From Phlegmacium glaucopus (Eukaryota; Basidiomycota; Agaricomycetes; Agaricales; Cortinariaceae), in contig MU130532.1 of assembly GCA_015039465.1 (NCBI GenBank), positions 541,582 to 605,581 of the forward strand: 64,000 nucleotides of DNA, in the 5' to 3' direction. The position numbers were made by a program, and so were the translations under genes. This document shows positions 1 through 64,000 of this stretch, one piece after another. The notes beneath the pieces were generated by a model. It saw only the letters and a program-made list of their open reading frames with translations, had not been told where the DNA came from and did no database searches. Position 1 is the first letter of the stretch. Each line of letters starts with the position of its first letter.

Positions 1-637
1 TTGATAACTATTGACACACTGCGAGAATAAACCTCTGCTGCTAATTCATCTGCAATTCCTGCTTAGTCGTGATCCTCCTGGACTTCCTAAATTGTCATAA
101 AGAGGGTGGGAAGGCTTCAGGTACCACGTGAATGATGGTTTTGGCAGTGAATGATAAGATAAGAGGTAGATGAGTGAGGATAGGGGACTGAGTGAGATCC
201 AGGAGCGAGGTATGGCAAGATAGATAGCTGAGGGGAAGACTTGTGGGTCCATAGCCACAACAACAATGACAAAGCCTTTGACATAATGGGAGATGTAGCT
301 GATGCGTCCATAAACGGGCCGTTCTTGAAATGATGGGCCATAGATGCGATCAAATGCGAGCCGATGACCGATGCGAATAGTAGATTGATCGCTTTGTTGA
401 ATCGCTAGCCAAGGAACGAATGGATGGTAGATGTTAAGGAGCATGTCAATGGTGTAAATGATGGATAGCATAGTGGAAGACATTGAGGATATGATGAGCG
501 ATGAGGAGGTTATCATTGAACGAATGGTTTTGTTGACCAGGAACGCGATTCAGGGCCGCTTCCAAAATAGGTAAGCAAATTCAAAGTCCGCTTATTTTCA
601 TGATGGCGACTTTTAAGCTTTCTTCTCACGCTACCAA

Positions 638-1363
638 TCAGTATTGGTGCGCGACAACGCGTTCCATTTTCCCATTCTTCCAGTGTTCATAACGTGGCAC
701 AACATCACGCTCGATACCATCTCTTTCCAAGGACTGAACAAATTCATTGCTCCCCAGTTCGCCTCCTCCATCGATCCTCAACTTAATCACCTTCTCTCCG
801 GTCTTTTGCTCCCAGCTGGCTTTTGTTATGCACCAAGCTTGGTAAGCTTGATCTTTTCTTGACAGACAATGGATTTTCAAAGCGTCAGAAAAGTCGTCAA
901 GGAAACTGATGAAATAGAGTTTCCCGTGAGGCGTGGTGACTGGGAAAGGACCACAGAGATCGCAGAAGACGAGTTCAAGTAATCGCGTTGACTTTGGTGT
1001 GGAGGAGGATGGATTTGGGGCACGAGAGTGTTTCCCGATGATGCAAGGTTCGCACTTGGATAGCTTATCGCCAGGGGGGAAAATGACACCTTTTACGGAA
1101 TGAAGTAGGTTCTTCGTAGCATCCTCACCAATGTGTCCCATGCGATGGTGCCACAGGTCCATCGATTCGCTGACTTTGCTGAAGAAAGCGGTCTCAACGG
1201 GATGAATCCCTGGTGCAGGAATGAACTTGACATTTACAAAGAAAAGCTTATTTTGTTGAGTGCCTTCGTAGATGTCTTCCCTAGAACCGTCTTTCATCTT
1301 TCTAGTTATCATGAATTTTCCATCCTCGAAAATACACCCCACCTTGCTGCCACTCGCAGTCAT
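638..1363 (-). pseudogene. Copia GAG-pre-integrase and integrase core
   Basis: The GAG-pre-integrase motif LWHHRMGHIG is followed by CEPCIIGKHSRAP, giving the HHCC zinc module. The RNase H-like core follows: CDLCGPFPVTT carries the first aspartate, FLDDFSDA lies between, and IDGGGELGSNEF holds the second aspartate region. The usual third block (a QQNG..E motif) is mutated to HWKNGKMERV and the frame stops at 638, so the catalytic triad is not intact here. Confidence 0.8.
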
Positions 1364-1972
1364 TCAACCAACTGACAAAAGGTTGACGCATGCGTTAGGA
1401 GCATGAAGACAATCACGAAGTTTGATGACCGTCGTCTTCCCTCTCAGAGTAAAACGCGCAAGACAGTCACCGCTTGCCATGGTTCGAAGTATTCCGTGGT
1501 TAGCAGTGGTCATATCTCGAGCCTGCGTCACCTCGTAAGTCCAGAAAACTCTTCTGTCTTTGAGCAAGTGAGATGATGTTCCAGAGTCTAGAAGATTCGC
1601 GAGATTTTGTTTGGAAAAGAATCCTGCGAAATTGGCAGCAGCCTGATCATAGTCGATTGAGGCGTTTGACATTTCATTGACACGCGTGGTCGTAGTATCG
1701 AATAGCGCACATGATAAATCACCCATGTAGGCGATATTGTCATCTGGCGAGGCCTTGATAAGACTGGAGACGGAGGATGAGGCGATATGGTCAGGAGGAT
1801 TTAATGAAGTCGAAGCGGCGGCCAGTTCTGGTGGGGCTTTTGCTTTTCCTTTTGATTTCGATGCCTGACCCTTCCCTTCCATTCCTCCACCTTTGGCGAA
1901 GCAATGGTCTTTATCATGCGATTTTCCCCCACAATTCAAACACAGGACGCCCAGAGGGTTCTTGTCATGTTT
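1364..1972 (-). pseudogene. Copia zinc knuckle and aspartic protease segment
   Basis: A CCHC knuckle (CLNCGGKSHDKDHC) lies at the start, followed by a lysine- and serine-rich linker. Then comes the protease core LLDSGTSSHLL, whose DSG is the catalytic aspartate triplet, and the typical end LHAPNACVNLLSVG. A single TGA separates it from the integrase reading frame, which continues without a shift at 1363. The zinc knuckle would bind RNA and the protease would cut the polyprotein. Confidence 0.8.
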
Positions 1973-2716
1973 TCAAATTGAATCACCTGCATGATTGCAG
2001 TATTCGGATCCAGGACCAGATTTGGAAGGTCTCGAGGACTCGATTCGTTGGCATTCAACGACTAATCGGTTGATTATACGATTCAACAGGGTATCAGGGG
2101 GAGCAGGAACTACTGCATTGAATTGACTGTCGGCGAAATCTTGATTGATTTGTGTAAGGAGCATTTGAAAATGGAGCCAGGAACCATTCGAGGGAAGTCC
2201 TCGAATGATTGAATGGACCATCTCATATTCGGAGTAAGGTACGTTCATTTCGATAAAACGTATATGACCTGTTTTGAATTCTCCGAGATATCTCTCTAGA
2301 TCACGATGATCCTTGAGTCTCACATTCGACAAACGATCACGAAGATCAAGTTGTGACATGACGTCCTTTCGACTATAGAGGTCCTTCAAAGTCTCCCAGA
2401 CGCTCCGAGCAGTGACCGCGACACCGTGAGGAAGTAGTGATAAAGTGACGGGAGTTATGCGTCTCTCTACGATGGTACATGCTTTAGAGTCAGACTTCCA
2501 CCATTCGCGAAACGCATTGATATCATCTGCAGATGAAAGTGCGGTAGGAATGGGTGGCTGAGGTTCAATTGGAAATGGCGAGTAAATATTGGCATCGCCT
2601 TCCACATGACCCCAGTATCCTTTACCTTGAAGAACTTGACTAATTCCTCGTTTCCAGGTCTCATAATTAGACGATCCAACGAGCAACTCTATATGATCGA
2701 GTTTGATGGTCGACAT
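1973..2716 (-). pseudogene. Copia Gag (UBN2/retrotran_gag type)
   Basis: The frame is open from 2821, but the methionine at 2716 (MSTIKLDHIELL) is the natural start because residues before it are low complexity. The protein has the copia gag pattern: a YETWKRGI block near the N-terminus, then WKSDSKA, VWETLKDLYS, RLSNVRL and a MVHSIIRGLP block. These are hallmarks of the UBN2 gag-polypeptide family, which builds the virus-like particle. The frame ends just before the zinc knuckle, which continues in a different frame, so a frameshift separates gag from the rest of the polyprotein. Confidence 0.8.
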
Positions 2717-2931
2717 GATGGGGAAGTGATTATATGTGCAAAATTGTTGACAGAAAATGAAAACAAAAGCGTGGAGTGGTCTCAGTAGACTCGAAGAATT
2801 GTTGACAGAGAATGTGAACAATTTAAATGTATGCGCGAGTATGAACGATATGAACTATCTGATTCGAGCGAGTTGTTCTAAGCGATCTCGCCTAGACTTG
2901 TGATTGATTATGTTGCTTGTGTTATCAAGCG

Positions 2932-2944
2932 GGGCCCATAACCT
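2932..2944 (-). promoter_or_regulatory. Probable primer-binding site of the half-tRNA-iMet type
   Basis: On the minus strand this reads AGGTTATGGGCCC, one change from the complement of the anticodon stem and loop of initiator tRNA-Met (GGTTATGAGCCC). Copia elements are known to prime from an internal tRNA-iMet fragment. It lies 215 bases upstream of the gag methionine and three bases inside the proposed LTR edge, as expected for a PBS. Confidence 0.5.
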
Positions 2945-2965
2945 CTTGAAGTCTAGGTGATAAGT

Positions 2966-3123
2966 CTCAGTGTTATCGTCAAAGAGACGGTGAACAACTA
3001 TGTTTATTATATACCTAGGTGATAAGTCTAGGTGACAATGACAACAAGTAAGTTGATAGTGTGATACAGTTTTAAAGTAATAGTCTTACCTCAGTGTTAT
3101 CGTCAAAGAGACGGTGAACAACT
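2966..3123. repeat. Exact 34-bp direct repeat inside the LTR
   Basis: The 34 bases at 2966-2999 recur identically at 3090-3123 (start CTCAGTGTTATCGTC, end GGTGAACAACT). The 90 bases between them contain further shorter copies of a TAGGTGATAAGTCTAGG-like motif. Confidence 0.9.
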
Positions 3124-3249
3124 GAGATAAGATGTAAACGCGAACAAGCTTCATATACCATATCTATGGTATCTACAGGAACAAACAGGCAGAGGTGGCG
3201 CGACGTAGAACATGTGATGAGACAAAAGACCGAATACGAACACCTTACT

Positions 3250-3440
3250 GTCACTGTCCTCTACTGTCAATCACTATAGTCTTGCTGAAGACTCTTCCTC
3301 TATCATCCTCATCCACATCCTCTACTCCCTTTGCTTTTTCAGCCTTTTACTTGTCACTGTCCCCTACTGTCAACCGCTGTAGTCTCACCAAAGACTCTCT
3401 CATATTCATCCTCATCCACCTCTACTCTTGCTCCCTACCT
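3250..3440. repeat. Imperfect tandem repeat of about 100 bp in the LTR
   Basis: Two copies are visible: one from about 3252 (CACTGTCCTCTACTGTCAA) and one from about 3355 (CACTGTCCCCTACTGTCAA). Both run on through a CTCATCCAC-rich pyrimidine tract with scattered differences. Confidence 0.7.
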
Positions 3441-3716
3441 CTGTGTGATACAAGTCAAGGTTACACCTTCCCTAAACAAACAACAGGGAGTCTCTTGACC
3501 TAAGGTCTGGTCCACTGCTCTCTGGTTGGTGTTTATATACAACAACAATGATTTATATCGTGATGGGACATCACATGGTGACAGAGGGTGTTGGGTAGTG
3601 CCATAGGCCTAGGTGATAATGTAGGGTTGTTGCATGATGGGTGAGATTGAGGTGACAGGTGGTGTTATGCATAGGCTGGGAGGTGTAGGGTAGGATCAAA
3701 TGGAGATCCCCTGACA

Positions 3717-4669
3717 TTGATGGCTGTCCCGTATTTCCTCATCCTAAATCCTTGATGGTACAGTACGGGTCAAAAACAGCAGTATACGGGTGTTTTCCTT
3801 CTCATCCAATTTGCCAGGATTTGCCTCAAATAACAAGTCTGAGTCAAATCATCATAAAATATATTATTGTTGGTTAGTTTTGAATGTTTTTGAAGAATCA
3901 TCTCAGACTTGTATTTCCCAGTCAGTTTGGCCCTTTGGTTTGTGTTGAAGGTACATCTGCTTCTATTATATCTATGTATGTAAAAAAATGATTAAATACA
4001 TGGTGGAGAGAACTTTGCCAGCACCACAAGTTGCAAAAGGTGGTGTTTGAAAATTAATGTCACATCAGTCACGTTCCCAGGCCAGCCGATTCACTCCACA
4101 ATGCTTGCATACTTCAAAGTTCAAACTCCGCTCACTGTTACATTCCATTATACATTACTCCGGTCCAGCTCCATCAGAGTTGTCTCCGGTAGTCCATACT
4201 CCGTTCCAGTACTTTCCCTTGTATCCAGACCTACTCTTCCTACATCCAACTCCAAGACTTCTCTGTATCATTCCAGCTCTTCCGACATTACTCCAAACCC
4301 ATTACCACATCTTCACTATAACAACTATTTCTTTGTCATCACTTTCCCACTATCAGTCAGCACACCCACTACGGATTATTCACCCAAGAATGCAGGACCT
4401 TCCGGGAGCAGAACGCAGCACTTTATATTTATCTTTTATATTTCAGTTGCTATTCCTTATTATTATTTAAGTACTCAAAGCTTGTATGTTTTCCTTAGTT
4501 TCCTCTTGTTCATCCTCTAAGTCACTGAGGCTTCCATCTTATTCCTTTCTCTTCCAGTTCCAAAATCAGGACACTATAGGAGCTGGGCGGCACAGCACAT
4601 ACGCTGAGGCCAAAGTCCTTTCCGTTACTTGTTCCGGTTCTGTTCCGTCCGTTCCAGAATTACTCTGAC
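3717..4669. other. Gene-free stretch, probably degraded transposon sequence
   Basis: No recognisable gene. Open frames over 4047-4520 are rich in Ser, Pro and Tyr and overlap in two frames. This is what a pyrimidine-rich, stop-poor tract produces, so they are not called. Confidence 0.5.
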
Positions 4670-4984
4670 TGTTATGAATGTCTGGTATGCTTAACGGCCC
4701 CCTTATTCTTTTCTCCCCTTTGTACTATACTTCCCCTTTCCCATTGCCCCCTCTTTACACCATCATTCCCCAACCTACCCTTTGCCCTGAACCTTGTACT
4801 ATATATAGCTATCACTCCCGCTCCCCTTATCTCTGACTCGTACCTCCACTATATAAGAGCCATACCCATAGCTACAATCCTTAGTTTAGACCTCCTGTAT
4901 CTTACGGTCTTAATCTATACCTGCTTGCTCAGAACCTGCTGTCCTCAGTCTTACCTGTGGGAATACAATTGCAACTGTACAACA
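4670..4984 (+). repeat. LTR-like segment, possible solo LTR
   Basis: It starts TGTTATGAATG and ends CTGTACAACA, with TG...CA ends and two TATA-like boxes (CTATATATAGC near 4800 and CACTATATAAGAG near 4852). The flanks do not show a clear 5-bp target duplication, so it may be the edge of a degraded element rather than a clean solo LTR. Confidence 0.4.
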
Positions 4985-6408
4985 GTCCCTAGTTACTTGG
5001 TGTATTAGGCCCAGCACCAAATGCGAGTGCAAGCTTATAGTTGCCGTAACACAAGACAGAATGTAACAATTGTGGGTTATAAGGATAAGACAGCAGTGAC
5101 CAATCTGTGGAACAGGAAGTCTGAATTGTGTTGATAAAACCTTCTCATCATTGTTGTAGATAAGAAACCACTTCTCATATCCTGTTGTGCTTTTGTTATT
5201 CTGCCCATTGTTCCTTGCCTAGTTGATGCTTTTTGATGTGGTTTAGCTGCATTTTGTTAGTGTTTTTGGGTGTGGTGGGGTTCCTTTCTCTGTGCCTGAA
5301 TCACATGACTGTATTATATAAGTGGCAAAAAGAGGCCTCCAAAATTTCTAACATTTTTTCTGAGTGTGTCAGTATAATTCCGAGTTCTCAGTATTGAGAA
5401 CTCGGTCTTTACAACCTGAGCCCACAAAATCAAAACAAGTCAGCATCTATTTGTGCGGTGATTGCCAGTCGGAGTCCCAAACCACACTGCAAATTCTGAG
5501 TTCTCGGTCTTTACAACCTGGGCCTGCAAAATTGAAAGGGTTGGCATCTATTCGTGTGGGTTTAGCTGGTCGGCTTCTGAGTAGTCCTCGGATCTCGGAC
5601 TTTGCACTACGAAGGCAGTTGTATTTAAAACTCAGCAGAAGTGCCAACATTTGGCTGCCCATCGAACCAAAAGTCCAGGATTCTCCACCATTTTTCTTCT
5701 ACCAAATGTCTCAAAACCAATAGGAGTCATTTACAGAGCCCTAGGAATTTAGTTAGAAAGCCTGGAGGAACAGTAACAACCCCAATGACCTACAACTGCA
5801 TGTCCCTGGATCAGCATTAAACTAAAAGTCTTGGTGTTACAATGGATATGCAGATAAGTGAGCTCCCTAATAGTATTGTAAGATATCTGATCAACACTTG
5901 ATCTGACAGAACTCGGATCTGCCGTGCTGAAGGCAACGGCCCACTCAAACCATCTAGTGCATTTGGAGCACTTTTCTCAAATTTTTTTTTTGGTTAATAA
6001 AAGAGTCAATAATATATTTTCTTACAAACTAAAAACTAAGGATTGACTATCTACTTCCCTTCTATCATTCCCAGTTTTCAGAATACTAAAAAGTGGTCAT
6101 GTTATTGAACTCAGCATTGAAGGTATTTTTTGAATACATAAGTTGGCTGGTTCCTAATGAACCTTACCAGGAAACTATCAAAGATAAGAGGTTCAACATA
6201 GATAAATGTCTAACTGTAGGACAACATGTATAACCACAGGTAAAGCATGTTTAATGTGTACACTACAGATAAGATAAGTGATTTTGCTAACTACAAAGGT
6301 GTATTCTGACAGGACTGCAGCCTGCCAGACTACCACAAGTTTAAAATACTAGCATTGGAGAGAAAATATTGAGGCAATGAAACAACAATGTGGGTTACAT
6401 TATAAGGC
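4985..6408. other. AT-rich intergenic region with one direct repeat
   Basis: No gene is supported. A 77-bp segment at 5396-5472 is repeated with changes at 5497-5573 (shared CTCGGTCTTTACAACCTG), so the 119-codon frame across it is a product of the duplication. The rest, 5580-6408, is AT-rich and leads into the 3' flank of the NLR gene. Confidence 0.6.
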
Positions 6409-9400
6409 CTATACAACCTCTAAAATCAAAAGTTCTCCTGATGCATATCCAAGGCAGATTTTAGACAAGTGGTAGCTGACAAATGTTGGCTTCTGGAAAG
6501 GTGGTGGAATCCAGATTTTATATGGCTTTGAGATGTGGAATATTGTGTCTTTATATATGTTAAGGCAAGATGGCTGTAATGAGTAATCTATTTGGCCAGT
6601 AGAATTGTGGATAAAAACACCATCAGGAATTGATGATGCAACAGGTATTTGACTGCCATCAGATAAAGATAGATCTGAGGTACATCCTTTTAGCTCTACT
6701 TCACAATTGCCTGTAGCTGTGTTCCAGATATATACAGTGTTATCTAAAGATGCAGACATAATATGCATACCATCAGGAGAGAAAGTGGCATCTTTGACAC
6801 ACTGTGAATGACCTCTAAGTTCCACCTCACACTCTCCTGTGGTTGTATTCCAGATCCGTGCAGTTTCATCCCAAGATGCAGACACAATATGCATACCATC
6901 AGGAGAGAAAACAGCAGAGTTAACCCATTCTGTATGGCCTTTGAGCTCTCCCTCACACTCTCCTGTGGCTGTATTCCAGATCCGTGCAGTTTTATCCCAA
7001 GATGCAGACACAACATGCATGCCATCTGGAGAGAAAACAGCAGATACAACCTGGTCTGAATGACCTTTCAGCTCTGCCTCACACTCTCCTGTGGCTGTAT
7101 TCCAGATCCATGCAGTGTGATCACCAGATGTTGACACTATGTGCATACCATCAGGAGAGAAGACAGCAGAGTTAACTGATTCTGAATGTCCTTTGAGCTC
7201 TATCATGCACTCTCCTGTTTCTGTATTCCATATCCGTGCAGTGCAATCATCAGATGCAGATACAATATACATCCCATCAACAGAGAATACAGCAGAATTC
7301 ACCCTGTCTGAATGTCCTTTGAGCTCTGCCTCACATTCTCCTGTGACTGTGTTCCAGATCCGTGCAGTATGATCACTAGATGCAGACACAAGATGAATGC
7401 CATCAAGGGAAAAGACAGCAGAGTTGACCTGCTTTAAATGACCTTTACACTCTGCCTCACACTCTCCTGTAGTTGTATTCCAAATCCATGCATTGTGGTC
7501 ATCAGATGTTGACACAATATGCATACCATCAGGAGAGAAGATGGCAGAGTTAACACATTTTAAATGTCCTTTAAGCTCTGCCTCACAGTTTCCTGTGACT
7601 GTATTCCAGATCCGTACAGTGTGATCATAAGATGCAGACACAACATGCATACTATCTGGAGAGAATACAGCAGATGTAACACAGCTTGAATGTCCTTTCA
7701 GCTCTGCCTCACACCCTCTTGTGGCCACATTCCAGATATGTACAGTGTGATCATTAGATGCAGATACAATGTGCATACCATTAGGAGAGAAGACAGCAGA
7801 GTTAACACATTTTGAATGTCCTTTAAGCTCTGCCTCACACATTCCTGTGACTGTATTCCAGATCCGTACAGTATGATCATAAGATGCAGACACAACATAC
7901 ATACCATCTGGAGAGAATACAGCAGATGTGACCTGATCTGAATGTCCTTTCAGCTCTGCCTCACAGTTTCCTGTAGCTGTATTCCAGATCCATGCAGTGG
8001 CATCATTAGATGCTGACACAATATGCATACCATTAGGAGAGAAGACAGCAGAGTTAACACCTTTGAGCTCTCCCTCACACTCTCCTGTGGCTGTATTCCA
8101 GATCCGTGCAGTTTCATCCCAAGATGCAGACACAACATGCATGCTATCTGGAGAGAACACAGCAGATACAACATAGTCTGAATGTCCTTTCAGCTCTGCC
8201 TCACACTCTCCTGTGGCTGTATTCCAGATTCTTACAGTCTTATCATAAGATGCAGAGACAATATGCATATCATCAGGAGAGAAGACAGCAGAGTAGACCC
8301 AGTCTGAATGTCCTTCCAGCACTGCTTCACACTCTCCTGTAGCTGCATTCCAGATCTGTACAGTGTGGTCATAACATGCAGACACAATATGCATACCATC
8401 AGCAGAGAAGGCAGCAGATTTGACTATATCTGAATGTCTTAGAACTGCTTCAGACAGGCTCCATGTTTTTCTTTTTCCCAAGCGGAGCTTCCATGGGCAA
8501 TTAATCCCACCTCCATATGTCTCCCAGATATCTGATTTTGCTGGCAGCCAAACTAATGCTGAAGGACATCCTTCAAGACTATTATTTTTAATAAAATCAA
8601 ATTTTTTTCTCAAGAACTGTTCAGCATCAATCACTGTCATTGTAAACAACCTTTGGGTCTAGGTTTCTGTTGTTAATACAATGCATCTGTAGCAACAAAA
8701 CAATAACTTACATTTGCCCAACTTCCTAGCTTATGCAGTGAATCCATTGCACTCCCCAACTTTCCTAAAATACTCAAACAATCCATCCATCGCAGAAGAT
8801 GTCTTTGGAAAAAATGCTTCAATTCATCAGATCCATGGTTATTGTCTGCATGAGTGAAGTGAAAAGCCCAGCTACTACAAGCATATGCAAGAGATTCAGA
8901 AATATCTCCACATTTCCTCTCCAACAAATAGTGTACCCTTTCCTTCTGTGACCATTCTTTCTCCATCAAGGCCAGACACTGAAGTGCTAGATGTTTATGT
9001 GAAATACAAGGGTCAAGATAGTGCTTTGGGGAATGAATTTGATTACTGATGAAATCATGGAAGGAAGTATGCAAGATTGAGATGGGTAAATCAGAGTCTT
9101 GAGATGGGATATATATCAAGGAATAAAGAGAAGAAAGGGCAGCTTCAGTGTGTTCTATGGGCATTTGCATCAAAGAACTGATGGCAGTCATAGAAAGAGG
9201 ATTATAGGCATATACAATAGCTGTAAGAACCATGCCTATATCTAAAGTCTCTCCCACATTTGTAGAGGCATAGGCAGCATCCAATATTCTTTCATAAAGA
9301 ACATCAAGTGGATAGGTTAGACCTGATGTTGATTCCAATGTAAAATTAACCACATCTGAAAGACGCCGAGGCATATAAGAGCTACCTCTCTGAGCAATAT

Positions 9401-10491
9401 ATTTGCAGACAGTTGCTGCATATATAAACAAAGTGCCAGACATGTTGACCAGCCTTTCAACTTCAGTCTGAGGAGGCCAGTCATGCCTCTTTAAACAACT
9501 TTGGCCATCAAGCAAACAGGCTCTGATATAGAGTTCAATATCAGCCTTTGCAATCTCCTTTTCAACCTCATGAAGAATGAAGTTTGAATGAGCCCAGGAT
9601 TTATTAAAGGACTCCAAGAGCCTCATTTCTGGACGGCTGGTAATGAAGAACTTCACTGGAAGAGAAGCATTGTGCTTTAAGATCATAGAAAGTAACTCAG
9701 TCACAAGGGACTGGTCAGAGCACTCATCCAGAGCATCAAGAACAATAACTGGGACAACTGCTACATCCCTAGTATCCTTGTATGCAGCTGTGAGTGGTCT
9801 AACAATGAAATTCAGGAATTGTTTGCCAATCCTCCAAGATGAGCAGTCAGGATGGGCTTCTACTACATCCAGGATGAGGTGGGAAAGGGAGGGAATATAC
9901 CTTGCCAACTGAAGGGAGATAGTGGGTATGATACAACGGACATCACTGGTATCCACCCGGAGATGAGAAGCGAAAAAGGTACCACCAAGGGATTGCTTTT
10001 CATCAAGCATCTCACTGAATGAGTAGGCAATTGTTGTTTTGCCAGTCCCAGCCATCCCGTTGAGCCAGTATACCTTTGGGGTTGTAGTATCACTGGCCCA
10101 TACTCGCAGTGTATCGAGGATTACTTGGCGAGTGTTCTCTGTACATGCGTTACGTGGAGCAGGAGATGCTGCGTCGTATTCCGCAAACTGAGCACGTGGC
10201 AAGAGTTTTTCACGTAGTGCATTCTATAAACAAGCGTTCAGCGATGATCATCTCATTTCAAAGATTATATATCCTTACTATCACTAATGTTTGAGACCTT
10301 TGCTCATTTCCATCAGGATTGGATGGCGCATGCCAGTGGATCTGGCACGGTGAGAACTGTCAGTACACAAACATCGGTTTTTATGCGGGTAGAATGATGC
10401 GTACATTGTTGGCCATGTTAAAGGTCGGCTGATGCAGACATACATCATGAGCACCTTGGAAGACAGAGAATCGGCTGTTTGGAAGTGACAT
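6409..10491 (-). CDS. NOD-like receptor: NACHT NTPase with 14 WD40 repeats
   Basis: Four exons join in phase 0: 10491-10405, 10356-10279, 10223-8712 and 8658-6409, with introns of 48, 55 and 53 nt. They give about 1308 residues. The short N-terminus has the FQGAHD...F pattern common at the front of basidiomycete NLRs. The NACHT domain has Walker A GMAGTGKTT (about 111-119), Walker B VIVLDALDE (about 214-222) and FFITSRP (about 247-253). After a helical spacer, 14 WD40 repeats of 42 residues start near 634; blade 4 lacks about four residues. Fungal NWD proteins such as HET-E/HET-D bind NTP and sense non-self through the WD40 surface, and some trigger cell death. The ligand here is unknown. The start is the methionine of exon 1 (MSLPNSRF), since upstream frames do not splice in phase. 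Confidence 0.88.
7000..8440 (-). repeat. Tandem 126-bp WD40 repeat array within the NLR gene
   Basis: The repeat unit encodes 42 residues with the fixed frame GHS..V.SAVFSPDGMHIVSAS.D.. (shown with gaps) ending RIWNTATGECEAELK. Neighbouring units are very similar at DNA level over the whole of about 6640-8440. Differences concentrate at the two residues after GHS and at the residues around the SAS.D turn, which in HET-D/E-type repeats are the hypervariable, surface-exposed sites. Confidence 0.85.
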
Positions 10492-11989
10492 CTGCTAAAT
10501 CGGCAGTAATTAGTCACGATGATGGTGAGTGCGCAATGAATACCGACCTCGGACGGGGCTTCTGGTGCTGAGCTAGCAGAACCAAGTTGCCTGGGCACGT
10601 CAGGTATCGATACTGAAAGTGGGACAGAAATTGGGGGAGGCGTAGGGTTTGTTTTTGTATTGGTATTCGTTGTGTTGGGTACACAGTTGACGCTGAATGT
10701 AGGAACCGGCAATGGAGGAGGATAGTCGAATGGCACATTACTGTTAAATATGTTTATAATACTATTCGACGATAGGACTTCGTTACCCACCTTGTTCCTG
10801 CGCCTGTCGCCTCCATACGGTAATCAGATCTTGAATGGACGCTGATCGACGATGGGCTGAGCGAGTCCGCTTTGGTTATGTGATTTTTCTTTGATAGCCT
10901 TTCCCTCGAAGCAACAGAGAGCGCTCAATGTTGGCTGTACGAGTTGGCTGTACGAGTTTGCTTCTTCCCACAGTAACGTCTGCTCGTGTACCGCAACATC
11001 CTTAGTATATATATATGACAACCCTTTACGCACACGATACAAAGAAGAAATCACATAGAGAATGGTCCCACGTAGTCTCCCCTTGATCTAAATGCGGCAG
11101 GAAGACACCTATATTGGTCTGTTTCACACCAATAATGTCCTAATTGGGCCCAATTAGGAACCGTATCAGCGATGTCAGCGCGTCCGGGTCCAAACAGCCG
11201 TTCGCGCATCCAAACCCAGGACCAAACAAGGACCAACTTGAAATGGACATACACACTGCCATTCACTCCTGTTCCACCGAGGAAACAACAGCCCACCTTC
11301 TCCATCCAGCCCATAACACCCACCCCGTTATCACCCCACAATTCCACACCCATATTCATCTCTCGCAAGAGGAAAGCTGCTGCAGTCGACGAAAATGGAC
11401 AACTCAGACATGAAATCGCAGAAACAAAAATCTAAACCATTGGGAACAATAGAAGAAAGAATGGACGTCAAGGAGTTAAAAATTACGTTCAGCGAGTTTT
11501 AGTATATTACGCGAGAATAAAACCACGAGATCTTCCTAGTTGACGCGACGACCGCTGTTTGGTCCAACATGTGACCCCAAAGTTGTGAAACGGTAAACCC
11601 ATGACCATACAAACTAGACTACCACTACTATAGCTTTTGATCCCTTTTGCTATCCCAAGTTCGACGAGGAGGCTTCAACGATATATTCGATTTGCCAACT
11701 ATCGCCAATGGTGTTGGTTATAGAAAAATGGCGACTTACCGAATCATTGGACCACAATGTTTCTTTCTTCTATCAGCCACGACACATGGCGTCTGGAAAC
11801 CGATAGGGCGAAAGGCAGAGAACCACAAGGGATAGAGAATAAAAAAACTCAATGTCAGGTTTGAACTCTTCATGAGTCTATTGGTGAGAGAAATTGCTAC
11901 GGTCGGTAAGACCAGGTAAGACCCCCGTTCCGGTAGCTATAGACGTCCGGATTGAGGCTGTCGCAGGTAGGTTGGTATTTCTCCATTTA
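10492..11989. other. Intergenic region upstream of the NLR gene
   Basis: Nothing is supported. The Pro/Thr-rich minus-strand frame above 10491 is not joined in phase to the receptor exons. Small overlapping frames at 11051-11435 on both strands show no domain. Confidence 0.5.
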
Positions 11990-13356
11990 TTTGGCTTATG
12001 CTGACAGGCTATGTATAGAAGCTCCACGAGCTGGATCGAGGGTGCAGGCAACGAGCGATGAGAACCTCCCATGGATGTAAGACGAGTTCGAACTGTCACT
12101 TATGAATGACAGATTCCTAACAAAGTAAAAATTCCTGTCATTGTTATGCCCACCAAGTACGACATGCTCGTCAACGAATACTAGAGGCACTGATAGCTGT
12201 CACGGTCGGAGATTGACTCAGAAATTTCAATTATCGTATTGGTGATTTTCGAACGTCATCGCAAGTCCCATGTGTGAAGGTATCAACCGATGAAGACTAC
12301 CATGGCTTGTCTTTGTTGTTATCACCAAAATCTCATCAAGCGTGCAGGGAAGGACCGTTTGAGAACACTTCAGGAATTGGTCGACATCACTAGGAATTGT
12401 TTGCGTCAAGTTGAAGGAGACCTCTGGATTCTGTGGGTCACAACTCAGCAAATCAGCGCGCATCAGAAGGTTCAGCGCTCCATTAGGTACGCGCCTTAGC
12501 CCGGCCCCAAATACCGCAGGATAACCACTGTTACCCGTCTAGCGAAGGCTACAAGAGCACGTACTTCTCTTTCTGAGCGATTACCTTTAAAACCCTGACT
12601 TTCACCATAGAATATTGGCTGGATTTAGGAAGAAGTTCCGCTTTTCAAGGGCGTTATCTTGATCGACTGTCTCAGGCGTATCCACGACGACATTCTCAAG
12701 ATCTGGAATTTCAATGACCCACAAAATGTTGGTAGACTCCAACATCTTATCCGCTGGACATATTCAAATGAGATACCTTCAGCTACTTTCAGGAAACCTG
12801 TTTTTCGCGCAAATGATCCACCTTGTCGAACCGTTGTTGAGCGAATACGAAAACCCAATCAGGCAGTAAGGTTTGAGTTTCAATTGATTTCTGCTATAAT
12901 CTAAGTTAGTTTTGTCTCTAGAGATAACTGGCTTTCGCAGTACTCCAATGTGATGTCTCTGGTAACTGCTGTGAGTACCACTCTTGCGCCGGTTCTGGGT
13001 GCTGTTGGGATTGGTGTTGTTGCTTTCAAGTTCCTCTATGGAAAGTACCAAAAGATGTACGTAAGACATTCTTTGATTGATTTTAAAACCCTATTGAACA
13101 ATTGCATAGCCCATTGACTGCAGGATATCTGGGAGCATACATTGTCGACCTCACATTGGTTCTCCACAATATTTTTATAGATACACTCAGTATGGAACCA
13201 CCAAGACCTTTGTCGCAAGGCCTCATTTCTGGTGTGGTGGAGAGCCATAAATACTTGGGTGCCAAGACGGTTCACAATCGCATTCTCGCGATGACCTCTG
13301 GGACATCTCGAGACGAAAATTGGAGACCTGATTCGGGAGTTGCTCCAAATAGATAA
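11990..13356 (+). pseudogene. Decayed P-loop GTPase (fungal G-domain protein)
   Basis: Pieces of one protein appear in order on the plus strand, in changing frames: LCIEAPRAGSRV (from 12009), IPVIVMPTKYDMLV (about 12131), LQELVDITRN with VEGDLWILW (12368-12440), YWLDLGRSSAFQGRYL (about 12611), IHDDILKIWNFNDP with LIRWTYSNEIP (12676-12780), and the C-terminus AYIVDLTLVLHNIF with PPRPLS (13135-13215). They match the fungal G-domain family whose C-terminus has the AYIVDLTL block. TKYD stands where the base-specificity motif is expected. No P-loop could be found upstream. In-frame stops after LVNEY and after ENLPWM, and a one-base frame change near 12655, show it is broken. Some changes of frame are ordinary introns (for example a CTGAC...ATAG site near 12605). 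Confidence 0.65.
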
Positions 13357-13569
13357 GGAATAAGGAATAAGGCAAGGTGGCATGTATCATCACAAATTCT
13401 GGTAAACATACTATCGATCGTTCGCTGTTGTACAATTTAATTGGTAGTATAATTTGATTTCGTGTGTTCCATTTGGTCAAGCATTAAAGCGAGATAAGTG
13501 GCAATCGATATTATTCAGTATGAGAATTTGATTAGAGGATTCCCAGAGCGTACTACTATGCATGCATGC

Positions 13570-13815
13570 ATAATAAGAGGCTTGCATATCTGCGAAAGTG
13601 GTTTCCAATGTGCAAACCTGGTCTTGAAGTTCTCACCCAGTGGAAGAGATACCCGGCGCGACTCGTAAAGTCACAAAGAACGGCTTTAGAGACGTCGCAG
13701 AGAGTAAAATTCGAAACGTTAGAGGGTTGGGGCCAAGAGAGAGAACAAGAATCTAGATCTTCGAATTCTGATGGTGCTTCGACAAGGATTTTTGGTATAT
13801 TGGCTGTGATACTAT
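13570..13815 (-). pseudogene. Fragment of an F-box gene (copy of the 3' end of the gene at 36547-38706)
   Basis: Read on the minus strand, this stretch aligns with 38347-38530 of the intact F-box gene: both share CCCCAACC(C/T)C(T/C)AACGTTTCGA, then the CTCTGCGACG and CTTTGTGACTTT blocks. It has small insertions and deletions and no open frame over its length. It abuts the DUF1264 relic, so the two are joined at an old rearrangement. Confidence 0.7.
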
Positions 13816-13859
13816 ATAGTGTTCACCAGGAAGAACTTCGATGTACTCTCACTTACTTC

Positions 13860-14294
13860 TAACGGTCCTTTCGCCTTTCGGTTGGATATCGAGAAAGAAA
13901 AGAAAAACAATCGCTGACCTCCAATAAGCCTGGCATTTTTGTCATTTTTAGAGTCGTAAATCAAGTGGCATTGTCGGACATCTAAGTTCCAAGTTGGTTG
14001 GTCCAGCTGAGTTAGCACTCAGGCATTCACAACTAAATGCTCACCTTCGTCTAATCGGGAACCATAATGATGCGTCTCTTAACGATCATCTGCGTAGAGA
14101 TGAAAGGCATTGGGGAAACCGCAGATATTTTCCGGTGGCTTGTATTCTTGAATAAGACTTGCATCCGTATCCAGAATTTGAGATGTACCTGAGAGTGGAC
14201 CTCCTTGAGCGTTGTTCGTGATGCTATTTAACTGGAGGTGACTGCAAATGGTAAGTGGAAAAGGCTGAAGGGGAGGTTTGTGAGGCATCGTCAC
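13860..14294 (-). pseudogene. DUF1264 (oil-body-associated-protein-like) relic, 5' part only
   Basis: The first exon reads PLSGTSQILDTDASLIQ, then CGFPNAFHLYADD, the diagnostic N-terminal half of DUF1264 proteins. The next codons are R, stop, ETHHYG, where the family has R.VE.HHYC. A GTGAGC...CTTAG intron follows, then DVRQCHLIYDS and ARLIG. After that the sequence passes into an F-box gene fragment, so the C-terminal half is missing. The stop and the truncation both argue that it is dead. The role of DUF1264 proteins in fungi is not established. Confidence 0.7.
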
Positions 14295-14382
14295 TAATCG
14301 TAGCGTTAGCGCTCCAATGGCTAAACCCAGGCAGACATGGCGGGAGAGTATGAAATCAACTTATATTTCGAAAACCCAGTTT

Positions 14383-15553
14383 TCACGATCCATCTACAAT
14401 TTCCTGCTCGCCTTCTTTCTTTTTAATATGCAAAACATCAAACCCAACTCCATAAGCAACTTCCCAATCAAAGTTCGACTTCTGGTTTTCGTCGCCGAAA
14501 GCGTAAAGCATTCTTTGTGCCTCCTTTGCATCATCAATCACTAATCCTGCTTCTTCCTTCATCTTGGTCTTCGCCCCCTGCCCCCAAATACGGCTGGCAT
14601 CTTTTGTTAGAAACGTTCCGATGTGTCGAAATGTCAGGCTAATCCTGCTTCCCTGTTCTAATTGCTCTTCAGGGGACTTAGTGGTGAGGAATCGATTGTC
14701 TGGATTGATCCCATGTAGCCATTTCGCGTTCGTTTCAAGACCCATCACGAACATGGAATTGTGTGGCAGTGGGATGCGTTGAGACGTGCGTGGTGTTCCT
14801 GGGATATTATTTTTCTGAGCCTCTGAGGACGACGAATTATTTGGCGGTGTTGTCGAAGACGCCGCAGAGTCTTCCGGAAGGGCAGGTGTGCGTGCCGCTT
14901 TGTCTTTTTTGAGACGGAGAGTCATATTGCGCTGGGCACCAAGAGAGACGTTGACGATATTAGATCCGCGTACGACGTCGACAGTCTTATCTGAATGTTC
15001 AGATATGTGATCTTTCCCAGAACGATAGAGTTGGATAAGAACATGGTTGACGGGATGGTTAAGGATCTGTCATTAATTCATGAAGTCGGTGTGATTAATC
15101 ATCAGAGTAGTGGTTCAATTTAACCTTTTGGACGTGCTCTCGAATGAGAGCAACAGTTGGCGTGAACGGTGCCAACGGTGGCGATTCATCAGATGGATGT
15201 CGATAAACAGGATAACTGTGGTAAATAAAAACATGTTCAGCTCGAGTATATGCTGAATGAAGACACCTACCTTCCATCTTCTGCAACCTCACCCTCAACG
15301 GCCACGAGTCTTGGTACCTCTCCGCCTGTAGATCATCATGAGTGCCTCGTCAATTATTGCTATTAGAATTTTAAATCTTGCCGCGATGATACATAGTCTG
15401 CCATTGCACTTCTGTCATCAATCTTCCGAAAGCAACATCAGCCAAATCTGGAGGCAGCATGTCGGCAACGAGGTAAGAGTCTCCTGCGCCTAGGGAATCT
15501 CCGACTCCTAGAACCGGAGCGCGAGGTGTCCTTTGACGATTGGTCCCTTTCAT
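14383..15553 (-). CDS. AlkB-like 2-oxoglutarate/Fe(II) dioxygenase
   Basis: Four exons, 15553-15382, 15325-15271, 15215-15125 and 15066-14383, give about 333 residues. The first intron is GC-AG (G|GCAAGA to CTACAG), required for HRGGEVPRLVAVEG to continue in frame. The iron ligands are visible: H130 and D132 in EHSD, and H224 in KWLHGI. The arginines expected to hold 2-oxoglutarate lie in RISLTFRH (about 247-253). The family oxidatively removes alkyl groups from nucleic acids or proteins; this fungal branch has no settled substrate. A Ser/Pro-rich insert (about 165-205) separates the two halves of the jelly roll. The start at 15553 (MKGTNRQ) gives a short basic leader before the conserved LPPDLADVAF block. 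Confidence 0.85.
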
Positions 15554-16288
15554 ATCGAGTTTGAAATCGAGGGTTGGTAGGTGGAATGAGAGTCGCAAAT
15601 ATAATCCCAGACATGACAGTTCTAAACTTGTATATGTAACCATTTTTAGCATTACGTTCCGCTGATAATACATATTGAATTTTGGAAAGTACCCATCATA
15701 ATAGCTCGCCTTTTTTCATAGTTTTAGGACATCCTGTGGCATGTAAACTATAGCCATGTGCCCAGTCAGTATGCAATGCGAACTTGAACGTTGCTTGTCC
15801 CCAGCTTGTATTTTCAGTATGTGAGGTTCAGATGCACTACATATATTATATTTTAATCAAACTTTGGCTCCGAGTCAAGCTCAGTCTGGGTGGCCTCCCA
15901 AACCTCAGAGTGTCACTGGCACAATCACTCTGAGAAAACTCAGACATTTTGACTGGCCACTCAATTTTCCTAATTCTCCTAACATGTAGTTCGGTCCTGG
16001 ACTCCTGAGTCTCTTTGGGAGGCTTGAACTTCATAAGTTCCCCAAGCCGTGTACTTGTTGCCTGGATGATCTTTTTCAAAACCGGCCTTGTAATACAATC
16101 AATTTATGATATTGGTGCTGCACTGTGTCCTCCAAGTCGCAACGTCTGACTTGGAGATCTAGGTGTCCTGCTCGGTATCATAAGATCGAACGTTGGTGGC
16201 TCAACCCGGACGACCTAGTTCGCGTTCTGCTTGGTTATACCCTAGGCGCTAGTTCTCATGATGATACATCGAGAGTATTCACTTTGTT
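15554..16288. other. Intergenic region, no gene seen
   Basis: No domain or splice-consistent frame. A short inverted repeat CCAAGTC...GACTTGG lies at about 16132-16153. Confidence 0.5.
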
Positions 16289-17902
16289 TCAACAATTTGG
16301 GTCATAGGCATCGCATCCGACCACCTCTAACCATCTCTCTCTCTCTGTCGCCGTAGGTGCTACCGCCGCATTATGATTATCAACGTTTCTTATATAACAA
16401 GTAATTGTCGTACCGAAAGGACCGCCTGCATGAACTGAGTACCTTGCTCCGTCGCCATTGGAAGGCAAGCGCAAAGATAGATCTGGTAAGGTCGTCTTAT
16501 CGACTGCATGTTCAAATATTCGGATCTGTTGTGAAGAAGAGAGTATTGGCGCCAGTTGGGACAGAATGATGAGTTGGATTTCAATTGGAAGACGGGCGAA
16601 CGGGAAATGTGAATTTGATGCATGGTGAGGATCCATAGGAACTGAGGAAGACGTCTTGGAATGAGAATGGTGGAATGTAGGCAAGCATTCACAATTGTCA
16701 ATACATCTAGGATGATGGGGTACTTCCTTTTCCACAAGTTCTCCTAACAAGTCTAACTCGGAGTGTGACTGTCCATGGTCTGAATGCTGATTTAACAAAA
16801 GAAGTCTTGAACACCTTAGGAGCTCGAAAGCTTGGTCTCGGACTGTGCGTTTCAGATATAAGTTCCGTGAAAGAATGCGTTGAAGCTTGCGTTCGAGGAG
16901 TCGCCATCTGCTTCCACTGATACCGGTGGCAGAGAGATCCGGATTCCCCGAGCTCCAACCTTCATATTCGTCACTACTCTCATGCTCAATGCCACCCTCA
17001 TCCCCAACATCATTGCCGTACATATAGACCTTTTCTAACGTCCAACACCGCCTCATGGCCTTCAGGATCTTTTTCAGGCCGCTGTATCCTATGTTATTGG
17101 CACTTGCATTGAAATCAGTTAACCTGCATCGACCAATGTATGCAGCTAACGCGCTCGTGTCGGTTTGATTGAGCCCAGTCATGGTAAGAGAAAGCACACG
17201 AAGGGATGGGAGGGAAGCAAGCGAGGGAAAGAGTGCTTGTTTGAATTCTAAAGAGAGGGGATTGGAAGAGAGATTGAGATAAGAAAGAGAGGAAAAGATG
17301 TAAGGCGGCTCTATTTTATGGAACGCAAGCGCTGAGACGAACAGAAGAGCTAGGTCTGATGTCCCTTCGATATAATTCTGGAATAGGGTGTCTGTAAATT
17401 AGAGTAAGTCTAAGATTTGAGAGCTAAACGCACTCTCTGTAATGATAATCCACGTATGCCGTCAGGAGGCTTCGATGGTGAAATGCTCATGTTCATCTGC
17501 TGCCTCTGTTTCAAACATTCCAACCACCCAACCAGGGCGCTAAAACCCATATTGCCTAGACGGACCCCATCCAGACTAATATTAGTCAATTGTGGCAAGG
17601 GTAGCGATGGACATTTCTCCTCGTCATTGTTTTCTTCTTTGTCGCCATAAGCTAACCATCGGAAAAGTACTTTGGACTCTTCACCCTCAAGAACGCTGTG
17701 ATTGAGATCTAAAGATTTCAGGTTGGGGCGAGCGCGTAGTTCCTTGATGACCTCTTTAGGATCCAACACTGCTCCTTTAAATTTCCAAGGCAGGAGGATT
17801 ATTAGATAGGAGAACTTCTACGATGAAGTACACACCATTTGTCGATATGACGAATTCCGTTGAGCTCGTCCCCTCACTTAGGAAACTCGCATGAAATGAC
17901 AT
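16289..17902 (-). CDS. LRR protein with a C-terminal F-box-like segment
   Basis: Three exons, 17902-17836, 17774-17454 and 17391-16289, give about 496 residues; introns are 61 and 62 nt, phase 1. Leucine-rich repeats of the ribonuclease-inhibitor type run through the first 300 residues: LKSLDLNHSVL, LTNISLDGVRLG, LSYLNLSSNPLS, LRVLSLTMTGLN, LTDFNASANNIG. The C-terminal part has LPIEIQLIILSQLAPILS, resembling an F-box helix pair, followed by a Cys-containing tail. Such proteins usually serve as substrate receptors or scaffolds in the cytosol, but the target is unknown. The second intron's donor (GTGGAT) is weak; I chose it because it is the only one that keeps phase with FQNYIEGTSDLALLF. Confidence 0.7.
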
Positions 17903-18288
17903 GGTGTCTTAGGTGATCGTGGTTCAAATGAAAGAAGCGCCTTCCAAATGGGCTTGTCAACAACTTTGAATTGAACAAACGTACGCACGACTTACGACGT
18001 ACATGGATCAATCACCCGCGAGGCGCCAGTGACGGTGAAATCATGGACATCACCGATACCAAAAGGAGTAAATAAAATAATAATCATCTAATGTCACATG
18101 ACCAAGCGTGATGAAATGTAGAAATCAAGATGCCATTGAAAATGGATAGCTATGTAAAAATGTGCTTCACCAAAGGTTTCGGAGAATTTGTGATGTATCC
18201 AGATCTTTAATAATGCAGCGTAATATTAGTATCTTGCGATTTCGAAGTTCTACTAATCGAAAACACGTGATATGTTAAGTGTAATAAG

Positions 18289-18718
18289 GTAGGGCCCGTG
18301 TACAATCTCACTACATCACGTGCTGTGACATTCCGTGACTCACACAAGTGCTTGTGCTTGGGATTCATGTTCTTCAATGCATTGGGACTAGTTATATGTC
18401 AAATAGATCAAATATTTAAATTTAAATTAAGGGATATTAACATGCTCTAGCTCTTTCATAACAGATTCCGGAAAAACACGGTGTCTCAATATCCATATAA
18501 ATGAGGGAGAGAAAGATGTATTTTCTTAATAGCGTCTCAACTAGGTAGTAATTTAAAAATTGGGTCTTGCCACGATATACATATTCCTATTCCCTAGGAT
18601 CCTGCGCAGCTGGATAAGGAGGTTCACCCCTGTTGCAGATGCTATTAAACTAATGGTGGTCTCTCATGGAATGTCACACATAGTCACGTGATGTGGTGGC
18701 CATGTACATGGGCCCTAC
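18289..18718. mobile_element. Small inverted-repeat element (MITE-like), non-coding
   Basis: The left arm 18289-18334 (GTAGGGCCCGTGTAC through CATCACGTG to GTGACATTCC) is matched in inverse orientation by 18668-18718 (GGAATGTCAC through CACGTGATG to TGGGCCCTAC). The 330 bases between are AT-rich and have no frame. Similarity between the flanks seems to continue past the left arm and past the far side of the RecQ unit (from 25492), though weakly. Confidence 0.55.
18710..18718. repeat. Left target-site duplication GGGCCCTAC
   Basis: Identical to 25483-25491 in direct orientation, immediately outside the TAGGCTC end. Confidence 0.65.
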
Positions 18719-18798
18719 TAGGCTCGTCCCCATCCAGTATTTCGGACATATTACATAATGTCATCAGTTGCGCGTGACGAGGCAACTCGAAATACCGG

Positions 18799-19010
18799 CT
18801 GGGCATTCTCGTCGCCCTTTTGGCGGGTGAGATTTTTCCCTGCCAATTCAGAGGTGGTCACTTCGTCGAAAAATGACTTCGAGGTAAAAAAAATACCAAA
18901 AATTGAATATATATTTTCTTTTTGCATTTCAATTTTGAGTGATAAAGAGTATACAACTTTTTTTCCAAAATTTCTATTTTACTCCGTCGTCATCGCATTT
19001 GGGTCCGTGC
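18799..19010 (+). repeat. Left terminal inverted repeat (aligned core)
   Basis: Runs from CTGGGCATTCTCGTCG to GGGTCCGTGC and matches 25163-25377 inverted. The outer 80 bases (18719-18798) differ from the right end but hold a short inverted pair, GTATTTCG (18737-18744) and CGAAATAC (18788-18795). The open frame across this TIR also appears in the right TIR, so it is a repeat artefact and not a gene. Confidence 0.9.
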
Positions 19011-19018
19011 AACTTAGA

Positions 19019-19354
19019 TCAGAAATCCTCGTCAACCTCGTCTCTGTCTGAATCGAACCCATCCTCTTCCTCAAACTCTATCCCTAGATCCAGTTTATCC
19101 ATGTCAGGGGCCACATCAACCTCCTCAAGCCTGGTTAGTGTCGGAGATTCCACCTCGAGCTCATCAAAGTCTGGCAGTGGCAGTTCATCATCTTCGAGAC
19201 CGTCTTCAAGTTCAGAATCATCAATATCCTCCTGGCATGGTTTATCACCCGAGTCAGTGATTATGGGAGAGGGTGTCATGACAGACGAGCGTTCGGCAGC
19301 ATTGGGATGTGCAGGTTGATGGTTGCTGGCCAGGGTTGAGACTGGTGTCAGGTT
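19019..19354 (-). other. Acidic open tail in frame after the DUF6589 stop
   Basis: Directly after the TGA the same frame runs on for 111 codons: NLTPVSTLASNHQPAHP, then a strongly acidic stretch (DDSELEDGLEDDELPLPDFDELE and similar, shown in part) ending EVDEDF just outside the left TIR. A CGA to TGA change would explain the stop. It may instead be the real C-terminus with unused sequence behind it. Confidence 0.45.
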
Positions 19355-22300
19355 TCAACATTCACGGAGACGGTTGTACTGTGCGTTAAACTCTGCGAGT
19401 GGATTGTTGGTGGTGGTAGTTCCATGGGACAGCGCTGAAAGTCCAGTTGATATGATATCTGGAACCGGTGTATTGTTTGCATCCAGTCCCCTTCCCAGCT
19501 TCACTGTGTAAACTTCGTGTTCCTTCAATACATCCATTAGCACGTTAATGTCTTTTTGAAGATCGGGTGCTGAATGAGTCTTTCCCTGCCTAGAGCCCAA
19601 TTCAACATTCAGTTTCATTGATAATCTACGCAGGACGTCGATACATGGTGATACGAGCGCAAGCCAGTCCCATGAATGTGAATCGCCATCCGCCTTGTAT
19701 ATTTTCTGGACTCGCATTTTGTAAGCATTGATGAATCGGGGGAGATAAGTAACTGACCTTGATCCAAAAATTGAGATGCTCCTGTACAAGATCAATCTCA
19801 ACAAAAGCATTCGGTTTTCCTGTGGGATTCAGTAACCAATTTTGGGTTATTATATCCCTGAATAAAGATAAATAAGTGAAGATTACCTTTGATAGTTGGA
19901 ACACGACATACCGTAGACCTTTAGACCAGACATTCACTAAATTATGGAAAAGATGGAGCATTTCATGAGCATATTTCGACCGCCCGCTGCCTCGATATGC
20001 AAATGTCCACATCTTTAGGACAAGAATGACCAATCCGGAATCACCAGCTTTTACTGCATCTGCAAACAACCGGGTAAGAAGTGCATCGCGCATGAATAGG
20101 ACAGCATTTTCAAAAACCATGTCGCCTTGGTCTTCCTTCTTCAAGCTGTTTTGAACATTTTGGACAGGGGTTGGACCAGAACTTGAAGCGCTTGCTGCGG
20201 CTGTCAGAGGCGAAATGGAGGCTAGAGTATGGATGGTCGCTGGCAGGGATTTCGGGGCTTCTTGTTTGGCCTTGAGTTTGGCAATTTGTTGGTGTTCAGC
20301 TGTCTCTCTTGGCTGGCGAAGCTCTTGCACACGGTCAGCATCCGCATAGCACTCCAGGATCTTCTCGGCATGTGCTTGAACATCGGCCCAGGAAGTATAC
20401 CGAGCAAGATACTCCTCGATTGTGTTTGTGTTTGATACCTGGAGAAGGAGGTACAGGACACGAGCATACAAGGAAACCATGATGAGGTCTCGGCAAACAC
20501 GGAAACTGGGCAGAGAGGAGAGAACGATGGGGAGGCGGTCAAGACATGTGTTGTGGAAGGCAAGACTGCCTGGACTACGAGTTGATGACTTCCCAAAATG
20601 AACTGTTAGAAGCCCATGGCAGTCTGCGATCTTGGCGTGGAAGAGACCAGGCATGAGGACTATGTGTTTCCATGAGTCTTCACCATCTTCATGTCCGACC
20701 CGGATGTTCAAAATTGAGCGCTGCTGAGCAATAGTTAGCTGGTCACCTGCAATGATTTTGACATATTCAGGAAAGCTTTCCGAATTATCAGAGTTGGGGT
20801 GGAGCTCGTTTGCTATAGCCTCGATGATTTCAACATTCCCAGTAATTGTGCTTTCATCAATTTCCAGCGCAGGCAAAGGGTGAATGGGTGTTTGGTGGAC
20901 ATCAATTATGTCATTGCTATGGGGGCAAGCGTCCTTGAGATCCTCAGACCACTTTGCAAAGCCTTCCCCGCCGTGTGTCACAATTATTGAAAGAATGGTG
21001 TGGACAAGCGCATCGTTCATGAGGGTGGATTCTGGCTCTGTGAACTCAAGGTCTTCTAGTCGAAGTGGGCCTGCATTTGAAATTTGCTCATCAAGAATCC
21101 TGGTCGCCAGATCCTTGAGGTTTGCGTTGTGAAGTGGTATCACTGTAGCACAGGTCCCATTTTCCTGTGCATCTAAATAATACTTGGTTGAACCTTTGAA
21201 CCTGATTTTGATCATGTTGACTTACTTTTGCGCCCCACAATTTGTTCACCCACTCGAACCATCATGTTTATATTGTCATACACTGTCACATACAAGCCTG
21301 AGGATGCAATTCTCCGAGCGGTCTCCCGACAGGCCTGGGACAACTGAAAAAGAGTCCCAGGTGTCCGTTTCCGTGGCTTTTTAATTGTTGCCTGCAAAAA
21401 CATTTGAGTTTTATTTGGTTGAGGATTTAACAAAGCTCTACTGACGGTCAGCTTTGCAGGTTTTCTTTGATCAATGACATTCCCATAGCCCACAGTAATT
21501 CCCAAAGATGAAAGGACAGCAAAATGTTGTCGTTGTGCACCAGTCGCCATCAGGTAAGTTCCATGAATGGCCTGTGCGTAGCTATTTGTCTGACTTCTTG
21601 ACTTGAGTAATGTCAGGATGGCTGAGCCTTCCATCTATCCCACTGTTAGAAAATTCAAGAGAATTGCTGTAAGTCTCACAGCCACTCACAATCCTCTTCT
21701 TCTCTGCCCATTTTTCCGAAAGTTGAGATTTTTGCCTTGAAGTTATTGAGAACGCATCCAACAGTGAGAAAAAATTTGGAGCAAGTGAGCGCAGAGTGTT
21801 GGTAAGGCCTGAAATACTGTAGCCCAAAAAGAAGTCTTCGTTGATGACTTTGTTTGTCTTCGATAGGATGCCTTCCCAGGAAATTGCCCTCGCTTCTTCA
21901 CCTGCGACCTTCTGGGCCTGTTGTATCACCCACCCTTCAATCAGGTTGCGCACTGTTGCGCTGTAGCTGGATGTTGTCCAGTATCCCAGGATGCGCAAGA
22001 CGGTCACTTGGTGCTTGAAGAACCCAAGCCAGCGCCAATCATCACTCAAGTTATTGATTGGGTTAAAGACATAGTCAAGGAATTCGGCAAGTGTAATCCC
22101 CTTCTCCTTCAGCAACTCCAATACATCCTCAAAATCTGACACCCTCGCTTCTCTGGCCCTCTCATCAGTCAACTTCTCTGCCTCGCACTTGTGTGCCCGG
22201 TTCCTGGCCAATGTTTCAATCCGTGTTTTGTGTGCAGCTGCACTTTGAACTTTTCTTTCTGTGGCAGGGCTGTAGAGGAAATCACTGCTTGTATGAGTTG

Positions 22301-22622
22301 CCTCCATGGGAAGTGAGGAACTGCGTGAGTGTCTAGACTCTTGATTGCGTGTAGCCATTGGGGTGAACAAATTGTTGGGATTATAATTATTAGATCCATG
22401 GTGCTGCAATGTTGCATATCGGAGGGGTATATCGTCAGAGGTTTCAGGTGCTTGCCAAGAGCGGAGAGGTATGTTGTCAGATTCCAGATAAAAGTTCAAG
22501 TTGCCTTTAACAGTTTCCTTTAGGGGTATGTCCTCTGATGTGAAATCTTCAAGACATTCCACATCGCTGGAGCTGTAGTCTGGTGGGTCTGAGGGAGGTA
22601 ATGTATCGTCCTGTTGCCTCAT
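19355..22622 (-). CDS. DUF6589 protein, candidate transposase of the element
   Basis: Six exons fit: 22622-21690, 21634-21446, 21391-21226, 21172-19912, 19857-19758 and 19705-19355, giving about 999 residues. Introns are 52-55 nt. Landmarks of DUF6589 are seen: LLKSRSQTNSYAQ, a TGAQRQ block, YDNINMMVRVGEQ followed by ENGTCATVIPL, IIAGDQLT, a GLFHAKIADCHG block, GDSGLVILVLKMW, and NWLLNPTGK with EIDLVQEHLNFWIK. Conserved D (GDQ), H/D and D..EH residues could form a metal site like an RNase H-fold nuclease; that is inference, since the family has no proven function. The frame stops at TGA after RLREC but stays open beyond (separate entry). The start MRQQDD is used; an upstream in-frame Met at 22688 would overlap the RecQ leader. 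Confidence 0.75.
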
Positions 22623-22728
22623 TCTCCAGCGTAGACAGGTTTGTGAATGATAGTGAAACTTGAGAATAAATTTGCTTCCGCTCATCATTCCAGACTTGGA
22701 TTACTTTTTTCCCCCTAATGTTACCCCT
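22623..22728. promoter_or_regulatory. 106-bp bidirectional promoter gap
   Basis: Only 106 bases separate the start codons of DUF6589 (22622, minus) and RecQ (22729, plus), so both must use one control region. It contains a T-run and CCCCTAATG near the RecQ start. No clear TATA box is seen. Confidence 0.6.
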
Positions 22729-25071
22729 ATGTCCTCTCAGCTCTTCCCCGCTGGAACAAGACACAAACCAAAGCTGCAACGAGTCTTACCCAAACGAACC
22801 TCCCAACTCTCAAGCGCTCAACGTGAAGCTATCAAAAAGGAGGTTGACGACCTTCCCAACCTCATCAAAATAAATTATACAGGATGGAAGGATGGTGCTA
22901 AGGAGTTTCAGCTATCAGCCATTGCAGCACAGGTTTGTGGGACAGATGTTCTGCTTCAAGCAGCTACAGGATCTGGGAAAACTGGCATCGCAGCAGCCCC
23001 ACATCTTCTACCTTCAAGTGAAGGAAAGGTTACTCTATTTGTTTCCCCTCTTCTCGCACTCCAGGAGGAACAGGTATGACACCCTAGTATCTGCTCTATG
23101 AACACTGACTGAATTAAATTGATGATCCAGGTTTCAACATTCAAGGAGGAATTTAAACTTTCCGCAACTGCTATCAACAGTGCAAATGGAGGATGCAGCC
23201 CAAACACGATGGAGGTAGTACCATCCCCAAGTTTACCTTGTTGTATTCTGATTAACTTAACTTTTTATCCAGGATGTAGTGACCGGCAAACATCAAATTG
23301 TAATACTGTCCCCCGAGATGCTCCTCTCTCGCCGTTTTATTGATGGTGTACTTCGAAAACCTGAATTTGGATCCCGATGTCTATCAGTCTTTATTGATGA
23401 AGCCCATTGTATTTCACACTGGGGTAATTCTTTCCGCAAGAAGTATGCATCGTTAGGGATTGTTCGTGCATTTTTACCAAGGGACACGCCTATTGTTGCG
23501 GTCAGTGCTACCTTGACCCCTCGCGTCAAAGACGACCTAATAACCAAGCTCCAACTTGGCAACAACCATCTCTATCTCAATATTGGCAATGAACGCCCCA
23601 ACATCGCACAAGTTGTTCGTGCAATGGAACATCCAATGAATACTTTTCGTGACCTCAACTTTCTTGTGCCCGAGAACATGACCATGCGAGATGACATCAA
23701 AAAGGGATTCGTTTATATTGACGATATCAAGGAAGGCGGGATGGCAACTGATTATCTCAACACTCGCATCTGTGATGATCTTCGGTCAGAAGGACTTGTG
23801 CACCCATACAATGCATCAATGTCAAAGAAATACAGGAAGGTGGTTATGGATCTATTTAGAACAGGTATTGTGCGCATCCTAATTTGCACAGATGCTGCCA
23901 GGATGGTGAGTTCCTGGGTTTAATGATCAATAAGACTTGACTTACTTTGGGTCAATAGGGATGCAACATCCCTGATATTGATGTTGTTGTACAGTGGAAG
24001 ACACCACGCGACCTGTCATCATGGGTGCAACGTGCTGGTCGTGCTGCAAGAGGGCCAGGCCACCAGGGTCTGGCAGTCATGATCGTCGAAAAGTCCGCCT
24101 TTGAGGTTGTATCAGCACCAACAGATGGTCTCGAGGACAGAGGATTAAACTCACCTGATCGGCAACCAAGCAAGGCTTCTTCGGGTTGGGGAAGGGGCAT
24201 TCAAGGTCGTGGTAGATTTTGGGGTGGACAGCGAGGCAGTGGTGTGAAAGGAGGAGCTGCATATGGCATCTTACGCGGTTCAAAGCGAGGTCAGCATAGT
24301 GGAACACATGATATTTCTGGCGAAACAAGGGCTGAACCACATGGGGCTGTGGAAAGCGCACCAAAGGAAGGTCTGTATCTATATATTCAAACGAGCAAAT
24401 GCCGACGGATAAAAGTCTTCAAGAACACACCTTCTGGTTAGTGGTGGATTGAGAATACAAGCAAAAAAAGTGACATACCATTTTGTTGCACAGTGATAAT
24501 CTTGGAGCGATGTTGCGACCGATGCAACCCAAAGTTATTTGATGAAACACACCCTGGAAAACCAATTTTGGCCTCTCGAACTCGCACCACAAAGAAAGGA
24601 CCTCCTCAAGATTGCGTACGCGAGGCCCTCTATGCATGGCGATTATCCATCAAGCGCGAGCTGTATGGAAGGGCATTGTGGGGTGCACATGCAATACTCG
24701 ACGATATACACTGTGAGATGCTGGCATCAGTTGGGCCTATCAAGACAAGCGAGCAACTTGCCTTGTTGCTGGAGAACACTTGGGCAAGATGGAGTGTCCT
24801 CAGGGAACGTCTCTTTGCCATGATGGTCAATTTCCAGATGACAGAACTAGAACCTGCAAAACCTGCTGCAAAACGATCATCAACAATGGCCCTGGATCCC
24901 AATGAACTCAACGCACCTGCAGCCAAGCGTGCCAAACAACCGAGTGTCAACACTGCTTCCCAAACCAATCCCCGAGTGTCGATGCCATCGAAGAAGCGAC
25001 AGGAAGTACTGCCAGCCGTGTTTCCACCATCAAGCTATGACTCGTTCTTCTCCTCATTTAGTCGTTCATGA
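22729..25071 (+). CDS. RecQ-family DNA helicase of the element
   Basis: Five exons, 22729-23073, 23131-23214, 23273-23905, 23959-24436 and 24494-25071, give about 705 residues. Helicase motifs in order: the Q-motif region (FQLSAIAAQV), motif I ATGSGKTG, motif Ia VSPLLALQEEQV, motif II FIDEAHCISHWG, motif III AVSATLTP, motif V region TDAARMGCNIPD and motif VI VQRAGRAARG. A RecQ-type zinc module follows (CRRI...CCDRC). A Gly/Arg-rich insert lies between motif VI and the zinc module. RecQ enzymes unwind DNA 3' to 5'. Inside a mobile unit it could open ends or repair gaps, which is inference. The last exon ends 91 bases before the right TIR. RecQ genes are also amplified near fungal telomeres, so an alternative origin is a telomere-linked helicase. 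Confidence 0.85.
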
Positions 25072-25162
25072 GTGGGGGTTGGATGGTCACAATGGTGGAA
25101 ATTGACATGCGATATGCGCATACTCAAAACATTAGCATGATTTTTCGGATGGATTTTTCATC

Positions 25163-25377
25163 GCACGGACCCAAATGCGATGACGACGGAGTAAAAACAG
25201 AAATTTTGGAAAAAATGTTGTATACTCTTTATCACTCAAAATTGAAATGCAAAAAGAAAACATATATTCAATTTTAGGCGTTTTTTTTTGACCTTGAAGT
25301 CATTTTTCGACGAAGTGACCACCTCTGAATTGGCGGGGAAAAATCTCACCCGCCAAAAGGGCGACGAGAACGCCCAG
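25163..25377 (-). repeat. Right terminal inverted repeat (aligned core)
   Basis: Inverse copy of 18799-19010. The outer part 25378-25482 contains a perfect 10-bp hairpin, ATTGTCACTC at 25417-25426 and GAGTGACAAT at 25434-25443 with a 7-base loop, and two CTCGCGAG palindromes. These may be protein-binding sites. Confidence 0.9.
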
Positions 25378-25482
25378 TCCGCTCGCGAGCTCGCTCCTTC
25401 CAAAGTCATGTGCTTGATTGTCACTCGTCATAAGAGTGACAATCCGAATAGAGCTCGCGAGTGTGACAGGCTTGAGAGTCTA

Positions 25483-25491
25483 GGGCCCTAC
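25483..25491. repeat. Right target-site duplication GGGCCCTAC
   Basis: Direct copy of 18710-18718. A tenth matching T follows here, but on the left that T is the first base of the element. Confidence 0.65.
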
Positions 25492-25594
25492 TTACCTTAG
25501 TGTTACCTGAAGTCACATGTATGTCACATCACATGACATTTGCTTAATGTTAATGCTCAATTGACAATACACTACAAAGCCTTTAGTATAGACG

Positions 25595-27141
25595 ATGCCA
25601 GCAGACAAGCTCTTAACCGATCTCCATATTTCGTACATCCAAGAACTTGGAAAGGCGAGTGTTTCTTCTTGTACAGGCTTTTCTTGTTTTTCATTATGAA
25701 CCTTGTTAACTTACTGGCTGGTACCACCTTTACAGAACAAAGATGATCTCACCTACCATCTTACTGCTCACTTGAGGCTTAACGCTGTTTATTGGGGCTT
25801 TACTGCGCTTTGTATTCTTGGTCACCCCGAAGCACTAAGCAGAGATGAGATGATCGACTTCGTGATGAGTTGTTGGGACGAGGAGGCAGGTATTGTCACC
25901 ATTTCATTTCCTCCTAATCTTCCAGACCTTTATGGTTCAGATTAAATTGCTGATATCATTTGTCGTGGTGCTTTTGCCATCATACAGGAGCATTCGGTGC
26001 CCACCCCGACCATGATGCCCACCTTCTCTCTACTTTGAGCGCGATTCAGATATTGGTCACGCAGGATGCATTGGATAGGATGGACAAAGATCGAGTGGTC
26101 AAATGTGATTCCATCCAACACGCCCTTTTCCCCCATCTAATCTAATGCTACATACATACAACACCAGTCATACTGTCACTACAACAACCCTCCGGTGTAT
26201 TCGCAGGCGATGCTTTCGGGGAAACAGACACGCGATTCTTATACTGTGCTGTCAACGCTCTATCCTTGTTAGGTCGGCTGGATGAAATGAATAAAGTCAA
26301 AGCGGTAGAGTATATTGAGCGGTGCAAAAATTATGACGGAGGGTTTGGAAGTAGCGTTGGTGCTGAGAGCCATGCTGCGCAAGGTATGCTGGCATTCCTG
26401 ACTTCGATTATCAATCTCATCATCTTTTCTATCTTGTTTTACGGTCCTTATCATCATTTAACGGCCATACACAGTATTTGTATGTGTAGCAGCGCTTGCG
26501 ATCCTGGACCGGTTAGACGCGGTAGATGTCGACACTCTAGCTTGGTGGTTATCCGAGCGGCAGCTGCCTAGTGGAGGATTGAATGGACGGCCAGAAAAAC
26601 TTGAAGATGTGAGTCGTTTCGTTCTCCCTCAAGTCATGTTTCCACATGTACCATCGCGGCGGCGGGTTTCTACGCTGTACGGCGCTGATTATTCTGTTTC
26701 ATTAGGTCTGTTATAGCTTTTGGGTACTCTCCGCACTGTCAATTTTGAATAAGGTGTCATCTATCAACGCGGACAAGCTGTCTTCCTTTATTTTATCTGC
26801 CCAGGTGGGTGTTTTATGATTCAATGCCTCCCACACATGCAACCCACGTGTTCACCGTTCCATTTAAATCATTCATTTCAGGACCTCGAGGGCGGTGGTA
26901 TCGCCGATAGACCTGGGGATATGGTGGACGTATTCCACACGCATTTCGGTATTGCGGGTATGTATGAGTCAGTTTTGTAGAGTTGGTGCGTTCCCTCTGA
27001 TATGTGTTACAACAAGGGTTATCTATCCTGGGATATCCTGGTTTGGTTGACCTGGATCCTGTTTATTGCATGCCTGCGAGCGTTATTGAAGCCAAAGGTT
27101 TGCGGAAAGCATGGAAAGCACTTGAGAGGAGACAATCGTAG
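25595..27141 (+). CDS. BET2: Rab geranylgeranyltransferase beta subunit
   Basis: Eight exons, 25595-25654, 25736-25889, 25988-26104, 26168-26383, 26475-26608, 26706-26804, 26882-26957 and 27017-27141, give 326 residues, close to yeast Bet2 (325). Prenyltransferase repeats are clear: [70 protein letters not shown] and [20 protein letters not shown]. Zinc ligands are the D and C of LEDVC and the H of FHTHFG. With the alpha subunit and REP it puts geranylgeranyl groups on Rab GTPases for vesicle traffic. The first intron is GC-AG (AAAG|GCGAGT), needed to keep LGK-NKDDL in frame. Confidence 0.92.
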
Positions 27142-27524
27142 GTTTGACGGCGTCACAGCGTCAGGTAAGAGGAGGCCGCGATAAGAATATCTGGAAGCGT
27201 TTGTTGATCTTTCTGTTTTTCAAGTCATGAAGAGTGTAGATGATGGTCAGTAGACATCATCGTAATGGAGATCTAAGTCGAGGCGACGAATCCGCCTCAG
27301 TACGGCAAGAATCTACTACCAAACCCACAAGCTTAACTGTATTATCACTCAGCGAAATTATATCGAAAGTCCGGTTGCGCATATGTAGCTAGAAAGGAGA
27401 ATAAAAGTGATGTATTCCTACAAATCGTTAGAGCTGTGAATACAACAAGTACAACACTAGGATTTGGAAGATGAGATTTAAATCTGAAGATCTGAAATCC
27501 GAGCCGTAACCTTGGTCTGAGATG

Positions 27525-27740
27525 ACGATTTTTTTTGGTGCGAGTTCAAGCAAGGTCTTGGGAACGTGACATTCAAAAGGCCATTTCCCATGGTCGCCTT
27601 GATATGCCCATCCCGTGCAATGATAGAAGCCACGATATTTATACTAGAAGATTAGAAAGATGTACAGGATATCACTATGAGCACTCTGCTGAAATGTCGA
27701 GAATGGGAGTATTTCCATATATGGAAGATGTGGCTTGTGT
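27525..27740 (-). pseudogene. Deleted Hsp20 copy (unit 0)
   Basis: The last coding exon survives in altered form (GCACCAAAAAAAATCGTC and neighbours, 27525-27620 on the minus strand). The conserved upstream block lies only about 90 bases away at 27700-27735, so the first two exons and their introns have been deleted. Confidence 0.7.
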
Positions 27741-28183
27741 GCAGAAAGGAACGGAGGCATGGCCTTGCTGGAATAAATTCTGGAATATGGTAAATTAGGT
27801 GCCGAACTTGAGGTAGTACTGTGCAGTTGTGAGAAATTTTCTCAAGCAATTGAAAAGTATCACCAGTCCGAATAATTTGTCAATCGTCTCGTTTGGATTG
27901 ACCGAGCCTAGAGAATCTCGTTGATGAAAGAGTTCTGAGTCCGAGTATGCATTGTATTGATAGGTATCAACGGTAAATTTAGAAGTCAACTTGAACATTA
28001 TTGCATCATGTTTACACATAGAAGGAGAAAGCTAAACTGTATTATCACTGTTGTACTACATGTCCAAATTATATCTAAAGCCTGTACATAGAAAAAAAGG
28101 AAATCAAATAACGCTACAAGTTGTTGAAGTTACGAATATAAGTACAATAGTAGGAACGGTTGAAGTCCGAGTCGTAACCCTTT

Positions 28184-28758
28184 TTATAGGTCTGAGACGG
28201 CGATCTTCTTTGGTGCGAGTTCAGGCAAGGTCTTGGGGAACGTAACAGTCAGAAGTCCATTTTCCATGGTTGCTTTGATCTGTTCATCCTGTGTAATCAT
28301 ATAACTCAATCGACATTCATTACACTGGATTTAAAAAACAATCGCATACCTTTACACCTTGCGGGAGCTGAAGGGTGCGCGAGAACTTGCCAAAGAGGCG
28401 TTCACGCAGGGTATAACCGTTCTCCGCATGTTCTTCAGACTTCTTAGTCTCAGCAGAAACAGTTAATTTTCCGTTCTGGAAGCTGAGCTGGACGTCGTCC
28501 TTCGAGACTCCGGGAAACTCGAAGGTTGCTGTTGCAATGTTCTTTTCTGTGTCTTCATGCAGATTCAGTCTACATTCAACGAGATCCGGTGTTATACTAA
28601 GTTGAATATAAATTGTTGATATGGATATGTGCCTACCTCGGTTTGAAAGATCTGATTGCGCCGTTGCGAGCTGCTTTACCCTGCTGCAAGAGCGAGGGGT
28701 CGTTCAAGAGACGCTCGACTTCAAAGTAGAATGGCTCGTAAAAGATGTAGTTAGACAT
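28184..28758 (-). CDS. Small heat-shock protein Hsp20, copy 1
   Basis: Exons 28758-28637, 28569-28350 and 28288-28184 give 148 residues. The alpha-crystallin domain spans about 40-148: LNLHEDTEKN, FEFPGVSKDDVQLSFQNGK, and the beta-strand 8-9 region MENGLLTVTFPK. The C-terminal PKKIAVSDL lacks a strict I-x-I. Hsp20 proteins hold unfolding proteins in large oligomers during heat or stress. A TATA box (TATAAAT) lies about 105 bases upstream of the ATG, and an HSE-containing block is at 28966-29004. Confidence 0.92.
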
Positions 28759-28965
28759 TGTAGTATTAGTAGTGGAGTGGTGAGTGGGATATGAAGTTGT
28801 GATTCGAATTGTTGCCTGTGTTTTGTGAATGTTGGTGAATGAGACGCTTCGACGATTGCAGCATTTATACCTTTCGAAAAGAGGCTTACACATCTACCGC
28901 AGCTAGACGCGTAATGCTCGCCCAAGTTCTCATATCGTCGGGATAGTACGAGTACATTGTGGAAA

Positions 28966-29004
28966 GTTCCAGAATGGGATGGTTTCCATAAATGGAAAGT
29001 GTGG
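28966..29004 (-). promoter_or_regulatory. Conserved Hsp20 upstream block with heat-shock element
   Basis: GTTCCAGAATGGGATGG then TTTCCATAAATGGAAAG. TTCnnGAA is a heat-shock-factor core, and CCATAAATGG is an inverted repeat. The same block recurs at 27700-27735, 30626-30664, 32130-32167 and 33791-33825, about 196-232 bases from each intact ATG. Confidence 0.75.
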
Positions 29005-29874
29005 CTCGTTGCCGAGCACGCGTGGCCTTTGCTGGAACTGACGAGAAATCCTTAGTTAAAACAACTACTGAAGTGATGTCAATTAAGGAGCGAATTTGAG
29101 ATGTAGAGTTATGAGGAAATTATCAAGCAATCGAACAAGTAGCATTAGTCGAACATTGACAATAGTAGTGGTCAATGATTCAAAGTACGGTTTGGGACCT
29201 TGGGTACGGCTGAATAATGGTGCTCAAGAATCACGGAGAGAATAGTCGGATTATCTGGGCTCAATAATCACCAACCAAAATCGCCTACTTTGACCGCTAC
29301 TAATCATCTCATTTGGATTGGCGTCTTCTGGCGATCATATTTTAATAGCTAGGCCCATATCTTAAAATTCCTGCTCTGGATTTGGATACTTAGCCTCTGG
29401 GTTGTCTATGTCTAGGGACAACCTGGACCCATTAATGAGATCATTCAATCTGAGCGCTCTTGAAAATTTTAACCGATCTTAGAGTCTTGAATCAGCCACT
29501 GGCAAGGGCGGTAGTATTAAATATTAAATACCCTATGTAGGTCAACTTAGTGTCAACTTCAAGCTGGCTTGGTAGCACAGAGCTTCCATTACATTGCAGA
29601 AGCCGTTGAGGATTTGACCATGAAGGTTCCGGAAATAGCATACTTCATTGTACATATTCTTGGAAGTCATTCAAGTTGACATCATCGTATTATATTTACA
29701 CATAGAAGGGGGGGAGCTAAACTGTATTATCACTGCGGTACTCCACGTCCAAATTATATCGAAAGCCTGATTATGAAAAGAAAATATCGCTACAAGTTGC
29801 GAATACAAGTGCAATACTAGGAATTGCGGAATGAAAATAGATGTTGAACCTTGAAGTCCGAGCCGTATCCATTT
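29005..29874. other. Spacer between Hsp20 units
   Basis: No gene. The 3' flank of each unit carries the same landmark, AAACTGTATTATCACT with ATTATAT(C)GAAAG, at 27333, 28031, 29711 and, changed, at 31196 and 32842. This shows that whole segments, not only coding parts, were duplicated. Confidence 0.7.
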
Positions 29875-30430
29875 TCATAGGTGTGAGACGACGATCTTCT
29901 TTGGTGCGAGTTCAGGCAAGGTGCTAGGGAACGTGACAGTCAAAAGTCCATTTTCCATGGTCGCTTTGATCTGTTCATCCTATGTAATCATAGAACTCAG
30001 TCGACATTCATTACAGTAGATTTAGAAAAGAACCACATACCTGCACACCTTCAGGGAGCTGAATGGTGCGCGAAAACTTGCCATAGAGGCGTTCACGCAA
30101 GGCATAACCATTCTCTGCATGTTCTTCAGACTTCTTAGTCTCCGCAGAAACGGTTAATTTTCCGTTCTGGAAGTTGATCTGAACGTCATCCTTTGAGACT
30201 CCTGGAAACTCGAAGGTTGCTGTTACAATGTTCTTTTCTTTATCTTCATGCAGATCCAGTCTATATTCGGTTTTGGAATAAGTGGAGTATAAATCGTTGA
30301 TATGGATATGTGCTTACCTCGGTTTGAAAGATCTGATTGCGCCGTTGCGACCCTGCTGCAAGAGTGAGGGGTCATTCAGGAGACGCTCGAATTCGAAGTA
30401 GAATGGCTCGTAAAAGATGCAGTTAGACAT
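29875..30430 (-). CDS. Small heat-shock protein Hsp20, copy 2
   Basis: Exons 30430-30318, 30260-30041 and 29979-29875 give 145 residues. It is nearly the same as copy 1 but lacks three residues in the N-terminal arm (LQQG-RNGAI where copy 1 has LQQGKAARNGAI). Conserved core segments are FEFPGVSKDDVQINFQNGK and MENGLLTVTFPSTLPEL. It ends IVVSHL. Introns are 57 and 61 nt at the same places as in copy 1. The upstream block is at 30626-30664 and the TATA box near 30525. Confidence 0.92.
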
Positions 30431-30625
30431 TGTAGTAGTGTGATGAGTGTGAGATGTTGTGATTCGAATTGTTGCCTGTGTTTTGGGACTGTTGGTGAAT
30501 GAAAAGCTTCGATGATTGCAGCATTTATACCTTTTGCAAAGAGGATTACACATCTACCGCAGCTAGACGCGTAATGCTTGCGCAAGTCCTCATATGGTCG
30601 GGATAGTATGAGTATGTTGTGGAAA

Positions 30626-30664
30626 GTTCCAGAATGGGACGGCTTCCATAAATGGAAAGTGTGG
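30626..30664 (-). promoter_or_regulatory. Upstream heat-shock block of Hsp20 copy 2
   Basis: GTTCCAGAATGGGACGG then CTTCCATAAATGGAAAG, 196 bases before the ATG. Confidence 0.75.
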
Positions 30665-31357
30665 CATCCGAGTTGTTGACGCGTGGCTTTTTGCTGGAAC
30701 CGACGAGAAATCCTTAGTTAAAACAAGTGCTAGAAAAAGATCAATTAATAAGGCGTACATATTACATATTTGAATATAGTGCAATTGTGAGGAATGCTCA
30801 AGTAATTGACAAAGTAGTACATATGACAATTACTAATGGCAGTTAATCGAGTCTAGAGTGTCTTAGGTCTGGCGACTCGGACCAGAATTTAAATTACTTG
30901 CATTGTAATTTCTGCCTCCTAATTATGTATAACTTTGTTCTGAAAATGAACCTAATCTTGAATATAAATCTTCACGTTTTCAAGCTTCAAACTTAAGTGT
31001 TAGAAAAATGTTAGTAAGACGATGAGTCGCAGATTCACTGCTGAAAGTGTACTGAAAGCAGGAGACGGGACTGCTTCTTATGATATTGGGTTCGGGAAAT
31101 TTTAAATCCTGGGTATCAACTTTGGCCATCTTTTGTACTACACTTTATTACGCATACGGCCAATAGACGCATTTGAAATTTAATACAGACGTGCTAGTAA
31201 ATTGTATTATCATATTTGAGTTCTATACGGCAAAAATTGTATCGAAAGCCCGATCGAGCGCATGTAGCAGAATAAGAGGATTATATGATATATATCTACG
31301 AGGTTGCTGAAGTTGTGAATACAAGTACAATGATTGAAGTCCGAGTCGTAAACCTTT

Positions 31358-31922
31358 TTATAGTTGTGAGACGACGATCTTCTTTGGTGCGAGTTCAGGC
31401 AAGGTCTTGGGGAACGTGACAGTCAAAAGTCCATTTTCCATGGCTGCTTTGATCTGTTCATCCTGTTCATTCATAGGATTCAGTCGACGTTTCATTACAG
31501 TAGATTTAGAAAAGAACGCATACCTGCACACCTTGCGGGAGCTGAAGGGTGCGCGAGAACTTGCCGTAGAGGCGTTCACGCAAGGCGTAACCGTTCTCCA
31601 CATGTTCTTCAGACTTCTTAGTCTCAGCAGATACGGTTAATTTTCCGTTCTGGAAGTCGAGCTGGACGTCGTCCTTTGAGACTCCAGGCAACTCGAAGGT
31701 TGCTGTTACGAGATTCTTTTCTGCGTCTTCATGCAGATCCAGTCTGCATTCAACAATATATTAAGTGGAATATAAATTATTGATATGGATATCTGCCTAC
31801 CTCGGTTTGAAGGATCTGATTGTGCTGTTACGAGCTGCTTTACCCTGCTGCAAGAGTGAGGGGTCGTTCAAGAGACGCTCGACTTCAAAATAAAATGGCT
31901 CGTAAAAGATGGAGTTAAACAT
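31358..31922 (-). CDS. Small heat-shock protein Hsp20, copy 3
   Basis: Exons 31922-31801, 31743-31524 and 31462-31358 give 148 residues. N-terminal arm MFNSIFYEPFYFEVER; core FELPGVSKDDVQLDFQNGK; end IVVSQL. The 3' acceptor of intron 2 (ATGAACAG|GATGAACAG) is a local duplication of GATGAACAG sequence. Upstream block at 32130-32167. Confidence 0.92.
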
Positions 31923-32129
31923 TGTAGTAGTAGTAGTCGTGTGATGGGTGGGATATGAAGTTGTGATTTGAATTGTTGCCTGTGTTTTGTGAATGTTGGT
32001 GAATGAGACGCTTCGACAGTTGCAGCATTTATACCTTTCGAAAAAAGGCTTACACATCTACCGCAGTTAGACGCGTAATGCTCTCCCAAGTCCTCATATG
32101 GTCGGGATAGTATAAGTAGGTTGTAGAAA

Positions 32130-32167
32130 GTTCCAGAATGGGATGTTTCCAAAAATGGAAAGTGTGG
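32130..32167 (-). promoter_or_regulatory. Upstream heat-shock block of Hsp20 copy 3
   Basis: GTTCCAGAATGGGATG then TTTCCAAAAATGGAAAG; one base shorter than in copies 1 and 2. Confidence 0.75.
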
Positions 32168-33003
32168 CTCGCACGCGTGGCTTTTGCTGAGAAATCCTTA
32201 GTTAAATAAAGCAAGTACTAGAATAAGGGCAATGAATACCTTGATCTGTTGTAATTGTGATGCATGCTTAAAAGTAGCACGAGTCATATGGCAATCAGTA
32301 GTTTAGCAAATAGTTTTTTCCGCTTGTGCAAGTGAGAAAAACCCAGGCTCTTGAACTCTCTTGAACTTGAAAAAGCTGACAGATTTTTACGCTATTATTT
32401 TATTTTGTTTTCCCCAGAATTTCGTTCTGTTTTTGGTCATCACTTTCTTTCCAAAAGTGAGAAATTTATATCCAGAAGAATGTTGAATTCTCCACAAAGG
32501 TAAAAGGCAGGAAAGGTGAGAAAGTAAATTGCTAACTTACTGATGCCGCCTTTGACCGAGTCTAGCGACTCGGACCAGGAATTTAAACTACTTGCATCGT
32601 AATTTCTCCTAACGATGTAGAATTTTATTCTCCAAATATTGAATATAAATTTCACGTCTCAAGTCTTAGTAAAATGTTGATAAGTGATGATGAGTAGTCC
32701 GTCCCAAAAGCAACTTGAAGAGAGCTCGGGACTGCTTATGATTTTTTTTGGGAATTTTAAACCGTGACTTCAGCCATTCTTTGAACTGCACTTTATGCAT
32801 GTGGGCCATAAATGTAATTAAAATTTCCTACAGATGTGCTAGTAAAGTGCTATACGGCAAAGATTGTATCGAAAGCCTGATCGTGCATACGTAGCAGTAT
32901 AAGAGGGTTAAATGATATATCTACAAGTTGCTAAAGGTGCGAATACAACTATAATACTAGAAATGATTAAACTTGGAGGTCCGAGTCGTAACTCTTTTTA
33001 TAA

Positions 33004-33559
33004 TTATGAGATGATAATCTTTTTTGGTGCGAGTTCAGGCAAGGTCTTGGGGAATGTGACAGTCAAAAGTCCATTTTCCATGGTTGCTTTGATCTGTTCA
33101 TCCTGTTAATTCATAGAATTCAGTCGACATTCATTACAGTAGATTTAGAAAAAACCCGCGTACCTTTACACCTTGTGGGAGCTGAATGGTGCGCGAGGCC
33201 TCGCCATAGAGGCATTCACGTAAGAGATAATTGTTCTCCGCAAGTTCTTCAGACTTCCTAGTCTCTGCAGAAACGGTTAATTTTCCGTTCTGGAAGTTGA
33301 GCTGAACGTCATCCTTTGAGACTCCAGGTAACTCGAAGGTTGCTGTAACAAGGTTCTTTTCTGTGTCTTCGTGAAGATCCAGTCTATATCCGGTGATAAA
33401 TTAAATAATATATAAGTTGATGATATGAATATATGCTTACCTCGGTATAGATCCGATTGCGCCGTTGCAAGCTGATTTACCCTGATAGAGGAACCAGCTG
33501 TCTGCTATGAGAGTTGCTACATCACAGTTGGATGGCTCGTAAGATGTGTGGTTAGACAT
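33004..33559 (-). CDS. Small heat-shock protein Hsp20, copy 4 (divergent)
   Basis: Exons 33559-33441, 33383-33164 and 33102-33004 give 145 residues. The alpha-crystallin core is kept (FELPGVSKDDVQLNFQNGK, MENGLLTVTFPK). The N-terminal arm is very different: MSNHTSYEPSNCDVATL replaces MSNYIFYEPFYFEVERL. KFSRT has become EASRT and the C-terminus stops two residues early (KKIIIS). All splice sites still work, so it could be expressed, with changed oligomer contacts or on its way to becoming a pseudogene. Confidence 0.8.
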
Positions 33560-33790
33560 TGTAGTACTAGTAGTAGTCGATAATACTCGATATGAGGTGG
33601 TAATTCGAATCCTTGCCTGGGTTTTGTGAATGTTGGTGAATGAGAAGCTTCGATGATTGGATTATTTATACCTTTTGCAAAGGGGCTTACAAATGTGGCG
33701 CAGCTAGACGCGTAATACTTGCCCAAGGTCGGATAGTCTCGTACCAAGATCGTCCACATGTGTTTTGGCCTACAAGGTCGGGTTAGGATA

Positions 33791-33825
33791 GTTCCAGAAT
33801 GGTTTCCATAAATGGAAAACGTGGC
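33791..33825 (-). promoter_or_regulatory. Upstream heat-shock block of Hsp20 copy 4
   Basis: GTTCCAGAATGG then TTTCCATAAATGGAAAA, with five bases lost between the two halves compared with copy 1. Confidence 0.65.
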
Positions 33826-34318
33826 CTAGGACGCGTGGCTGTGCTGGCCACTATCCATTTGAGTTCCTCTTAGAAGCCTGTTCCACCATCGTATGGTCCC
33901 ACGGGAAAATTGTGATAATGCAACATAGAGGTTAAAGACATTCGGGGTTCCAAAAGGAATATCGACGACAAGATTTTCATGCTCAATCTTCCATGGCAGA
34001 TCCTTTCGTTCTACCCTACAACTGTCCCGCTCGGCACATGTCAACTCTCGACCACCAACAGTATTTTTAGCTGCGCAGACAAACAAACTCTGCCCCACAC
34101 ATCATCATGCTGTTGCATCTGAAACCCGATCTTTCGTTACTTTGAGCCTACATCCTACACCGATTTATAGTTATCATTATGTCAATATTGTTGTTCTAAG
34201 CCGACGTGACTAGGCCACAATAGAGTCGAGTCAGCGCGCGGTTTGCTTTGTTGTCGGACAATGGTGTTTCCATAAAAGGAATGACTGACAACGGCCCTCT
34301 TTTCCCACGGCCTCTTAG
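33826..34318. other. Intergenic region between Hsp20 array and next gene
   Basis: A 90-codon minus-strand frame (33826-34098) has no recognisable domain and is not called. A TTTCCATAAAAGGAAT motif at 34268-34283 resembles half of the Hsp20 upstream block and sits just before the next gene. Confidence 0.4.
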
Positions 34319-35782
34319 ATGTCTGCTATCACCAGCTCCCCTCCGTCAATACCCGGTGGCCCCCAACAGACAATAGGGTCAATGTCATATAATATCAGTT
34401 CCCTCATTCCACCCTCTCTTGTATCTGCAATACAATCTCAACCTTCAATGGGAATCAACTTCCAAAACATTTTTGGCCTCTTGACAACCAGGCATTCCGC
34501 TGTTGCCTCCACTTCTTCATCTAAACCTGCTAGGAAAAGCCATCGTGCTTTATCGGAGCCTTTGCCTACGAACGATGACATGGATACAGCATCCCTACCC
34601 ACCTTCAATGTTCTTCGCTCACAGAGTGTATGCCACCTTCCTCTGTCCGAAGATCGCAGCTTGACAGATATTGCTGTGGGTTCTTTCCATCCGTCTCCGT
34701 CCTCACCGCATAATGCTCACCTCTTTCGTCCTCAGATTAAACCTAACCAGAAACTAGTCGTGAAAACGATGGAAGAGAAACCCACACTCTCGCAACGTCT
34801 ATGTCCTCCCTCTCCAGCGGCGACTGAGGTCGATGACCCCGAATCGCAAGATATCATGGACCAAATTCAAATAAAGGGAATCAAAATACAAGATTTCGCC
34901 TATCCCTCTACCTCCACACCGCGCCTGTCTCCCGTCCCGGAATTATTCGACCAATACAAAGGTCTCGCTGAGGTCGAGTACAGATGGTCACAGTCGCACC
35001 GCACTTTCCCTATCCAAGGAAAGACTCTCAGTAGACTCATCGACCTGGGTTGGATCGGTCAGGAAGAGTTGTCAGCTCGGGCGGCCCCCATGGACTTGGA
35101 AGAGTTGCGGAAACACAATGCGAGGCAGCCCATGTATCCCTGGAAACCATTCCGCTGGACCACGATACCGAGCATGGAAGAGAGAAAGGAGGTGACTCTT
35201 GCGAGGGCTAGTTATTTTCATCAGTGGGATAGGATCAGGGTTGATGCGGAGTTCCAGGCGATGAGGAGATTAAGGCTTGAGAGGGAAACGGAGGAAGTGG
35301 AGGAGAAAATGCGGGAGAGGGAAAGGCAAAAAACGTTGGCTCTTTCCCGAGCGAAAGGCAAAGGGAAAGAAGTTGGAAACCCGAGTCATAAAAGGCGGTT
35401 GGAGGCAGACGACGAGGACGGCGATACCATGAACACTTTGAGTGACGGGGAGTCGCAAATCTTTTCGGAGGGTGGAACCGAGCAGAAAAGAAGAAGACTA
35501 TCTGAGGAGCCCGAAAATTTGTACCCAGCTTTCCTCATCCCATCGAAACAGTATCCCGCCCCTCTTCACACCTACGACCCCGAAATTTACCCAGAGGCCG
35601 CTTATGCTATCGGGTCGTCCTCTCAGTCGCAGCCTCGGCCTGTAGTGCCTCCGAGAACCGATACCCCCCCTCTCAGTGATGACGAGCATTCTCCTGGCAG
35701 GGGTACAAAGCTAGTACATCCTAAGAAGGGAAGAGCTTTGAAACGGCAGCTGAGTAGGACACAAACATACACGCAGCTATGA
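34319..35782 (+). CDS. Hypothetical protein, probably nuclear
   Basis: An uninterrupted frame of 487 residues with no family I recognise. The first 200 residues are Ser/Pro-rich and disordered-looking. Residues about 215-325 are more ordered and rich in aromatic residues: YRWSQSHRTFPIQGKTL, LIDLGWIGQEELSAR, YPWKPFRWTTIPS, YFHQWDRIRVDAEFQ. A charged helix follows (RRLRLERETEEVEEKMRER), then basic clusters typical of nuclear import (SHKRRLEADD, EQKRRRLSEE and KKGRALKRQLSR). The codon pattern and length make it very likely a real gene. Confidence 0.7.
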   Translation: MSAITSSPPSIPGGPQQTIGSMSYNISSLIPPSLVSAIQSQPSMGINFQNIFGLLTTRHSAVASTSSSKPARKSHRALSEPLPTNDDMDTASLPTFNVLRSQSVCHLPLSEDRSLTDIAVGSFHPSPSSPHNAHLFRPQIKPNQKLVVKTMEEKPTLSQRLCPPSPAATEVDDPESQDIMDQIQIKGIKIQDFAYPSTSTPRLSPVPELFDQYKGLAEVEYRWSQSHRTFPIQGKTLSRLIDLGWIGQEELSARAAPMDLEELRKHNARQPMYPWKPFRWTTIPSMEERKEVTLARASYFHQWDRIRVDAEFQAMRRLRLERETEEVEEKMRERERQKTLALSRAKGKGKEVGNPSHKRRLEADDEDGDTMNTLSDGESQIFSEGGTEQKRRRLSEEPENLYPAFLIPSKQYPAPLHTYDPEIYPEAAYAIGSSSQSQPRPVVPPRTDTPPLSDDEHSPGRGTKLVHPKKGRALKRQLSRTQTYTQL

Positions 35783-36546
35783 TGGTCATGGTGCCTTTTC
35801 ATTCTCTTCTTGTTCTTGCATTTTTCTCCTTCCCATTGCGAATTACCTCCCCCTAGCTTCGCACTTTTTTTATTCTTTTTATTTGGTTTTGGCAGGAAGG
35901 CACATAGATCATTGCTGTACGATACCTCTTGACCTGATTCAGTGTTTGTGCAAATATGGTGGACCCTTACTTATCAGATGGATCACAATTGGCATCAGTT
36001 TATGATACGACAATTAAAGAATTGGAAGTTTGCATCGCATCGAAAGCCTGGACAATATTATTTTGTACTTCTTGTATTTTTTTTGTACTGTCAGGGCCTT
36101 TGAAACCTTCAATGTTATCGGCAATGGTTTATTATGGATTCTAGCAGTGCCTTGTCTCAGTAAAAATAGCGAACACCACTCCGAGTCCTCCAAATCATTT
36201 CCACACCTTATACGTACCCTAAGTGCCAAGCATTGAGGCAGTGAGTAAGCTGTGTTGGTGGCATGATATTCATGATATTCATCATGATGCAGCACAGGAA
36301 TTTGGAAACGGAATATCGGAATCCCACCATCAACAAAACCCCTTTTCGGCCACATAATTTCCCTCACTCCCACTGACTTGCACTGCATTCAAGAAATTTA
36401 GGCTGTCACTTACATACCCCTGTTGTTAGGTTAAGTATATTCCATCCCACCTTACCTTGACCTTACCAGCTCCCCGTGTTGAAATCGACACGTGGAGCAA
36501 ACCTCCAAGTTGTGATAGACGCTCTTCTGTAAAGTTGAACTGAACG
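35783..36546. other. Intergenic region, no gene seen
   Basis: Short overlapping frames at 35956-36388 on both strands show no domain. Confidence 0.5.
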
Positions 36547-38706
36547 ATGTCCGATGGTTCAGCTTCCTCCTTTATACCACCTCTTCCAGGACCAATCTGT
36601 GGCCGAAGCTTATCAAAGACTTATCCCTGCATGTTTCAAGACGACATATCCGTCACGGTTAGGCCGCAACTCGAAGCAGATAATGCAGAGGGGACCTCAC
36701 ACCACAGACAACAACTGGATGCTATAAGCACCACCTTCAACTCCAATATACTTCTACCATTAGAGGGCGCACTGGTCCAACCACCTTCCAAGTTCTGCGA
36801 CAAGGTCAACACAAACTATATCCCAAACCCGGCCGAGACAGAAGAGATAAAAGAATACGTCTCCATCGTCAACCAAGAACTATCCGAACTCAATGCCAAG
36901 ATAACAGAGATGAAAGCCGCCCTTGTGGAGGTCACCTGGGCGCGTGATCGTCTGCAAGCAGCAGCTAACCAACACCAAGCTCTCATTTCCCCCATACGTC
37001 AACTTCCTCCTGAGCTCTTGCAGGTCATATTTGTGTATTGCCTACCATCACACCGTAACGCCGTCATGCACTCCTCGGAAGCGCCTGTCCTTCTCGGTCG
37101 AGTATGCAGTGAGTGGCGCCAGATATCGATTTCTACCCCAGCAGTATGGTCATCTCTCCACATCGTACCGCCCAATGTCAATTTCTCGAATCTCACGTCC
37201 TCCACAACCCGCTTCGAGCGTAAACGCGAATTGATCGAGATGTGGCTCGGGCGCTCAGGAACATGTCCGCTGAACATCTCCTTCGTCTGGTTCGCTAGTG
37301 ATTCAGAGGATGAAACCAGACTATGTGCCAGCTTGTTGGAAGCGTTGGTTCCGATGTGCGGAAGGTGGCAACTGCTGGATTTTCAGGTCCCGTTGAAGAT
37401 GTTCAAGCCGTTTGTAGGATTGACGGTTAAAGATGTGCCAATGTTGGAAGGTTTATCGTTGATGGACAACCGGACGCCTTTTGGTACAGATGTTGTGGAC
37501 AAGTGGCCTGACAGTCTAATATTTGCGGAGAGTGCGACGAATCTGAGGAATTTCACATTAACTTTCTTTTCTGGTGGCCTTCGGTTACCTACTATCCCCT
37601 GGCATCAACTCACGACGCTCTATCTGGAATCCAATATCTCGTTTTTCTTCCAAGACTCACGAGAGATGTTGTCCACTTTTTCCCAATGTGCCCATCTTCA
37701 AAGCTGCACTCTCAAATTTCCGCTATCTCACACAGCTTCTATTCCACCTTTCGAGAAACTGGATTATCCTATAACTCTTCCCCAGTTGCAGATGCTTTGC
37801 CTGGATGGAGACCAGCACCTTCATAACACATTCCATATGTCGAACACTCTCATCAACCTTTGTGCTCCCAAATTACGCAATTTGGAGATTCTCGGGCGGT
37901 CTGGAAGACCAGAAGGGAATGTTGCTCCTGAGCCTTTGATAGCGATCAGAATATTCTTGGAACGAAGCAAATGTCCTCTGGAAAAATTGACTGTGGAATC
38001 GATGTCGCTTCTACCAGAAGAGTTCATTGGCTGTTTAAAGTTGGTACCGACACTGGTGGATTTGGTTGTGCATAACTGGGCTGTGCGTGTATACCTTGGA
38101 CCTCAAAATGAGGATGCCGATTATGAGTATAATCATTTGGCGGAGAATCGGATATTGAGGGCGCTCACCATTGCTGCTTCGTGTCCTCAGCAGGTTCCAA
38201 AGAGTATTTACTCGGCTCCTGTGCAACAGAAGCAAAGGAAAAGAGTGGACAAGATCGAAGAGGCGAAAGAACTGTTGGAAGCAAGTGAGAGTAAAATGGA
38301 TAGTCCTGGAGTGAAGACTGGCGAGGACCTTCCTGATGAATGGGAAATAATACCGATACCGGAAATTCTTGTGGAACCACCATCAGAATCATCAGAATCC
38401 GAAGATCCCGTTCTATCTCTCTGCCCCAACCTCCAACGTTTCGACTTTACCCTCTGCGACGCCTCACAAACCATTCTCTGTGACTTTGTCGAATCGCGCT
38501 GGGTATCTCCTCCGCCTGGAGTTGCGCGTATCAAATCTGTCAAGTGTAGTTTCACTGCGTTTGAGGATGAGGTGGTGAAGATGCGGCTAGCCGACTTTAA
38601 AGCGGAAGGGTTGGACGCATATGTGACATATCAGATGCCTATTAGTGATGATTTGATTCCTTCACCGTGGACTGGTTTGGACGCACCAGGAATATCACAA
38701 CCTTAA
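36547..38706 (+). CDS. F-box protein with N-terminal coiled coil
   Basis: A single-exon frame of 719 residues. A coiled coil (EIKEYVSIVNQELSELNAKI and on, about 97-140) leads directly into the F-box, PIRQLPPELLQVIFVYCLP (about 149-167), with the helix continuing RVCSEWRQISISTPAVWSSL. Leu-rich segments follow over 200-550, then an acidic stretch (SSESEDP). This layout is the standard expanded F-box family of mushrooms, which brings unknown targets to SCF ubiquitin ligase through Skp1. Its 3' end has a decayed partial copy at 13570-13815. Confidence 0.88.
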   Translation: MSDGSASSFIPPLPGPICGRSLSKTYPCMFQDDISVTVRPQLEADNAEGTSHHRQQLDAISTTFNSNILLPLEGALVQPPSKFCDKVNTNYIPNPAETEEIKEYVSIVNQELSELNAKITEMKAALVEVTWARDRLQAAANQHQALISPIRQLPPELLQVIFVYCLPSHRNAVMHSSEAPVLLGRVCSEWRQISISTPAVWSSLHIVPPNVNFSNLTSSTTRFERKRELIEMWLGRSGTCPLNISFVWFASDSEDETRLCASLLEALVPMCGRWQLLDFQVPLKMFKPFVGLTVKDVPMLEGLSLMDNRTPFGTDVVDKWPDSLIFAESATNLRNFTLTFFSGGLRLPTIPWHQLTTLYLESNISFFFQDSREMLSTFSQCAHLQSCTLKFPLSHTASIPPFEKLDYPITLPQLQMLCLDGDQHLHNTFHMSNTLINLCAPKLRNLEILGRSGRPEGNVAPEPLIAIRIFLERSKCPLEKLTVESMSLLPEEFIGCLKLVPTLVDLVVHNWAVRVYLGPQNEDADYEYNHLAENRILRALTIAASCPQQVPKSIYSAPVQQKQRKRVDKIEEAKELLEASESKMDSPGVKTGEDLPDEWEIIPIPEILVEPPSESSESEDPVLSLCPNLQRFDFTLCDASQTILCDFVESRWVSPPPGVARIKSVKCSFTAFEDEVVKMRLADFKAEGLDAYVTYQMPISDDLIPSPWTGLDAPGISQP

Positions 38707-39500
38707 TGAAACCAAATTAAGGTTGGAGATGAGGCTAAATTGTTTTTGTTTTCTTTCTCTCTCTCTCTCTTTCTTTGTTTCTCTATCTAAGGGATTGAAA
38801 ATAAACAGTTGGCCGGCTTATGTATAATAAGTACTAGAGTTTTCTATGGCACATATGCAGACTTTTTTCACATATGTACTCATGTTTAAAATCCAAGGTG
38901 TATATTATTTTGTGTTATGTAAATTTTCAACATTATATATATAAGTAGGAGGGGAATGGGTGGCTGACTATTTGTAGCCTTTTATTCGAGAGATTCTTGA
39001 AGTGTCCATTGAAATTCTCTCGGCGGGGCCATTTTTCTACAGCAATAAAAAATTTCACTACATTCTACCCTTGCTATCATTGTCCCCTGCTTCAATGTAG
39101 TATCAAAATAAATGATGTTTTTAGTCTATATTAGTGTAGAGTACTAGTACTTCCCAGAGCCATTTTCAGCGGACTCTGGAATAAGTTTTTTTTTTTGCAG
39201 GACCGATTTTGCCACTGGTGTTTAACATTTAGGTGGTGTTGCACCATAGATCTCCCTTTTTTATTTTCGGAAATGATGCACACTAGTTAGGCAAAGCTCG
39301 TGGACAAATTTCACCGAGATTCATTGAGCCGTCCTTGGGAAAAAGGTCACATCTGTGCACATGTACAATCGGCTTTCCCTGGAGGTAAGTACAGCCCCGC
39401 AGTAAGATCCCACGACCGCTAAAGACCGCGTCAGATGCGCACCGACGTCATCCATCAACATTCGTTGGTGCTCCTAAGCCGACGTCATGGACAGGCATGA
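38707..39500. other. Intergenic region, no gene seen
   Basis: AT-rich, with a CT microsatellite at about 38756-38772 and poly-T runs. A TATA box for the next gene (GGTATATATACT) lies at about 39501. Confidence 0.6.
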
Positions 39501-39569
39501 GGTATATATACTCTGTTCAATGTTGCTCATTCTCAAAGCACCAACTCAACTCCACTACAATTTACAAAC

Positions 39570-39906
39570 ATGGTACGCTCACCTTTCCTCTGCCATTTGA
39601 CGATAACTTGACCTGTGTCTTGTAGGGATCAGTATTCTCAGCAATAGGTGGCGCCATTAGCGCCCTCATCTCAGCCATCGCCTCCGTAATATTAGCAATC
39701 GTGCACGGGATTACAATGGTAATTCCTCAGTTTCCTTGCATTTTAATTCGATAATTGACCTACTTTTTCTTCAGGTCATCGTAACAATCTTTGACGTGAT
39801 AGAAGATATTCTCTGCTGCAGATGCTGTGGCTCACGCAGACTTGGATCGCGTGGGATAATGGGATCGGGTGGTGGGATGATGGGACGGCGTCGTGGACGG
39901 TTCTAA
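39570..39906 (+). CDS. 75-residue membrane protein, start codon alone in exon 1
   Basis: Three exons: 39570-39572 (only ATG), 39626-39718 and 39775-39906. Introns are 53 nt (GTACGC...TTGTAG) and 56 nt (GTAATT...CTTCAG), all phase 0. The protein starts MGSVFSAIGGAISALISA, has one long hydrophobic segment (about 5-45), then EDILCCRCCGSRR and a Gly/Arg-rich tail ending GRRRGRF. MGSVFS fits an N-myristoylation signal and CCRCC could be palmitoylated, so it is probably membrane-anchored. Short hydrophobic proteins with a cysteine cluster and an Arg/Gly tail occur in many basidiomycetes without a known role. A TATA box at 39501 and an AC-rich leader ending ACAAACATGG support the start. Confidence 0.75.
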
Positions 39907-40493
39907 TCAGACTTATTTCTTTTGCGCTTGGACTTGGACGACTTTTATTACTTTTAAATATTAATGTATATCTCCGTTGTTTGATTCTACAGTTTTAGCC
40001 AAGCAAAAGCGCGTGTGATGCTATCAGTAAGGCCGATCATACTGATCCATAAATAACTAGTACAAGATCCCCATCCCTGCTCCCTCCTACTCACCAATGT
40101 CGACCTTCTTACCACCATCGTAGGTATCAAACCTACTCCGAATAGAATCGAAATCGTAATCCTTTTCTTAATTTATGCTTATCCAATTCACGATCCCAAC
40201 TGATTGTTCCTGATCCCAGAATCTTTCAAGAAGCTCCGCCGGACTCGAATATTGGTCTTCTCTCGGTTAAACCTCAAACAGCTAGCTTTTAGCAAGTTGG
40301 CGATTTCTTAATCGATCGATCTGCGTGTTAACCGACAGTCCTTTCCACCCAGAGACTCGGATACACCCTGAAATTTCTTGTAAACCCCTTCCTTCTAGAT
40401 TCATTCCTTCCACATACGTGATTCTGCAGCTGTGATAGCGATAGATACCCCAGATCGTTTTCTATCACACGTCCTACGCAAAAGGAGAAAGAA
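39907..40493. other. Intergenic region, no gene seen
   Basis: No domain or long frame; presumably the terminator of the small membrane protein and promoter of the F-box gene. Confidence 0.5.
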
Positions 40494-42062
40494 ATGGACA
40501 GGAACATGGAAAGACTAAGGGCCCTCTCACTATCGGATCTGGGTTCAGACTGCCCCTCTCAACATATTTTGTCCCCTTCCTCCATTTCTTCTAGTCCCTC
40601 AAGCCGACTCCCTATCGAACTTCTCTCAGAGATATTTTTATTATGCGTCGGCAGCGTGATGGATGCACACCACACCATACACATGCCCCTCCTCGTCTCT
40701 AAAATCTGTTCGCGATGGCGTTCTGCCGCCATTGCTAACCACAAGCTATGGTCGCGGCTCTTCCTAGAGTTGACACTTCCCAACTCTACACCTTCATCGC
40801 CTTCATCATCTTCATCGTCTTCATCATCTTCATCATCTTCATCGTCTTCATCGTCTCAATCTCCACCACCATCTCGGTCCTCATATACCTCACAAAAGAA
40901 TGTAGTCGAAACTTGGTTGGCACGTTCGGGTGCTTGTCCTCTCACCATATATGTCCTTTGGGAGGACCCGCCACTTTCTTTCACCCATCCAGTACTCGAC
41001 GTTTTGGTGGACCATTGCACGCGTTGGCATACCATGTTCTTCTACCTTCCCTTCCCGGCTTTCCGTTCTTTCTCGCGCATACGCAATCGCTTGCCTATGC
41101 TCACTGAATTGAGCTTAGGTATGGATGACCGGGACATGGCAACCAGCGTCATGCCTTTCGATGTTAATAAAGTGGACATGTTCGAAAACGCACCACGTTT
41201 ACGCTCATTGGAGTGTGTTAACTTCTCGCCTACAATGTTCGAGTTTCCTTGGAACCAGTTGCAGGATATTTCATTGTTGGCGGTGACTATCGACGAAGCT
41301 CTCGATATCCTTCATCGCGCCAAGCGTCTTGTTAAAGTTGGGTTTATTTTTGTCGATGGGAACCCCGCCCCATGGCAGCCTACACCACACCTCCTCAATT
41401 TGCCTACTGCCCCCCATCGTCATATCGACCACAGCCATTTACGCTGCTTCACATTGATGACGCCTCCTTGGAAGGAAACCATTTCTTTAAGGCCACTCTT
41501 CCCTCGTTTATCGTTCCCGCAGCTAGAATCGCTCACCATCTGTAACTTGAAATCGCCTTTCGGCCCTGAGTTTACGCGGTTCCTTTCACAGCTCCATGTA
41601 TTGAAGACGTTACATCTGAGGAAGACGGCCATATCGGATGAACAGCTCGTGGAGGGCTTGAAGTACCTCCCGTCGTTGACGTCTTTGATCGTCCATTCCT
41701 CTGATGGCATTGTTAGCCATGAACCAGAGCCAACGGTGACACGATACCTGTTCGGCGCACTCACAAGGAATTTCTTTTCATCGTGCTCGATGGACGAGGA
41801 TGGAATGCTTCTCCCGCGACTCAAAAAGTTGGAGATCACCCTTTGCAGCTATCTTACTGTGGCAGCATTAGACACCTTGTTAGAGATGCTGCAGAGCAGG
41901 TTGAGGGAAGATGGTATCGGTGTTGTGAGGCTTGAGGATGTCTGTTTGCGAACCTCCGTCGATCTTGATGAGGAATTCTTGATTCGCCTAATCGAATTGA
42001 GACATTTTGGATTGGCGGTTTCCATAGAGAGCGTAGAAGAACGTGGCATGGACATTGAGTGA
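40494..42062 (+). CDS. F-box protein with polyserine insert
   Basis: A single-exon frame of 522 residues. The F-box is SSRLPIELLSEIFLLCVGSV (about 35-55), continuing VSKICSRWRSAAIANHKLWSRL. A polyserine run at about 100-121 is written by a TCA/TCT/TCG trinucleotide repeat (about 40793-40860). It then follows the pattern of mushroom F-box proteins: VVETWLARSGACPLTIYV and Leu-rich repeats to the end. It probably recruits targets to an SCF ubiquitin ligase. The polyserine length is likely to vary between strains. Confidence 0.85.
   Translation: MDRNMERLRALSLSDLGSDCPSQHILSPSSISSSPSSRLPIELLSEIFLLCVGSVMDAHHTIHMPLLVSKICSRWRSAAIANHKLWSRLFLELTLPNSTPSSPSSSSSSSSSSSSSSSSSSQSPPPSRSSYTSQKNVVETWLARSGACPLTIYVLWEDPPLSFTHPVLDVLVDHCTRWHTMFFYLPFPAFRSFSRIRNRLPMLTELSLGMDDRDMATSVMPFDVNKVDMFENAPRLRSLECVNFSPTMFEFPWNQLQDISLLAVTIDEALDILHRAKRLVKVGFIFVDGNPAPWQPTPHLLNLPTAPHRHIDHSHLRCFTLMTPPWKETISLRPLFPRLSFPQLESLTICNLKSPFGPEFTRFLSQLHVLKTLHLRKTAISDEQLVEGLKYLPSLTSLIVHSSDGIVSHEPEPTVTRYLFGALTRNFFSSCSMDEDGMLLPRLKKLEITLCSYLTVAALDTLLEMLQSRLREDGIGVVRLEDVCLRTSVDLDEEFLIRLIELRHFGLAVSIESVEERGMDIE
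40793..40860 (+). repeat. TCA/TCT/TCG trinucleotide repeat coding for polyserine
   Basis: Imperfect trinucleotide run in frame with the F-box gene, over 20 serine codons. Confidence 0.9.
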
Positions 42063-42501
42063 GTTCGTCACGATTTTATGATTTTGTGGTCCTGACAAGG
42101 GCTTATCTTTATAGTGATTGATTCATCTATAAATTGTTAGATGATGTTTGTTGGTTTCACACATCTTCTCGTCTTTCGATCTCCTTCCGTTTCGTTGGGC
42201 CCAGTATCGTTCCTCTCACATTCACGTCTACAGAACCTTGATGATCAATCAATTTATTCCGTTCTCCTCATCTCATCGTCGTCCTCATCTCTCACCATCG
42301 TCTATGCACCTATGCACCCCCCACTCAAGTCATCCTCGTTTCTTCTTATATACAAGTCCAATTGTCCAGAGCATTTGTGACTTTTTACGCTGTTTTGTTC
42401 CACCTGCAATCATACATGTATGTTAGTCATTTTTAGAATCTCACGCATTTGTTTTCTACCCACCCGACCGCACAGAGTGCCAAGTCGAATGCAAGAATAA
42501 C
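42063..42501. other. 3' flank shared by the carrier duplication
   Basis: The stretch from about 42262 to 42501 matches 44232-44451 downstream of the second carrier gene (shared CTCACCATCGTCT, AAGTCCAATTGTCC, CCACCTGCAATCATACATGT), marking one edge of the duplicated segment. Confidence 0.75.
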
Positions 42502-43875
42502 TCACAAATCCAAGAAAAACCTCCAAAGTACCAAGAACGTCACACCTTGCAATCCATTCGCCAAAATACGCGTCTTCAATCCGCGGCTGAAAAGACCACT
42601 ATAACCGTCCACGGCAATAACGGCTTGTGCGGCTTCTACGTATCCTATACGGGTCTCATGGACTTGTCGATATGTTTTGACGACGCGAAGAGAGTTAGAT
42701 ACCGAGTCGGAAATCAAGGATGCTACATATCCGATAAAAGCGCTTCGCATGAGGTTTAGGAGAACGATGCGGGTGACAGGAAGGTTGTCTTCTAGGAAAT
42801 TGTAAGTCCCAAACCACTGCGAGGACGTTAATCATATATAGGATATGACATTAAACGACATGACTGACTGGGTAGTGCCCGACGAAGGTGGCTGCTGCAG
42901 TTGCAAGAGCACCGTACCATAGACTTCCGATACCATGCGTCTTGACCTATAGTTGTGAAAGGTTAGAATAGCATCTAGAAAAGAAATTTTCAAGATGAAC
43001 TTACTCGAGCATGAAGGATCTGCATCCCCGGCTTTCCATGGGTTTGTAACGTAGTCTTCACTGTGTCCACAGGAGTCAAGATCGTTCGAAAGGAAGCAGC
43101 AACAACGCTGGCAAGATTTGTTTGTATCAGTATAGGGAACTTGTTCATGTACGTGTTACTTTGTAACAGGGCGAGGATGCCTTCGTTGGCTGCTGTGTCT
43201 CCGAAGCGAGATAGAGGGCCTTGGATGAGAGCGGCTGTGAAACCGTGGTAATATCGTGTCCAACCTCCGTCCTCGTAAAGGGTGAGGATGGCTTCGGTTG
43301 TAGTTGTGCCGTAACGGTATTGGTAATTAATGACCGTACGCAATGGCTAGAGGGTCCATTCAAAACAATTATTATGAAATTAATGATGAACGTACCATGA
43401 AGGTGAGAACTTGGAGCACCATTGCTAACCATTCCGAGAATTCAAAGAATCAGAAATGATGAAAGTGAGAATAAAATATTTTACTCTAACCTGCTGCACC
43501 ACTTAATCCTCCGGCAAGTGCTCTCATCAACGCTCCTCTCAAATCAAACTAAAATCATGAGGCGAAAAAATGTCAAAACATCTGCTTTAAAAAAATTGAA
43601 CAAGAAATAAAAGGTTCTCTCACTTTCATATCTCCAGCATCGATGAACCCTTTAATAAGCAAAGTCAGACCCAAGAGACCTATAGTACTTGAAAGCCCAT
43701 AGAAACTATATGATTTCCAGCCTAGTACGTCCGATCTTTCAAGTTTCCTTTGATCTTCGGGGTCGGTAAAACTATTGATAATGATATCTTCTTCGCTTCT
43801 GGATGCAACTAGTAAAGGTTGACATTCATCGCACGTAACGGCGGCGGGCAGTTTGGTTGCTCTCTCTGCTGACAT
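42502..43875 (-). CDS. Mitochondrial carrier family protein, copy A
   Basis: Six exons, 43875-43624, 43548-43491, 43424-43396, 43346-43005, 42946-42869 and 42816-42502, give 357 residues. Features of the SLC25 fold: PLRTVINYQYRYG and TPVDTVKTTLQTHG (P-x-D-x-x-K signature), SLWYGALATAAATFVGHYP, DSVSNSLRVVKTYRQ, and the end GLKTRILANGLQGVTFLVLWRFF. It should transport a metabolite across the inner mitochondrial membrane; the substrate cannot be told from sequence. The N-terminus (TCDECQPLL) is a short leader before the first helix. Exon 3 is only 29 nt. Confidence 0.85.
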
Positions 43876-44451
43876 TGCAGTGGTTTGAGTTCAGGATGTC
43901 TATCGAACATTTTTGGTGTAATTGGGTATAGGGTCTTCTTCTTTTTCTTGGGTCTTGACTGTTACTGTACCGAGTTAAAAGTCAGTAACAACTGGACTAG
44001 AAGTACAAGCTTCCATGCAGCCGATCAAACTTAATGTCACGTGACTATAAATCGCCACAGATAAGGGGACCGGTGACCGTCTGTATATGAAGTATATGAA
44101 GGAGAAATCCTGCTGTATATCGAAGGTGTTTTCTTGCTAAAAATTATAGAAAACTTTGGGTACCCAATCACGTGTCATTGGCCATCTAGATCTACCTTAA
44201 AACTTAATAAAAGAAAGAGGGCGAGTGTCCCTCATCCCATCGTCCTTATTTCTCACCATCGTCTGCACACCCAGTCATCTCCATTTCTTGTTCTATATAA
44301 GTCCAATTGTCCGGTGCATTTGTGGCTTCCTACGTTGTTTTCTTGTTCCACCTGCAATCATACATGTAAGTTATTTTTAGAATCTCACGCATTTCTTTTC
44401 CACACATCCCACCACACTCTGTGCGAAGTCGAATGCAAGTAAAAAGGGAAC
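43876..44451. other. Spacer between the two carrier genes
   Basis: It holds the 5' flank of copy A and the 3' flank of copy B. The 5' flanks of both copies share GTCTTGACTG and TCCATGCAGCCG. Confidence 0.6.
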
Positions 44452-45832
44452 TCACAAATCCAAGAAGAACCTCCAAAGTACCGAGAACATCACCCCTTGC
44501 AATCCATTCGCCAAAATGCGTGTCTTCAATCCGCGGCCGAAAAGGCCACTTATACCGTCTACGGTAATAACGGCTTGTGCGGCTGCTATGTATCCTATAC
44601 GGGTCTCATTGACTTGTCGATATGTTTTGACGACGCGAAGAGAGTTAGATACGGAGTCAGAAATCACGGAGGCTACAAATCCGATAAAAGCGCGTCGGAT
44701 GAGGTTTAAGAAAACGGTGTGGGCGATGGGAAGGTTGTGTTCTAGGTAATTGTAGGTCCCAAACCACTGCGAAGACGTTAATCATATAGAATGTGACATT
44801 AAACGACGTTACTGACTGGGTAGTGCCCGACGAAGGTGGCTGCTGCAGTTGCAAGAGCACCGTACCATAAACTTCCGATACCATACATCTTGACCTATAG
44901 TTGTGAAAGGTTAGAATAGCATCTAGAAAAGAGATTTCCAAGATGAAAGAAAGGAGCCTTACTCGAGCACGAAGGATCTGCATCCCCGACCTTCCTTGGG
45001 TTTGTAACGTAGTCTTCACTGTGTCCACAGGAGTCAAGATCATTCGAAAGGCAGCAGCAGCAAGGCTGGCAAAGATTGTTTGTATCAGTAGAGGGAGCTG
45101 CTTCATGTACGTGTTACTTTGCAACAAGGCGAGGATGCCTGCGTTGGCTGCTGTGTCTCCGAAGCGAGATACAGGGCCTTGGACGAGAGCGGCTGTGAGA
45201 CCTTGGTAGTATCTTGTCCAACCTCCGTCCTCGTAAAGGGTATGGATGGCTTCGGTTGTGGTTGTGCCGTAACGGTATTGGTAGTTCATGACTGTACGCA
45301 ATGGCTGGATGGTCGGGTAAAACAATTATTATGAAATTAGTTTAGTATTCGAATAAATGATGATCGTACCATGAGGGTAAGAACTTGGAGCACCATTGCT
45401 AACCGTTCCAGGAATTCAAAGAATCAGAAATGATGAAAGTGGGTATAAATTATTTTACTCTACCTGCTGCACCACTTAGTCCTCCGCCAAGTGCGCTCAT
45501 CAACGCTCCTTTCAAATCAAACTAAATCATGAGGCAAAAATGTCAAACATTTACTTTGAAAGTTGAACAAGAATAAAGGTTCTCACTTCCGCATCTCCAG
45601 AATCGATGAACCCTTTAATGATCAGCGTCAGACCCAAGAGACCTACAACAACTGAAATCCCATAGAAGGTATATGATTTCCAGCCTAGTTCGTCTAGTCT
45701 TTCAAGTTTCCTTTGATCTTCGGGGTCGGTAGAAGTAATGGTATCTTCGTCGATTCTGGGTGCAACTAGTAAAGGTTGACATTCATCGCAAGTAATGGCG
45801 GCGGGCAGTTTGGTTGCTCCCCCTGCTGACAT
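44452..45832 (-). CDS. Mitochondrial carrier family protein, copy B
   Basis: Six exons, 45832-45587, 45521-45464, 45398-45370, 45304-44963, 44894-44817 and 44766-44452, give 355 residues. Exons 2-6 have exactly the lengths found in copy A; exon 1 is 6 nt shorter. Coding differences are spread (for example PLRTVMNYQYRYG and SRFGDTAANAGILALLQS), and both frames are intact, so both copies are likely functional. Copy B keeps the same carrier signature, TPVDTVKTTLQTQG. Confidence 0.85.
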
Positions 45833-46563
45833 TGTGGTGGTTTGAGTTCAGGATGTCTGTCGAACATTTGATGTGAGGCATAGATAGGGTCATCTTTACT
45901 TTCCCAGGTTTTTCTTCGGTCTTGACTGCTACCGTAACGACTTACATATGATACTGGACTAGAAGTACAGGACTTCCATGCAGCCGGTCAACCCATCTCA
46001 CGTGATATTTTATGTTTTTTTGGGTGGTCCTTGTAACAACTTAGAAAGTTCCTTCGCGCTAACTTATGGCAAGTACAATTAGGGAGCCAAAGTCAAATGG
46101 ACGTCCGTTTATCATCGTGATATGTTTGTTGCCAAAAATAAAGCGATATGCCGGCCCGGCGGTGAACGTTCGCTGATAACCAGTCAAGAATGGCAATCTA
46201 GTCAGTGTCAATCAGTGTCTTTATCCCCAGATTGGTGAGGGTGATATCGCCATGAATTTCAGCCTATGGAAACTTGAAATGGATGGAATTAACCTCATCA
46301 GTGCTCAGTGTCACCGTGCACTATCTGGGCTCGTGACTCAAGTTCCTGACATAGAACGGAAGGATCTACGGTAGAATAGACGCTAGTTGACCTTTTTTGG
46401 ATCGAGCAATATGCGGATTCACATTCAAAAAAGATGATGTACTAAAAATACAACCTTACATGGAGTGTGATAAGCATCAGCGAGCACCGAGAGACGAAAA
46501 GAATCATACCTCTAATATACATGACCATAGATAGGGCAGAGATTGACAAATGATGATACCTCC

Positions 46564-46948
46564 TTAAGCAGATACAGCGACCGCCTTTGGAGCTTCATCA
46601 AGAGTCAATTTCTCGAAAGCGTCTTCGAAATGATCATCATCACTCTCCTCTGCCTCTTCTTCCTCTCCAGATTCATCGTCGTCCGGAGGTTCATCCTCAA
46701 AGTCGAGCTACCAAAGCCGATAATCAGTAATCGGATCACGACCAGGCACATTACGAACAACGCACTGGGTCATATATCACTCGTATGATGAGACTGCAAC
46801 TAGGACATGTAGCAATGTCTTCGCAGTCTGCAAGCTGGCGTCGTGAAATTTCGAAACGGTCTCCGCAAGGACAAGGATAATGATATACGCGTTTCTCATC
46901 ATCCCATGCCATATCCTCGATTTCAATCTCGTCGTAATAGGCACCCAT
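46564..46948 (-). CDS. DPH3: Diphthamide biosynthesis protein 3 (CSL zinc finger)
   Basis: Two exons, 46948-46766 and 46707-46564, give 108 residues. The CSL zinc-binding domain is complete: [28 protein letters not shown], and [13 protein letters not shown] with its four cysteines. DPH3/KTI11 donates electrons to the Dph1-Dph2 iron-sulphur enzyme that starts diphthamide formation on EF2, and also serves Elongator. The second exon adds an acidic tail ([17 protein letters not shown]) typical of longer fungal forms. Confidence 0.9.
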
Positions 46949-47851
46949 TTTCTGAGACTTGTATGGCCTCTTGTATTAGGAAGGATCCAAGATATGTTAC
47001 AGATGGAAGGAAAGAAATGACGGTGATTAACTCAGACCATGAAATTAAAGAGTCGAACGCACAAAAGCTTGAAATGTTGACTGAGTGTGACGCTGAGTTA
47101 GAAATTTGTCACGTATCACGTGACCTACTGCTTCCCTGAACTGTTCATGAAGCTTTTGAATACCTTGTCTGTAATTGGCAGCACTGGAGAGTGCTAGTAA
47201 TTAAACAATACCCCTTCCAAAGATAAATCACCCTCTTCTTCACGATTTACACGCTGGCACCATGCGGTAAAGCCAACCTCTACCAGCTTTATACCCGAGC
47301 TGCGACTACATCGCAACTCCCAGTGGCTGGACTTCATTTCACTACATGTCTACAGACGGACCAGATTCGCTTACCAAAATATAGTTTGACATTCTCACAG
47401 ATCCTCCTCGGAGCTTTCAAAAAATGGTTGGCGTCAATCGCACCCTTTTTAATCTGGCTTTGAATCCACATGCATAGAAACATTGCAGAATGTGTCTTCA
47501 TTCGGCCCATTTTTTTCCCGGGAGATTGACGAAGATGTTCAACCCATATGAAATATTTTGCTTATAGGCAATCATCATTATGGACATCTCGAACCTCGCG
47601 AAACATGTGGTCGAGCTGTGCCACAGCTCCCCCCTTTCCCTTTTCAGTCGCATTTATCGTCTATGGATACTCTAGGGAACGCAATAAACGAGTGTCGTTT
47701 AGTCGTACGTTTGTGGAAATTCTCGAAAGGTGATATCCCCATTTGAAAAGGTTAGCGTGTGACTGCGGGACCGTCGACGTTGTGCACGCGCTCAATAAAT
47801 AGTGAGTCATTTTGAAAAAATTTAACTCTGTTCTTCCAAAGAAGTGCAGTC
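46949..47851. other. Intergenic region, no gene seen
   Basis: No supported frame. A GTCACGTATCACGTGAC motif with two CACGTG-like sites lies near 47108-47124, in the shared upstream region of DPH3 and the GNAT gene. Confidence 0.5.
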
Positions 47852-48682
47852 ATGGACCTAATTTACGACCAGAATTTCTGTTTTCCACTACCGGAAAGGT
47901 TGGAGAACGAGCGTGTTAAGTTGGATCCATTCATAGTTGAGTTATTGACTACACTGAACTCGAGATGACGCTGATCCGAGGTGGCGAACATGACATTTTC
48001 CATAATAAAGCCATTAAAGCATGCGAAACTCATAGATCAAACTATTTTATACCCTGAGATATTCCGTTATCTCCCCTTTGGACCGTTCAAAAGTGCCGAT
48101 GAATTTATGAATTTCTATGAAACTCGGATTCGAAAGGATCCAGGCTACATACTTTTCGCCATCGTCGATAAAACTAAACTAAATACCAATCTAAATAACG
48201 ACGACGCTCATAAAGTACCCGAAGACGAAGGTCACAATGACGGCCCACTTGCTGGTCTAATTGGATTTGTCAATACGTCTCCTACAGACCTTGTGACAGA
48301 AGTCGGGCCCGTTATGATCTTGCCACCTTTCCAGCGCACCCATATTTCCTCCAACGCCACGGGTTTGCTACTCAAATACGCTCTAAATTTACCGTCCGAG
48401 AGTCCACCTGGATTAGGACTTCGACGTGTCGTTTGGCAGGCGAATGCGTTAAACAGGGCGAGTGTCGGTCTTGCAGAACGCATGGGATTCAAGTTGGAAG
48501 GCGTATTAAGGTGGGAAAGAGCGTTATCCCCCTCTAAGGAAGAAACGGGGCGAATACCCCGGGAAGGTGATCCAAGGCGTAACTATTTTGGGAGGGATAC
48601 TGCTCTGTTAGCCCTCTGTTGGGATGATTGGGAGGATGGGGGAAGGGAGAAGGTCGACCAGGTTATGGAGAGAGTGAAATAG
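47852..48682 (+). CDS. GNAT-family N-acetyltransferase (RimJ/RimL type)
   Basis: Two exons, 47852-47935 and 48011-48682, give 251 residues. The first (MDLIYDQNFCFPLPERL) supplies the usual N-terminal strand, so the ATG at 47981 is inside the 75-nt intron. The GNAT fold shows ILYPEIFRYLPFGPF, GLIGFVNTS, GPVMILPPFQRTHIS (acetyl-CoA loop region) and VVWQANALNRASVGLAERMGFKLEGVLR. Fungal proteins of this type acetylate small molecules or protein N-termini; the substrate is unknown. Confidence 0.85.
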
Positions 48683-51600
48683 TGAGGACGACCTGGTATC
48701 TTTTTCACAAAAAGTACCCATAGAAGTAATTCATGATCAAAAGCCAAAAAATGCGTGACAGTCGGGTCCTCAATGGCACTTATATTCTGTATACTATACG
48801 TGAGATTGAATCACACTGAAATAAGCATTAACTTAGCAGGTGACAGGCGTCCCAATGACTCAGGCTTAATTAAGTACGCCATACAAGTTGAAAGCTTGCG
48901 AAATTTTCAAGAGTCTGAGTCCACCTACTGGAAACCGATATCTATTCCTTGACTGACAATACAAGCTGCTCGGATGGAGTCTTAACATTTCCGTAGCATC
49001 AGATGAAAGTGATAGTAGGATCACATGTGCGGTAGCAAGAACATTGCAATGAGGTTGTATTGATTGAATATACTCATATGTACTCATTACTACCCTTTTA
49101 TGCTGAGTCGAAAAGGGTAGTTAAAATGACTGCCTAATTATAACTAGTAGTGATTTATACAGTCACCGATCTGCGGCTCAGAATCTATTGGACGCAACAA
49201 CAGCTTGTGATGATTAGACTTTCCATAGGTTGCCCAATAATATACAAGTCTACAGTTCTCTTGAGATTTGTGTGATAGTCCTTCACGATCGACTCTGGGA
49301 CTGGACCGTGACTAGGGGGGGTATGTAATATCAGCGACATCGGCATTCAAACGGACCTAGAGACTCGGATTCAAATAATCAAATTGCATCTTCTTCTCGA
49401 ACACAAAGCATTTGGGCCTCGGAAATTTGCGGGATGAAAGCTAAGATGCTTAAGTATACGAAACCCAATTTATTTCTGTAGAGGATGAATTATTTCTTGC
49501 ATAATAGGGTCAAATCCACCCTACCTCATTTACTACCACTGGCAGGGTTGTGTAGTTGCCAGTGTAGTTTCTTAACACCCTGGAAACGTGCCAAAGACCT
49601 GAAGTCAACCGACGTCTATTTTTGTCGAAACCTTCTTGAAGGCTCAATGTAGGGTAGTTCCGAGTTGATAATCAAATAGAATTGTACCTTCGCGGTTTCC
49701 GGAAACCACCAAAAACCCCCCGGAAAACCCCAAAATCAAATTATGTATATCGATGATGAAATAATAAGAAATGTCGATTATTCAAATTAGGGGGTTTAGT
49801 TTAGTGGAAACCATAAAATCTAAAGAGATTCAAGATTGTGACAATAGAGTGGAAAAAGCCAACCTCGTGTCGCATGCGGAAAAGGTTGGTGGCACGATTG
49901 TGACAGAATATAGTAATACATACTTATAATACTTATGGTGGTGTGTGTTGATTCCGAAGGCTTTTACAAAATATTTTGAATCTTCCTAGCCAGGAGGACC
50001 GACGCTCGGGGAAAGAAACCGCGCGGTATCAATAACCGAGACGGTGACCTATAGCTTATGAAAGTCAAAGCTAAAATGCAAAAGCTTATTTGAATGTAGG
50101 CGCAAAAGTTGTTCAGCACGTCGACAATCTATCCTCGAGGATTCGTTCGAATAATGTTTTTTGCCATGCCATAACTGATTGTAACGACAGTCAGAATTCA
50201 GATTTTGGGCGCCGACTCTGCCATATGTCAAGGGTGCTGTTAAGGCTGATCGTATATATGAGATCAAAGAAACAAAGCATTTCCATTGGGCAGGGACCCT
50301 CTAACTCCGGAGGTTGGGCAGCTGGCTGCAGGGAATGTCGGTTCCAAAACCCGGACGGACTTTCAAGTTAGGATAGTAGAGGTTAAATTCCATATCCGGA
50401 TGGCAGATCGCCTAACGCCAAATAGGATGCAATTCGCCCAACGGACCTTTAAATAAAAGACTCGGAAGCAGTTATAGCCTCTTATTAGTAGCACCGATAA
50501 GTTAATGTAAATTACTTTCTTTGTTTGGCAGTCAAATTAAAACAACCATGCTTTTCGCGCACTCCTCACTGAAATAGTTCTCAGAGTAATATAAAACTGG
50601 GTCTGGCAGCTATCACAAAGGAAGCTTTCAAGAAACGCAAATTACTTGGGGTGTAACCTGGTGCTAGTAGCCCTACCCTTGTTCATTTCGCTAGTACTTA
50701 GGCTTTGTTGCTCCAAGTTTCCGTACAACCTCTTACTAGTAGTACTGACGCGACAATACATTTGTCCGGACAGATTTTCCAGAAGCCTCTCGGCCCCCTG
50801 GTCTGGACAGATTCTCGAAATAGGTATTAAGTATTTAGGTCGTGCCCGGTGCCATTTCTGGATAGAAATCCGAAAACCGTTTTGGGGGTCGACCTCTGAG
50901 CCATATGTCAGAAGTCCCTATTAGGCCTGCTCAATTCTCAGGATCGAAGCTCAGTTCGCTGGATGTTTGTTTCTATATAAAAAATCCATCGTCAAATATC
51001 TCGTGACAAATCGCTATCGGACCTGAGAATATTGACCAGGACCATCAGTAAAGAAGGAACGGAAACCACTGAAAACCCCGAAACCGTGACATCTGGCGAC
51101 CTACGTCCATTTCCTGGAAACCTGCCACTGCCAAGCTACCGTGCGATGGAAACCCGGGAAATCCAAGAAAACTATGGAAACTCCAGAAACTATCAGGTAG
51201 CGAAATCCATATGTAATGAGTGTAGACGTAAAAAATAGAAACTACAGCATGGTATAAAAGCATTTTGATGATTCTGAACGCGCCGGCATCATGCCACAAC
51301 CTCGAATGGAAGGCATGGAAAATGCCATTGTTTTTTTTTTCACTACCAGCGAAAGACATTTTCTTGCGCGTTGACCCAGATACCGGCATGTGGACCGCCC
51401 AGATGGGAGGGCCATTCTAACCTGTCCAGGTCATCGAGCTAGATGCGATTGGCCGAGTTTGCCCATTTATTTATGCCCGGAAGATTTTAGTTACCATGAT
51501 GCATCGGAAATTCTTTTTTCGTTAACCATTTCATTGATCATCACCTTCATAGTTAGCTTCATATTTTGGTAGCGACGCTAGGGGTAATGGATTTACAGGT

Positions 51601-53046
51601 GGCTTAGGTTGCCAAGTTTCCAGAAACCCGAAAACCAGTGAAAACTAGCGAAAAAAACCCGGTAGTGTAATAATATATTTAAAGATCGATCAATTTGTCA
51701 TGTTTAGTCCTCTGAGTACGGACTGGTACAGAATCTTCAATTACCTTTCCTCGTTGCGATTGGCAGGAAGCGGCAGGCGTGACTTGAAAAATGAAGCCCA
51801 TTCGGTAGTAGTTTGAGTAAATTAAGTGACTCTTTTTGTACTGGCCCACAGGCCACATAGGACTCATGTTGTGCCGGATTCGCATCACGAGTCGATCTTT
51901 CGACTTAGAATCCGATCGCTCTGAAAGCAAATTGTGAATGATCTCAAGATGATTCTCGATTGATTTTGATTCCATGACTGCCAATGAACTCGGAGACTCG
52001 GCTTGCATTATGAAACCGTTATGAATATACATGCCACACACGAATGTAATGCGGCAGTGGGAAAAATATGATCCAGGTGGGCATTAAATTGAATTTTGTC
52101 TTTCTTCGAATTCGCCTGACCAACTGTAGTATGCTCAAAGTAGTACTAATTTAACCAATCTTTTTAATCCAATTTCAACAAACAAAACAAAATATTTACA
52201 AATTCATCTCGACCCATCATATCTGACATACGATCTTCGAATGAACGAGGTTGTGAGACGCGCAGAAATAAAGCGGATTTACTGAGAATTAGAACCAACA
52301 TCACGGTCGCCTCCTGTCTGTGTTTACTTCTCAGAACAACAGAAGTATTCTGTGAAATCGGTCGTATGGAGGATGTGCACTGACCGCCGGACGGCCCTCA
52401 CCACGTGCCCTTCTCGTGGCCTAAATAAATTTCCTCTTTTTTGTTAACGATTTCCATTTTAGGACCTACATACGGGAATTCCCCATCTTTGACACACCAG
52501 GTACCAGACGACGACCGCCCAAAACTATATACCCAACCTTTAAACAAACACAGAGCTCCCGGCTCAAGTCAAGCTTTCCTGGTCAAGCCTAGCGAGTACT
52601 GCAAACACTGTCAAATATCTCGGGGAACTTAGTAAAGCGAGAAACCAACGGTCCAGGATCTTGACCATCTTATATAACTTACAAGGAAGGCCTTCACTTT
52701 CCTAGAGTACGGCGTAATTGAAGACCTCATCCTCTTATCGATTGAAAGGACGAGGCTTGGAGTCTCCCTTGTAAAAAAGAAAAAGGGAGTATCGCGTTCC
52801 TCCGGGTATCAATTCGCTGACATCGAGGTATGTCTCCTTGACAAATTGAAATGGCCCGTTGCTGTTAATCACCAACCAGCATTTTCGTCTTGTCAGAATA
52901 GAAAGTCCGACGGAGTCCCATAAGGATCCACACCTACAACCAGTCAGATTCTAAGGCGCCGTCCCTCCTGTCGTTTTTTACCACCATCTCCTTACTTTTG
53001 CATTTTTGCCACTGAAATCCACTCACTACTTCAAAGAACGCTCGTT
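48683..53046. other. Gene-poor 4.4-kb region of degenerate repeats
   Basis: No gene can be supported. Three patches rich in GGAAACC/GAAAACCCC lie at about 49691-49730, 51058-51195 and 51615-51662. A 14-bp palindrome, GGTTTCCGGAAACC, is at 49694-49707. Segments near 50165-50260 and 50865-50945 resemble each other (GCCATATGTCA core), as do those near 50475-50500 and 50727-50750. A 120-codon minus frame (51679-52041) has no domain. The whole looks like old transposon sequence. Confidence 0.5.
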
Positions 53047-55468
53047 ATGTCCCTGACATCCAATTTGCTGTTCAAGCCGACAGTTCCGCAGCAACCTATT
53101 GCGACTGTCATACTTGTTGAAAACTCTCAAGCGATGTCATATATATGGTCCGATCTGCAGGATCAATATCTCAACAAGCTTGTGGACAAGCTTGTAGTCG
53201 CCAACCCCTTTGCCCCGGTATGTGATGACCTGCTGATTTATTACAAGACCTACTCGTTTATCACTTCTGTTGTATCCAGTTAACAGTGTCGGTACTTGAG
53301 AGTTATCCATCTCAGGATCATGGATCGAATTCTTCTTTTCCCCGACAGTATAGCGGCTACCACGATGGATTGCGTGATTTGAAATTCAACTTTGCACCTG
53401 AGAACAGGATCTCACCCGGAAGAGTCAACAATTGCATCGACGTGCGTTTTTTTTCTTATGTCACACGTTTACACTATTTCATCAGACTGTCCCTCACAAG
53501 TTACTCGACTCTGGAAAATTCCAAGGTCAAACTCTTTCACTACACTTGATTATCATAGCAGCGACCACGCCCTCGGATGAAAGTAATGTGACATATTTTC
53601 CCGACAACTTCTCTCCCTGGCTTCATTTGGCGCAGAAACTTGCGAAGGTGAAATTATTTTAACATCCCTGATCATCGACTATCTAAGAACTTTCTCTGCT
53701 AGAAAAATGTCCATTGTCACATTGTTGCTAGCCCACACCAGAATATGACTGCGCTAACGATGTTATTCGACGAGACAGTAAGTCCCCTGGCAATTCGGTC
53801 ATTTCTGTTTGAGCGACAGTCCTGGCCATAGCTTGGCCAATACTAACCGTAACTAGCTCCGATTACAGAACCGCATTGAAGCAATGCCCCCTTTCCTGGT
53901 TGATCCAGCGAAGATAATGCTTCGGCTATCAGCGCAACCAATGTATGGAGGGTACCCGGAATCAGGTTTGTCTTTCGTTCCTCCCCGGAAAATTCCTTTG
54001 ATCTGACTAAACTTGCTCGGACCCCAACAGCATCTTCAAACCAATATGTACGTAAATTTCCGGTTGATTCCCCGTATATCTGAGGTCCTTTTCAAACGAC
54101 TTTCAGCCGTCTCAAAGGATCATCCCAAGCAGACGAGATTCTTATCCTATAGAGAACTTTTATGTTGAGTTCGACGATGCGTCAGGGCCCGCACCATCGT
54201 CCAATGAAACTGATCCGGCACCCAGCCTCGTTTCTCAATTACAGCAGGTGCATGGATTAACTAAAAAAAAGGTTTATGGCACAAGACCACCACGGCAGCC
54301 CTTTTTCCGTGATGAACGCGTTCGCGACAAGTATCGCAAAGTACCTACCCCCTTGACCATGCCATCGTCTGTAACCGAAGAGGTACCTTCGCCAAGCGCA
54401 GGAGGAAAAGTCGTTTCACAATCACGAGTGGACCGCATGAATCGTGTTGTTGGCCAGGCTAGTCCAACGGATCTCCACTCACGTCGCCAGCACCCATGGC
54501 CTAGACGTGGTTCTCGATTATCCACCCCCGAACCAGAGGGCATGTCCTCCCCTCCGTCAACGTCCACCGTTTATGACCTTTCTCCCGGGAGTCCTTATCT
54601 CCCCTCCGACATGTCGTCACCAGTAACGCCAGTGACAATGACAGAAGAATCCTACAATCTCTCAGCAGGTCATGTGCAGAATGTACAACCTGCTCTGCCA
54701 GTATACCAAATCGGGACCATGTCAGAACAAGGTTGGCCACAGCAGCCTCATTATCATTCCGGATACCATTCTTTACCTCAGCAGCAGTACTTCCCGCCAC
54801 AGATATCAAACTTCTACAATGCAACTGGCCACATAATTGAACATGCGGACATACAAACTTTGGAGCAGCAACGACCACCTAGCGTGCCGTCTTCACATTC
54901 TCCCGGTTCATACTCCAATTATGCACCAACCCCCATGCTTACACCACCTATTGTATCATCGCAGTCCTACCCGATGAACGATACCCCAATGACCAGTGTC
55001 ACAGCACCCACACGCATTATATCTAAAGATGCCACCATGCATGCCCCGAAACCGAGTCAACGGTCTTCTAAAAAGATAGTAGCATCAGAAGAAGACGAAG
55101 AAAGGTTTATGTTTGGCCAGGAATTCGTTGCTGCGACAGCTGCGTTATTTGAAGCAGAAGTGCTTCCTGCATACCCTAATTTTCCAGGGATGAGCTCTGG
55201 GTTGACGACGAGTAGTAACCAAGGAGTGTTGCCTTATTTGACAGCATCGCAGGCTGGGGAGCTTTATGCTTCTCGTGTTCGACGGCCGGGTGAACAACAA
55301 CGACAACAGCAGCAGGCAACTTCTTCTCTTCCGCTACCTGTGCCTTCTGCACCGCCGGCGAATGTGTACTCAACAAATGGGTTGATGATGTCGTCATACT
55401 CATCTGCGCCTCCCTTGACTTCCTACCAACCGCAGGGTACCTCTTCCCTTACAGGGTGGGCTGGTTAG
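53047..55468 (+). CDS. MED25: Mediator subunit 25-like protein with VWA domain
   Basis: Seven exons, 53047-53217, 53280-53441, 53486-53647, 53703-53777, 53869-53965, 54031-54047 and 54107-55468, give about 681 residues. Exon 6 is a 17-nt microexon. The N-terminal 220 residues are a von Willebrand A fold: PQQPIATVILVENSQAM, YHDGLRDLKFNFAPENRIS, LSLHLIIIAATTPS, NVHCHIVASPHQNM and the basic stretch before the tail. The remaining 450 residues are Pro/Gln/Ser-rich (a GQEFVAATAALFEAE helix near the end), like activator-binding tails. MED25 links transcription factors to RNA polymerase II. The assignment rests on the VWA pattern and tail, so it is strong for the domain and moderate for the name. Confidence 0.75.
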
Positions 55469-56065
55469 AGACCCTTTTTCATTTCTTTCTTCCAGGCTCT
55501 AATGTATACAAATGATTTTCTTTACCATCCATCTTACATATCCCATGTGGACCCAATCTGCTTTTTCTTGCTCGTCGTTACTTACTGTTTAATCTGCTAT
55601 ATCTATCTGACTGTTTTTGTAGTTGTTTTCCTTTTCTCTTGTCTTTGGGAAATTTTGTGACATCTTAGCTTTCTTTGCATCTATAGGGCTTTCTTCTTCT
55701 CACTACTTTATGGGTTTTGTTTCAAATGTGTACATAAACATGAGACTATCGATTGATTTTATTCCCTCATTTTCAGTTAATATCCCACTCGCTGCCTTGT
55801 CTATATTTTAATTTTAACGGCAATCAGGTGAAGTTCGATCACTCTCTTTCGGACTAGTCAGTAGGTTTGGAAGTATATTTGAAAGGTCGCCGTAAATCAT
55901 CAAATTATGTCAGTCTCTCGGAATCTTTGTGATGACAGCATTTGCCCGAATGGGTTCCTGAAAGTTTCTGTGTCTTGGGGTGGAAAACGGAAGGGCAACG
56001 AATGAACAGGACACTCGATAATACAACGCCAGTACTATCCGGAACAGGGACTGGGCAATCATTGG
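55469..56065. other. Convergent intergenic region
   Basis: T-rich 3' flank of MED25 and of PRP46, which converge. No gene seen. Confidence 0.6.
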
Positions 56066-57906
56066 CTATTGCGATTGTTCCGCGTATATCTGTGCCAGAA
56101 ACGAGAAGAAAAAATAAATCAATACGAACACGATAGGATATTGTCACAGACCTTTATCGTTTTATCAGCCCCTCCAGTGATGAGACGTGTGCCAGTTTGG
56201 TCAAATGTAGAACAAAAAACACCTGCTTCAGCCTCAAGGGACCCCGGTTGCGGTAAGTCTTCCATATTTTGGAAAGGTGTTCCTGTGGCGTAGTCCCAGA
56301 GTGTTAAAGTTCCATTATCGCCTAAACATTTCATAGTATTCATTAAAAATCAATCCAAATTAGCGCATAATTCCGGACCCAGAAGCAGGATCAGATAGAT
56401 AGAACAGAAGAAATAAAACAAAGATAGGTCAGCAGGTACTGAGATAGAAAGTCAATTGACCAAAAAAACTCGCCTCCAGAGAAGAACACCCCTTCAGCAT
56501 TGACGGACATTGTGTTGATGATGGCGTCGTGCCCGGTAAAGTTGAACACGAAGGTACCTTCAGGACATTTCCACTTTTTGATATTGTTCCCACCAGCAGA
56601 TCCAGAAGCGAAGGAATACTCTGTAGGATGGATAGCAAGAGCCCGAACAGACTTTTTGTGATGTGTCAATGTGGTCATGGTTTTGCCAGCCGCTAGGTCC
56701 CATAATCTGGTGCAAGCAGTGAGAAAACAACGGAGGTAAAGATGTCAGCTGTCGTTCGTTATCGATATTGAGGAAGTGGAAGATTCCGGAAATACGAGTG
56801 TGCGTTTTTCATGATAGGAAACAGGAAAGCCAAAGCTTACCTGACAGTGGAGTCCATGCTCCCGGTAATGACTTGTGGATCAGATTCTTGGCATTTGACG
56901 TCCGCGACGGTGCCAGTGTGGCCCGAGAGGACATGGATTTGGGCCTTTGTTCGCATGTCCCATACTCGAGCTGAGGCATCTCGACCTGCAGTGACTAGAA
57001 CATCGAGCGTTGGGTGCAGCGATAGGGAATAGACACCTGAGAGGTGACCATGGTAATGACGAATGACTTTGTTGGCTTCTAGATCCCAGCATTTGACCAT
57101 CTATCAAGGAAAAAGATCAGTCTGTTCAGCATGCTCATGGAAGTCGCGAGTAAGTCGCACCTTATCTTCACCACACGAAAACAAATAGGGATGACGTGAC
57201 GATACTGCCAACCCTCTTACAGTTGAGATGTGACCCGTCAACGATAACTTGAGCTCTCCAGAAGCCAGATCCCAGATCTTGACGACCCTATCTCCTGCAC
57301 CGGTGGCAAACCATTTATTTCCAGGTTCAACAGCCACACTTCTCACCCAACCTAAATGCCCCGAGATCACGCGAACAAGCTTCCACGGGGGGTGATATGT
57401 AGGCTTGATAGTTCTCGTGGTTTTGTGTAGGGTAAGTGCTTGAGAGAGTTTGGAAGGAGCGGTCAAAGTAGATGGTTTGGATTGAGGAGTCTTGTCAATT
57501 GAGGCAATTAGTTGGGAAGTGTTAGCGTTAATTGAATCTGTCAATTTTAAAGGAAATATTTAATTGGGTGTGTTTCGGAGTGAGGATGAGAGTTGCATAC
57601 CACCAGAGGTAATCATTTTTCGTGCTGGATCTGGTGCTCGTGAAGGACCCACTGGACCTTGTTGAGAAAGAAGAGGGGGCGGAAGTTCTTTGAAGTCGCG
57701 GTATTCATCGTGAATTTTGACGGCTAGACGAATTCTAGCACTGATTTATTTCCGTTAAGTCGATCTTTTTATGAACAAAATGAGGCCGACCTTGATTCCT
57801 CTTCTAATAAGATATCGCCTGTTTCGGATGCGAATAAAGCTCTAGTTCGTTTGGCGCTTATACGGTGTAGCTGTTCAAGAGGCGGGAGTCCTGGTGCTGT
57901 AGTCAT
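56066..57906 (-). CDS. PRP46: Pre-mRNA splicing factor PRP46/PLRG1
   Basis: Seven exons, 57906-57791, 57740-57601, 57537-57161, 57100-56841, 56706-56474, 56321-56152 and 56089-56066, give 439 residues. Seven WD40 blades follow an N-terminal extension: [89 protein letters not shown], and the last blade GADKTIK. This order and wording is that of PLRG1/PRP46, a NineTeen-complex component of the activated spliceosome. The intron after FFSGG is GC-AG (GGAG|GCGAGT). The last exon codes only seven residues. Confidence 0.92.
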
Positions 57907-58159
57907 TCTAGACCGGAAGTTAGAGTTCTAGTTACCAAGTGTCCAGGCGTCAAGTTGACGGACGGTCAACGACGAGCTCAATATTTGTATTTATTTGGCT
58001 AAGGTCTCTTGCCACGAGAGTCGGCCTCGTTACATTGCACTCAAACGGTGACCAGTCGTTATTGAAATTCCTTTGAAAAGACAGCAGTTGACCCCTCAGG
58101 AGATTTTTAAATATTCTTGTCAGTCTGTAGCGAGTTAGTTGTAGCTTTTGGCCCAGAAG
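57907..58159. promoter_or_regulatory. Bidirectional promoter region of PRP46 and TFIIS
   Basis: 253 bases separate the two divergent start codons; both genes serve RNA polymerase II gene expression. No TATA box is evident. Confidence 0.5.
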
Positions 58160-59503
58160 ATGTCGGACGTCGTAGAGTTGAAAAAATTAGTGAAACAGTT
58201 GCAAAGTGCTGTCAACGAGCAGGTATGTTATGAAAATTTTTATGTGTAAACTCCGTCACCTTCGTTGCTGAATCTAATTTGTATAGGAGACTCTCAGTGT
58301 TCTTGCTTTATTGAAGGAAAAGAATGTAACAGAAGGGATTCTAAGGGTGAATTTTCGCTTTTTCCTCCATCATTCCCCCTATCATTCCCTCCCACCCTCC
58401 AACCGATCTTGTTCCATTGCTGATTTATTGATCCATGCTGTAGGAAAGTAAGGCTGGCCTAGCAGTGGGCAAGTTGAGGACCGCGCAGTCGAAAAGTGTA
58501 GCCGATTTTGCGAAGGAGATCGTTAAGCAATGGAAGACGGCAGTAGACAGAGCCAAGGGGGTCGCAGGTGTGTTCCTTTTCTCTTCGAGCTGAATGCTTT
58601 CTTACTTCTCTTACGGGAAAGTCAAAAAAACAGCAACAACACCGATTACCCCCACTGGGGCTGCAGCTAAACCTAATGCCTCCTCTGCCAGTACTCGCAC
58701 TGCCAAGACTGATGGCATCAAAGGTGGCACAGGAGATGCTACACGCGATAAGTGTGTCGAGCTCGTCTACGACGCACTTGTAGGTGACACAATTGCTCGT
58801 ACGTCTGACTCGTTTGCCTTTGGTAAACTTTCCTGCTCATTCCTTCTTTCGTTAGCCACTGAGCTAGTGTTGTCCATATCTCGTGCTGTGGAAAAGTCCG
58901 TTTTGGCACTTATGGGTGGCACAACCGCCGAATACAAAGCTAAAATCAGATCGTTGTTTGTCAACCTCAAAGACAAGGCTAATCCGGACTTGCGAGCCAG
59001 CATCGTTGATGGCAGCCTTGAGCCTGAGAAATTCGCTAAGATGACGAGTGAGGTGAGATTTCATATTCTTTATTAAATGTATGGCTTTATTCCGTTTTTA
59101 TTATAGGAAATGGCTTCCGCAGAGAGACAAGCAGAAAACAAGAGGATAGAAGCCGAAAATCTGTTCAAATCCCTTGCAGCTGCGGAGAAGCAGGCGGAGA
59201 CAGATGCATTCCAATGTTCAAGATGCAAACAGGTATGATGCGCATTTGTCAAATTTATGGAGGGTTCCTGATGGTTGAGTGTATCAAGCGGAAATGCATT
59301 TACCGCCAAGCGCAGACGCGAAGTGCCGATGAACCTATGACGGTATGTGTTCATTTCATGCCTAGTGAACTTGAGAAATAACATAACATCCTTTTTTAGA
59401 CGTTTGTAACCTGTACTGTTTGCGGAAACAAGTGCTTCATCTACTCAATATCCACGCTCTCGTTTTACTGACCAAGTATTCTTACAGATGGAAGTTCTCG
59501 TAA
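58160..59503 (+). CDS. DST1: Transcription elongation factor TFIIS
   Basis: Nine exons, 58160-58222, 58287-58346, 58444-58567, 58622-58798, 58856-59052, 59107-59232, 59289-59342, 59400-59431 and 59488-59503, give 282 residues. Domain I (LKKLVKQLQSA to KQWKTAVDRAKG) is the polymerase/Mediator contact. Domain II (KCVELVYDALVGD, YKAKIRSLFVNLKD) binds the polymerase. Domain III is the zinc ribbon, CSRCKQ...CTVCGNKWKFS, with the catalytic acidic loop RSADE. It rescues backtracked RNA polymerase II by stimulating transcript cleavage. Confidence 0.95.
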
Positions 59504-59790
59504 ATTTGACCGGTTGACCGACTCTTGTGCTGCCCTCTTGATCAAACATACCAAGCGCCATTCTTTTATAATGTTATTATATATCCCACATGCTACTCCT
59601 TTGATAGATTTTGTGTATACTTATGTGCATTCTTGAATGCTCCTTTTCCCAAAATTAAAACAGTTATTTGAAAGCTGTCGATTTTCAGGGTCCTTTGAGT
59701 TCCCACGAGGGACCATATGCTCTTGGTGATCTAAAGCTTTTGCTCGTTCTCATACCAACCACCGACAGATTCTGCTTATACCCTTCCCGG

Positions 59791-62279
59791 ATGCCTGATA
59801 TACCGACTTCTGATTCCTCGGCATCCACATCACCTTTACTGCTTACCCCAGAGTCGACGGGTGCATCGAGCTCGCAGTTAGCTATCGTAATAGATTCTCC
59901 AAGTTCCAATGCGAGTTCAGCAGCAACAACTCGGAAAGCGCGTCGACAGACGGCGTTCTATCCCAACATGAACTCATCTAATAAACCTCAGAAACCGTTC
60001 AGTAGGAGCGCCGCGAAACGCGAGAGTGTGATGGCATTGGGCAGTATTGAGCATCTGCAGCATTACTTCACAAAGACAGGCATCGCTTCTAAGAAGGCGT
60101 AAGTTTATTTTATTCCCTGTATTCTTCAAATATTTTGGGATCCATCTCAATGTTCACCGCTCTTGAAGATCAATTTGCCGCTGACTAACTCCCTTTCCAG
60201 GCCTCTAGATAAATTGCATTATGCTCTCGTACCAGCAATTGGTGGCAAAGAGCACGTCCCAACGTCGCCTCCACTCGATATCACAGATTTCCCAATGCCA
60301 CCCTCACCGGCTATTCCATCACCTCCTGCCTCTACATTCCCACCCCACGTTAAAACATACGAGGTAGACCCAGAGTCTCTCCTCCCAGTTGTGATCGAGG
60401 ACGTGATCGCGGTTTCCTTGGCCTGGAAATTGGACAATATAACAGAGAGAGGACGCCAGGATCAACCTTCGTTACAAGTTCCAACCCCTGACCGATCGTT
60501 GACTGGGCTATTTGACGTACTGGAGGTATTGAAGACTACAACGCGTGCGATTAGGTCGACAAGGAACTATCTGCTTTCGTTGCCAGATGAGTCAGTGGGC
60601 GCGAGCCGCACCCAGTTTAGGTCCAAGATATTTGAACCCAGAAGACAACCTGCTCAGCCGTTAGCTGCTTCCTCTTCTACTCCTATTGCTGCCTCCTCAT
60701 CCTCGACTACTTCTACCTCGACTGCGAACACACAATCATCTCAATCTGATCCCATCACTCTTATAAGGCGCTCTGCATTGGAAGTCCTAACGGTTTTACG
60801 ACAGCTAGAAGAGAACTGTCGTTTACCTCTAAGCGATGACGCTTATGATGCTCAGAGCGATGGGGGACATTCCCGAGGGATGGGCGCTAGCCCTTCAGCC
60901 TTTGCTAGCCCTGCTAACATTACACTTGACTTGCCGCCTGATGAACCAGACACTGACCTGGAATCAACCAATATTGCAGGCGATCCCGATGCCTCGTTTT
61001 CTTTCTCCCTTGTTCAAGTTCAAGGCCGATTTGAGAGCGTCCCCGTTTGGGAAGATGATGATGACGGCGGGAGCGCTTTTGGTTTTGATGCGGAAGAAAA
61101 GACCAAAAGGGATGGGTGGGATGAACGATTGGTGTTGGGCAGTGGGTGGTTGTATAAACAAGACATCAAACTTAAGGAGTTGGCGAAGGAACGTTCGGTG
61201 GTTCGGCAGTATTTGGATGTGGTCGATGAGGTTTTGTTTAATGGAAAGAAAGAGGATGGAGAGAGGGGTTGGATGAGAGTTAGGCGGGAGAGGGAGGGGA
61301 AAGGGGCAACGTCGAGGTCAGCGAAGAGGAGGGTTAGTACGGGTGATTCGATTGGGCGGTCTGGTGGTTTATTGGATCCGGCTGGCGGAGGAGATATAGC
61401 AAGAAGGAGGGTTTCCACTGGCATGGTCCCTATGTTGAGAGGGATGAGTTTGTCAGAGGAGCCGGAGGATATGGAGAATATCAAGGAAGGTGTAGAAGAC
61501 GAGGAGGAAGAAACTCTAGATGATGAGGGCCTGCCAGAGTGGGCCCAGAGGGCCGCTTTCATAGACGATAAAATGGGTATGTTTTTTCTCCCGCCTTGTT
61601 CTTGTTTCCTCAAATTCTTATTTTATCTTACGTGTTTCGTTTGTTTCTTCTATAGGACGCGCACACGCGCTGTTATTATTTTTCCTCCCGTCGCACCTCC
61701 AAGCTGTCTTGGACACGTCGCGCCCGACGTCGAGGACTTCGTTCCTTGCGGCATTGTCTTCAGGCCAGCTGTTATGTATTGCATATAATGCATGCGTACG
61801 TAAATCAAGGCAACCTTGGGGCTTCGTTAGCAAAGATGGTATCCATGATATTTTGGCGTTGGAGAGAGAAGCGTCTCGCAATGGCACCGGTGATGAAGAA
61901 GGAGGAAAGAAGGTCTGGACGTTTAGACGGACTGATAATTTGAGGTTGTGGGTTGGGTATGTTCTAAGTATCCTTGTTTTTTTTTAATACTCATCCACTT
62001 TTTCCTTTCATATCTAGGGCGTTAAAACTACGTTATACTCTGCCTATTCATATCCCTTCGCAACTCTCTGGAAATCCATCCACACCTCTTAGCTCTCCTT
62101 CCGCTAAAATGCAGTCATTCATATTCCCAGTAAAACAACAACCGAATCATCGCAGAGAGTCTCCAATCGTATTCGATGCGAGAATGGTGGCGAAGAAGGA
62201 GGAGGGTTGGGAGGATATGTTGGAGAGCGTGTTGATGAGGTGGGTTGATAGAGTTGTGGAAGAGAAGAGGATAGCTTGA
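59791..62279 (+). CDS. Conserved fungal protein with calponin-homology-like C-terminus
   Basis: Four exons, 59791-60098, 60201-61576, 61656-61956 and 62018-62279, give 748 residues. I do not recognise a named family. The first 130 residues are Ser/Thr-rich with a short basic stretch (TRKARRQTAFYPNM). Ordered blocks are KLHYALVPAIGG, VVIEDVIAVSLAWKLD, LFDVLEVLKTTTRAIRSTR, SALEVLTVLRQLEENCRLP and DIKLKELAKERSVVRQYLD. Near the end, RAHALLLFFLPSHLQ, FLAALSSGQLLCIAYNACV, PWGFVSKDGIHDI and FRRTDNLRLWVGALKL look like the helices of a calponin-homology domain. The start at 59791 is preferred to the upstream Met because the extra 41 residues are not low-complexity like the following ones. Possible cytoskeletal role is inference. 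Confidence 0.8.
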
Positions 62280-63380
62280 ATAGTGGACTGATTGTTGAGT
62301 GCGTCAATTTCCCGAGCGGGGGATACCTGTCGTTCTTTATGTCTTTGATTCGTTTTAGTTTTGTTGTCGTCGTACTTACTATTTTTCTCTTCTATTTGTT
62401 GCTTTCATTACTACCGGTCCACACATGCGTATCTCTCTCTCAAATACCTCTTTTAGATATCTATCATTCTGGACCATACACAAGGAATATACAATAATAA
62501 TCGAATTTCTGCCTTCTCGATAAAGAAGGGTGTAAACTCTGTTTACACGATATCTATCATTACTAGACCTGCAAGGCTTTTCATGAAGCACTTCGACGGA
62601 TCGCATGGATTCATGCTATATATGTCACGAAATCTCACTCTTTCTCCAACTTTCCCTATTCTTAATATGTCTGATGCCGAATTGGAACGTGCGGCTACTG
62701 TTCCATCTAGATAGATCCCGTTGTCCATCTTTGGAGAATAGAAACGACGATGGGTTTTTTATCGAGTCGTACGACCCGAGTCAAAGCGTCCGCAGATCTC
62801 ATCGTCAAGGCGTATGATACGTTTCAGACGGTGATATGTCCTCGGATGAGAATCTGATGAACAATGCCAGTGTGGACCGCCACGATACAGTGCATTGAAA
62901 TTTTTTCATCCGACTCTTGATGTCCGGTATCCGAATACTACTTACCTCTATATTTCTTCGAGATATACCCCCAAGAGAGACTCTTGAGCCCGCAAAAATT
63001 TTGGAGCTTGTCCTCAACTTCCAAGAACAAGAAGATACGATTTACTCTTCAAATGAAAATAGAGTCGTAATCTACAGTCGCGAGAAAGGGACTGTAGACA
63101 GTATGGGACTTCCTGGCGAGCACTGCAAGTTGGTCGATTAGCAATGCCACAGGCTCTTTGCTTTTTGCTTCCATCGGTGCAGGTTTAAAACAGATAATCC
63201 AAGTTACAAAAATGGTCATCATAATCGGTCCTCCCTGTGGATATTCCAGATCCCCCCTCTGACAATAAAAACCCCAACCATTCGACATTGCCCAATCCTC
63301 ACATTTAAATAGCCCGAAGCGGCTTTATCCTGGTGTCAAAACCTGGTAGCTGGTACTCTACGGCGATCTCTGCTTTCCTC
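62280..63380. other. Intergenic region, no gene seen
   Basis: No domain or splice-consistent frame; short frames on both strands only. Confidence 0.5.
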
Positions 63381-63919
63381 CACTCATTGATGTCTGATCA
63401 AGAGCCATTAAACTGGTGATTTTGGCCGGTGCAAACTTGATATTGCCTGTGATCTGAGTAACGTCTCCCTCGTACCAATCGCCAACGCAACCTATGAAAT
63501 ACCCAATAAATGATTACGAGCTACATTTATCGATAGTGAATAGGATCTATGAGGACGGGATTCGTGGATAGTTGTGCAACCTTTCAGCACTAAGCCTGGC
63601 AGCTGCATTATGACTTGCTTCACTACGCTTCGGGAATGTTGCACACCATAATATCATATGAGCCACGACGCAAATACCCCTGTAAAAGGTTTTAGTCAGG
63701 CAGAACCCACCAAAAAAACGAACACCCTAAAACGCCAACCTCGATAGATGTACGGCTTATGTATCACAGAGGGAGTTGAAGGCGTCATGTCGGAATGCAT
63801 TTCGTCCAAGCAATAAAGTATCCAGGACATATTGAGACAGAAGCGGTTCCATTAGCATGTAAATTTTGACATTCTTTCTGTATAAGGCGAATACCGGTAG
63901 GTAGAGCATTGTTTGACAT
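63381..63919 (-). other. Possible small spliced gene or relic
   Basis: Three coding-like stretches lie in a row on the minus strand: MSNNALPTGIRLIQKEC (from 63919), MTPSTPSVIHKPYIYRG joined across a GTTGGC...TTTACAG intron to YLRRGSYDIMVCNIPEA (63787 to about 63630), and CVGDWYEGDVTQITGN with KFAPAKITSLMALDQ (63491-63381). Good acceptor sites precede the second and third. I could not find a single set of joins that keeps phase throughout, so this is either a short gene with an unusual intron or a decayed one. No family recognised. Confidence 0.3.
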
Positions 63920-64000
63920 AATAATTGTCAATGGTCGTTGAAAAAAAGCATGAAGAAAAAGATGCATGGCCATACTAATTGGGATGCTTCCAACGCACGG

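Follow-up and report, generated by a model that had tools for sequence, protein, structure and literature searches.

Structure of the element

The window, the whole 64,000-nt stretch analysed here (bases 541582–605581 of contig C181 in a Phlegmacium glaucopus assembly of 60.5 Mb and 259 contigs), contains a genuine DNA transposon. The element spans 6764 bp at positions 18719–25482, boundaries that agree to the base with those of the preliminary description and that are marked by ends common to other copies and by a 9-bp target-site duplication. Flank sequence and an end-motif scan place a perfect copy of GGGCCCTAC at 18710–18718 on the left and at 25483–25491 on the right, bearing out the direct repeat claimed earlier. 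The scan, with one mismatch allowed in the 9-bp repeat and a spacing of 2–10 kb, returned this pair as the only one in the whole window, and zero matches in 80 base-shuffled 10-kb pieces.

Each end combines a terminal heptamer, a subterminal foldback and one arm of a long inverted repeat. The heptamer reads TAGGCTC on the left (18719–18725, plus strand) and TAGACTC on the right when read inward (25476–25482, minus strand; GAGTCTA on the top strand). The left arm of the inverted repeat covers 212 bp (18799–19010, plus) and the right arm 215 bp (25163–25377, minus), with three overlapping blocks 95, 94 and 87% complementary and 94% over the 212-base query. These repeats, which had been taken as the inverted ends, do exist, but they stop 80 bp (left) and 105 bp (right) short of the true ends. 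Apart from the heptamer, these outermost stretches are unlike each other, and each has its own foldback: a 16-bp stem with two mismatches on the left (18729–18803; DNA folding z −3.72), and an 11-bp stem, CTCGCGAGCTC, with an inner hairpin on the right (25382–25461; z −4.69).

Inside lie two divergent genes, as previously described. On the minus strand, a splice model gives a DUF6589 gene (PF20231; 19019–22622) encoding a predicted transposase of 1093 aa, with six predicted introns (21635–21689, 21392–21445, 21173–21225, 19858–19911, 19706–19757 and 19326–19379). On the plus strand, a RecQ-like SF2 helicase gene (PF00270 and PF00271; 22729–25071) encodes 705 aa and has introns at 23074–23130, 23215–23272, 23906–23958 and 24437–24493, the last placed by eye. 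The modelled start codons are 106 bp apart; beginning DUF6589 at one of two possible in-frame ATGs further upstream (22685 or 22688) would reduce this to about 40 bp. Of the two stops said to adjoin the repeats, that of DUF6589 does, ending at 19019, 8 bp away; the RecQ gene ends 91 bp off.

In Pfam the helicase shows core domains only. Its spliced product is 100% identical to a public P. glaucopus protein (P0121), and Pfam recognises DEAD (PF00270) and Helicase_C (PF00271) domains; no RQC or HRDC model matched even at an E threshold of 10. Among solved chains its nearest matches are WRN first and bacterial RecQ next.

DUF6589 is very probably the transposase, as judged from its predicted structure. 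A single exon matches PF20231, an unassigned Pfam family, with E 4.8e-98, and homologue P0001 is 84% identical to the window protein. We aligned 60 (A1) and 47 (A2) of 120 listed homologues, whose named entries are all hypothetical, uncharacterized or DUF6589 proteins. The alignments point to three candidate catalytic acids on the minus strand: a first Asp in YDNIN (21266–21280), a second Asp in AGDQLT (20733–20750) and a Glu in FVEIDLVQEHLN (19770–19805). In the window protein these candidates are D413, D573 and either E876 or E870. Across the 60 aligned homologues, YDN is conserved in 59, GDQ in all 60 and ExDxxQEH in 59 (one gap). In the predicted model these near-invariant acids sit at chain positions that would fit an RNase H-fold active site. 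The modelled structure has an RNase H fold with Hermes as top match, followed by the P element, RAG1, Transib and ISCth4; a second model matched Hermes with a Foldseek E of 9.7e-4. A non-nucleolytic fold, named earlier as grounds for giving up the recombinase reading, is thus not what the models predict, and catalysis would fall to DUF6589. A Pfam search found no significant similarity between DUF6589 and any other Pfam family, with hAT and MULE models unmatched.

Copies and empty sites in the same genome

Similar ends with 9-bp duplications recur across the genome. Such duplications flank 16 of the 20 copies that we examined, the signature that the preliminary description had proposed to look for. 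The 212-bp repeat has 13 genome matches, two of which are the window arms and six of which form three further facing pairs with 895 bp (C189), 901 bp (C247) and 8215 bp (C2) between ends. By eye, these carry the duplications ACTGTTGAT/ACCGTTGAT with one mismatch (C189), TCAAATTTG (C247) and ATGTCCGAT (C2, where seven additional bases adjoin the left end). At the five loci matched once by the window repeat, the motif scan recognised no ends or duplication.

Pfam matches give 30 DUF6589 loci in the genome, and we sought ends at eight of them (the window, C71, C30, C147, C9, C41, C186 and C241). C30 and C147 lie at different sites and are 99.4% identical over 5269 bp and 99.5% over 731 bp; they share the ends CAGGCTCC and are flanked by CTCACGAAT and GGATTTATT, respectively. 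C9 and C41, also at different sites, are 100% identical over 6878 bp, with ends TAGGTTCG and duplications ACCCTTTCT and CTGGTAGCG, respectively. A fixed-motif scan found ends and perfect duplications at C71 (GACGCTGGG) and C241 (CCCAGCTCC), and neither ends nor duplication within 8 kb at C186. Judged by these sequences, relatives of the window element have moved.

Short copies are part of the same picture. The C30-family end repeat has 42 genome matches, several of them in facing pairs about 0.7 kb apart that represent short non-autonomous copies. From these 42 we fetched the ends of nine further copies with facing matches. A 9-bp duplication flanks six of them, perfect in five and with a single mismatch in C15; in C228, C210 and C125 no left end was recognised. 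Three short copies with neither gene (C189, C247 and C206) still carry duplications, and the proteins therefore would act in trans. The C71 element has a neighbour immediately to its left (L053:2380–2610), namely the right end of a second copy and, after it, the same 9 bp; the two stand in tandem with one duplication in common.

Two insertions can be compared with empty sites, both paralogous rather than allelic. C41 interrupts a C71-type element in its right end, and joining the flanks of C41 with one 9-mer gives GCATAACGTACTGGTAGCGAGTCTAG, identical to the uninterrupted C71 end. The window element has inserted at the right-hand edge of a 430-bp repeat (18289–18718) present elsewhere; in the C245 copy of this repeat the sequence runs on uninterrupted as ACATGGGCCCTAC, holding the 9-mer once, with one base more just behind it. 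The 430-bp repeat has inverted ends of its own, with 20 match rows and 14 scored candidates in the genome. The right flank of the window element occurs once in the assembly.

The surroundings hold other genes. A prenyltransferase gene (PF00432) occupies window positions 25594–26716, with E 3.4e-20 for the ORF at 26146–26571, a sub-threshold 1.4e-4 for 25700–25945 and a candidate ATG placed by eye near 25594; this puts the start of the gene some 100 bp beyond the right end of the element, which therefore inserted a short way upstream of it. Further left are an NLR-like gene (6409–10223, minus), whose adjacent ORFs encode an NPHP3_N/NACHT domain together with 14 WD40 stretches of very similar repeats, and a Copia-type gag ORF (1973–2854, minus; PF14223, E 4.4e-13).

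Foldback ends extend across families. We compared ten ends, drawn from five families, with 41–49 interior windows of the respective element. For eight of them no interior window has a stem as long as the longest one at the end; the left end of C241 and that on the right of C9 do not follow this pattern. The two near-identical ends of C30 are not independent in this count. DNA folding z over nine ends ranges from −5.0 to +0.1, with −3.7 and −4.7 at the window element. One stem sequence, CTCGCGAGCT, is common to the window's right end and C30, although their DUF6589 proteins are 23% identical.

Pairing of DUF6589 with a RecQ-like helicase

DUF6589 and RecQ-like genes occur together far beyond the window element. 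At 24 of the 30 DUF6589 loci there is a RecQ-like match no more than 12 kb away, against 0.59 expected, and the remaining six have none inside 12 kb. The linked pairs are convergent in 22 cases and divergent in two, the window and C71. Of the divergent pair expected to recur, the pairing itself thus held up, but the orientation is mostly the opposite. Across six families, DUF6589 identity goes down to about 19% and RecQ identity to about 25%. Divergence of the two proteins correlates with r 0.96 over 15 pairs; this falls to 0.31 over 13 when two close pairs are removed, so joint descent is shown for close pairs only.

The association reaches other species. Among the 120 listed DUF6589 homologues, 41 lie on a contig whose length in bp matches that of a contig bearing a listed RecQ homologue; for 11 of the 41 the contig is shorter than 200 kb. 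Matching length stands in here for identity of the contig and is silent on gene distance in long contigs. Shifting contig sizes by 1, 3 or 5 bases as a control gave zero DUF6589/RecQ coincidences.

Proposed mechanism and relation to known transposons

We regard the element with considerable confidence as a DNA transposon that DUF6589 mobilises as its DD(D/E) transposase, with a RecQ-like helicase as regular partner. The DUF6589 protein would recognise the ends through the terminal TAGRCTC or a variant, the subterminal foldback and the inverted repeat, cut them and transfer them to the target strands at points 9 bp apart. Repair of the gaps would then leave the 9-bp duplication. We infer cut-and-paste rather than replicative movement. 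The RecQ-like helicase would probably open or resolve DNA at the foldback ends, or process the gapped product. RecQ enzymes act on branched, folded DNA, and for this reason a helicase acting at the foldback ends is our preferred though unproven model. In the earlier proposal of a DUF6589 recombinase with an accessory RecQ, the first part is strengthened by the modelled RNase H fold, while for the second it is the linkage of the genes that suggests a role of the helicase in transposition.

Two other views of the RecQ gene deserve weighing. It may be a passenger or regulator with no direct role in transposition, DUF6589 alone moving the element; the six DUF6589 loci with no nearby RecQ-like match would fit, as would the gene-less short copies, on which the proteins act in trans. 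Against this, the pair is retained across families whose DUF6589 proteins are only about 20% identical, and in both gene orders, and we consider a passenger gene a doubtful though serious alternative. Subtelomeric RecQ genes, multicopy and with the helicase core only, are known from fungi, for example Agaricus bisporus var. burnettii (PMC7473861), and the Pfam matches here are likewise core only; C71 and C30 moreover lie 7 kb and 13 kb from a contig end. Yet the window copy begins 560 kb from the start of its contig, C9, C41, C147, C186 and C241 are interior, and the ends are precise with 9-bp duplications. Here the RecQ gene is linked to DUF6589 between transposon ends and is not bound to contig ends, contrary to the subtelomeric confinement held to be fatal to the transposon reading. 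A reading of the locus as a segmental duplication or as a RecQ repeat of the subtelomeric kind, and not as a transposon, is highly improbable.

The remaining alternatives concern classification. DUF6589 could define a helicase-carrying superfamily of its own, distinct from AcademH and working by the same general chemistry. No other Pfam family resembles it significantly, and the literature searched contained no relevant mention of DUF6589, PF20231, IPR046496 or "AcademH transposase"; naming it as the transposase of this kind of transposon may thus be new as annotation, within that literature. What makes a separate superfamily unlikely is the agreement with AcademH in helicase, 9- or 10-bp duplications and occurrence in Basidiomycota, as far as the cited passages describe these (PMC10045372, PMC10799480). 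A stronger version, in which DUF6589 and RecQ form an ancient mushroom superfamily whose cruciform foldback ends need a dedicated helicase, the pair staying together while both proteins diverged to about 20–35% identity and gene order switched between convergent and divergent, is quite unlikely in our estimate.

If the preferred reading of a transposase travelling with RecQ is correct, both genes could be masked as transposon genes, and supposed expansions of the DUF6589 and RecQ gene families in mushrooms would need re-reading. The system would also offer a testable eukaryotic case of a transposase with a helicase partner, in which to ask why 9-bp duplications, foldback ends and RecQ coincide.

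By predicted fold, DUF6589 matches the catalytic domain of DD(D/E) RNase H-fold transposases. The element was rejected as a hAT, since its duplications are 9 bp, hAT duplications being 8 bp as a rule with exceptions according to the cited passage (PMC12730594), and Pfam hAT models were unmatched. The transposases of hAT (Hermes), the P element, RAG1/Transib and IS256-type elements (ISCth4) share the predicted RNase H fold with a helical insertion before the last acid, but show no sequence-level match to DUF6589 in Pfam. Kolobok elements duplicate TTAA, whereas the duplications here are 9 bp and of varied sequence. KolobokH likewise brings a RecQ helicase into a fungal DNA transposon, described in the source cited as lying downstream of the transposase domain (PMC9587614), unlike the separate opposite-strand gene of the window and the 24 linked pairs. 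On both counts, duplication and gene arrangement, we rejected KolobokH as the identity of the element.

AcademH was reportedly first described by Kojima (2020, Mob DNA 11:15), in a paper whose title names animals and fungi. PMC10045372 outlines it as an Academ lineage that encodes a helicase and generates duplications of 9 or 10 bp; the window element likewise has a helicase beside its predicted transposase (RecQ-like, PF00270 and PF00271), and 9-bp duplications in 16 of 20 copies. DEAD and Helicase_C, both present here, are the Pfam domains named for AcademH, KolobokH or Helitron in the passages cited (PMC10045372, PMC10799480). AcademH is also reported from fungi including Basidiomycota (PMC10799480, in the part cited), which the host P. 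glaucopus, an agaric of the Cortinariaceae, fits, a weak criterion. That no superfamily of this kind had been described, as the preliminary description supposed, is therefore probably wrong. Among the features compared by description, AcademH and the window element do not differ; foldback ends and the occurrence of two gene orders are not mentioned for AcademH in the passages cited. The useful part is the tie between DUF6589 and a helicase-carrying kind of transposon: likened through described features rather than transposase homology, the window element is most likely AcademH by kind.
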